Shown: positions 1-34,414 of the stretch, piece after piece
Numbering within the stretch: the stretch's first letter is position 1
How the letters are laid out: each line of letters starts with the position of its first letter
NCBI GenBank assembly: GCA_021778515.1
Contig: JAJYCJ010000026.1
Coordinates: 1 to 34,414, forward strand
From: Acidobacteriota bacterium
Lineage (GTDB): Bacteria > Acidobacteriota > UBA4820 > DSQY01
Reading direction: 5' to 3'
Length of the DNA stretch: 34,414 nt
Program-made: the position numbers and the translations under genes
Notes under the pieces: generated by a model
What the model was told of the DNA's origin: nothing
What the model saw: only the letters and a program-made list of their open reading frames with translations
The model's database searches: none

Positions 1-745
1 CTCGGGGGCCGACGTGGCCCGCCTGCGGCAGGAGAAGATGGCGGTGCTCAAGGACGTCTACCGCATCCTCGTGCTCTGCCTGGGCGAGCCTCCCCGGCAG
101 TTCACCTGGCGTTACGAGGACAAGGACCACAAGGTCTCCGAGCCCCACACCTACACGCCGCAGAGCTTCTACAAGGAGTGGGTGGGCGTGAGCCTGCACG
201 ACTACCTGCGCTTCGTCAACTACCCGGGGAAACCCATGCACGTGCCGCTGCGCTTCGCGTGGAACCGGGACATGGCGGACGCCCCCGACATGCAGGCGGT
301 GAACGTGACCACCGACGAGATGGAGAGCATGGCCATGAAGTCCATCCTGGCGGACGAGGCGGTCTGGTTCTGCTGCAACTCCTCCGTCCAGCGCGACAAC
401 GCGGCCGGGCTCTGGGACGAAGGGATTCAAGACTATTCCGACCTTTTCGGCGTGAACTTCTCCATGGACAAGGCCGACGCCCTGGCCTACCTGCAGGACG
501 CCCCCAACCACTGCATGGTCTTCATCGGCGTGAACGTCACCGCCGGCAAGCCCGACAAGTGGAAGGTGGAGAACTCCTGGGGAGACAAGCGCGGACGGGA
601 GGGTTACTGGACCATCACCAGCTCCTGGTTCGACGCCCACGTCTTCGAGATGCTCGTGAACCGCAAGTTCGTGCCGCCCGAGCTGGCCAAGCTCGCGGAC
701 CAGAAGCCCGTGGTGCTGCCCCCGTGGGACCCCTTCTCCGACTGA
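1..745 (+). CDS. pepC: Aminopeptidase C / bleomycin hydrolase (C1B cysteine peptidase), 3' part
   Basis: This is the C-terminal half of a papain-like C1B peptidase, a cytoplasmic enzyme that trims amino acids from peptide N termini. The reading frame is open to the window edge, so the gene starts upstream; the catalytic Cys lies outside the window. What remains holds the other two catalytic elements: the His in NHCMVFIGV (families usually have HAM; here HCM) and the Asn in VENSWG, followed by the typical C-terminal block GREGYWTI and a short tail ending PFSD. About 247 of roughly 450 residues are present. It is followed on the same strand by an M32 carboxypeptidase and aspartase, which suggests a peptide and amino acid degradation set. 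The family is clear; the exact substrate range is not. Confidence 0.9.
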   Translation, partial: SGADVARLRQEKMAVLKDVYRILVLCLGEPPRQFTWRYEDKDHKVSEPHTYTPQSFYKEWVGVSLHDYLRFVNYPGKPMHVPLRFAWNRDMADAPDMQAVNVTTDEMESMAMKSILADEAVWFCCNSSVQRDNAAGLWDEGIQDYSDLFGVNFSMDKADALAYLQDAPNHCMVFIGVNVTAGKPDKWKVENSWGDKRGREGYWTITSSWFDAHVFEMLVNRKFVPPELAKLADQKPVVLPPWDPFSD

Positions 746-822
746 GGGGCGCGGCAAGGGCGCCGGGGATCACCGTGCTAAGGGCCGGCGAACCGGCCCG
801 CGAGAAGCGATGAGGAGAAGCC

Positions 823-2313
823 ATGGCCGATAAGGTGGATCGTTTCAGGGAGAAGTGCCGCCTCATTCACGACCTCACCGAGGTCCAACAGCTCCTGGAC
901 TGGGACCAGCAGGTGGTCATGCCGCGGAAGGGGGCCGAGCAGAGGGGGCTCCAGCAGGCCGCCATGGCCGGCGTCGTCCACTCCATGCTCACGGCCCCGG
1001 AGCTGGGCGAGCTGATCGCCAGCCTCAAGGCGAAAAACGACCTGGATGAGGACCTCAAGGCCGACCTTCGAGAGGCGGAGCGCGCCTGGAGCCGCGCCGT
1101 CAAGATCCCTCCCGATCTGGTGGCTGAGCGCGCCAAGGCCTGCGCCCTGGCGCAGGTGGCCTGGGAGGAGGCCAAGGAGGCCGCCGACTTCGCCCGCTTC
1201 CGGCCGCACCTGGAGCGGGTCCTCGACCTGACCCGACAGACCGCCGCCGCCATCGGGACGCCCAACCCCTACGACGCCCTCCTCGAAGACTTCGAGCCGG
1301 GGATGTCCGAGGAGACGCTGAAGACCGTCTTCTCGCAACTGCGGGACGGCCTCATCCCGCTGTTCGACCGGATCCAGGGAGCCGGCCACAAGCCCACGCA
1401 GGAAGCGCTCAAGCGCCAGTTCCCCGCCCAGGCGCAGGAGCGTTTCGGCCTCCAGGTGGTTCGAGACATGGGCTTCGACGGGGCCGCGGGGCGCCTCGAC
1501 CGCTCGGCCCACCCCTTCACCAGCGGCACCTTCGCCGACGTGCGCATCACCACGCGCTACGACGAGCACTTCCTGAACATGGCCCTCTTCGGCATGATCC
1601 ACGAGGCGGGCCACGCCCTCTACGAGCAAGGGCTCGATCCCAATCGGTTCCGCGACCCGTCGGGGCAGGCCTGCTCGCTGGGGATCCACGAGTCCCAGTC
1701 CCGGCTGTGGGAGAACCTCATCGGCCGGTCGAGACCCTTCTGGAGCCACTACTATCCCAAGCTTCGGGAGGCTTTCCCGGGCGTGCTGGACGACGTGGAC
1801 GCGGAGACCTTCTACCGCTCCGTGAACGTCTGCGAGCCCTCGCTCATCCGCGTGGAGGCCGACGAGGTCACCTACAACCTGCACATCATCCTGCGCTTCG
1901 AGCTCGAGAGCGCCCTGCTCCACCGCCAGCTCGAAGCCGCCGACCTTCCCGAGGCCTGGCGCGCCAAGATGAAGAGCTTCCTGGGCATCGAGCCGCCCAC
2001 GGACCGGGAGGGCGTCCTGCAGGACATCCACTGGTCGGCGGGCCTCATCGGCTACTTCCCCACCTACGCCCTGGGGAACCTCTTCGGCGCCCAGTTCATG
2101 GAGACCATGCGGCGCGACCTGCCCGACCTGGACCGGCGGCTCGAAGCGGGCGAGCTGAGGGTCGTGAAGGGCTGGCTCAACGAGCACATCCACGTTCACG
2201 GGCGCCGCTACCTCGCGCCCGATCTCTGCGAACGGGTCACGGGCAGACCCCTGTCCGTCCAGCCCGCGCTCTCCTATCTGCAGACCAAGTACGGGGAGAT
2301 CTACGGATTCTGA
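823..2313 (+). CDS. M32 family carboxypeptidase (Taq carboxypeptidase type)
   Basis: The 496-residue length is normal for M32 metallocarboxypeptidases, cytoplasmic enzymes that remove C-terminal amino acids from peptides. The zinc-binding HEXXH motif is HEAGH at residues 260-264, in the context GMIHEAGHALYEQG. Other family blocks are the early LLDWDQQ motif, the HPFTSG stretch before the zinc site, and GIHESQSRLWEN after it. The ATG at 823 is preceded by a GAGGAGAAG-type ribosome binding site. There is no signal peptide. The gene lies 77 bases after the C1B aminopeptidase and 53 bases before aspartase on the same strand, so one transcript is plausible though I see no direct proof of it. Confidence 0.95.
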   Translation: MADKVDRFREKCRLIHDLTEVQQLLDWDQQVVMPRKGAEQRGLQQAAMAGVVHSMLTAPELGELIASLKAKNDLDEDLKADLREAERAWSRAVKIPPDLVAERAKACALAQVAWEEAKEAADFARFRPHLERVLDLTRQTAAAIGTPNPYDALLEDFEPGMSEETLKTVFSQLRDGLIPLFDRIQGAGHKPTQEALKRQFPAQAQERFGLQVVRDMGFDGAAGRLDRSAHPFTSGTFADVRITTRYDEHFLNMALFGMIHEAGHALYEQGLDPNRFRDPSGQACSLGIHESQSRLWENLIGRSRPFWSHYYPKLREAFPGVLDDVDAETFYRSVNVCEPSLIRVEADEVTYNLHIILRFELESALLHRQLEAADLPEAWRAKMKSFLGIEPPTDREGVLQDIHWSAGLIGYFPTYALGNLFGAQFMETMRRDLPDLDRRLEAGELRVVKGWLNEHIHVHGRRYLAPDLCERVTGRPLSVQPALSYLQTKYGEIYGF

Positions 2314-2366
2314 GCCGGCCCCCGAGCGAGGGGTCGGGGATGCCTTACCACCGAGGGAGGACATTC

Positions 2367-3797
2367 ATGAGCAGTCAGGCGGCCGGACAGAACGACCGGC
2401 CTTATCGGACGGAAAGAGATTCGCTCGGCGAACTGCGGGTGCCCGCCGACGCCTACTACGGCATCCAGACCCAGCGGGCGCTTGAGAACTTCCAGTTCAC
2501 GGGCCTCGCGCTCGCGCAGTTCCCCTCTTTCATCCGGGCGCTGGCGGAGGTCAAGAAGGCCGCGGCTCTGGCCAACATGGAGCTGGGTCTCTTGAAGGAG
2601 GAGGTGGCCGAGGCCATCGCGGCCGCCTGTGACGAGATCGCCAAAGGGTCATGGCACGGCCAGTTCGTGGTGGACATGATGCAGGGGGGTGCCGGCACCT
2701 CCACCAACATGAACGCCAACGAGGTCATCGCCAACCGCGCGCTGGAGCTGCTCGGGAAGGTCAAGGGCGACTACCGCCACTGCCACCCCAACGACCACGT
2801 CAACATGTCCCAGTCCACCAACGACGTGGTCCCGTCGGCCATCAAGGTGGCCGTCCTGTACGATCTCGAGGGGCTCAAGAAGGCGCTGTCCGCCCTCTGC
2901 GACGCCTTCGCGGCCAAGGGCGTCGAGTTCGACGACGTCCTCAAGGTCGGGAGGACGGAAATGCAGGACGCCGTGCCCATGACGCTCGGGCAGGAGTTCG
3001 ACGCCTACGCCGTGATGATCCGGGAGAGCCGGAATGCGCTCGATCGGGCCGAGTTCCTGATGCAGGAGATCTCCATGGGGGCCACCGCCATCGGCACGGG
3101 GCTGAACACGGACCCGCGCTACGCGGGGCTCGTCTGCGAAAAGCTGACGGCGATCACCGGCTTTCCCCTTCAGACGGCCGACAACCTCGTGGAGGCCACG
3201 CAGGACAGCGGCGACTACTCGGAGGTCTCGGGCATCCTGAAGCGCATCGCCGTGCAGCTCTCCAAGATCGCCAACGACCTGAGGCTGCTCTCTTCGGGGC
3301 CGAGGGCCGGCTTCGCGGAGATCCACCTTCCCGCCGTGCAGCCAGGCTCCTCCATCATGCCGGGCAAGGTGAACCCCGTCATCCCCGAGGTGATCAGCGA
3401 GGTGGCCTTCCAGGTCATCGGAAACGACGTGGCCGTCTCCATGGCGGCCGAGGCCAGCCAGCTGGAGCTCAACCCCTTCGAGCCGCTCATCGCCCTCAAC
3501 CTCTTCCAGTCGATCCACATGCTGACCCGGGCGGCCGAGACCTTCCGCGAGCGGTGCATCGAGGGCATCACGGCCAACCGAGAGCGCTGCAAGGTCCTGG
3601 TGGAGCGCAGCATCACCGTGGTGACCGCCCTGGTCCCCTACATCGGCTACGAGGCCGCCGGCGAGGTGGCGAAAGAGGCGCTGGCCAGTGGCGTGCCCGT
3701 CCGCGAACTGGTCCTCCGGCGGAATCTGTTGTCGGAGGCCAAGCTCAACGAAATCCTCGACCCGCACACCATGACCCACCCCCGGGCCATCGGCTGA
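2367..3797 (+). CDS. aspA: Aspartate ammonia-lyase (aspartase)
   Basis: A 476-residue member of the fumarase/aspartase superfamily that deaminates L-aspartate to fumarate and ammonia. The fumarate-lyase signature GSSIMPGKVNP begins at residue 327 and carries the catalytic serine loop. The following residues VIPEVISEVAFQVIGNDV, and GGAGTSTNMNANEV near residue 108, match aspartase rather than class II fumarase, which has TQCEA after the signature. The frame stays open far upstream, but the start is set by the ATG at 2367, which is preceded by GGGAGG and begins a normal family N terminus (LGELRVPADAYYGIQTQRA). It follows two peptidase genes, fitting use of peptides as a carbon and nitrogen source. 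A fumarase role is possible but less likely. Confidence 0.9.
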   Translation: MSSQAAGQNDRPYRTERDSLGELRVPADAYYGIQTQRALENFQFTGLALAQFPSFIRALAEVKKAAALANMELGLLKEEVAEAIAAACDEIAKGSWHGQFVVDMMQGGAGTSTNMNANEVIANRALELLGKVKGDYRHCHPNDHVNMSQSTNDVVPSAIKVAVLYDLEGLKKALSALCDAFAAKGVEFDDVLKVGRTEMQDAVPMTLGQEFDAYAVMIRESRNALDRAEFLMQEISMGATAIGTGLNTDPRYAGLVCEKLTAITGFPLQTADNLVEATQDSGDYSEVSGILKRIAVQLSKIANDLRLLSSGPRAGFAEIHLPAVQPGSSIMPGKVNPVIPEVISEVAFQVIGNDVAVSMAAEASQLELNPFEPLIALNLFQSIHMLTRAAETFRERCIEGITANRERCKVLVERSITVVTALVPYIGYEAAGEVAKEALASGVPVRELVLRRNLLSEAKLNEILDPHTMTHPRAIG

Positions 3798-3850
3798 GGT
3801 CCCGGAGGCCGTCCGGAGTGGGCCTTATCGCAGGGAAAAAGCTGGCGTCC

Positions 3851-3880
3851 GAAAAACGACCCCCGCTCGAGAGCGGGGGC
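3851..3880 (-). terminator. Rho-independent terminator after the pilin-like gene
   Basis: The bases 3860-3879 form a perfect GC-rich inverted repeat (arms CCCCCGCT and AGCGGGGG, four-base loop). Read on the minus strand it is followed at once by TCGTTTTTC, the U-rich tract expected of an intrinsic terminator. It lies about 50 bases past the stop of the minus-strand pilin-like gene. On the plus strand no T tract follows, so it probably does not terminate aspA. Confidence 0.75.
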
Positions 3881-3926
3881 GATGGGATCTCAGCCGGCGC
3901 GGCAGGGCCCGTGGACTGACGGCCCT

Positions 3927-4424
3927 TCAGTAGCACTGCGTCTGTATTCCCTCGGGCCACCAGGCGAAGCCGCTGTTCACCCAGACGATGTTGTTCTCGA
4001 AGCAGACGGTGCGGACTGGTTCGGAAGTCAGCAGCGCGGACAGGTCCGGGCTGTCAGGGACCCCCTCGAGGCCCAGGCACCGGATGCCGAAGTACTGGTT
4101 GTCGGTGGTGGTGGAGTACTGATACTTGTGGGACCACGGATCGGGGTTGGGAAGCTTGATGATGTAGTACGGGACGATGGCGGATACGGGAATGGCAGAG
4201 TCGGAATTGGTCCAGGTCGTGTCGGCCGGCGGGACCATGCCCGTATCCGTCGTGTAAGAGGTGATGGCGGTGGCCAGGCCGTGCATTTCCGCCATGGCGC
4301 GCTTCTGGCGGGCCCGGTTCATGGCCATCTGGTAGTTGGGAACGAGGATGGCGACCAGGATGGCGATGATCGCCATCACGATAAGGACCTCGATCAGGGT
4401 GAATCCGTCCCCTCCACGGCGCAT
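3927..4424 (-). CDS. Type IV pilin-like / GspG-like pseudopilin
   Basis: A 165-residue prepilin. The N terminus MRRGGDG|FTLIEV has the class III signal cut by prepilin peptidase after Gly7, with the conserved Glu at position +5 of the mature protein, followed by a hydrophobic helix (residues 8-29) that anchors the subunit and packs the filament core. The block NPDPWSHKYQYS near residue 93 resembles the DPWG-Y-Y region of type II secretion protein G, and a C-terminal Cys pair (Cys141, Cys164) could form a disulfide. The start is the ATG at 4424, preceded by AGGAG; an upstream in-frame start at 4463 would lie inside the promoter. The gene stands alone, with no pilus or secretion machinery nearby, so pilin versus pseudopilin is unresolved. 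Confidence 0.88.
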   Translation of the reverse strand: MRRGGDGFTLIEVLIVMAIIAILVAILVPNYQMAMNRARQKRAMAEMHGLATAITSYTTDTGMVPPADTTWTNSDSAIPVSAIVPYYIIKLPNPDPWSHKYQYSTTTDNQYFGIRCLGLEGVPDSPDLSALLTSEPVRTVCFENNIVWVNSGFAWWPEGIQTQCY

Positions 4425-4458
4425 CGCTCGGCTCCTCAGCACGTTAGGCGATAGGAAA

Positions 4459-4474
4459 AGCAAACGCTATGCCA
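4459..4474 (-). promoter_or_regulatory. Sigma-54 (RpoN) promoter of the pilin-like gene
   Basis: On the minus strand the 16 bases read TGGCATAGCGTTTGCT, which fits the -24/-12 consensus TGGCACG-N4-TTGCW with both invariant GG and GC pairs at correct spacing. Transcription would begin near 4448, leaving a leader of about 24 bases that contains the AGGAG site and the ATG at 4424. A sigma-54 promoter implies an ATP-driven activator bound upstream; none is encoded in the window. Confidence 0.8.
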
Positions 4475-4580
4475 TCTGTAACTGGAACACAATCATGGAG
4501 TTAGTCCAGGAGCGGTCACTCTTTGTCACCCGGGGTGAGAGGATGTGTCATCCGAGGGTCGTTCCGTGGCCGCGCGTCGT

Positions 4581-5705
4581 TCAGGCCGTTCGGAGGGTGA
4601 TGCGAAGGATCTCGGAGCGATGGAAGAGCCGCATGCGCGGCCCCCAGGTTCCGGTGCCCCGGCTCACCACGAGTTCCATTCCCCCGACGCGGAAGGAGCC
4701 CGCGAGATAGGGGTAGGAGAGGCGGACCAGATACCCGAAGGGCCAGATCTGGCCGGCGTGGGTGTGTCCCGACAGCATGAGCCCCACGCCGAGTTCGGAG
4801 GCGCGCTGAACCTCCAGGGGGCTGTGGCAGAGGAACAGGGTCGCTCCCGGCGGGCGTCCCCCGAGGGCTCTCTCCAGCGGGTGATCGCGAAGGCCGAACT
4901 GGCGCCGGGCGGTCAGGTCGTCCACCCCGGCGAGGATGAGCCCCGGAGCCGCCTCCTCCCACTGATCGCGCAGCACGTGGAACCCCGCGCCCTTCAGGAG
5001 AGTCGCGGAGCCCTCCAGCCCGGCGTAAAACTCATGGTTGCCGGTCACGGCCCAGACGCCGAGTGGGGCGTGCCATTGACGCAGCAGGGGAACGAGGGGC
5101 TCCACGGCGGTCAGGTCCCCATCCACCAAATCGCCCGTGATGACGAGGAGGTCGGGCCGCAGGGAGTCCACCTGCCGCATCCGCTCCGCCAGCCATCTCC
5201 TGCCCAGGAGAGATCCCAGGTGGAGATCGGAGAGTTGCACCAGGACCAGCCCGTCCCTCTCGCGGGGCAGTCCGGGCAGGGAGAGCTCCAGCTCCCGGAC
5301 GGTGGGAGGCCGCAGCCCCTGGATGAGCGCCGCGGCCGATAGGAGCAGAGCCAGCGCCACGGCGGTCAGGCGGAGGGGGATGCTCCAAGAGGGCAACAGG
5401 TGTCCAAACCCCGTGGGCAGATCCACGGCCAGAAGGGCGATCACCGCAAGGAACAGAAACCCCATCCAAATGGCTCCCGCCAGCTCCACCGCGGGTGCCC
5501 AAGAAAAAGACCGGGTATGAACCAGAAGGCGGCCGAGGGGATAGCTGAGCCATCCGACCGCTGCGAGGAGGAGGGCCCAACGGCGGATTCCCGCATCGGC
5601 CATGAGGGGCAGGTCCCACAGGCGCCAGAGGAGGAAGAGGTGCATGCCGGTCCACACGCCCAACACGATGCCCAGGAACACAGCGAAACGGGTACCGTCG
5701 CTCAC
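4581..5705 (-). CDS. Membrane-anchored metallophosphoesterase (YkuE/YaeI-like)
   Basis: A 374-residue protein with an N-terminal membrane region of about four hydrophobic segments (residues 6-30, 41-62, 72-95, 108-130) and a C-terminal calcineurin-like phosphoesterase domain. All metal-site motifs are present in order: SDLHLG (159-164), GDLVDGD (191-197), GNHE (222-225), a CHSPLE His, and GHTHAGQ (313-319). Such proteins hydrolyse phosphoesters, in some cases pyrophosphate bonds of lipid intermediates, with the domain near the membrane. I take the GTG at 5705 as start because GGGAGG precedes it; the longer frame to 5795 lacks a ribosome binding site. It stands alone, and the substrate cannot be told from sequence. 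Confidence 0.85.
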   Translation of the reverse strand: MSDGTRFAVFLGIVLGVWTGMHLFLLWRLWDLPLMADAGIRRWALLLAAVGWLSYPLGRLLVHTRSFSWAPAVELAGAIWMGFLFLAVIALLAVDLPTGFGHLLPSWSIPLRLTAVALALLLSAAALIQGLRPPTVRELELSLPGLPRERDGLVLVQLSDLHLGSLLGRRWLAERMRQVDSLRPDLLVITGDLVDGDLTAVEPLVPLLRQWHAPLGVWAVTGNHEFYAGLEGSATLLKGAGFHVLRDQWEEAAPGLILAGVDDLTARRQFGLRDHPLERALGGRPPGATLFLCHSPLEVQRASELGVGLMLSGHTHAGQIWPFGYLVRLSYPYLAGSFRVGGMELVVSRGTGTWGPRMRLFHRSEILRITLRTA

Positions 5706-5925
5706 TCCCGCCTCCCGGCCACGCAGGCCAATGAAGGGGAAGTCTACCAAAGGATGCACTGAAGCGTGGCAGGCCCCACGCCCCGACGGCGGCACGAAGT
5801 CAACCCGCTGGGGTGGGGCAGCTACCCCACACGGCCCTCAGGCAGGGATGCTCTCGGCCGATCCGTACTCGATCCGCCTATACTTCCGCTCCTGAACCCG
5901 AGGCGGGTGTCGCGAGGAGGGGGGG

Positions 5926-6192
5926 ATGTTGGAAGTGGTGGTGGTCGGCCCCGGCTGCAGCCGCTGCATGGAGCTGGAGGCGATGGTCCGAAAGGCCGTG
6001 GAGGAGCTGGGGCTGGAGGCCGTGATCCTAGAACTCTCCGACCAGAACGCCATCCGGGCGGCCGGAGTGGAAAAGCTTCCCGGGCTGCTTCTCAACGGGC
6101 GCGTCCTGGTCCAGGGGTGGATGCCCACCGAGCCCCTGCTCAAGGGGTGGCTCTCCGCCGCCCGCGAGCCGTCGCCGTCTCGTCACTCCTGA
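5926..6192 (+). CDS. Small thioredoxin-fold redox protein
   Basis: An 88-residue protein with a CSRC redox motif at residues 11-14 directly after the first beta strand (MLEVVVVGPGCSRC), and a Pro in EKLPGLLLNG at the place of the thioredoxin cis-Pro. It matches the small thioredoxin-like family often called redox-active disulfide protein 2, whose members act as cytoplasmic thiol-disulfide or metal-handling proteins; the true partner is unknown. A strong GAGGAGGGGG site precedes the ATG. No partner such as a membrane permease or arsenic gene is adjacent. The end overlaps a weak hairpin followed by TTTTCTTT (6185-6212), a possible terminator. Confidence 0.8.
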   Translation: MLEVVVVGPGCSRCMELEAMVRKAVEELGLEAVILELSDQNAIRAAGVEKLPGLLLNGRVLVQGWMPTEPLLKGWLSAAREPSPSRHS

Positions 6193-6223
6193 TCAGGGGG
6201 TGGGTTTTCTTTCGGCCAAGGCT

Positions 6224-6886
6224 TCAGCCGAGGCGCTGCCCGCACTCGCCGCAGAACCTGGTGCCCGCCTGGTTGGGCGTCCCGCACTTCGGACACTTGG
6301 CCAGGGAGAGCGGGGTCCCGCAGTTGTTGCAGAACTTCCCTTCACCGCTGGGCTTGCCGCACTTGGGGCAGAGGGTCTGCTTGCTCTCGATCTCCCCTGT
6401 GAAGACGGTGGTCTGGCGCGCCTTCTCCTGGATGTCCTCCACCATCTTCGTGGCCTTGGCCGCGGCCACCTCCACGTTCATCCGGGGAGAGCACCCCACG
6501 CAGAGCCCCTCCTGCTCGTTCCAGTCGCTCTCGCAGACGTATTTCTTGCAGCGGGGGCAGCGCTGGAAGTGCCCCTGCGCCTCGTTCTGGGCGAGGCGGA
6601 AGACGGACTCGTGCTCCTGGTGCCACTCGGGGCTCATGCCCTCGAACCGCTCGCTCAGGATGTTCGTCCCCCTCTCGATGTTGTAGCCGACGCTGGAGCC
6701 GGCCATCGAAGAGAGGACCGAGATCCCGCGGCCGATGCCGCGCAGAAGCCCGGCCTTGCGGTAGGTCTTGGACTCGGTGAAGGAGCTCTTGTAGCCGTCG
6801 TTGCAGAGGTCGCAGAAGAAGGTGAACTGGAATCCGGCCTCCGTGCTGTTGTCTTCGAAGTTCCGGGTGAAGGGTTGAAGGGACAT
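6224..6886 (-). CDS. Zinc-ribbon protein with glycine-rich central segment, function unknown
   Basis: A 220-residue protein rich in CxxC pairs: Cys25/28, 110/113, 129/132, 173/176, 186/189, 198/201 and 212/215. The last four pairs form two clear C-terminal zinc ribbons (CPKCGKPS..FCNNCG and CPKCGTPN..FCGECG). The N-terminal half holds FFCDLCNDGYKSSF and a glycine- and serine-rich stretch (about 46-68) that could be an amphipathic or weakly membrane-active helix. The ATG at 6886 is preceded by CGAGGAGGA; the longer frame upstream has no such site. It is the last gene of a minus-strand unit with another zinc-ribbon protein 44 bases upstream. I recognise the fold but not a function; a scaffold or adaptor role is a guess. 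Confidence 0.75.
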   Translation of the reverse strand: MSLQPFTRNFEDNSTEAGFQFTFFCDLCNDGYKSSFTESKTYRKAGLLRGIGRGISVLSSMAGSSVGYNIERGTNILSERFEGMSPEWHQEHESVFRLAQNEAQGHFQRCPRCKKYVCESDWNEQEGLCVGCSPRMNVEVAAAKATKMVEDIQEKARQTTVFTGEIESKQTLCPKCGKPSGEGKFCNNCGTPLSLAKCPKCGTPNQAGTRFCGECGQRLG

Positions 6887-6930
6887 GGCCGATCCTCCTC
6901 GATCTCGCTCCCGCCGTCCTCGTGACGGCT

Positions 6931-7275
6931 TCAGGTGTGCGTCGCGTGAGCCCATTGTAGGGGCTTGCCGCACTTCACGCAATTGGGGCCCACCGGTGGC
7001 TGCTCGGCTCCGCACTTGGCGCAGCGCACCGTGAGCCGGCCGTTGCATCGCTCGCAGTAATCTCCGAAGAAAGTGGATTCGCCGCAGGCCGGGCAGCGGA
7101 TGGCGAGGCTCAGGCCGCAACCGGGGCAGGCCACGGAGCCAACTTGGACGGGGATGCGGCAGCGGGGGCAGCGCATGGGCCCCGTGGGGTTGATCCGCCC
7201 GCAGGACGGGCAGGCCGCGGCGTCGGCGGGGACGAAGGCCTCACAGTAGCGGCAGGGGTGCTGATAACCGGGCAT
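6931..7275 (-). CDS. Tandem zinc-ribbon protein, eight CxxC pairs
   Basis: A 114-residue protein that is almost wholly zinc ribbon. CxxC pairs lie at residues 8/11, 22/25, 36/39, 50/53, 61/64, 74/77, 85/88 and 99/102, enough for four ribbons, each binding one zinc with two pairs. There is no signal peptide or membrane segment. An AAGGAGG site precedes the ATG at 7275. It lies 34 bases after the tandem-repeat protein and 44 bases before the other zinc-ribbon protein, so the two are probably co-expressed and may bind each other or a shared partner. Such arrays are found in protein- or nucleic-acid-binding proteins; nothing here shows which. Confidence 0.8.
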   Translation of the reverse strand: MPGYQHPCRYCEAFVPADAAACPSCGRINPTGPMRCPRCRIPVQVGSVACPGCGLSLAIRCPACGESTFFGDYCERCNGRLTVRCAKCGAEQPPVGPNCVKCGKPLQWAHATHT

Positions 7276-7309
7276 GGCTGCCTCCTTGGGGCGTCAGAAC
7301 TTTACGGCT

Positions 7310-8641
7310 CTAGTCGTCCGGCGTCGAGGCGCTCCAGCGAGCCGTCTCGTCGTCTCTCGTCACGTTGAAGCGCAGGATCGTCTCCACGTCCCTCTTCCAC
7401 TGTTCCGGATCGCGGTGGAGAACCCGGCCTACGAAGGCGCTCCTGGCGGACCTCAGGGCCGCGATCCGCTCTACGGCGAAGCCGTACCTCCGATACTCGG
7501 GCCGGAGAAGGGCCTGCTCCGAGAGGTAGAGCGGCTCGCGCCGGAAGTTGACGGCGGCCAGGGCGTCGGCAAGGGCGTCCATGGCGCGCTCCGCCTCGGT
7601 CTCGATTTGGGGGAGGGAGAGGCCGCCTGCGTACCTCCGCCGGTCCATGAGCTTGAAAAAGTAGGTCGCCTTGCCGGCCACGTCGCCCGCCACGGCCTCG
7701 AGAGCGACCGCGTTTCCCGGTGCGGACGGATCGCTGCTGAAGAGGGGAGCCAGGATCCAGATGACCTCGCCGGTCACCTCCCCCATCAGACCGCGCTTGA
7801 AGCCGAGGCGCAGCCGGCCCGGCCGGGCCAGCTCCTTGAGGTGGGCGTAGCATCCGAAGTCGTCGCACGCGCTCACGCGGGCAGCCAGCTCCCGCCACAG
7901 GTCGGGGGAGACCGCCTCCACGTCCGCTTGCGATGCCGCCCTGCCGTCCGCCATGAGCCTCGCCGCGCGGCGGATCACCAGCGGGTCGGCGTGGGGGGCC
8001 ATGTCCTTCAGGAGGGCCTCGTCCCGCTGGACCAGGGCCGCCATGGCCCCCCCCAGGGCTCGCTGGAAGGCGGCCTGCCTCGGCCCCATCTTGGAGAAGG
8101 TCCAGCTCTCTCCCTCCGAGGTGCCGATCCGCAGGGCATACTCCTCTGGCCGGACTTCGAGGACGGTGGCGTATCGAAGCCTCACCGGCTCTCCGTTCGG
8201 AGGAAGGACCACGAGCCCGGTCTCGTAAAGCCTCAGCTCCGATGGCCCCAGCTCCTCCGATGCCCCGCCGGAGGAGGTGCGCGCCGCTTCGCCCCGGAAC
8301 CCGCCCTCCACCAGCTTCTCATCCATGAGCAGATCGCCCAGCAGGAGCTCTCCGCGCCGGGCCGCCAGCTCCCGCAGGCAGTCCTCGTAGCGGTATCCGA
8401 GCTGGGTCAGGACGAGCGGCCCCCCCGAGGGCAGGCGGATGGCGAGGGAGTAGTCTCCCCGGGACACGTCGAGGACGTCCCTCAGGCTGACGCGGATCGG
8501 GGTGCCCATGAGGGGGCTCAGGATGATCGCCTCCGAGTCCAGCCGCAGCTGTCCCTCGCCCGATTCCGAGGCCGGTTCGCCGAGGAGATAGTGGACCGAG
8601 GTTTCAAAAACGGGTTTGGATGGGGTCTCCTCGCGGGCCAT
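7310..8641 (-). CDS. Uncharacterised protein with internal tandem repeat (PH-like?)
   Basis: A 443-residue protein I do not recognise. It has two similar units, about residues 31-105 and 134-212. Each starts with a strand-rich part (QLRLDSEAIILSP and ELRLYETGLVVLP), continues with PIRVSLRDVLDV against PVRLRYATVLEV and YSLAIRL against YALRIGT, and ends in a helix rich in Ala and Leu. Seven strands plus a C-terminal helix would suit a PH/GRAM-like fold, but this is inference. The rest (213-443) is a mixed alpha/beta region without known motifs. There is no signal peptide. The start lies 3 bases after the stop of the amidotransferase-like gene, so the two are likely cotranscribed and coupled; two zinc-ribbon genes follow. 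Confidence 0.7.
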   Translation of the reverse strand: MAREETPSKPVFETSVHYLLGEPASESGEGQLRLDSEAIILSPLMGTPIRVSLRDVLDVSRGDYSLAIRLPSGGPLVLTQLGYRYEDCLRELAARRGELLLGDLLMDEKLVEGGFRGEAARTSSGGASEELGPSELRLYETGLVVLPPNGEPVRLRYATVLEVRPEEYALRIGTSEGESWTFSKMGPRQAAFQRALGGAMAALVQRDEALLKDMAPHADPLVIRRAARLMADGRAASQADVEAVSPDLWRELAARVSACDDFGCYAHLKELARPGRLRLGFKRGLMGEVTGEVIWILAPLFSSDPSAPGNAVALEAVAGDVAGKATYFFKLMDRRRYAGGLSLPQIETEAERAMDALADALAAVNFRREPLYLSEQALLRPEYRRYGFAVERIAALRSARSAFVGRVLHRDPEQWKRDVETILRFNVTRDDETARWSASTPDD

Positions 8642-8644
8642 GGG

Positions 8645-9424
8645 CTACTCCTCCGGTTCGAGGGCCATTTTTTCCCGGCCAACGGGCACCGCCCGCTCCC
8701 GGAGGGTCACCTCCCGTCGCACCCGCGCCGCCCAGCGCGAGAAGACGGCCCGCGCCATCCGGCCTAGGGCGCTCGCGTGCGCCTGGGTCTGGATGGCCAG
8801 GGATTGGCGGGAGAGTCCGGCGGCGGCCAGGTCGCCCGGGAACGCCGACGCCATGGCCTCCACGGCGGCGGGGGTCACCTCCATGTGGAAGAGCAGGCCG
8901 TGGGCGGCACCGTACCGGAAGGCCTGGCAGGCGGTGAGCTCGGAGCGGGCGAGGGGCACCGCTCCATGAGGACAGTCGAAACGATCACCGTGCCAGTGAA
9001 AGACCACGGGCTCGGCCGCCGCGCAGAAGAGCGGATCGGACCCGGCCGCGGGCAGGAGCTTCACGGGCAGCCAGCCCACTTCGGGCCGGATGCCCCGGCT
9101 TACTCTGGCCCCGAGCACCTGGGCGAGGAGCTGGCTGCCGAGGCACACCCCCAGCGCCGGAAGGCCGGCTCTCAGGCCGAGCTCGATCAGCCTTTTCTCC
9201 TCTCGCAGAAAGGGGAAGCGGCCCTCCTCATCCACGTTCATGGGGCCGCCCATGATCACCAGGCCGGCGGTGCCGCAGAGGGTCCCGGGGATGGGGTCCC
9301 CCGCATATCCGCGGACGCGGCGGAAGGGAATCCCGCGCCCCAGGAGGGCCGCGCCGATGAGCCCTGGCCCCTCCGAGGGGGCGTGCTCGAAGACCAGAAC
9401 GGCCGGGGTGCTCGAGGACTCCAT
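8645..9424 (-). CDS. Class I glutamine amidotransferase-like protein (GMP synthase GATase type)
   Basis: A 259-residue triad amidotransferase domain standing alone. The nucleophile elbow GVCLGSQLL puts the catalytic Cys at residue 94, VFHWHGDRF (142-149) matches the family's HWH block, and His180/Glu182 in FHMEVTP complete the triad, so the glutaminase site looks intact. Proteins of this type hydrolyse glutamine or gamma-glutamyl compounds; some act as gamma-glutamyl amine hydrolases or in polyamine breakdown, and the substrate here is unknown. The C-terminal 50 residues are helical and basic. An alternative GTG start lies one codon upstream (9427); neither has a strong ribosome binding site. 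It heads a four-gene unit. Confidence 0.85.
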   Translation of the reverse strand: MESSSTPAVLVFEHAPSEGPGLIGAALLGRGIPFRRVRGYAGDPIPGTLCGTAGLVIMGGPMNVDEEGRFPFLREEKRLIELGLRAGLPALGVCLGSQLLAQVLGARVSRGIRPEVGWLPVKLLPAAGSDPLFCAAAEPVVFHWHGDRFDCPHGAVPLARSELTACQAFRYGAAHGLLFHMEVTPAAVEAMASAFPGDLAAAGLSRQSLAIQTQAHASALGRMARAVFSRWAARVRREVTLRERAVPVGREKMALEPEE

Positions 9425-9486
9425 CACCCCGCCAGGATCTCACAAGTCAGGCTGGGCTTGAAGGCCCGCGGCCCAAGCCGGCCCTC

Positions 9487-9495
9487 TGTTATACT
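9487..9495 (+). promoter_or_regulatory. Extended -10 promoter for the CDF transporter gene
   Basis: The bases read TGTTATACT, a TGn extended -10 with a five-of-six TATAAT match, giving a start near 9502 and a leader of about 37 bases. No good -35 is seen. The same bases on the minus strand read GTATAAC, so the site could fire both ways and also serve the amidotransferase unit. I see no clear metal-regulator operator. Confidence 0.45.
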
Positions 9496-9538
9496 GAACT
9501 TTCGGCGGCTCTGACGACGGCGCCGGACGAGGACGGCC

Positions 9539-10462
9539 ATGCACGCGCACCGGCAGATTCAGGCGAGCGATCCCGCGCGGTCCCTGGACCGGCGGCTCTG
9601 GCTGAGCGCCGCCCTCAACGTTCTGATCACCGCCGCGGAGGCGGCGGCCGGTGTCCTTTCGGGAAGCCTGGCGCTGCTGGCCGACTCCCTCCACAACCTC
9701 AGCGACGTGGCGGCTCTGGTCATCGCCATCGTTTCCCGGCGCCTGGGGAGGCGGCCTCCCAGCCCCCGCCACACCTACGGCCTCAAGCGCCTGGAGGTGC
9801 TGGCCGCGCTGGGCAACGCCCTTGCCCTTTTTGCGATCACGGCCTTCATCGCCAGGGAAGCCCTGCTCCGCCTCCTGCACCCTCACCCCGTCAAGGCGGG
9901 CCTCATGCTCGCCGTGGCCTCCCTGGCGGTCCTGGCCAATCTGGGCGGAGTCTGGCTTCTCTGGGACCACGAGAAGAGCGACCTCAACGTGAAGAGCGCC
10001 TTCCTCCACCTCTTCCAGGACGCCCTGGCATCGCTCGCCGTGGTGGCCGCGGCCTTCTTCGCCCACACCCGCGTGGGACCCTACCTGGACCCCGTGGCCG
10101 CCCTGGTGGTCGGCTTCGCGGTCCTCTTGTCGGCCTTCTCCATCGTCACCGAGTCCCTGGGGATGCTCGTCGAGGCTACGCCCAAGGGGCTGGATGTGGA
10201 CGACATGGTGGCGGGGGTGAACGCGCGGTTTGCGCCCGTCCGGATGCACCACGTGCACGTCTGGGAGGTGGGACCCGGGCAGCGCGTCCTGACGGCCCAC
10301 ATGAGCGTGGAGGAGACAGGGCTGGCCGCCGTGGAGTCCCGCTTCAGCGAGGTCAGGACCTTCCTGCTGGAGCACTGGGGCATCGGCCACGCGACGCTGG
10401 AGCCCGAGCTCAACGGTTGCGTCTCGGAGCCGGCGTGCGGCGCCCCGCTGGACGCACCCTGA
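9539..10462 (+). CDS. Cation diffusion facilitator (Zn2+/Cd2+ exporter, CzcD/ZitB-like)
   Basis: A 307-residue inner-membrane transporter with six predicted membrane segments that exports divalent metal by proton antiport. The transport-site residues are present: His52 and Asp56 in ADSLHNLSD of TM2, and His157 and Asp161 in FLHLFQD of TM5, a His-Asp set typical of zinc and cadmium members. The cytoplasmic C-terminal domain follows TM6 and has the usual HHVHVWEVGPG motif that binds metal and dimerises. The N terminus MHAH is slightly His-containing. Length is normal for the family. It is transcribed away from the amidotransferase unit and is probably a single gene. Zinc is the likely main substrate, by family resemblance only. 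Confidence 0.92.
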   Translation: MHAHRQIQASDPARSLDRRLWLSAALNVLITAAEAAAGVLSGSLALLADSLHNLSDVAALVIAIVSRRLGRRPPSPRHTYGLKRLEVLAALGNALALFAITAFIAREALLRLLHPHPVKAGLMLAVASLAVLANLGGVWLLWDHEKSDLNVKSAFLHLFQDALASLAVVAAAFFAHTRVGPYLDPVAALVVGFAVLLSAFSIVTESLGMLVEATPKGLDVDDMVAGVNARFAPVRMHHVHVWEVGPGQRVLTAHMSVEETGLAAVESRFSEVRTFLLEHWGIGHATLEPELNGCVSEPACGAPLDAP

Positions 10463-10799
10463 AGCCGTGACGACCGGACGGAGCGGCCCCCGCGATCGGG
10501 GCGCCGCCGTCTTCATGGGAACCCCAATCCCGCGATGGAACGAGGGAAAGGACGTGGAAAGCAGGTGGGACAAGCCATTGAAGAAGAGGCCCTCTTCACC
10601 CATGAAGGGATTGGGCGCCCTCGAGGCAAAGGCGAGAGGGCACCAAGGGCGGGGTGAGGCTCCACGGGCTTGGCCCGTGGAGCGGGGAGGGAACGGCCCT
10701 CCTTGCCGAGTAGACAACTTGTTTTCCCTGGCGAACGACAGCTTTTCTTGAAGGCAACGCCCTTTCAATTGCGGAATTTGGGTAGGAAAGGAGCCCTCG
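10463..10799. other. Non-coding gap with dense inverted repeats (structured RNA candidate at 10486-10702)
   Basis: No convincing gene lies here. Stem-loops follow one another: 10486-10502 (5-bp stem), 10583-10597 (6 bp, 3-base loop), 10617-10641 (6 bp plus bulge), 10659-10683 (perfect 11-bp stem, 3-base loop) and 10686-10702 (6 bp). Two nine-base pairs also interleave: CTTCATGGG at 10511 with CCCATGAAG at 10599, and CCCAATCCC at 10523 with GGGATTGGG at 10607. The order A-B-A'-B' is that of a pseudoknot. GC-rich DNA makes some stems by chance. No run of T follows, and no known RNA class is recognised. The last 100 bases, AT-richer, probably hold the FKBP promoter, which I cannot place. Confidence 0.45.
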
Positions 10800-11261
10800 A
10801 TGAAACGTGCGATTCTGTTGATGCTCTTCACCGGCCTGGCCCTGGCGACCCTGGCGCAGGCATCCCAGAGCGGTCACCCCAAGACAGGCGAGAAGGAGGC
10901 GGCGGAGAAGGCACAGCCCCGGGAGGTCACCACCCCGTCCGGCCTCAAGTACATCGACCTGAAGGTCGGGTCGGGGCCCGTCCCGAAGCCCGGCCAGACG
11001 GTGCTGGTGCAGTACACCGGGTGGCTGACCGACGGTACCAAGTTCGACAGCTCCTACGACCGGGGCGAGCCGCTCAAGTTCGTTCTCGGCAGGGGGATGG
11101 TCATCAAGGGGTGGGACGAAGGGGTCTCCACCATGCACGTGGGGGGCAAGCGCAAACTCATCATCCCTCCGGACCTGGCCTACGGACAACGGGGATTCCC
11201 CGGCGCGATCCCGCCGAATTCGACGCTGATCTTCGAGGTGGAGCTCGTGGGGATCGAGTAA
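10800..11261 (+). CDS. Exported FKBP-type peptidyl-prolyl cis-trans isomerase
   Basis: A 153-residue protein with an N-terminal signal peptide ([22 protein letters not shown], likely cut near residue 20-22), a short charged linker, and one complete FKBP domain from about residue 44. Family motifs include [60 protein letters not shown] and [11 protein letters not shown]. The domain catalyses proline isomerisation and would help proteins fold in the periplasm. It lacks the inserted flap of SlyD and the N-terminal dimer domain of FkpA or Mip. GGAAAGGAG precedes the ATG. It is probably monocistronic, converging with rnc. Confidence 0.92.
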
Positions 11262-11291
11262 AGATCGCGAGAAGCTGCCGCCGGCGGCCGG

Positions 11292-11999
11292 CTACCCGCG
11301 GTCCAGGGCGGAGAGCGCCTCCCGCGCGGCGGCCTGTTCGGCGGCCTTGCGGGTGGGGCCCGACCCTCGGCCCGAGGCCTGGCCATCGATAAGAACGGTG
11401 CAGGTGAATCCCTCTCCGTCCGGAGAGGGCTCGCTTCGGTACACGGGAAGGGGAAGCCCCTCCGCCTGCCTCCTCTCCTGGAGGTTCGTCTTGGCGTCCT
11501 CCAGGAGGACGGCCAGCCCCTGGCGCCGGATGGCGGGGGCCCAGAGCTGCCGGACGAGGGTGGTGGCGGGCTTCAACCCGGCGTCCAGATAGACGGCGCC
11601 GAGCAGGGCCTCCAGAGCGCTGGCCAGGATGCGGTCCTTCTCGGCGCCTCCGTCCCTGGCTTCGCCGGCCCCCAGGCAGATGCAGGCCTGGAGCCCGAGT
11701 TCGCGGGCCACGCCCGCCAGCACGGGCTGGCTGGCCCAGTAGGCCCGGAGCCGCGAGAGAACCCCCTCCTCCTCCTGGGGGTAACGGTCGAAGAGGAACT
11801 CCGCGAGGGCAAAGCCCAGGAGCGCGTCGCCCAGGAACTCCAGCCGCTCATAGGAGCGGATCCGTGGCTGGCCCTCCTCGGCGGCCGCGGAGGGGTGGGT
11901 CAGGGCCTGCCGCAGCAGGGAGGCATCCCTGAAGAAGCGGCCCAGATTGGCCTGCAGGGCGTCCATCCCCCTGCTTTCGCGGCGTCCGCCTGCTGCCAT
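11292..11999 (-). CDS. rnc: Ribonuclease III
   Basis: A 235-residue double-strand-specific endoribonuclease that processes rRNA precursors and structured mRNAs. The RNase III signature ERLEFLGDALL is at residues 51-61, with catalytic Asp58, and the second metal-binding Glu is at 130 in SALEALLGAVYLDAG. A double-stranded RNA binding domain occupies about residues 165-233 (DAKTNLQERRQAEGLP...GPTRKAAEQAAAREAL). The ATG at 11999 follows an AGGGGGG site at good spacing; an internal Met at residue 12 is another possible start. It lies 206 bases downstream of the ExeA-like ATPase gene, a gap with two GC-rich hairpins that may terminate or process that transcript. Its usual neighbours (era, acpP) are absent. 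Confidence 0.95.
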   Translation of the reverse strand: MAAGGRRESRGMDALQANLGRFFRDASLLRQALTHPSAAAEEGQPRIRSYERLEFLGDALLGFALAEFLFDRYPQEEEGVLSRLRAYWASQPVLAGVARELGLQACICLGAGEARDGGAEKDRILASALEALLGAVYLDAGLKPATTLVRQLWAPAIRRQGLAVLLEDAKTNLQERRQAEGLPLPVYRSEPSPDGEGFTCTVLIDGQASGRGSGPTRKAAEQAAAREALSALDRG

Positions 12000-12205
12000 G
12001 GGAGTACCCCCCTAGTGGTGTTTCCCCGTCTCGCGCCTGCAATGGTCTCTTCCCGCAACACAGCCCTTTCCAAGGGGCTCGGCCCCTGGGGCGCCCGCCT
12101 GCGGCGGGCTGTCACCCCGAAAGAGCGGGGAGGCCTCCTCTCCGCATCCCTCCGTGCGCCGTCTGTCACCCGCTTCCAGTGCAGACCAACCTCTGGGACG
12201 GCACA

Positions 12206-13000
12206 CTAGGGGTGCATCTCCGAGGCGGCCTCTTCGACCGTCCTCTCGGTGACGGGGCGCTCCTCCTTTCCGAAGGCGGTGAGGAGCGCGTTGGTGCAGA
12301 GGTTGTTGATGAGCCTCGGGATGCCATGGGTGTGCCTGTATATGACGCGCATGGCCGCGGGGCTGAACACGTCGGAGCTGCCACCGGCCACTTCCAGCCG
12401 GTAGACGGCGTACCGCTCCGTCTCCTGGGGGGAGAGGGGCGCCAGGTGGTACCACATGCCGACGCGCTGACGCAGGGCGGCATAGGCCGGATGCTTGAGC
12501 CGCTGGCGGAGCTCGGGCTGGCCGATGAGCAGGATGGCGATGAGGTTGACCGTGTCCAACTGGAAGTTGGAGAGCAGGCGCAGCTCGTCGAAGGTGGGTT
12601 TGCCGGGGATGAGCTGGGCCTCATCCACGATGAGGACCACGCCGCTTCCCTCCTGATGCAGTTCCAACAGGCGGTCGGAGATGGCGTCCAGCAGGTCGGC
12701 CCGATAGTATCTCGGCTCCAGCTCCAGGCGAAGCGCCAGCTCCCGCAGAAACTGGTTGGGGGTCAGGCGGGGATTCACCATGAGGACCATCCGGTCCCTG
12801 CCGTTCTGGTCCATGAGCGCGCGTGAGAGGGTGGTCTTCCCGCAGCCGATCTCGCCGGTCAGCACCGCGATCTCCCGCTCCTCGACGGCGTACTGAAGAC
12901 GCGCGAGGGCCTCGTCGTACTGTGGGGCGAGGTAGAGGAAGCGCGGGTCGGGCGTCTTGCCGAACGGTCGCTCCTTCAGGCCGAAAAAGGACTTGTACAC
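12206..13000 (-). CDS. ExeA/GspA-like AAA ATPase
   Basis: A 264-residue AAA ATPase of the ExeA family, whose members help place secretin or pilus assemblies in the envelope or act in transposition as TniB-like partners. The start VYKSFFGLKERPF is the classic ExeA N terminus, so the GTG at 13000, preceded by GGGAGGGCGG, is chosen over the longer frame. Walker A is GEIGCGKTT (49-57), Walker B VVLIVDEAQ (121-129), with sensor-like GIPRLINNLC near the end. It ends after the AAA module, without the periplasmic peptidoglycan-binding half of long ExeA proteins. It begins 13 bases after the cheA stop, so it is cotranscribed with the chemotaxis genes; a link to surface appendages or secretion is inferred. 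Confidence 0.85.
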   Translation of the reverse strand: MYKSFFGLKERPFGKTPDPRFLYLAPQYDEALARLQYAVEEREIAVLTGEIGCGKTTLSRALMDQNGRDRMVLMVNPRLTPNQFLRELALRLELEPRYYRADLLDAISDRLLELHQEGSGVVLIVDEAQLIPGKPTFDELRLLSNFQLDTVNLIAILLIGQPELRQRLKHPAYAALRQRVGMWYHLAPLSPQETERYAVYRLEVAGGSSDVFSPAAMRVIYRHTHGIPRLINNLCTNALLTAFGKEERPVTERTVEEAASEMHP

Positions 13001-13013
13001 CCGCCCTCCCGCT

Positions 13014-15044
13014 TCAGACGCGCACCGACTCGACGGTCGAGAGGAGGCTGGCGGTGTCAATCACCAGGATCACCTGGTTCTCACCCATCTCCGTGGCCCC
13101 GGCGACGCCGGGAACCGCCCCCAGGCTCTGGCCGATGGGGTGCACGACGGTCTCCTGCTCCCCCGCCAGCTCATCCACCACGATTCCCGCCGCTTTCTCG
13201 CCCCGCCGGGCCACCACGACGTAGATCCTGTCGCCCTTCCTCTCTTCCGCGCGGGTCAGGCGGAAGCGGTCCTCGAGCCGGAGGAGCGGTAGCGTGACGC
13301 CGCGAAGGTTGTAGACCTCCTTCTGGTCCACCCTCTGGACCTCCGCCTCGCTGGTGCGGAAGGTCTCCAGCACGGAGGAGATGGGGATGGCGAAGGACTG
13401 GTCGCAGCAGCGCACGATGAGGCTCTGGATGATGGCCAGCGTGATGGGGAGCGTGATCTGGAAGGTCGTGCCCTTCCCGGGCTCCGACCAGAGGGCGATG
13501 CTGCCCTTGAGGGTCTGGATGTCGGCCTTCACGGCGTCCAGGCCGACGCCGCGGCCCGAAACCTCCGTGACCGTTTCGGCGGAGGAGAATCCCGGCAGGA
13601 AGATGAGCTCCATGCACTCCTCGGCGCTGAGGGCCTGCTTGGCGTCCGCGAGCCCCTTCTTCAGGGCGGCCTGCCGGATCTTCTCGACCTGAAGGCCGCG
13701 GCCGTCGTCCGTGACCTCGGTGATGATGGAGTTGCCTTTCTGGTAGGCGCTGATGGCCAGCAGCCCTTCCGCCGACTTGCCCGCGCGCAGGCGCTCCTCC
13801 GGCGGCTCCAGGCCGTGGTCGATGGAGTTCCGGATCAGGTGGATGAGCGGCGTGACCAGGGCATCCATCATCATCTTGTCCAGCTCCGTCTCGCCGCCGT
13901 AGAGCTGAACCGAGACCTCCTTGCCCGCCTGGCGGGCCAGCCTGCGCGCCGTGCGGTTGAGCCGAGTGAAGATCTGGCCGATGGGCACGAGCCGGATGTC
14001 GATGATGGCGCGCTGGAGCTCGCCCAGCTTCTTGTCCATGCTGCGGACCTGCTTGAGCAGCTCCTGGGACAACTCCTGCTGTCCCCCCGAGGCCCGGAGG
14101 TTGGTGGCCAGGAGTTCCAGCGAGTTCTTGACGAGGTTGAGCTCCCCCACGATGCCCATGACGGTGTCCAGCTTCTCGATGTCCACCTTCACCGTGTTGG
14201 AGATGCCCCGCATATCCTCCGAATCGGCCTCGTGCGGTTCGGGGACCCCCTGATCGCCCGGCTCCTCCGCAGGGGCCTGCTCGGGCGCGGAGGCCGCCGC
14301 CGGCATGAGGTCGGCTACCATTCCGTGGACGTCGGCCACGAGGGAGGTCACCTGGGCCTGGCTCAGGCGGGTGCCGAAAAGCAGCCGGAAGTGGATGCCG
14401 GGCGGGAGGTTCGGATCGGCCACCGGGAGGGTGGAGATGACCTCGCCTGATTCGGAGAGGTGCTCCGAGAGGGCCCTCAGGCGAGTGTCGAAGTCGGAGA
14501 AGTCGAAGCCCACTTGCACCGAGAAGAGGTGGTTCTCCTCCTCGATGTTCTCCTTGAGGCGGTGCTCCTCGTATTCGGTCAGGGATTTCAGCGTCGCCTC
14601 GTCCAGCGCGATCCCTCCGGGAGCCGCCGGCGAGGCCACCGGCTTCCCGTCCACCTCGCCCTCGATGCGGGCCAGGAGGAGTTCGATCGGGGCCTTCTCC
14701 CTCCCCGAAGGGGCCTCGGAGACGAGGGTCTTGAGAACCACCCTGCTGTCGTTCAGCAGCCCGAAGAGGCGGGGGCTCGCCTTGATCTTGCCCATCCGGA
14801 TCTTGTCCAGCAGGCTCTCCAGGTCGTGGCTGAGGGTGGTGATGCGCTCCAGGTTGAACATGGAGGCCAGGCCCTTCAGGGAGTGCATCTCGCGGAACAC
14901 CTTGTTCAGGAGGTCCGGCCTGACCTTGCCGGCGGACTCGTGCTGCTCCTGGGCCTTCTCCAGGTCCTCCGCCAGGCTCTCGAGGATCTCCTCGGCTTCC
15001 ACCACGAAATCCTGAAGCGCCTTGGCCTGGCTCTTGTCTACCAT
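13014..15044 (-). CDS. cheA: CheA-type chemotaxis histidine kinase
   Basis: A 676-residue CheA. The Hpt (P1) domain has the phospho-accepting His54 in REMHSLKGLASMF. A variable region at about 165-260 stands where the response-regulator-binding domain lies in other CheAs. The P3 dimerisation helices start near 275, with VGELNLVKNSLELL. The ATPase domain has the N box LIRNSIDHGLEPPEER, and the G boxes DDGRGL and GRGVGLDAV. The C-terminal CheW-like domain (about 540-676) couples it to receptors. It phosphorylates itself and passes phosphate to a CheY such as the one encoded 46 bases upstream. No CheW, CheR, CheB or receptor gene is nearby, so this may be a non-motility (for example pilus-linked) chemosensory kinase. 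Confidence 0.95.
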   Translation of the reverse strand: MVDKSQAKALQDFVVEAEEILESLAEDLEKAQEQHESAGKVRPDLLNKVFREMHSLKGLASMFNLERITTLSHDLESLLDKIRMGKIKASPRLFGLLNDSRVVLKTLVSEAPSGREKAPIELLLARIEGEVDGKPVASPAAPGGIALDEATLKSLTEYEEHRLKENIEEENHLFSVQVGFDFSDFDTRLRALSEHLSESGEVISTLPVADPNLPPGIHFRLLFGTRLSQAQVTSLVADVHGMVADLMPAAASAPEQAPAEEPGDQGVPEPHEADSEDMRGISNTVKVDIEKLDTVMGIVGELNLVKNSLELLATNLRASGGQQELSQELLKQVRSMDKKLGELQRAIIDIRLVPIGQIFTRLNRTARRLARQAGKEVSVQLYGGETELDKMMMDALVTPLIHLIRNSIDHGLEPPEERLRAGKSAEGLLAISAYQKGNSIITEVTDDGRGLQVEKIRQAALKKGLADAKQALSAEECMELIFLPGFSSAETVTEVSGRGVGLDAVKADIQTLKGSIALWSEPGKGTTFQITLPITLAIIQSLIVRCCDQSFAIPISSVLETFRTSEAEVQRVDQKEVYNLRGVTLPLLRLEDRFRLTRAEERKGDRIYVVVARRGEKAAGIVVDELAGEQETVVHPIGQSLGAVPGVAGATEMGENQVILVIDTASLLSTVESVRV

Positions 15045-15090
15045 GGGTCAGGGCTCCCGGCCTGGGAGGCCGTCCGCTCGTCTGCCCGCG

Positions 15091-15459
15091 TCATGGGAGA
15101 TGCTGTTGGACGAGGTCGACGAGTTCGCCTTCCGTGAAGGGTTTGGTGAGATATCCGTTGGCGCCGATGGCCAGCCCCCGCCTGCGGTCCTCGTCCCCGG
15201 CCTCCGTCGAGATGATCAGGATGGGCACCTGGCTGTACACGGGGTGCTGCCGCAGGAAGGTGATGAGTTCGAGCCCGTTGATGTCGGGCATGTTGATGTC
15301 CGTGAGGATGAGCTGGAACTCGTTGTCGGGGATGAGCTTCAGGGCGGAGAAGCCGTTCTCGGCCTCGTACACGTCCAGATTGAGATGCTGATCCAGAGCC
15401 GTGGCGATCAGGCTCCGCATGGCGCTGTTGTCTTCCACCACCAGAACCTTGGTCTTCAT
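15091..15459 (-). CDS. CheY-like single-domain response regulator
   Basis: A 122-residue receiver domain with no output domain. The acidic pocket is Glu9/Asp10, the phospho-acceptor is Asp54 in ILTDINMPD, and the conserved Thr85 and Lys106 (YLTKPF) are present. It is the likely phosphate acceptor of the CheA encoded next. The ATG at 15459 is chosen because GGGGAGG sits just before it and because the longer frame to 15504 would run through the promoter. Its target, whether flagellar switch, pilus motor or other, is not shown. Confidence 0.92.
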   Translation of the reverse strand: MKTKVLVVEDNSAMRSLIATALDQHLNLDVYEAENGFSALKLIPDNEFQLILTDINMPDINGLELITFLRQHPVYSQVPILIISTEAGDEDRRRGLAIGANGYLTKPFTEGELVDLVQQHLP

Positions 15460-15474
15460 GGCCTCCCCGGAGGC

Positions 15475-15504
15475 ATTATGGGAGCCCATCCCGAAGGCTG
15501 TCAA
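15475..15504 (-). promoter_or_regulatory. Sigma-70-type promoter of the cheY-cheA-ATPase unit
   Basis: On the minus strand a perfect -35 TTGACA (15504-15499), an 18-base spacer and a -10 CATAAT (15480-15475, five of six) precede cheY. Transcription would start near 15468, leaving only about nine leader bases that are mostly the GGGGAGG ribosome binding site. The very short leader is unusual. Confidence 0.75.
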
Positions 15505-15660
15505 CCGAGGGGGCTCGGCCGAGATGGAGTGGCTCGCGGTGGGCTCCCTTCTCGGCTCCGGCCGCAGGCCCCCAGCCGCTCCTCGGGCCCCAGGCGCAGC
15601 CTTGCCTGGCGGTTGCGATCCGCCCGCCCCACACGGGTGCGCCGGAGGCGCCGGGACGCG

Positions 15661-15683
15661 GCTTTTCGCTTCCGGCGAAAAGC
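15661..15683 (-). other. Stem-loop just after mqnD
   Basis: A perfect 9-bp inverted repeat (GCTTTTCGC / GCGAAAAGC, five-base loop) lies 12 bases past the mqnD stop. No U tract follows on the minus strand, so it is more likely an mRNA 3'-end stabiliser or a weak terminator than a canonical one. The rest of the gap to the cheY promoter shows nothing else I can support. Confidence 0.4.
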
Positions 15684-15694
15684 GAGAAGCAGAT

Positions 15695-16528
15695 CTACTC
15701 GGAGAACTCGGGTACCACCCGGTGGGGGATGAGGCCCGCGTCGAAGGCGTCCGCCAGCAGGCGCCGGACGGCCTCCCTGCCGCGCTGACCGTAGGAGAGC
15801 GTCCAGTCGTTCACGTACATGCCCACGAAGCGGTCCGCCTCCTCGGTGGAGAGGCCTCGTCCGAAGGCCATGGCGTATTCAAGGGCGGGGCGCCGGTGGC
15901 TGAGGGAGTATTCGATGCTGGCGTGGAGCAGCCGGCTCACCTTGGCGATGAGCTCGGGCCCCAGGTCCCGGCGGATGACGTTGCCCCCGAGGGGAAGCGG
16001 GAGCCCCGTGAGCTCCTTCCACCAGGCGCCCAGGTCTACCACGCGGTGGAGCCCCTCCCGCCCGTAGGTGACCTGTCCCTCGTGGATGATGAGTCCCGCC
16101 TGGATCCTGCCCGCCTTCACGGCCGGGAGGATCTGGTCGAACTCCATGAAGACCGGTTCGAACTCCGGGAGAAAGAGTTGGAGGGCGAGGAAGGCCGAGG
16201 TCATCCTGCCGGGCACGGCGATCTTCAATCCCCGGAGGTCGGAAGCGGGCATGGGGGAGGCCGAGATGACCATGGGGCCGTAGCCGTCCCCGAAGGAGGC
16301 GCCGTGCGGGAGCAGGAGATAGAGATCCGAGAGGTAGGCGTAGGCGTGGAAGGAGACGGCGGTCACCTCCAGCTCACCCTTGAGGGCCCGCTCGTTGAGG
16401 CTCTGGATGTCGCCCAACTCGTGCATGAAGGTGACGCCCTCGGTGTCGATGAGCCCCTGGGCGAGGGCGTAGAACATGAAGGCGTCGTCGGAGTCTGGGC
16501 TGTGGGCCAGCCGGATCACCTGGGGCAT
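15695..16528 (-). CDS. mqnD: 1,4-dihydroxy-6-naphthoate synthase (futalosine menaquinone pathway)
   Basis: A 277-residue periplasmic-binding-protein-like enzyme that converts cyclic dehypoxanthinyl futalosine to 1,4-dihydroxy-6-naphthoate, a late step of the alternative menaquinone route. The N terminus VIRLAHSPDSDDAFMFYAL is the family signature. Others are ELGDIQSLNERAL, SFHAYAYLSDLYLLLPHG, the central hinge LKIAVPGRMTSAFLALQL, and the His of LIIHEGQVTYGREGL, which corresponds to the family's catalytic His. The ATG at 16528, with AGGAGGG before it, is chosen over an upstream start without such a site. No other mqn gene is in the window. The cell therefore probably makes menaquinone without the MenFDHCEB route. 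Confidence 0.93.
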   Translation of the reverse strand: MPQVIRLAHSPDSDDAFMFYALAQGLIDTEGVTFMHELGDIQSLNERALKGELEVTAVSFHAYAYLSDLYLLLPHGASFGDGYGPMVISASPMPASDLRGLKIAVPGRMTSAFLALQLFLPEFEPVFMEFDQILPAVKAGRIQAGLIIHEGQVTYGREGLHRVVDLGAWWKELTGLPLPLGGNVIRRDLGPELIAKVSRLLHASIEYSLSHRRPALEYAMAFGRGLSTEEADRFVGMYVNDWTLSYGQRGREAVRRLLADAFDAGLIPHRVVPEFSE

Positions 16529-16550
16529 GGGACCCTCCTGAGAGTGCACG

Positions 16551-16580
16551 AGGATAGCAGGGGAGCCGGCTCAGGGGCAA
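16551..16580 (-). promoter_or_regulatory. Promoter of mqnD
   Basis: On the minus strand: -35 TTGCCC (16580-16575), 18-base spacer, and -10 TATCCT (16556-16551) with an extended TG one base upstream. The predicted start near 16544 gives a 16-base leader holding the AGGAGGG site. Each element is a partial match, so confidence is moderate. Confidence 0.5.
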
Positions 16581-16671
16581 GCGCGGAGGCGGCAGACAAG
16601 GGACGCGGAGGCCACCGCCGGCGGGTTCCCCTGGGCATCACATCATCACCTCATCACGGCCCTTCGGCGCC

Positions 16672-17868
16672 TCACCGCTTGCGGACGGCCAGCATGAGGT
16701 TGGAGTGGCCGGCGATGTGTTGGTAGCCGATGCCGAAGGGCAGGGGAAGGGCGGAACCCTCCGCGTAAGCCTGCTGCAGGTTGGGCTGGAGGCAATTCTT
16801 GAAGCGATGGATGGGTCCCGTGTAGGTGCCGAAGAAAGTCAGGTTCCACTCGTTGGCGAGGAAAGCTTTGAGAGGAAGGCCCGAGTCGTCCTCGAGAACG
16901 GCGGAGGAGCGGTCCAGGATCGCCGCGCGAATGCGAGAAAACCAGGGCTCGTACATGAGGTAGGAGGCGGCCTTCAGGAAGGTGACGGGGCTGCCGAGCC
17001 TCGCCAGGTAGGCCTCGAATTCAGGACGCTTCTTCAGCCCGGCGTCCGAGAGGTCCTGGGAGAAGTAGAGAAGCGTCTGGCGCTCGTGAGCGTCTCCGGC
17101 GGAAAAGTCCACGCGCACGGCCCTGGGCTTCGCCTCCCAGGAAGAGGGGGCGAGGGCGCCGTCTGGGCCGACGGCCATGGGCTCCACGTCCCATATCCGG
17201 TGCCCCGTCCCGGCGAGAAAAACCAGGAGGATCGGGAGGACCCCCTTGTTCTGGAGCTCCTGCGCCATGTCGTCGGTGCGGAAGAAGCTGATCTGGAGGA
17301 TGGGTGTGATGTACTGCTGCATGGCCTTCAGGCTCGCCTCCAACTCGGGGTGAGAGAGCGAGGCGAGGTCGGGCGGCCTCCCCACGGGCTCCAGCCCCAC
17401 CAGCACGTAGGTTGCGGCCTTGGGGAACAGGGCGGTGGGGTAGAGGGCATCCGGCCCGCCGAAGGGGTAGAAGACCGTTGACGAGGCGTCGTTCAGATTG
17501 GACAGCCGGGCCTGAGCGAAGGCGCGAACCTTCGACAGGCGCGCCGCATCGTCCTGCCTCCAGAGCGCGCCCATGGCCTTGGCGTGGGCCTGCCAGGAGG
17601 GGCGCTCCTGAATGGCCGCCCAAGGCCCTGGCCCCTCCACGGGCAACCCCGCCAGGAGGCGGGCGTTGGCCGTCAGCTCCTCGGCGCGGCTTTCGGATGG
17701 AGGCTGGGGCTGGCTCGCCGGAACGGCGGGCTCGGGTTTGGCCGCGGGAGCGGGGCCGTGTGTCTGGGTGGGGCGCTGGGTGGGTGCCGGGGCATGGTGG
17801 CGACTGCAGGAGAGCGCGAAAGCGGCCACCATGAGGAGAAGAACGACGCCGCACACGGATCTTTTCAT
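16672..17868 (-). CDS. Putative lipoprotein of unknown function
   Basis: A 398-residue protein that I cannot assign to a known function. It opens with MKRSVCGVVLLLMVAAFALSC, a lipoprotein-type signal whose lipobox (ALSC) is slightly off consensus. A Pro/Gln/Ala-rich linker (about 23-60) follows, as is common in exported proteins. The rest has no cysteine- or metal-site motif I recognise; notable blocks are FYPFGGPDALYPTALFP, VGLEPVG, LKAMQQYITPILQISFF, YFSQDLSD and NLTFFGTYTGPIHRF. The start could be the ATG at 17868 (AAGGG five bases upstream) or the ATG at 17883, which overlaps the permease stop as ATGA. Either way it follows the permease and is probably co-expressed with it. Confidence 0.7.
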   Translation of the reverse strand: MKRSVCGVVLLLMVAAFALSCSRHHAPAPTQRPTQTHGPAPAAKPEPAVPASQPQPPSESRAEELTANARLLAGLPVEGPGPWAAIQERPSWQAHAKAMGALWRQDDAARLSKVRAFAQARLSNLNDASSTVFYPFGGPDALYPTALFPKAATYVLVGLEPVGRPPDLASLSHPELEASLKAMQQYITPILQISFFRTDDMAQELQNKGVLPILLVFLAGTGHRIWDVEPMAVGPDGALAPSSWEAKPRAVRVDFSAGDAHERQTLLYFSQDLSDAGLKKRPEFEAYLARLGSPVTFLKAASYLMYEPWFSRIRAAILDRSSAVLEDDSGLPLKAFLANEWNLTFFGTYTGPIHRFKNCLQPNLQQAYAEGSALPLPFGIGYQHIAGHSNLMLAVRKR

Positions 17869-17879
17869 GGGAACCCTTA

Positions 17880-19190
17880 TCATCCTTTCTTCTTGCCGGC
17901 CAGAAAGTAGAGGGGCACCCCGGCCAGAATGGTGCCGAGCCCCGCCAGGGATTGGAGCGGCTGATGGAGGAGAAGGTAGACCAGCATCCAGCCGTTGATG
18001 GCCAGAAAGACCAGGGGGGTGACTGGGTATCCCCAGGTCCGGTAGGGCCTCGGCGCTTCGGGGCTTCTTACCCTCAATACGAAGACCCCGAACACCGTCA
18101 GGACGGTACAGAGGGCGAGCGTGAATCCCAGGTAGGTCAAGATTTTCTCGAAGGAGGAGGTGGCCAGCATGGCCAGCACCAGGATGAGCTGGAAGAGGAT
18201 GGCGAGGTAGGGTGCTCCCCCGCCGTTTCGCGTCGCCAGCGGGCGCAGGATCGGCACGTCTTCGCCGATCACCTGGGCCACCCGGGGGCCCGCCCACGTC
18301 ATGGCGCTGATGGTGGAGACCAGTCCGAGCGCGATGAGGCCGCCCATGAGGCTGGCTCCCGTGGGACCGAGAAGGTGCCGGGCGGCGATGTTGCCCACGT
18401 CGATCTGGCCCGAGAGCTCGCTCATGGGGGCAGCGCGAAGGAACACGACGTTGAGGAGCAGGTAGAGCACCATGACCACCGCCGTGCCGAGGAGCAGGGA
18501 ACGCGGCAGGTCCCGCTCCGGGTGGGCCATCTCGCCCGCGACGTAGGCCGAGGCATTCCAGCCGGAGTAGGCGTAGGAGACGAACACGAGGGAGACGGCG
18601 AAGCTCCCGCTCGCCATGAGCCCCAGACTCGCCGCCGTGGGCGCCCACTGGAGAGCCTGCGGATGTCCCAGCACGAACCCGAGAGCCGAGAAGGCCAGGA
18701 TGAGAAGGATCTTGGCGGTCGTGAACAGGGACTGGAACCGGCCGCCCGCCTTCAGGCCGGCGCTGTGGATCACGGAGATCAGCACGACCACGGCCGCCGC
18801 CATGAGCGTGGGGTGTGGCAGCGCCACCAGCCTCGAAGCGTAGGCGGCCAGGGCCATGGCGGCCAGGGCCACGGGAGCGGCGAATCCCACCGTGAGGGAG
18901 ACCCATCCGGCCAAAAAGCCGACGGCCGGGTGGTAGATCCGGGAGAGGTAGTGATATTCGCCCCCGGAACGGGGCATCATGGCGCCGATCTCTCCATAGC
19001 AGAGGGCCCCGGCCAGGGCCCCGAGGCCGCCCACCACCCAAAGCGCCATGATGGCCAGGGGTGACGGGAGGGCGCTCACTTGAAAGCCCAGACTCGTGAA
19101 GACCCCCGTGCCCACCATGTTGGCGATGACGATGAAGGAGGCGACGAGTGCGGAGATCCCACGCGGTGACTCAGCCCGGTTCGATCCCAT
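17880..19190 (-). CDS. APC superfamily amino acid permease
   Basis: A 436-residue integral membrane transporter with about twelve hydrophobic segments. The first segment contains the APC signature VANMVGTGVFTSLG-like region (FIVIANMVGTGVFTSLGF), and the TM2-TM3 part has GALCYGEIGAMMPRSGGEYHYLSRIY, a hallmark of the family's substrate-gating region. FVSYAYSGWNASAYVAGEMAHPERDLPRSL matches the L-amino acid transporter (LAT) and related subgroups. It probably imports or exchanges amino acids at the inner membrane; substrate is not predictable. Its stop overlaps a possible start of the lipoprotein gene. A strong promoter lies upstream and the leader can fold over the GAAGGG ribosome binding site. 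Confidence 0.92.
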   Translation of the reverse strand: MGSNRAESPRGISALVASFIVIANMVGTGVFTSLGFQVSALPSPLAIMALWVVGGLGALAGALCYGEIGAMMPRSGGEYHYLSRIYHPAVGFLAGWVSLTVGFAAPVALAAMALAAYASRLVALPHPTLMAAAVVVLISVIHSAGLKAGGRFQSLFTTAKILLILAFSALGFVLGHPQALQWAPTAASLGLMASGSFAVSLVFVSYAYSGWNASAYVAGEMAHPERDLPRSLLLGTAVVMVLYLLLNVVFLRAAPMSELSGQIDVGNIAARHLLGPTGASLMGGLIALGLVSTISAMTWAGPRVAQVIGEDVPILRPLATRNGGGAPYLAILFQLILVLAMLATSSFEKILTYLGFTLALCTVLTVFGVFVLRVRSPEAPRPYRTWGYPVTPLVFLAINGWMLVYLLLHQPLQSLAGLGTILAGVPLYFLAGKKKG

Positions 19191-19231
19191 CCCTTCGCGG
19201 CGCGAAGCGCCTTGCCTCCACCAGAGAGCGC

Positions 19232-19260
19232 ATTCTATCTGGGATGTCCTTTGTTGTCAA
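19232..19260 (-). promoter_or_regulatory. Strong sigma-70-type promoter of the permease gene
   Basis: On the minus strand a perfect TTGACA (19260-19255), a 17-base spacer and TAGAAT (19237-19232, five of six) form the best housekeeping promoter in the window. The start is near 19225 and the leader about 35 bases. In that leader two small hairpins share bases: GGCGC-TTC-GCGCC, and CTTCGC-GCC-GCGAAG, which covers the GAAG of the ribosome binding site. Confidence 0.8.
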
Positions 19261-19279
19261 TGGAAAGGCTCTATCCGCC

Positions 19280-19308
19280 TTGACTTCCGTGCACCGGCGG
19301 GCTAAAAA
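19280..19308 (+). promoter_or_regulatory. Promoter of the dienelactone-hydrolase-like gene
   Basis: -35 TTGACT at 19280-19285 (five of six), 17-base spacer, -10 TAAAAA at 19303-19308 (four of six). The predicted start near 19315 falls directly before a hairpin, and the divergent permease promoter lies only 20 bases away. Confidence 0.6.
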
Positions 19309-19315
19309 CGTGGCT

Positions 19316-19342
19316 GGGTCCACCGCCGTGGACCCGCGGCGG
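19316..19342 (+). promoter_or_regulatory. Leader hairpins before the TTG-start hydrolase gene
   Basis: The bases 19316-19335 form a perfect 8-bp hairpin (GGGTCCAC / GTGGACCC) right at the expected 5' end of the mRNA. A second pairing, CCGCCG at 19323 with CGGCGG at 19337, excludes the first and would cover the first bases of the GGAGG site (19341-19345). A stabilising 5' hairpin is the simple reading; a translation switch is possible. Confidence 0.4.
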
Positions 19343-19353
19343 AGGAACGTGGA

Positions 19354-20700
19354 TTGAAGAGACGCTGGACCCCCTGGGCGCTGTTGCTCCTCACCGCCGC
19401 CGCCTTCGCGGCGTCGTCCTGCCCGGCGGCCCAGCCTCTCCCCCCTCAAGCCGCTCCAGTGGTCGGACCCGTGTGCACGGAAGGAGCGCAGGGCAGCGCC
19501 GCTTCCGCCGCCGGCTCCGCGCGGGTTCAGATCCCTCCGGCCGTCGCCCCCGAGAAGGAGGACCGGTTCTCCCGCAACGCCCCCACCCTGCCTCCGCCGC
19601 CCCCGCTCCACGGCATAACGGACCGCCCCGTGAGGCAGCTCTCCAGCGCTCCGGTGGTCATTACGGACCTGGCTGAGGCGCCTCGCGAGGGCCAGGCCCC
19701 AGATTCCTCCCCAGTCCAGGAGACGCGCGAGCGGTTCCGGTCGGGGCACGACTCGGTGCTGGTGCAGATCTACCGGCCCAAGGTGCCCGGGCGCTACCCC
19801 GCGGTGATCCTCCTCCACGGGAGCAACCCGAGGCTGGGCGAGGAGCACTACGTGGAGATGGCCGAGGACCTGGCGCGCAACGGATACGTCTGCCTCTTCG
19901 TTAAATATTACGACAGGGGGCGGAAGAACCACAGCCGGGGAACCCGCGCGGACTGGATGCGCACCATCGGCGACGCGCTCACGCTGGCCTCCACGCTGCC
20001 CGACGTGGACGAGTCGCGCATGGGCCTGGTCGGTTACTCCCTCGGGGCTTTTCTGGCGCTGAACTACGCCCCCTCGGACCCCAGGGTCAAGGCGGTGGTG
20101 GCCTTCTACGGCGGCATCTCGCCCGGCTTCATGCCGGAGGCAGAAGAGCACATGCCGCCCACCCTCCTGCTCCACGGCACCTACGACCGCACGGTGTCTG
20201 TGCGGCGGTCCCTGGAGGCCTTCGAGCAGCTCCGGCTGGCGGCCAAGCCGGTGGACGTGGTGATCTATCCCAAGATCGGGCATGGCTTCACGCTTCACAC
20301 GCTGGGTGGCTGGGATGCCCTCGCCAGCGAGGATGCCTGGAGCCGCACCATCGCCTTTCTGGACTTTCACTTCAAGTACCCGTGTTGGACTCCCGAGGTG
20401 TCCCTCGAGGAGCCAGGGGCCGCCAGCGCCCCTCCGAAACAGGCCGCCTGGCCCACCTTTCCCAAGCCCCAGGCCCTGGCCATGCCGTACCTCGACCAGT
20501 TCCGCGCCGAGGGAGGCGAGTCGGTCCTGGTGGACCCCACGCCCCACGAGGCCAAAGAGGTTCTAAGCCGGCCGGCACCCAGACGCCGGTACCACCGGCC
20601 CAGGCGCAGGGTGATTCGGAAGTCCCCGAAGCGGCCCATCTCCACCCACCGCCATGGGCGGTCCAAGGCCAAGGCCATCCACCGGCGATCGCGGCGCTGA
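19354..20700 (+). CDS. Exported dienelactone-hydrolase-family alpha/beta hydrolase
   Basis: A 448-residue protein. A signal sequence (residues 1-26) and a long Pro/Ala-rich low-complexity stretch (to about 110) lead into an alpha/beta hydrolase domain (about 125-345). VILLHGSNP gives the oxyanion region; the catalytic triad is Ser229 in GYSLGA, Asp278 in HGTYDRTV and His310 in GHGF. This order and spacing fits the dienelactone hydrolase family; the substrate is unknown. After the domain the chain runs to a 50-residue tail dense in Arg, Lys and His, possibly for binding nucleic acid, phospholipid or peptidoglycan polyanions. The start is a TTG at 19354, with GGAGG eight bases before it. Confidence 0.82.
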   Translation: MKRRWTPWALLLLTAAAFAASSCPAAQPLPPQAAPVVGPVCTEGAQGSAASAAGSARVQIPPAVAPEKEDRFSRNAPTLPPPPPLHGITDRPVRQLSSAPVVITDLAEAPREGQAPDSSPVQETRERFRSGHDSVLVQIYRPKVPGRYPAVILLHGSNPRLGEEHYVEMAEDLARNGYVCLFVKYYDRGRKNHSRGTRADWMRTIGDALTLASTLPDVDESRMGLVGYSLGAFLALNYAPSDPRVKAVVAFYGGISPGFMPEAEEHMPPTLLLHGTYDRTVSVRRSLEAFEQLRLAAKPVDVVIYPKIGHGFTLHTLGGWDALASEDAWSRTIAFLDFHFKYPCWTPEVSLEEPGAASAPPKQAAWPTFPKPQALAMPYLDQFRAEGGESVLVDPTPHEAKEVLSRPAPRRRYHRPRRRVIRKSPKRPISTHRHGRSKAKAIHRRSRR

Positions 20701-20742
20701 CCATTTGGCGCCCTTCGCGGGCCGCACGACGGACGGCGCCGG

Positions 20743-21636
20743 TCACCCGATTCGGGCCAAGAAATTATCCATGATCCGGTCGAAACCCTTGGGATCGTCC
20801 ATCATGAGCCAGTGGCTCAGGCCGCGCAGCCTGACCGCCGGCAGGTCGGGGACGAGGTTCTGGAAGCTCGATGGGCGATCGCTCCCCGGCAGGATCACCG
20901 TGAGCATGGGACCCCGGTAGGCGCGCAGGGCCGGCAGCGGATCGAAGCGGGCCAGACCCGCGTAGGAGGCCGCCACCACCTCGGGCGGCGTGCGGTCCAG
21001 ATCCGCGAAGACCTTCCGGCGGGTGGATCCCCTGGCCTCCGTCAGGTTGGCGCCGAACCATCCGCGCATGAAGGAGAGGTAGGTCGGCGCCTTCATGCGC
21101 TCCAGCATGGCATCGAGCCGCTCCTTGGGCAGGCGCGTCAGGTCGCCGGCCGGGTCCACGAAGAGCAGGCCGGCCACCCGTTCGGGCGCCTCCTGCGCGC
21201 ACGCCAGGATGACCGACCCGCCCAGCGAGTGGCCGACGAGCACAAAACGCTTCATCCCGAGGGCGTCGGCGACGGCCAGCACGTCGGAGGCCATGGCCGG
21301 GATGGAGTAGTCCCCGTCGGAGGGCCGCCCCGAGCGGCCGTGCCCCCTCAGGTCCAGGGCAGCGGCGCGACGGCTCTTCCAGAGGTGGCGCAGTTGGGCG
21401 TCCCACATGGTGAGATCGCCCGCCAGCCCGTGCACGAGAATCACCGGCGGCGAGCCCTCCCCGCCGACCTCCACGCAGAGCCGGAGGCTCCCGTTGTGAA
21501 CGAATAGGAGTTTTCGATTGGCCGCCGCATGGCCTGCCGCGCCCGCGGGGCCCGGAGCGGCGGCGAGAGCGCCCACGCAGAGGAGAGCGGTGATCGCCAG
21601 GGAAACCGTCGCGCTGTGGAACGGGCGTGGGCTCAT
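20743..21636 (-). CDS. Exported alpha/beta hydrolase
   Basis: A 297-residue alpha/beta hydrolase with an N-terminal signal peptide ending near GPAGAAGHA. The fold motifs are clear: VILVHGLAG (oxyanion HG at 69-70), LDLRGHGRSGRP, and GHSLGG with nucleophile Ser137; His275 in GLSHWLM is the catalytic base and an acid is likely in LPGSDRP (Asp252). It resembles periplasmic esterases and lipases of the general family; no substrate can be named. The ATG at 21636 is preceded by GGAGGG; the in-frame extension to 21894 lacks any signal for translation. It converges with the other hydrolase, 42 bases apart, though the two share only the fold. Confidence 0.85.
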   Translation of the reverse strand: MSPRPFHSATVSLAITALLCVGALAAAPGPAGAAGHAAANRKLLFVHNGSLRLCVEVGGEGSPPVILVHGLAGDLTMWDAQLRHLWKSRRAAALDLRGHGRSGRPSDGDYSIPAMASDVLAVADALGMKRFVLVGHSLGGSVILACAQEAPERVAGLLFVDPAGDLTRLPKERLDAMLERMKAPTYLSFMRGWFGANLTEARGSTRRKVFADLDRTPPEVVAASYAGLARFDPLPALRAYRGPMLTVILPGSDRPSSFQNLVPDLPAVRLRGLSHWLMMDDPKGFDRIMDNFLARIG

Positions 21637-21662
21637 GTCAACCCTCCGTGCTCGAGGCGAGC

Positions 21663-21692
21663 AGTGTACGTCCGGAGGAGAAGGAGGTCCAA
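21663..21692 (-). promoter_or_regulatory. Possible promoter of the minus-strand alpha/beta hydrolase
   Basis: On the minus strand: TTGGAC (21692-21687), 18-base spacer and TACACT (21668-21663). The -35 match is poor (three of six) and the -10 fair (four of six), but the position, about 20 bases before the GGAGGG site, is right. Confidence 0.35.
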
Positions 21693-21982
21693 CGCGAGGG
21701 GCCGTGCTGCGGGGGACAAGGGACAAGAGAACGGAGACGGGAGGAGAGGGTGGCGAGGGGAAGGACGGGAGCCTCCTTCTATTTCGAAGCATGGCTGTCC
21801 AGAACAAATTCAACCCGCACTTGAGGGGTCTGCCTTCCGGAGCGAAGCCACGCTCGCGTGGACGCGCCCGGACCAGGCCCAAGCGCCGCGCCAAAGGCGC
21901 GGCTCAGATCCAGCCGTGGTTCGGAGCCGCCAAGGCGGCCTATTTTGGGCAGGCATGATTTCGCAGTTTTCCATTCGAGATA

Positions 21983-22012
21983 TTTTCACTTCCGGCGGCT
22001 CTTGGGTACAAT
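21983..22012 (+). promoter_or_regulatory. Promoter of the potassium channel gene
   Basis: -35 TTTTCA at 21983-21988 (four of six), 18-base spacer, -10 TACAAT at 22007-22012 (five of six). The start would be near 22019, leaving a 16-base leader with a GGGGAG site before the ATG at 22035. Confidence 0.55.
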
Positions 22013-22034
22013 CGTCCGAACGGGGAGCGCGGGA

Positions 22035-23054
22035 ATGCGGAAAAACGTGGCGCTGAAGAAGCTGGCCTTGGCGCTGGGCCTCTTGGTCCTGGTTTACGCC
22101 GTCGGCGTGGCCGGGTATATGGCCCTGGAGGGATGGAGCTTCCAGGACGCCTCCTTCATGACGGTCATCACCCTGGCCACGGTGGGGTACGGCGAGGTCC
22201 ACCCCCTGGACGCCTCGGGCCGCTGGTTCACGGTGGTCCTGATCCTGGGCGGCATGGGGACGCTGCTCTACGGAGTGTCCACGCTCACGGCTTTCGTGGT
22301 GGAGGGGGAACTTCGGGACCTGCTCTGGAGAACGAAGATGAGCAAGCAGATCGAGAAGCTGGCCGGACACTACATCGTGTGCGGCGCGGGCCGGGTGGGA
22401 GAGTACATCCTGGAAGAGCTGGAGGCCACGGGGCGGGCCCTCGTCCTGGTGGAGAAGAATCTGGCCCACCTGGCGGACCGGTTCAAGGGCAGTTCCACGG
22501 TCCTGATGTTGGAGGGGGACCCCACGAGCGACGAGGTGTTGCAGGAGGCCGGAATCCTGCGGGCCAAGGGGCTCTTTGCGGCGCTGGGGACGGACAAGGA
22601 CAACCTCTTCGTGGTTCTGTCGGCGCGGGGCCTGAACCCCCAGCTTCGCATCGTGGCCCGGGCGGACGACGAGGAGACCCGTCCCAAGCTCATGCGGGCC
22701 GGGGCGGATGCGGTCATCTGCACCTCCTCCATCGGCGGGTTGAGGATGGCCTCGGAGATGGTCCGGCCGGCGGTGGTGACCTTCCTGGACGAGATGCGCA
22801 GCGACCGCGAATCGGTCCTGAGGGTGGAGGAGGCCCTCTGCCGCCGAAGCTCCCACCTGGATGGCAAGAGCCTTCGGGAGGCGGAGGTGGCGCGGCGCAC
22901 GGGAGCCCTCGTGGTGGCCCTTCGCCGGGGCGGAAAGGGCTACGAGTTCAACCCCCCGGCCGATCGGACCATCCAGCCGGGGGACGTGCTGGTCGTCATC
23001 GGTACCCGCGAGCAGGTGGAGGCCCTTCGGAAGCTGGCCGGAGACGCGCCCTGA
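22035..23054 (+). CDS. Two-TM potassium channel with RCK (TrkA) regulatory domains
   Basis: A 339-residue MthK-like channel. TM1 is residues 9-30, the pore helix leads to the selectivity filter TVGYGE (49-54), and TM2 is 63-90. The cytoplasmic part has an RCK/TrkA-N Rossmann domain starting IVCGAGRVGEYILEEL (GxGxxG at 117-122), with an acidic end of the second strand (VLVEK), then a TrkA-C domain (about 255-339) ending IQPGDVLVVIGTREQVEALRKL. Such channels open or close with nucleotide or Ca2+ binding to the RCK ring. The ATG at 22035 is chosen because the promoter and GGGGAG site lie just before it. It is probably monocistronic and ends 3 bases from a converging gene. Confidence 0.93.
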   Translation: MRKNVALKKLALALGLLVLVYAVGVAGYMALEGWSFQDASFMTVITLATVGYGEVHPLDASGRWFTVVLILGGMGTLLYGVSTLTAFVVEGELRDLLWRTKMSKQIEKLAGHYIVCGAGRVGEYILEELEATGRALVLVEKNLAHLADRFKGSSTVLMLEGDPTSDEVLQEAGILRAKGLFAALGTDKDNLFVVLSARGLNPQLRIVARADDEETRPKLMRAGADAVICTSSIGGLRMASEMVRPAVVTFLDEMRSDRESVLRVEEALCRRSSHLDGKSLREAEVARRTGALVVALRRGGKGYEFNPPADRTIQPGDVLVVIGTREQVEALRKLAGDAP

Positions 23055-23057
23055 CCC

Positions 23058-24044
23058 TCACACGTGGTTGCGCAACATGAGCTCCTTGGGGTGGGGCTCC
23101 AGGTAGGTCTGTCCCTGCAGGTACTCGACCCCGTGCATCCGCACGTAGTGCCTGATGAGCGTGAGGGGCACGACCAGCGGGACCAGGCCCGCCCTGTAAT
23201 CCTGGATCAGCGCCGCGAGCTCGGCCTTCTCCGCGCCGTTCAACACCTTCTTGAAATACCCCTGCATGTGCTGGAGGACGTTGGTCTGCTTGCGCGTCGT
23301 GGCGATCTTGGCCATCCCCGCCATGAAGCCGCCCTGGTAGGTCCGGGCCAGCCCGTTCCGGGGCTGTCCCTTGGCGTGGGCCACGAGCCGCCCCAGCTCT
23401 TCGTACACCGCCGGCTCGTGGGCCAGCAGGAGCAGCTTCTCGCGGGAGTGAAAGGCGACCAGATCGCCCAGGGTGAAGGGGCCCGCGAAGAAATCCTTCA
23501 GCCGCCGAAAGGCGAAGACCCGCTCGATGAAATTCTCGCGCAGCCAGGGGTCGCGCAACCGCCCCTCCTCCTCCACGGGCAGCAGCGAGTTGGCCGCGAG
23601 GAGGGCCTCGGCGAAGAGCCCCCGGGCGGATTTGGTGGGGACGCCGTTCCGGTCGTAGGCCCGCACGCGCTCCATTCCGCAGCTCGGGCTGTCCTTCTTG
23701 AGGACGTAGCCGGAGAGGTCCATGCCGGCGATCTCGGCGGCCTTGGCGGCGGCGTAGCGACTCATGGCCTCGGTGAGGTCCCGGCCGCTCCTGGGCATGA
23801 GAAGGCGCAGCCCATCGTCGCTGCGGACGAGCCGGAGGGTCTCCCTCGGGATACCCAGGCCGATCTCCACCTCCGGACAGACGGGAACGAAGGTCACGAA
23901 CGGGGCGAGAACCTCCGTCACGAATGAATCTCGCTTGTGGCCGCCGTCGAAGCGGACCTCCTCGCCCAACAGGCACGCCGACACACCGATCCTGAGAGGG
24001 TTCTCGGTCCCCTGGCGGCCGGTGTGACCTCGCTGCGTCTTCAT
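23058..24044 (-). CDS. DUF523-DUF1722 fusion protein (TudS-like Fe-S N-terminal domain)
   Basis: A 328-residue fusion. The N-terminal DUF523 domain (about 16-160) has three conserved Cys: 24 in VSACLLGEEVRFDGG, 56 in PVCPEVEIGLGIPRE and 122 in KKDSPSCGME. In the family member TudS these hold a [4Fe-4S] cluster used for thiouracil desulfuration. The C-terminal DUF1722 (YbgA-like) domain (about 200-325) is helical and ends HPKELMLRNHV. YbgA-type fusions occur widely near DNA photolyase and stress genes, but their reaction is not settled. The ATG at 24044 has only a weak ribosome binding site; a GTG at 24086 is another option. It starts 51 bases after bacterioferritin on the same strand, suggesting shared iron or oxidative-stress expression. 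Confidence 0.82.
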   Translation of the reverse strand: MKTQRGHTGRQGTENPLRIGVSACLLGEEVRFDGGHKRDSFVTEVLAPFVTFVPVCPEVEIGLGIPRETLRLVRSDDGLRLLMPRSGRDLTEAMSRYAAAKAAEIAGMDLSGYVLKKDSPSCGMERVRAYDRNGVPTKSARGLFAEALLAANSLLPVEEEGRLRDPWLRENFIERVFAFRRLKDFFAGPFTLGDLVAFHSREKLLLLAHEPAVYEELGRLVAHAKGQPRNGLARTYQGGFMAGMAKIATTRKQTNVLQHMQGYFKKVLNGAEKAELAALIQDYRAGLVPLVVPLTLIRHYVRMHGVEYLQGQTYLEPHPKELMLRNHV

Positions 24045-24095
24045 GGGGAAGCGTCCGGTGGGCGGTGGAGGGGGTCCGCCGCCCACCGGCCTCGT

Positions 24096-24569
24096 TCAAG
24101 CGCCTTCCGTCTGTTTGTTCAGGTAAATCTCGATGCCCATCTGCTGGATCTGGTCGCGCTGCTGCTCGGCCCAGTCCACGTGGGCCTCCTCGTCCTTGAG
24201 GATCTTGGTGAGCAGGTCGCGGGAACCGTTGTCGCCCGCCTCCACGGCCAGCTTGATCGCGCCGTTGTAGCCCTTCACCGCGTCCAGCTCGGCGCCGTAG
24301 TCGTTGAGCACGATGTCCTTCACGCTCTGCCCGATCTTCATGGGGTTGAGCTTGGAGACCGTGGGAGCGCCCTCCAGGAAGAGCAGGCGGCCGATGAGCC
24401 ACTCGGCGTGGTGCATCTCGTCGATCGCCTGCTTCTCGATGGCCTTGTGGAGCTTGCCGTAGCCCCAGTTGTCGCACATCTCCGAGTGGACCATGTACTG
24501 GTTGATCGAGGTGAGTTCCTCAGCGAGCAGCTCGTTGAGGACCTTGAGAAGCTTGGCATTCCCTTTCAT
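24096..24569 (-). CDS. bfr: Bacterioferritin
   Basis: A 157-residue 24-mer iron store. The diiron ferroxidase ligands are all in place (Glu18, Glu51, His54, Glu94, Glu127, His130), and Met52 in AIDEMHHAEWL is the haem-binding ligand that separates bacterioferritin from plain ferritin. The opening MKGNAKLLKVLNELLAEELTSINQYMVH matches the family closely. It oxidises Fe2+ and stores it as a ferric mineral in the cytoplasm. ACGGAGG precedes the ATG. It is transcribed with the DUF523-DUF1722 gene and diverges from hemF, so haem synthesis and the haem-containing store sit side by side. Confidence 0.96.
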   Translation of the reverse strand: MKGNAKLLKVLNELLAEELTSINQYMVHSEMCDNWGYGKLHKAIEKQAIDEMHHAEWLIGRLLFLEGAPTVSKLNPMKIGQSVKDIVLNDYGAELDAVKGYNGAIKLAVEAGDNGSRDLLTKILKDEEAHVDWAEQQRDQIQQMGIEIYLNKQTEGA

Positions 24570-24645
24570 GGATCGCCTCCGTCACATGGGTCCGGGACGG
24601 CGCACCGCCCCGGCGATCGCTTTCCTGTCAATCCATCACGAACCG

Positions 24646-24674
24646 ATTCTCGAAGCCCGCGGACCGAAAGTCAA
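24646..24674 (-). promoter_or_regulatory. Promoter of the bfr unit
   Basis: On the minus strand: TTGACT (24674-24669, five of six), 17-base spacer and GAGAAT (24651-24646, four of six). The start near 24639 leaves a leader of about 70 bases. I do not see a convincing Fur box over it. Confidence 0.6.
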
Positions 24675-24779
24675 GCCAAGGGGCGCGCCGCGCCGAGTCG
24701 CAAGGGCCAACCGCCCATCGCCCGGTGGGGGCCTTGTCGAGGACGCCTTCACTGGGCTAAAGAGGGATGGGAGGCCACC

Positions 24780-25703
24780 ATGGACGCGATTCCCACCATG
24801 CGCCGGAACATGGAGTCCCTCGTCCGCCGGACGCAGGACGAGATCTGCCTGGCCATCGAGCGATTGGACGGAACCCCCTTTCGAGAGGACCGGTGGGAGC
24901 GCCCCGAGGGCGGCGGCGGGGTGACCCGCGTCCTCCAGGAGGGAGCCGTCTTCGAGAAGGGCGGGGTGAACGTGTCCGTCGTCCACGGCACCCTGAGCGA
25001 GGAGGCCGCCCGCTCCATGGGCGGCGGGAGCGGCCTGGGCGCCGAGGCGCGGGAGTTCTTCGCGGCGGGTCTCAGCGTGGTCCTCCACCCCGTGAATCCC
25101 ATGGCGCCGACGGCCCACTGCAACTATCGTTACTTCGAGCGGAGCGGTCCCGGCGGCTTAGCCGCCTGGTGGTTCGGCGGCGGTTCGGACCTCACGCCCG
25201 CGTACCTCTTCGAGGAGGATGCGAGGCACTTCCACGGCGTGCTCAAGGCCACCTGCGACCGGCACGACCCCGCCTTCTATCCCCGGTTCAAGCGGTGGTG
25301 CGACGGCTATTTCTTTCTGCCCCACCGGGGGGAGGCGCGGGGAGTGGGAGGCATCTTCTTCGACGACCTGTGCGACCGCGCGCCGGAGCACCTCTTCGCC
25401 TTCGCGGCGGACTGCGCGGGCTCCTTCCTCCCCTCCTACCTCCCGCTGGTGGAGCGCCGCAGGGCCGAGCCCTACGCTGAGGCGCACAAGCGGTGGCAGG
25501 CCCTCCGCAGGGGACGCTACGTGGAGTTCAACCTGCTCTACGACCGCGGCACCCTCTTCGGCCTCAAGACCGGCGGGCGCCTCGAGAGCATCCTCATGTC
25601 CCTGCCCCTCGAAGCGCGATGGGAGTATGCCCGCGAGCCCGAACCCGGCAGCGAGGAGGCCCGGCTGCTGGAGGTCTGCCGGAAGCCCCGGGACTGGGCG
25701 TGA
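24780..25703 (+). CDS. hemF: Oxygen-dependent coproporphyrinogen III oxidase
   Basis: A 307-residue enzyme that decarboxylates coproporphyrinogen III to protoporphyrinogen IX with O2, near the end of haem synthesis. Family blocks run in order: GGGGVTRVLQEGAVFEKGGVN, HPVNPMAPTAHCNYRYFE, WWFGGGSDLTPAYLFEEDA, YPRFKRWCDGYFFLPHRGE, GIFFDDL, and RRGRYVEFNLLYDRGTLFG followed by LKTGGRLESILMSLP. Length is normal. The ATG at 24780 has GGGAGG seven bases upstream, and the long frame before it has no start signal. The enzyme needs oxygen, so the organism meets oxygen at least at times. It diverges from bfr. Confidence 0.96.
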   Translation: MDAIPTMRRNMESLVRRTQDEICLAIERLDGTPFREDRWERPEGGGGVTRVLQEGAVFEKGGVNVSVVHGTLSEEAARSMGGGSGLGAEAREFFAAGLSVVLHPVNPMAPTAHCNYRYFERSGPGGLAAWWFGGGSDLTPAYLFEEDARHFHGVLKATCDRHDPAFYPRFKRWCDGYFFLPHRGEARGVGGIFFDDLCDRAPEHLFAFAADCAGSFLPSYLPLVERRRAEPYAEAHKRWQALRRGRYVEFNLLYDRGTLFGLKTGGRLESILMSLPLEARWEYAREPEPGSEEARLLEVCRKPRDWA

Positions 25704-25751
25704 CGGCGCACGTCATCGGCCCCCTCTTCCCGACCGCCTCGCCTGGTCCTT

Positions 25752-25760
25752 TGCTATATT
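25752..25760 (+). promoter_or_regulatory. Extended -10 promoter before the aminotransferase
   Basis: TGCTATATT is a TGn extended -10 (five of six in TATATT) in an AT-rich patch between hemF and the aminotransferase gene. No clear -35 is seen. The predicted start near 25767 suggests that the aminotransferase group has its own promoter. Confidence 0.45.
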
Positions 25761-25800
25761 AAAATCAGGAAGGCCCCTGCCGGGGCCGGGGGACGGACCG

Positions 25801-27012
25801 ATGAGCGACGAGAGCCTGGCGGACCTGGCTGTCAACACCCACTGGGGGCTGGATCCCTCCGTCCTCTTCCTGAACCACGGCTCCTTCGGGGCTTGCCCCA
25901 GGCCCGTGCTGGCCCTCCAGCAGGGCCTGCGGGAGCGAATGGAGACCGAGCCCGTGCGCTTCCTCGGCTCCGGCCTGGAGGGCCTCTTGGACGAGGCGAG
26001 GGCCTCCCTCGCCGCCTTCATCGGCTCCGATCCCGCCGACGTGGTCTTCGTCCCGAACGCCACCACGGGCGTCAACACCGTCCTGGCTTCCCTGCGGTTC
26101 TCACCGGGGGACGAGCTCCTCGTCACCGACCAGGAGTACAACGCCTGCCGCAACGCCCTGGAGGAGGCCGCCCTCCGCACAGGAGCGCGCGTGGTCGTGG
26201 CGACCCTCCCCTTTCCCGCCGCCTCGCCGGAGGAGTCCGCCGAGGCGATCCTGCGGCGGGCCACCCCCCGCACGCGCCTCCTGCTCGTGGACCACGTGGT
26301 GAGCCAGACGGCCCTCGTGATGCCCGTCGCAGCCCTCGTTCGGGAGATGGCGGCGCGGGGAGTGGAGACGCTCGTGGATGGAGCCCACGGCCCCGGGATG
26401 CTGCCCCTCGATCTCTCCTCCCTCGGGGCGGCCTACTACACGGGCAACTGCCACAAGTGGCTCTGCGCGCCGAAGGGGGCCGCCCTCCTCCACGTGCGAC
26501 GGGACCTTCAGCCGGGCGTGCGCCCGCTGGTCATCAGCCACGGGGCCAACTCCCCCCGCGCCGACCGCTCGCGCTTCCTCCTGGAGTTCGGCTGGACGGG
26601 CACCCACGATCCCACGCCCTACCTCTGCGTGGCCGAGGCCATCCGCTTTCTCGGCTCCCTGCTTCCCGGGGGTTGGCCCGAGGTGATGGCCAGAAACCGG
26701 GCGCTGGCCCTCCGGGGCCGGCGGCTCCTCTGCGACGCCCTGCGCATCGAGGAACCCTGTCCCGAGTCCATGGTGGGCTCCATGGCCGCCGTCCCCCTGC
26801 CGGACGCGCCAGGGCCGAAGCCCCAGCCGCCCCTCTTCCTGGACCCGCTCCAGGTCGCCCTGTGGGAGCGACACCGCATCGAGGTGCCCGTCATCTACTG
26901 GCCCGCGTTCCCCCGCAGAGTCCTGCGGCTCTCGGCCCAGCTCTACAACGAGCCGGCCCACTACGAAAAGCTGGCGGAGGCGGTGAAGGGGCTCCTGGAT
27001 GAGGGGTTCTGA
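25801..27012 (+). CDS. Class V aminotransferase (isopenicillin-N epimerase-like)
   Basis: A 403-residue fold-type I PLP enzyme. The N terminus VLFLNHGSFGACPRPVL is typical of the isopenicillin-N epimerase / cysteine desulfurase-like subgroup. Asp193 and His196 in VDGAHGPGM hold the cofactor ring, and the PLP lysine is Lys219 in GNCHKWLCAPKG. NATTGVNTVL gives the phosphate-binding loop. Members include epimerases, desulfurases, L-cysteine-like lyases and racemases; the reaction here is not predictable. The frame runs further upstream but the ATG at 25801, with GGGGGACGG before it, is the sensible start. It is followed three bases after its stop by a transglutaminase-like lipoprotein gene, so the two are cotranscribed. 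Confidence 0.88.
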   Translation: MSDESLADLAVNTHWGLDPSVLFLNHGSFGACPRPVLALQQGLRERMETEPVRFLGSGLEGLLDEARASLAAFIGSDPADVVFVPNATTGVNTVLASLRFSPGDELLVTDQEYNACRNALEEAALRTGARVVVATLPFPAASPEESAEAILRRATPRTRLLLVDHVVSQTALVMPVAALVREMAARGVETLVDGAHGPGMLPLDLSSLGAAYYTGNCHKWLCAPKGAALLHVRRDLQPGVRPLVISHGANSPRADRSRFLLEFGWTGTHDPTPYLCVAEAIRFLGSLLPGGWPEVMARNRALALRGRRLLCDALRIEEPCPESMVGSMAAVPLPDAPGPKPQPPLFLDPLQVALWERHRIEVPVIYWPAFPRRVLRLSAQLYNEPAHYEKLAEAVKGLLDEGF

Positions 27013-27015
27013 CCG

Positions 27016-28083
27016 ATGGGGCGCATGAGGCCGCGCCTCCTCCTGGCCTGCGCGGCCGCCGCCTTCGCCGCCACGCTCCTCTCCTGCGCCCCCCCGGGCC
27101 ACCGCGAGAGCGCCCTGCCGGGAGCCGAGGGCAAGCGGATCGTCGAAGCCCTGGACGCCCACGTCCTGGCCGCCCCTCCCGGGGCGCTGACCTCCGTGCG
27201 AGCGCTGACGGACTATCTGGTGGAGCCGGCGCGCGACGATCGGGAGAAGGCGTGGGTCCTCTTCCGCTGGATCACGGCCAACATCCGTTACGACCGGGCG
27301 GGGGCGGCGGGCGGAAGCGCCGACGTGAGGCCCGAGGCGGTGCTCCGCCGTGGAGAGGCGGTCTGCGCCGGATACAGCGACCTCTTTCTGGCCATGGCCG
27401 CGGAGGCGGGCCTGGAGGCGGTGTCCGTGAGCGGCTACGCCAAGGGCGAGGGCTACGAGGCCGGCGACCGCTTCTCGGGGCCCCCGAACCACTCCTGGAA
27501 CGCGGTCCGCGTCGACGGGAGCTGGCGACTGGTGGACTGCACCTGGGGCGCGGGCTACGTGGATGAGACGGGCCAGTACGTGCGGTGGTTCGAGCCCTAC
27601 TACTTCCTCACACCTCCAGAAAGGCTCATCTATACGCACTTTCCGGAAGATCCCCGCTGGCAGCTCCTGGAGGCTCCCGTCACGCTGGCGCGCTTCGAGC
27701 AGCTTCCCTACGTGAAGGCCCCCTTCTTCACCTACCGCCTCCGACTCGGGAGCGATGCCGCCTGCACCGTCGAGGTGAAGGGGGCCCGCACGACCCTGGA
27801 AGTGGAGGCGCCGCCCGGCGTGACCCTTCGCCCCGTCCTGCTCCGGGGGACGGAGGAGGTCGACGTGCCCGAGGTGGTCTCCCGGGGCGACCGGACCTTC
27901 ATGACCGTCACGGCCCCCGGTGCGGGGACCTACACCCTGCGCCTCTACGTGGGTTCCACCTCCGACTTGCCCGGCGCCTTACCGCGCTGGCGCAGAGGCC
28001 GCAGCGGCCTGCTGCTCCTCCAGTGGGCCATGGACACCCTCCTCGTCTTTCGCCCGGAGGCGCGAAGAAAAGCGCATTACTGA
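27016..28083 (+). CDS. Transglutaminase-like (KY-type) lipoprotein
   Basis: A 355-residue exported protein. The signal ends in TLLSC (lipid-anchored Cys24). The transglutaminase-like core spans about 70-190, with the Cys-His-Asp triad at Cys117 (GEAVCAGYSDLF), His159 (PPNHSWNAVRVDG) and Asp174 (RLVDCTWGAG), the layout of the kyphoscoliosis-peptidase group. A second, beta-rich domain (about 235-320) follows, with the tail ending RRKAHY. These enzymes act as proteases or cross-linkers; with a lipid anchor it would face the periplasm. The ATG lies three bases past the aminotransferase stop, with GAGGGG as a ribosome binding site. What it cuts or links is unknown. Confidence 0.85.
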   Translation: MGRMRPRLLLACAAAAFAATLLSCAPPGHRESALPGAEGKRIVEALDAHVLAAPPGALTSVRALTDYLVEPARDDREKAWVLFRWITANIRYDRAGAAGGSADVRPEAVLRRGEAVCAGYSDLFLAMAAEAGLEAVSVSGYAKGEGYEAGDRFSGPPNHSWNAVRVDGSWRLVDCTWGAGYVDETGQYVRWFEPYYFLTPPERLIYTHFPEDPRWQLLEAPVTLARFEQLPYVKAPFFTYRLRLGSDAACTVEVKGARTTLEVEAPPGVTLRPVLLRGTEEVDVPEVVSRGDRTFMTVTAPGAGTYTLRLYVGSTSDLPGALPRWRRGRSGLLLLQWAMDTLLVFRPEARRKAHY

Positions 28084-28097
28084 AAAGGAGAAGGCCG

Positions 28098-28292
28098 ATG
28101 GACTACGAGATCCTGATCGTCGAGGCGGCGGGGCCCACGGGAACGCACTTCGAGAAGGCCGCCGCCGAGCTGGCGGAGAAGGTCACGGCGGCCATGCGCG
28201 AGGGCTGGCGCCCCAAGGGCGGAGTGGCCTGCGCCGTGAGCCAGATGACCCGCGAGCCCTACCTCATGCAGGCCATGGTCCGGGGGCTGTAG
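28098..28292 (+). CDS. DUF1737 small protein
   Basis: A 64-residue protein starting MDYEILIVEA and containing the DUF1737 hallmarks: an N-terminal strand, a helix with LAEKV, then MREGWRPKGGVACAV and a C-terminal QAMV. Proteins with this domain are small, soluble and unassigned. An AAAGGAG site precedes the ATG, 14 bases after the transglutaminase-like gene ends, so it belongs to the same transcript. The 149 bases after it hold one small hairpin (28330-28345) and nothing else I can support. Confidence 0.8.
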   Translation: MDYEILIVEAAGPTGTHFEKAAAELAEKVTAAMREGWRPKGGVACAVSQMTREPYLMQAMVRGL

Positions 28293-28441
28293 CCAACCCG
28301 GCCTCCGTGGAGAAGAAGGGAAAAAGCAGCAGCGCCCAGGCGCTGAAGAGTGTGGGGGCCGACCATAGCCCCGGGGATGCGGCAGAGGCCACGGGTGACG
28401 AGTCTTCGGCTGAGGGGGGTTCTCCCCGCTGAGGTGACAGG

Positions 28442-28861
28442 ATGCTTCGAAGAACGATCTGGGCGTTCGGGCTGAACGCGCTGGCCTTTGCGGCGGCGCA
28501 GGGGATGTGGCTGCTGGTTCGGCCGGAGCCGCGCGGCCTGGACGTATGGGTCCTGTCCCGAACCCACGGGATCGCGCTGGCCGCGGCGCTGGTCTTCGCC
28601 ACCTCGTGCTGGCAGGGTTACAAGGTCCGCCCGTTTCTGCCGGCCGGTCCCCCTTTGCTCCTGGCGGCCTATGGGGGGATGTATTTCTCCCTGACGGTCC
28701 TCTTCTTCCTGCTGGTGTTCCTCGGCCCGACGGCCTACCTGTGGCCCGTCACCCTCGCCATGGACTGGGTGGTGGTGGCTCCCGCCGTCGGGGTGGCCTG
28801 GGGCGCGGGGGCGCTCTGGGGTTCTCTGGTGGAGCGGACCAGGCGCCGCGGCGGTCCATGA
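28442..28861 (+). CDS. Small membrane protein, four TM segments, unknown
   Basis: A 139-residue hydrophobic protein with about four membrane segments (roughly residues 5-25, 42-60, 68-95 and 100-125) and an Arg-rich C terminus (ERTRRRGGP). I do not recognise a family. GAGGTGACAGG precedes the ATG as a weak ribosome binding site. Its last seven codons lie in a stretch that matches lysJ on the opposite strand, so the original 3' end may have been replaced by an insertion of lysJ-like DNA. Confidence 0.65.
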   Translation: MLRRTIWAFGLNALAFAAAQGMWLLVRPEPRGLDVWVLSRTHGIALAAALVFATSCWQGYKVRPFLPAGPPLLLAAYGGMYFSLTVLFFLLVFLGPTAYLWPVTLAMDWVVVAPAVGVAWGAGALWGSLVERTRRRGGP

Positions 28862-28900
28862 GAACCACGACCTTTCGCTCGGCCTGCTCCCACGGGGCGG
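28842..28900. repeat. Degenerate copy of part of lysJ (see 30116-30174)
   Basis: These 59 bases align without gaps to 30116-30174 inside lysJ, in the same orientation, with 48 identities by my count and a run of 22 identical bases. On the minus strand this copy would read WEQAERKVVVLMDRRGA against WEQAERKGGALMARLGA in lysJ, so it looks like a decayed fragment of that gene. It overlaps the end of the small membrane protein gene. Confidence 0.7.
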
Positions 28901-28933
28901 CACCGCGACGCGTTCGCGGCGGGGCGGGGGCGG

Positions 28934-28942
28934 TGCTAAGAT
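28934..28942 (+). promoter_or_regulatory. Possible extended -10 before the leader ORF and acetyltransferase
   Basis: TGCTAAGAT is a TGn extended -10 with four of six matches. It would start transcription near 28949, right at the GGGGAG site of a short leader ORF. No -35 is evident. Confidence 0.3.
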
Positions 28943-28959
28943 CGACCGGGGAGCCAGCC

Positions 28960-29061
28960 ATGCTTGAAGCCGGAAAGCCTGAGCGTATCGGTCCTCCGCA
29001 TGGGGTGCGCGGCCCCGAGGCGGAGGGGAGGGGGCGCCGGAGAGGCGCCCGGCGGCCATGA
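28960..29061 (+). CDS. Possible Arg-rich leader peptide coupled to the acetyltransferase
   Basis: A 33-codon ORF (MLEAGKPERIGPPHG..., ending RGRRRGARRP) with a GGGGAG ribosome binding site at the ideal six-base spacing. Its stop TGA (29059-29061) overlaps the ATG of the acetyltransferase gene as ATGA. Six of its last ten codons are for Arg. The downstream gene has no well-placed ribosome binding site of its own; the nearest GGAG, in the loop of hairpin 29032-29050, is 15 bases away. Translation of the acetyltransferase may therefore depend on this ORF. It could instead be a chance frame. Confidence 0.4.
   Translation: MLEAGKPERIGPPHGVRGPEAEGRGRRRGARRP
29032..29050 (+). promoter_or_regulatory. 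Hairpin in the leader with SD-like loop
   Basis: A perfect 7-bp stem (GGGCGCC / GGCGCCC) with the loop GGAGA lies eight bases before the acetyltransferase ATG, inside the leader ORF. The loop exposes a ribosome-binding-like GGAG. Ribosomes crossing the leader ORF would melt it. Confidence 0.45.
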
Positions 29062-29669
29062 GTAAAGAGGCCTCCCTGCCGGTGATCCGGCTGGCCACGG
29101 CCGAGGATGCCGGCGGAATCCTCGAGATCTACCGGCCGGTCGTAGAGCGGACCTCCATCTCCTTCGAGACGCGCTGTCCGACGGCGGAGGAGATGGCCCG
29201 CCGCATCGCCGAGGTCCGGCGGTCGTTCCCGTGGTTTGTCCTGGAGGATGGGGGCGCCATCCTGGGCTACGCCTACGCCAGCCCGCACAAGGACCGTGCG
29301 GCCTACCGCTGGTCCGTGGACGTGGCCGTCTACGTCCGGGAGAACCAGCGCCGGAATGGCGTCGCCGGCGCCCTCTACGAGGCGCTGCTTCCCTCCCTTC
29401 GGATGATGGGCATCCACAATGCGGTGGCGGTGATCGCGCTGCCCAATCCCGCGAGCGTGAGCCTCCACGAATCTCTGGGATTCTCTCTGGTGGGGGTCTA
29501 TCCGAAGATCGGTTTCAAGCTGGGCGAGTGGCACGACGTGGGCCATTGGCTTCTGCGCCTGAGGGAAGCGGAGGCTGACCCCGGCGCCCCGGTGCGACCG
29601 GACCGGCTGGAGCGTTCGGGGGAGTGGAAGGCCGCGCTCTCGGCCGCCTTGGCCGGTCTGCGCCCGTGA
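29058..29669 (+). CDS. GNAT N-acetyltransferase (phosphinothricin acetyltransferase-like)
   Basis: A 203-residue GNAT enzyme. It shows the PAT/MddA-type sequence: IRLATAEDAGGILEIYRPVVERTSISFETRCPT at the N terminus, GYAYASPHKDRAAYRWSVDVAVYV, the acetyl-CoA loop QRRNGVAGALYEAL, and LHESLGFSLVGVYPKIGFKLGEWHDVGHW at the end of the domain. Family members acetylate phosphinothricin, methionine sulfoximine or other amino acids; the natural substrate is often an amino acid analogue. The last 30 residues extend beyond the domain. The start codon overlaps the stop of a leader ORF. It is transcribed toward the LysW cluster, which runs the other way. Confidence 0.9.
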   Translation: MSKEASLPVIRLATAEDAGGILEIYRPVVERTSISFETRCPTAEEMARRIAEVRRSFPWFVLEDGGAILGYAYASPHKDRAAYRWSVDVAVYVRENQRRNGVAGALYEALLPSLRMMGIHNAVAVIALPNPASVSLHESLGFSLVGVYPKIGFKLGEWHDVGHWLLRLREAEADPGAPVRPDRLERSGEWKAALSAALAGLRP

Positions 29670-29686
29670 GCCGCAGGCGCTCTTTT
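29660..29686 (+). terminator. Possible terminator after the acetyltransferase gene
   Basis: A 5-bp stem (GCGCC at 29660, GGCGC at 29676) spans the stop codon and is followed by TCTTTT. The stem is short and the loop long, so this is weak. The rest of the 230-base gap to lysJ shows no gene or clear terminator on either strand. Confidence 0.3.
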
Positions 29687-29899
29687 GACTCCAATGAAGC
29701 AGGCGCCGCTTGGCAACCACCGCGGCGGGCCGCTTCCTGCCAGTTCGCCGTGCCGGCTCGCCGCCCTGCCGCCTTCTGCTTCCCTCAACATAGGCAGGCT
29801 CGTGGGCGGCGGCCCTCTCCCGGTTGATTCTCCCTTAGGTTTCGTTCCTTCCCCTTAGTGCCTTGGTGGGGAGTACCCTGCTTTCTTGCCCCCGGTTGG

Positions 29900-31054
29900 T
29901 CAGCCCAGGACCCTCTCCACGGCGTCGGCCACGCGGTCGAGGTCGTCCTCGCCGATGGTCAGCGGGGGCAGGAGGCGCAGGACGTTGGGGCCGGCGGGCA
30001 GGGCGAGGACGCCCTCGGCGGCGAGCCGGTCCAGGTGGGGCCGCACCTTCTCCCTGAGCTCAACGCCCACCATCAGGCCGAGGCCGCGGACCTGGCGCAC
30101 GCGCGGGCTGCGGATGGCGCCGAGGCGCGCCATGAGGGCCCCGCCCTTTCGCTCGGCCTGCTCCCATAGGCGCGTCTCCACCATGACGCCGAGGGAGGCG
30201 GAGGCGGCGGCGCAGCAGAGGGGGTTGCCGCCGAAGGTGGTGCCGTGCTTGTTGGCCTCGGCCCGGACCGCGGACGAACAGAGCACGGCGCCCATGGGCA
30301 GTCCGCCCGCGATGGACTTGGCGAGACAGACGAGGTCGGGCGCGAGGCCGAAGCGCTCGAAGGCGAAGAGGCGCCCCGTGCGGCAGAAGCCCGTCTGGAC
30401 TTCGTCGACGAGCAGGAGCGCGCCGCGCTCCCGGCAGAGGGCCGCGACGCCGGCCAGGTACTCGCCGTCCGCCACGTGCACGCCGCCCTCCCCCTGGACC
30501 ACCTCCAGGAGGACGCCCGCCGTCTCGCCGGTGACGGCGGCATCGGCGGCCTGAAGGTTGTTGAAGGGGACGAAGGCGAAGCCCTCCACCAGGGGGCCGA
30601 AGCCGTCCCGGTAGAGGGGATTGTGGGTGGCGCTCAGGGCGCCGAAGGTGCGGCCGTGGAAGGCCTGCCTCGCGCAGACGAATCGCGTGCGGCCCGTGGT
30701 GAAGCGGGCGAGCTTGAGGGCGGCCTCCACCGCCTCGGCGCCGGAGTTGCACAGGAAGGCGCGGCCGAGGCCCGATGGCGCCGCGCCGGTCAGGCGTTCG
30801 AGGAAGAGCGCGCGGGCGTCGCTGTAGAAGGTGTTGCTGCAGCTGATGAGGCGGCCGGCCTGCTGGCGCACGGTCTCCACCACGGCGGGGTGGCAGTGGC
30901 CGAGGTTGGCCGTCCCGTGGCCCGCCACGCAATCGATGTAGCAGCGGCCCTCCTGGTCCCAGACGCGGGCGTTCTCCCCGCGCACGAGGACGATGCCGCG
31001 CTTGGCGTAGAGGGGCAGGGCGTGGGCCTCTTCCATGGAGGCGAAATCGGTCAT
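29900..31054 (-). CDS. lysJ: [LysW]-aminoadipate semialdehyde/glutamate semialdehyde aminotransferase
   Basis: A 384-residue class III PLP aminotransferase of the ArgD/LysJ type. It turns LysW-gamma-aminoadipate semialdehyde into LysW-gamma-lysine, or the glutamate equivalent into LysW-gamma-ornithine. The PLP lysine is Lys246 in LAKSIAGGLPMGA; other motifs are LCNSGAEAVEAALKLAR, AFHGRTFGALSAT, LLLVDEVQTGFCRTG and HGTTFGGNPLCCAAA. ArgD and LysJ cannot be told apart by motif alone; position after lysZ in a lysX-led operon decides the name. The ATG overlaps the lysZ stop as ATGA, so translation is coupled. Part of its sequence recurs, degenerate, at 28842-28900. Confidence 0.9.
   Translation of the reverse strand: MTDFASMEEAHALPLYAKRGIVLVRGENARVWDQEGRCYIDCVAGHGTANLGHCHPAVVETVRQQAGRLISCSNTFYSDARALFLERLTGAAPSGLGRAFLCNSGAEAVEAALKLARFTTGRTRFVCARQAFHGRTFGALSATHNPLYRDGFGPLVEGFAFVPFNNLQAADAAVTGETAGVLLEVVQGEGGVHVADGEYLAGVAALCRERGALLLVDEVQTGFCRTGRLFAFERFGLAPDLVCLAKSIAGGLPMGAVLCSSAVRAEANKHGTTFGGNPLCCAAASASLGVMVETRLWEQAERKGGALMARLGAIRSPRVRQVRGLGLMVGVELREKVRPHLDRLAAEGVLALPAGPNVLRLLPPLTIGEDDLDRVADAVERVLG
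30116..30174. repeat. lysJ segment with a degenerate second copy at 28842-28900
   Basis: This coding segment of lysJ is the source-like member of the repeat pair described at 28842-28900. Here the frame is intact. Similarity falls away on both sides of the 59-base block, apart from a shared GCGGA just beyond the left edge. Confidence 0.7.
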
Positions 31055-31842
31055 TGGATCACCGTCCCCTTTCCTGACAGGGCTCCTTCGAGCGGATGGG
31101 CGGCGCGGCCGTCGGCCATGGCGACCCACACCGGCCCCGCCTCCAGCGTCCGCAGGATGGCGCGGAGCTTGCGCCGGAAGCGGCCCGGCGCACCGGCTTC
31201 GAGGTGCGCGAGTTCGTCCCTGCTCAGCGAGGCGATGGCCGAGGCCGGGTCCGACCGGTCCGCGAGGAGGCCCGCGGCCTCGATGAGGTGGACCACGCAC
31301 CGGGCGCGGAAGGTCTTCTGGAGGAGGGCCACCACCTCGTCGTTCTCCGAGTTCACCGCGAAGCCGTTCTCGTCGGCGATGGGCACCGTGAGGACGGGCG
31401 TGTAGCCCTCAGCGAGGAGCAGACGCAGCAAGGCGGCGTTCACCTCTCGCGGCTTGCCGGAGAGGTCGCGCTTGAGGACGATCTTGTCCCCCTCCCGGGC
31501 GCGGATGGCCGCGTTCCGGCGCCCGCGAATCACGGCGCCGTCGAGGCCCGTGAGCCCGACGGCGCACACGCCCCGCCGCAACAATGCCTCCACCAGCCGC
31601 TTGTTGCGCAGTCCGGCGTAGGCCATGAGCATGAGCTCCATCAGGGGCTCATCCGAGAGGACGCTGGCGTAGCCGCTGGCCGAGGTGAGCACCTCCAGGC
31701 GCACGCCGAGCTTTCCCGCGAGCTCGTCGCGCCAGGCGTTGGCGCCGTGCACGATGAGCACGGTCTCCCGCAGGGCCGCCACGTCCTCGGCGAGGCCCTC
31801 CAGGTTGAGGCCCTTGCCGCCGCCCACCTTGATTATGACCAC
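31051..31842 (-). CDS. lysZ: [LysW]-aminoadipate/[LysW]-glutamate kinase
   Basis: A 263-residue amino acid kinase related to ArgB. It phosphorylates the free side-chain carboxylate of aminoadipate (or glutamate) bound to LysW. The opening VVIIKVGGGKGLN corresponds to MIVVKVGGA of Thermus LysZ; VHGANAW replaces the VHGGG of ordinary ArgB, TSASGYASVLSDEPLMELMLMAYAGLRNKRLVEAL is the LysZ-type specificity region, and ALSGKGTVIQ is the usual C terminus. I choose the GTG at 31842: GGAGGG lies seven bases upstream and the start fits homologues, while the ATG at 31881 adds 13 unmatched residues. It overlaps the amidotransferase stop by ten bases and lysJ by four. Confidence 0.9.
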   Translation of the reverse strand: MVIIKVGGGKGLNLEGLAEDVAALRETVLIVHGANAWRDELAGKLGVRLEVLTSASGYASVLSDEPLMELMLMAYAGLRNKRLVEALLRRGVCAVGLTGLDGAVIRGRRNAAIRAREGDKIVLKRDLSGKPREVNAALLRLLLAEGYTPVLTVPIADENGFAVNSENDEVVALLQKTFRARCVVHLIEAAGLLADRSDPASAIASLSRDELAHLEAGAPGRFRRKLRAILRTLEAGPVWVAMADGRAAHPLEGALSGKGTVIQ

Positions 31843-32480
31843 GGAATGGCCCTCCGCGTCCCCGAGGGCAACGGCTCCCATGGGCCTTCATCCCCCGGGT
31901 AGGGCTCTGAGCAAATCACGAGTTCGCCGTCCGTGCGCCTCTGCGCCATGGTGAAGTAGTCGGCCTCGCCGTCGAAGAGGGCGTGGAGGTGGAAGCGCCC
32001 CGGCTCCGCGAGGATGAAGTTGCAGGCCCGGATGCGCGCGCTTCGCCGGACGAGGACCGCCGTGGTGCGGTTGATGGCCTCCGCGGCGTCGCCCCGGTCC
32101 ATGGCGCCGAGGAGGGCGAAGAGCTTGCCGGCGCCGGTCCGCCCGCGGAGGCCCAGCCTGACGCCCCGCATCTCGCCGTTGAAGACGAAGGCCCGCGACC
32201 CCCTGAGAAACGGCATGTTGTTCTCCTCCTCGATGCCCTCGTCGCGGAAGGCGCTGCGGGCGTGGGCCACGAAGGCGCGCACCTCGCCCTCGGGCCGGTA
32301 GTCGTCCTCCCAGATGGGGCGCACCGTGCGGTACCGCTCCCAGCGCCCTTCCCGCCAGACGGCGCAGCCCCAGCCGTGGCCCTGGTATTCGCGGCTTTCC
32401 CGGCAGAGGCGCCGGAAGGCATCGAGGTGGCGGCCCGCGTCGACGGGCGAGGAGGAGGCCACGGCGAGAAGGCGGCACAT
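31833..32480 (-). CDS. Class II (Ntn) glutamine amidotransferase, YafJ/EgtC-like, inside the LysW operon
   Basis: A 215-residue Ntn-hydrolase. MCRLLAVASSSP places the nucleophile at Cys2, exposed after Met removal. Other active-site blocks of the family are HGWGCAVW (35-42), VAHARSAF with His73/Arg75, NNMPF (Asn88) and FVFNGEM with the oxyanion pair Asn101-Gly102, so the hydrolase site looks complete. It lacks any synthase domain. YafJ is of unknown function; EgtC, in the same family, hydrolyses a gamma-glutamyl amide bond in ergothioneine synthesis. The gene starts two bases after lysY and overlaps lysZ, so it is part of the operon. A role in freeing product from LysW, or in supplying glutamate, is inference. 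Confidence 0.82.
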   Translation of the reverse strand: MCRLLAVASSSPVDAGRHLDAFRRLCRESREYQGHGWGCAVWREGRWERYRTVRPIWEDDYRPEGEVRAFVAHARSAFRDEGIEEENNMPFLRGSRAFVFNGEMRGVRLGLRGRTGAGKLFALLGAMDRGDAAEAINRTTAVLVRRSARIRACNFILAEPGRFHLHALFDGEADYFTMAQRRTDGELVICSEPYPGDEGPWEPLPSGTRRAIPWS

Positions 32481-32482
32481 CG

Positions 32483-33529
32483 TCACACCGGATGGAGGCC
32501 GGGGAATTCCAGCCCAGCCGTCTCGGGGAAGCCGTGCATGAGGTTGAAGCACTGGACGGCCTGCCCCGCCCCCCCCTTGACGAGGTTGTCCAGGGCAGAG
32601 AGGACCACGAGGCGGCCCGAGGCGGCGTCCAGCTCGAAGCCCACCTCGCAGGTGTTGGTGCCCCAGAGCACCTTGGGCTCCGGGTATCGGTAGTTCCCGT
32701 CGTGGCCCTTGACGATGCGGACGAAGGGCTCCTCTCCGTAGGCGTGCCGGTAGAGACGCCAGATCTCCTTCTCGTCGACGGGCCGGGTCGGAAAGACCTG
32801 GGCCGTGGCGAGGAGGCCGCGGACCTCGTCCACGGCGGTGGCCGAGAGGTGCACGCGAACGGGACCGCGAACGGCCAGCTCCTGCTCGATCTCAGCCTGG
32901 TGGCGGTGGCCCGTCGGACGGTAGGAGCGCAGGCAGTGGGCGCGCTCGGGGTGGTGACTGGAGGCCGAGAAAGCGGCGCCGCCCTCGCTGGAGCCCACCT
33001 TCACCTCCACCACGGTGCCATCTGCCGGGGCGATCCCCCCGGCGAAGAGCGGATGGAGCGCGAGGATGACGGCGGTGGCGTTGCAGCCGGCCACGGCCAC
33101 CATGCGCGAGGTTCGGATCTGTTCTCGGTGCAGCTCGGGGATGCCGTAGACGAAGCGGTCCAGGAGGTCGGGCCTGGGGTGGTCGAAGCCGTACCAGCGC
33201 GGATAGGCGGCCGGGTCGCGCAGGCGGAAGTCGGCACTGAGGTCCAGCACGCGCCCGGCCATGGGCAGAAGGGCCTCGGCGGCGGGAGCCGTCTCGCCGT
33301 GGGGCAGGCAGAGGAAGAGGGCGTCGCTGGGCGCCAGGGCGTCCCGCATGCTGAAGGTCAGGGAGGTTCGGCCGCGCAGGTTGGGATGCACCGTGCCCAC
33401 GCCGCGGCCCGCGTGGCGCTCCGAGGTGGCCTGGACGACCTCGGCGTCCGGGTGATGGAGGAAGATTCTCAGCAGTTCTCCGCCCGTGTAGCCGGAGGCT
33501 CCCACGATGGCCACGCGGAGCTTAGCCAT
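32483..33529 (-). CDS. lysY: [LysW]-aminoadipyl/glutamyl phosphate reductase
   Basis: A 348-residue ArgC-like NADPH-dependent reductase that turns the LysW-bound acyl phosphate into the semialdehyde. The Rossmann motif is [16 protein letters not shown] (7-22); the catalytic Cys149 is in [15 protein letters not shown], matching the ArgC/LysY active-site GCxxT/A motif, and the His in SSHHPERAH... region and [11 protein letters not shown] follow. [27 protein letters not shown] is typical of LysY/ArgC. The name LysY rather than ArgC rests on its neighbours lysX and lysZ. Its start overlaps the lysX stop by eight bases, so the two are translationally linked. Bifunctional use for arginine is possible. 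Confidence 0.92.
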
Positions 33530-34397
33530 GGGCGGCCCCGGCCAGGCTCTCCGCCCCGCGGGCGAGCGAGAGTACGTGCCGGACGATCAGCCCGGGGATG
33601 TCCACGCCGGTGGGCGCCACGCTGTTCTTGAACTCCATGGTGTGGTTGACCTCGTTGACGAGGTAGCCGCCCTCTCCCTCGAAGAGGTCGAGGGCCACCA
33701 CGTCGCCCTCCACGGCGCGCGCCGCCCGCACGCAGAGGCCGGCGAGGGCGTCCTCCACGGGGCAGCGGGTGGCCACGCCCCCTCGCGCCGTGTTGGTGAT
33801 CCAGTGCTCCGACGTCCGGTAGATGGCCGCCACGCACTCCCCGCCCACCACGAAGGCGCGGATGTCCCTGCCGCGCTTCTCCACGTAGCGCTGGATGTAG
33901 AAAATGCCGTGCTGGTAGCTGCCCAGGGTGACCTTGTGTTCGAGCAGCGCCTCCGCCGCGTCGCGGTCGTTCACCTTGGCCAGCAGGCGCCCCCACGAGC
34001 CCACGCAGGGCTTGAGGACCACGGGGTAGCCCATCTCCTCGATGGCGGCGAGGGCGGCCTCGGGCGTGAAGGCCGTCCGGACCTCGGGCTGGGGGATGCC
34101 CGCCTCCGCCAGGGCGATGCTGGTGAAGAGCTTGTCGCCGCAGAGGGCGACGGTGCGGGAGGGGTTGACGCACCGTACGCCGGCGCTCTCGAAGAGCCGA
34201 AGCGCGTAGAGGGCCCTGGAGTGCGTGAGGGAGCGGTCCAGCACCAGGTCCACGGCGGCCGGGCGGCCGGGAAGCGCGAAGGCCAGCGCGCGGTCGTCCA
34301 GGGGCACCACCTCCACGCCGGACTGGGAGGCCAGGACCTCGAGCAGGAGCTTCTCCTCGCGGCGGATGACGGAATGCAGAAAACCGATGCGGACCAT
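33522..34397 (-). CDS. lysX: LysW-aminoadipate/glutamate ligase (ATP-grasp)
   Basis: A 291-residue ATP-grasp ligase that joins the alpha-amino group of 2-aminoadipate (or glutamate) to the gamma-carboxylate of the C-terminal Glu of LysW. Blocks nearly identical to Thermus LysX include ACGDK-like [71 protein letters not shown] and [15 protein letters not shown], followed by TGVDIPG. GGAG lies five bases before the ATG. It is first in the visible operon; lysW itself, a small protein ending in EDWGE-like residues, is not in the window and presumably lies just upstream. Whether it takes aminoadipate only or also glutamate (ArgX role) is open. Confidence 0.95.
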
Positions 34398-34414
34398 CGT
34401 CTCTCCTTCGGCCC

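Follow-up and report, generated by a model that had tools for sequence, protein, structure and literature searches.

A probable PilR-controlled sigma-54 promoter of a duplicated type IVa pilin gene in an Acidobacteriota genome

The site at positions 4459-4474 of a 34,414-nucleotide stretch of DNA from an Acidobacteriota bacterium (contig JAJYCJ010000026.1 of assembly GCA_021778515.1; hereafter the window) is probably a functional sigma-54 promoter of a duplicated type IVa pilin gene, and its most likely controller, judging from the DNA and from related genomes, is the activator PilR. A candidate type IV pilin and the candidate operator of its activator can be named across one phylum.

Results

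The promoter and its gene

The features discussed here are listed below, with their basis in brackets.

4459-4474, minus strand: sigma-54 -24/-12 promoter TGGCATAGCGTTTGCT (window sequence, matrix scan and genome pattern count)
4448, minus strand: predicted transcription start, taking the C of the GC element as -12 (inferred from spacing)
4432-4437, minus strand: ribosome binding site GAGGAG, 7 nt ahead of the ATG (sequence; kept in the relative G001)
3927-4424, minus strand: pilin gene of 165 aa with the leader MRRGGDG, the prepilin site GFTLIEV, a GspG-type domain and two C-terminal cysteines (Pfam, NCBIfam, AlphaFold)
4401-4406, minus strand: codons of G7/F8, where prepilin peptidase is predicted to cleave (sequence and N_methyl match)
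4581-5795, minus strand: metallophosphoesterase gene (PF00149) directly upstream of the pilin gene, a synteny marker of the orthologue group (Pfam)
4536-4550, minus strand: enhancer-like dyad TGACACATCCTCTCA, which departs from TGACA-N5-TGTCA at one position and begins 76 bp ahead of the -24 element (dyad scan)
4514-4528, minus strand: further half-sites TGACA-AAGAG-TGACC, the first of which (TGACA, 4524-4528) is kept in G001

The initial annotation had described a near-perfect sigma-54 promoter followed by a 24-base leader and a good ribosome binding site, and this description has held up. In TGGCATAGCGTTTGCT, the GG occupies positions 4473/4472 and the GC positions 4461/4460, which is the correct sigma-54 spacing, and a leader of 24 nt runs from the predicted start at 4448 past GAGGAG to the ATG at 4424-4422. 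The sigma-54 consensus is given in a passage of the literature as mrNrYTGGCACG...4bp...TTGCWNNw (PMC2725144). When 68,828 positions of the window were scanned with a matrix that is approximate, being derived from a consensus, the top score (16.1) fell on 4459-4474 and the runner-up reached 13.3; none of 20 dinucleotide-type shuffles of the window contained a site as good as TGGCATAGCGTTTGCT. A scan of the whole genome for the strict pattern TGGCAY-N5-TTGCW returned 26 matches versus 0 for the reversed-pattern control, and with one extra base in the spacer there was 1 match versus 4 in the reversed control. Moreover, rpoN, whose absence would have spoken against the initial reading, lies on contig C14 and the genome holds 23 strong Sigma54_activat matches, so that both the sigma factor and the enhancer-binding activators required by such a promoter are present. 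An Rfam scan of the window gave no match.

The metallophosphoesterase-pilin pair is kept in five relatives (G001, G002, G004, G005 and G007), and in each of these five syntenic orthologues a sigma-54 site precedes the GFT codon by 60-68 nt, the G001 orthologue carrying TGGCACGGGGCTTGCT at the position that matches TGGCATAGCGTTTGCT. The wider pilin family was recognized by a signature, Q at 34 and K or R at 35, numbered from the G of GFT. In two sets selected by protein similarity, a sigma-54 score of at least 12 was found upstream of 54 of the 76 family pilins versus 5 of the 65 other pilins; the remaining 22 of the 76 family members have no good site. These sets were used in place of the pooled count of sites (130/181), which was set aside as biased because 54 of its entries had been fetched for carrying the promoter. 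Across the phylum, the DNA form of the signature, outside which the window gene itself stands (GFTLIEV vs GFTLIEL), occurs in 119 of 396 genomes, and in 66 of the 119 a strict site stands ahead of the GFT codon, at a distance of 56-86 nt; reversed-pattern controls in the 396 genomes gave 0 matches. From the matches listed for signature genomes without a strict site, which cover most but not all of these genomes, 44 distinct family genes were obtained, and 24 of them score at least 12.

The upstream dyad

The geometry of TGACA-N5-TGTCA (the N5 dyad) is similar to that of NtrC-type dyads. Compared with the window, the G001 orthologue keeps the left arm and has a partly altered right arm, and its best dyad has two mismatches. 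In 67 distinct upstream regions, a set that includes loci fetched for the promoter, TGACA or TGTCA was present in 63, versus 16.9 expected from shuffles, and the N5 dyad was found exactly in 29; allowing one mismatch raised the number to 51 and allowing two raised it to 63, the corresponding shuffle means being 0.0, 0.3 and 4.0. At the 11 other gaps (0 to 11), the same regions yielded 0 exact dyads and no more than 2 when one mismatch was allowed. Within the similarity-selected sets, 53 family genes have the promoter and at least 150 nt of upstream sequence, and the dyad is exact in 23 of them and within one mismatch in 36; among pilin genes without a sigma-54 site, it occurs within one mismatch in 2 of 90. 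The five non-family pilins with a promoter include three (L148, L155 and L187) that have the dyad with at most one mismatch, one from Geobacteraceae (L207) with both site and dyad, and one (L204) with the site and no dyad.

In the 3.34-Mb genome of the organism itself, the sole exact N5 dyad is found 55 bp ahead of the -24 element of a paralogous pilin gene on contig C154. The N4 dyad, kept as a spacing control, gave one palindromic place (control 0). The remaining 24 strict sigma-54 sites of the genome include one, on contig C32, with the N5 dyad within one mismatch. Helical phasing of the distance between dyad and promoter was considered and is not relied on, the best period being 11.3 bp versus the usual 10.5 and the entries compared being related. 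Outside the core family, L155 (UASB270 bacterium, ~4825-4916) and L187 (Methylomirabilota, ~4723-4886) carry an exact N5 dyad ahead of a sigma-54 pilin promoter, and the operator may therefore extend beyond Acidobacteriota.

The pilin product and its surroundings

The 165-aa product matches N_methyl (1.5e-8) and T2SSG (PF08334, 9.9e-9) in Pfam. It had been called GspG-like, which is apt for the domain and does not extend to GspG itself, as the score of 68.3 bits against the GspG equivalog TIGR01710 is under the cut-off of 88.85. The product has the short leader, the G/F cleavage site, the Glu5 and the hydrophobic N-helix of type IVa pilins, and it scores above the cut-off of the IV_pilin_GFxxxE profile. 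Its sequence matches in the PDB are GspG and type IV pilins. The AlphaFold model (pLDDT 88.3, from 31 sequences) has EpsG/PulG as its top fold matches in the PDB, followed by type IV pilins, none of them at E<=0.001. The two cysteines, which might form the C-terminal disulfide-bonded loop of type IVa pilins, occur in the branch of the window pilin, and most other family members lack them. Also seen were relatives of the window pilin that have GspG-like domains on a single membrane helix and no prepilin site (L033 2722-3177, on G000:C45; L043, L044, L046 and L047); in these proteins the domain follows a zinc-ribbon-like stretch at the N-terminus and a linker rich in proline.

The scanned neighbours of the pilin gene encode the phosphoesterase and a thioredoxin-like protein. 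The gene is solitary, as had been noticed at the outset: the surrounding ORFs of the window include no assembly genes, and no gsp genes stand beside it among the window ORFs or beside its counterparts in the loci of relatives. Pilus assembly genes are present elsewhere in the genome. A cluster in the order pilB-T-C-S-R lies on contig C147, its kinase having the 6TM_PilS domain (PF25323), and pilM-N-O with a secretin lie on contig C40. The PilR/PilS pair that the initial annotation had suggested looking for stands beside pilB-pilT-pilC. There are six N_methyl matches in the genome in all and none on C147.

Linkage to pilR in relatives, and a second copy

The window pilin does not adjoin pilSR in the window, whereas pilins of the same family do so in relatives. 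Among 159 loci collected with the Pil proteins of the genome as queries, 25 signature pilins stand on the same strand behind a PilR-like gene. Five of these were left out: four second copies at 851-1101 nt, all lacking a site, and a Marinobacter entry (L197) that fits the signature by chance and has no site. The 20 first pilins that were kept, which include three fetched for the promoter (L209, L237 and L238) and a pair of near-copies (L016/L027), lie at a distance of 150-417 nt and all score at least 14.6; 16 of the 20 are preceded by an N5 dyad with no more than one mismatch. Such pilins often belong to a pilB-T-C-S-R cluster in relatives, and the order pilT-pilC-pilS-pilR-pilin is seen in several of the loci. 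With rpoN, PilS/PilR, the conserved promoter and the family directly behind pilR in relatives, the earlier proposal of sigma-54 control through a PilR-type activator is supported.

The paralogue on C154 is less diverged; it has a perfect dyad, a more typical sequence and like control. The tree unites the window pilin with its syntenic orthologues (92/88) and places them beside the C154-type copies, and a long stem of 0.77 leads to the window pilin and its G001 orthologue. The best reading of these relationships is that the window gene is a duplicate of the pilin that stands behind pilSR in other Acidobacteriota, and that it would since have moved and diverged.

Discussion

We propose that sigma-54 RNA polymerase would sit at 4459-4474 as a closed complex, and that opening of the complex would depend on an NtrC-family activator at the TGACA-type half-sites (4514-4550), most likely PilR after its phosphorylation by PilS. 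Once the gene is transcribed, the prepilin would be exported and cut at G7/F8, and the type IV pilus machine, whose genes lie elsewhere in the genome, would assemble it for a presumed role in the filament. The promoter with its conservation, the dyad, rpoN, pilSR, the pilus genes and the synteny can be read directly from the sequences. Control of the window pilin by PilR, and probably binding of PilR to these half-sites, is the best-supported explanation of the arrangement.

The kind of system, a pilin under PilR and sigma-54, is already known. According to passages of earlier studies, pilA of Geobacter sulfurreducens stands directly behind pilR and has an RpoN promoter (PMC2725144), pilA is controlled by PilSR (PMC6058289), as known for Pseudomonas aeruginosa and Myxococcus xanthus, and the NtrC-like PilR of Myxococcus is normally required for pilA expression (PMC6211767). 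The present case resembles the PilS/PilR-RpoN system of G. sulfurreducens in its sigma-54 pilin promoter, its PilR-type activator and the pilR-pilin order of many Acidobacteriota relatives; it differs in that the window pilin has a GspG-type domain and is a copy unlinked from pilSR. PilR sites are described in one source as a NifA-like TGT-N11-AGA with nearby GTCT elements (PMC6058289), whereas here a sharp TGACA-N5-TGTCA dyad is found. Type IVa pilins of Thermus thermophilus also resemble pseudopilins of the type II secretion system (T2SS), in structure GspI and GspJ (PMC5131608), while the likeness here is to GspG. No literature on pilus control in Acidobacteria was found by title or by the start of the abstract, and the main text of a 2025 comparison of sigma-54 regulons (PMC12316311) contains neither "Acidobacteri" nor "PilR". 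A Holophaga genome study reports e-pili candidates similar to PilA, in passages that say nothing on control (PMC7399161). What is new is the apparent spread of the system across Acidobacteriota with a GspG-type pilin, the candidate operator sequence and the putative unlinked duplicate. The pair of promoter and activator site precedes related pilins across much of Acidobacteriota, which extends a known pilus switch to a group that has received little study. Furthermore, genes annotated as GspG in Acidobacteriota may be pilus subunits, and the operator offers a simple handle for PilR targets in uncultured genomes.

Several other explanations were considered. Short motifs arise by chance, and the gene could be served by another promoter; we regard this as hardly credible, given the phylum-wide co-occurrence, and a chance match is rejected on the spacing control, the shuffles and the conservation. 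That the promoter is real and answers to an NtrC-family protein other than PilR is a more serious suggestion, which we nevertheless consider unlikely. Another activator could act because the genome has 23 strong Sigma54_activat matches, the pilin no longer adjoins pilR in this lineage, and a second NtrC-like regulator acts on pilus expression in Myxococcus, according to a passage of PMC6211767; against this, relatives have this promoter and dyad immediately after pilR, and a Geobacteraceae pilin promoter with a PilR-like gene nearby contains the N5 dyad too. We think it quite improbable that the product is the major pseudopilin GspG of a T2SS with an incidental sigma-54 promoter. The window pilin does share the PF08334 domain family and the fold class of GspG/PulG/EpsG, as the T2SSG match and the leading EpsG/PulG fold matches indicate, but it fails TIGR01710 and has no T2SS linkage, its family is tied to pilBTCSR in relatives, and the GspD-like secretin on contig C46 has its own pilin-type gene nearby. 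The initial annotation had left the choice between a regulated major pilin and a specialised pseudopilin; a type IV pilin of the PilR-controlled kind is now favoured, and a T2SS pseudopilin is disfavoured.

A further explanation is a refinement of PilR control of a type IVa pilin and is not at odds with it. The window gene may encode a second or specialised pilin, and there is about an even chance that the main subunit comes from the C154 paralogue, with the window gene supplying, under the same switch, a subunit that is minor, alternative or condition-specific. The two paralogues appear to be under like control, and the window gene need not be the main subunit because the C154 copy has the perfect dyad and the more typical sequence; the weaker dyad of the window gene and the 0.77 stem shared with its G001 orthologue point the same way. 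However, the window gene has been retained in five relatives with promoter and synteny, and it is therefore not decaying.

Additional observations

The site on C32 (G000:C32:5265-5280; L088 1501-1516; L324) is a third sigma-54 site with an N5 dyad, which has one mismatch and stands 55 bp in front. It leads to a long leader with two tandem c-di-GMP-II aptamers (Rfam 62.0 and 60.7 bits, cut-off 53.5), and the gene after these riboswitches encodes a protein of 363 aa whose start is signal-like and for which Pfam gave no match. We tentatively raise the possibility, which we hold to be rather doubtful, of a phylum-wide PilR regulon, marked by TGACA-N5-TGTCA and sigma-54, that has been freed from pilSR here and co-regulates two pilins and a riboswitch-led secreted protein. 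If this were true, one switch would join PilR with c-di-GMP for the choice of pilin. PilB (L121 9479-11191, on G000:C147) has an MshEN domain, and its N-terminus matches an NCBIfam c-di-GMP-binding motif; pilus extension may therefore also depend on c-di-GMP.

Strict sigma-54 sites also occur just before response-regulator-type genes, at G000:C61:16775-16790 and G000:C162:32375-32390, and one of these genes encodes a 472-aa protein that overlaps a Sigma54_activat match. The position of the two sites suggests auto- or cross-regulation among activators.

Follow-up and report, generated by a model that had tools for sequence, protein, structure and literature searches.

A gene embedded in a LysW operon of an Acidobacteriota bacterium is proposed here to encode a LysW-specific γ-glutamyl amidohydrolase that releases lysine in the stead of LysK, the [LysW]-lysine/ornithine hydrolase, and that most likely also deamidates LysW proteins ending in Gln; we put the probability of this reading at roughly three-quarters. 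The system is a new variant within the known LysW lysine pathway, not a separate new pathway. The window, meaning the whole stretch of 34,414 nucleotides that was analysed, is an entire contig (G000:C50) and ends just past lysX, hence lysW is out of view. Its operon has the order lysX-lysY-GATase-lysZ-lysJ, where GATase denotes the gene under study, is tightly packed and lies entirely on the minus strand:

29900-31054, minus strand: lysJ, [LysW]-aminoadipate semialdehyde transaminase (best NCBIfam match NF042418 LysJ, 444 bits, cut-off of 700 not reached)
31051-31842, minus strand: lysZ, [LysW]-aminoadipate kinase-like (NF010659, 216 bits, slightly below the cut-off of 223)
31833-32480, minus strand: GATase, class II (Ntn) amidohydrolase, EgtC-like (translation of 215 amino acids, AlphaFold model, operon conservation)
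32133-32135, minus strand: codon for Gly116 of the GATase, in place of the α-amino-binding Asp of class II GATases
32475-32480, minus strand: codons for Met1-Cys2 of the GATase (Cys2 in 90 of 90 members; N-terminal nucleophile once Met is removed)
32483-33529, minus strand: lysY, argC-type LysW-aminoadipyl-phosphate reductase (TIGR01850, 381 bits; operon position)
33522-34397, minus strand: lysX, LysW-aminoadipate ligase (TIGR02144, 331.8 bits, exceeding the cut-off of 275.6; Asn-Thr signature)

The placement of the GATase gene between lysY and lysZ agrees with the original prediction in both details, a two-base gap to the end of lysY at 32483 and a ten-base overlap with lysZ when the latter is read from the GTG at 31842 (VVIIKVGGG); an alternative lysZ start at an upstream ATG (31881) is possible. 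The lysZ stop and the lysJ start overlap by four bases, and lysJ also matches the argD family model TIGR00707 above its cut-off. The LysX of the window carries its Asn-Thr signature in a motif of ten residues, and this NT (AAA-type) signature is found in all 75 LysX rows from GATase operons; in a Sulfolobus LysX, changing Asn-Thr to Gly-Phe moves the preference towards glutamate (PMC10433800). In a sister genome, Acidobacteria MAG DBS2-1.bin89, whose GATase protein is 94% identical to that of the window, lysW and a homocitrate synthase gene stand directly upstream of lysX, which indicates lysine formation via α-aminoadipate. The lysW of this sister genome encodes a C-terminal Gln, not Glu.

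The GATase protein comprises 215 residues, opens with Met-Cys and, as originally noted, has no synthase domain. Its sole curated match, TIGR03442 EgtC, scores 40.9 bits where the cut-off is 218.65, and the Pfam search returned only GATase_4, under the gathering score, with no M20 domain match. An AlphaFold model built with an alignment of 11 relatives (pLDDT 90.5, pTM 0.89) retrieved EgtC 4ZFL first in Foldseek (E = 1.3e-12, TM 0.77), followed by YafJ-type proteins and the glutaminase domain of GlmS. This predicted structure places the protein with the EgtC/YafJ enzymes as a stand-alone Ntn amidohydrolase, and the residues of the class II (Ntn) fold, C2, R75, N101 and G102, occur in 90 of 90 members. 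The Cys2/His73/Asn101-Gly102 site that had been described as intact is not only present but invariant across the 90 aligned relatives, together with Arg3, Arg75 and Ser76.

EgtC (TIGR03442; PDB 4ZFJ/4ZFK/4ZFL), the best match in both sequence and structure, is likewise a stand-alone Ntn hydrolase and cleaves a γ-glutamyl amide. However, the LysW-operon GATase has Gly for the substrate-binding Asp and Phe for the His of the HNG motif, and an identity with EgtC itself was rejected because the score lies far under the EgtC cut-off; the loci, moreover, are LysW operons rather than egtB/egtD clusters. The YafJ-type class II glutamine amidotransferases (GATase_4; PDB 1TE5, 3MDN) share the fold, Cys2 and the HxR and NG motifs, but their TDSE motif is replaced by I/T-G-A-E-K. 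Elsewhere in the window (8648-9439, minus strand) lies a gene for a protein with a class I glutamine amidotransferase domain, which has no relation to the LysW-operon GATase.

The association with LysW operons extends far beyond the window. Among 396 Acidobacteriota genomes, every GATase match with E < 1e-10 falls inside a lysW/X/Y/Z/J operon, where the gene either separates lysY from lysZ or follows lysJ immediately; the second placement, seen in several operons, is the slot that lysK takes in LysK operons. A wider scan with one genome per species gave 245 relatives, the best 80 of which were fetched with their flanking DNA. In all of these best 80, lysX, lysY, lysZ or lysJ adjoins the GATase gene, so that the operon arrangement recurs throughout in the search proposed with the original prediction; with the sister genome set aside the count is 79 of 79, and all five partners are visible in the fetched DNA for 47. 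The linked loci among these 80 span more than eight phyla plus two archaeal genomes, the bacterial hosts belonging to Pseudomonadota, Ignavibacteriota, Gemmatimonadota, Bacteroidota, Acidobacteriota, Calditrichota, KSB1, Myxococcota, Caldisericota and Planctomycetota, and the archaeal ones being a woesearchaeote and the AR15 archaeon. In one GATase operon (L174:5236-6947, plus strand), two lysX-like genes adjoin each other, possibly for two substrates.

LysK, whose step the GATase is proposed to take over and whose post-lysJ slot it sometimes shares, is a metal-dependent M20 peptidase (TIGR01902) with an unrelated fold, in contrast to an Ntn enzyme with a cysteine nucleophile, and the two were never found together in the LysW genomes tested. 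LysX scored above its cut-off in 43 of the 396 Acidobacteriota genomes and LysK in 32, 30 of them with LysX. Of the 13 LysX genomes that lack LysK, 11 carry the GATase, against none of the 30 that have both LysX and LysK (Fisher p = 1.4e-8), a value that overstates the evidence because relatives from two old operon lineages are counted repeatedly. In the two remaining LysX genomes, which show neither gene, the DNA downstream of lysY is not fully visible: one contig (G131) stops just after lysY, while the other (G080, 5.35 kb) shows an unrelated reading frame at this position and lacks both lysZ and lysJ. Across 356 Gemmatimonadota genomes, centred on a Longimicrobiales genome, 38 carry the GATase, 3 carry LysK and none carries both. 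No LysK was detected in the flanking DNA of the 80 fetched GATase loci by a search that does detect it in known LysK operons, it is absent from six complete chromosomes carrying a GATase operon, and the 1.16-Mb genome of the AR15 archaeon gave no match whatsoever to TIGR01902.

The same holds for the genome of the window, where the absence of lysK beside lysJ, pointed out beforehand, extends to the whole window and, above the TIGR01902 cut-off, to the whole genome. Its five M20 proteins were considered as an unlinked LysK and rejected, being a dipeptidase, a CpsA-like amidohydrolase, a weak DapE-like protein, PepD and PepT; the genome still holds M20, M32 and other peptidases that could conceivably release lysine. 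In a LysX tree, LysK and GATase operons form mostly two old lineages; the tree requires two changes and yields two independent pairs, a number too small to reach significance. The weight of the exclusion lies in a repeated, phylum-wide either/or at an indispensable pathway step. For Caldithrix abyssi, the genome paper describes LysWXZYJ and Hcs in one locus, does not name LysK and suspects a non-orthologous displacement in the lysine pathway (PMC5317091); the LysW-operon GATase family is a direct candidate for this displacement.

A further feature of GATase operons concerns the carrier itself. LysW ends in Gln (EDWGQ) in 15 of the 65 LysX-linked rows from GATase operons, the sister genome among them, and in Glu in the other 50, whereas all 23 LysW proteins read from LysK operons end in Glu and none in Gln. 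The Gln-ended LysW loci are the following:

L058:6158-6349 (minus strand), L219, L059, L063, L064, L136, L140, L144, L145, L156, L161, L184, L191, L193 and L293

At least 11 switches between Glu and Gln are required on the tree, 7 of them forced by well-supported branches, and all fall within GATase lineages. Scaled by branch length, the expectation for LysK lineages is 3.3 such events, against none seen, a modest result (P = 0.035). In two of the loci (L063 and L064, from genomes G197 and G371), LysX and LysW are very divergent and lie on long branches; the GATase operon and the Gln-ended LysW are kept.

A LysW ending in Gln should be useless to LysX unless its side-chain amide is hydrolysed, and an enzyme that cuts LysW-Glu(γ)-NH-lysine would cut LysW-Glu(γ)-NH2 too. 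We somewhat favour the view that the GATase is a dual-function γ-amidase of the LysW C-terminus, a "Dop of the amino-group-carrier world", in which one Ntn enzyme activates Gln-ended LysW and releases lysine, replacing LysK in many phyla. For Pup, both deamidation and depupylation are performed by Dop (PMC8599861). The proposed likeness lies in the conversion of Gln to Glu and the hydrolysis of a γ-glutamyl isopeptide bond at the C-terminus of a small protein; Dop differs in its glutamine-synthetase fold, its ATP requirement and its role in proteasome tagging, and has no homology to the GATase. In the open-access literature we found no paper pairing LysW with an amidotransferase in a lysine-releasing role, or with EDWGQ.

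The alternative that survives best, although we consider it unlikely, is that the GATase is a proofreading or repair amidase clearing wrong LysW adducts, or a mere deamidase of Gln-ended LysW, while another peptidase frees the lysine. Action on the C-terminal amide would by itself account for the Gln-ended LysW proteins, and the genome of the window does offer other M20 peptidases. However, the Glu-ended majority of LysW proteins in GATase operons would need no deamidation, repair would be just as useful beside LysK, where the GATase is never found, and a LysK-like M20 match is lacking from the AR15 archaeon.

The residues lining the predicted active site bear on the substrate. In GlmS-type enzymes, though this is not knowledge gained on LysW-operon GATases, the free α-amino group of glutamine is bound by an Asp (Asp123 in GlmS) and its α-carboxylate by a conserved Arg. 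The position corresponding to this Asp is Gly116 in 90 of 90 LysW-linked members, but is occupied by Asp in L069 and L017, both unlinked homologues, and in 3MDN (TDSE motif). Similarly, Phe100 marks the LysW-linked GATases where the unlinked homologues and 3MDN have His, and position 119 is fixed as Lys or Arg in the linked group. LysW is loaded at the γ-carboxyl group of its C-terminal Glu (PMC10433800), a residue whose α-carboxylate is free and whose α-amino group is tied up in a peptide bond. The retention of the Arg together with the loss of the Asp fits such a peptide-embedded γ-glutamyl residue at the LysW C-terminus and, judged from these sequence changes, points to it as the substrate rather than free glutamine.

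The loss of the Asp makes the GATase a poor fit to a glutaminase acting on free glutamine, the second role suggested in the original prediction; glutamate (for LysJ) or ammonia would then be fed to the pathway. Such a role would suit a class II glutamine amidotransferase fold with Cys2 and the oxyanion Asn-Gly intact, but no pathway step needs ammonia, and it would leave unexplained both the absence of LysK exactly where the GATase is present and the Gln-ended LysW; we regard it as highly improbable. The other role suggested there, that of an alternative LysW-γ-lysine hydrolase, is favoured by the comparative and structural evidence, namely the exclusion of LysK, the recurrence of the operon and the residue changes.

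For this LysW-γ-lysine hydrolase reading, we propose the following hypothetical sequence of steps, in which (i) LysX would join α-aminoadipate to the γ-carboxyl group of the C-terminal residue of LysW, which, if it is a Gln by coding sequence, the GATase itself would most likely have deamidated to Glu beforehand; (ii) LysZ, LysY and LysJ would convert the LysW-bound aminoadipate to LysW-γ-lysine; (iii) the GATase would recognise the C-terminus through the Arg holding its α-carboxylate, the Asp for a free α-amino group having been lost; (iv) the N-terminal Cys2 would attack the γ-glutamyl amide of LysW-γ-lysine, upon which lysine departs; and (v) water would resolve the Cys2 thioester, regenerating LysW with a terminal Glu. 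An amine could attack the same thioester intermediate, and the GATase could then be a transpeptidase handing LysW from lysine straight to a new aminoadipate in an ATP-free recharging; this is very doubtful, as LysX, which would be needless for each turn, is kept in the operons. An accidental or regulatory association, with an unlinked enzyme doing the job of LysK, would be compatible with a split that tracks two old lineages of operons and in which independent switches are few, yet it is scarcely credible given invariant catalytic residues and linkage at all of the best 80 loci across such distant hosts.

If the proposed function is true, the missing last step of lysine synthesis would be filled in Calditrichota, Ignavibacteriota, KSB1, Gemmatimonadota, Acidobacteriota, Gammaproteobacteria and some archaea, and pathway predictions calling such organisms incomplete would be corrected. 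It would also define a new family of Ntn enzymes acting on a protein carrier and imply that LysW can be synthesised in an inactive, Gln-ended state needing activation, in parallel to Pup.

The surroundings of the operon differ between the window and the sister genome. In the sister genome, a few kb past lysJ, lies an arginine cluster with argG, argC, argD, an M20 enzyme and argB (G001:C56, L057:8097-13344). Its M20 protein (G001:C56:58097, 82.7 bits) was considered as a LysK candidate and rejected, as it scores below the LysK cut-off and lies inside the argG/argC/argD/argB cluster; we read it as ArgE-type. The window has no arginine cluster at the corresponding position; there, lysJ is followed by an acetyltransferase gene (29058-29669, plus strand), whose product is a GNAT member that passes the NCBIfam threshold set for ArsN1 family B (arsinothricin resistance).
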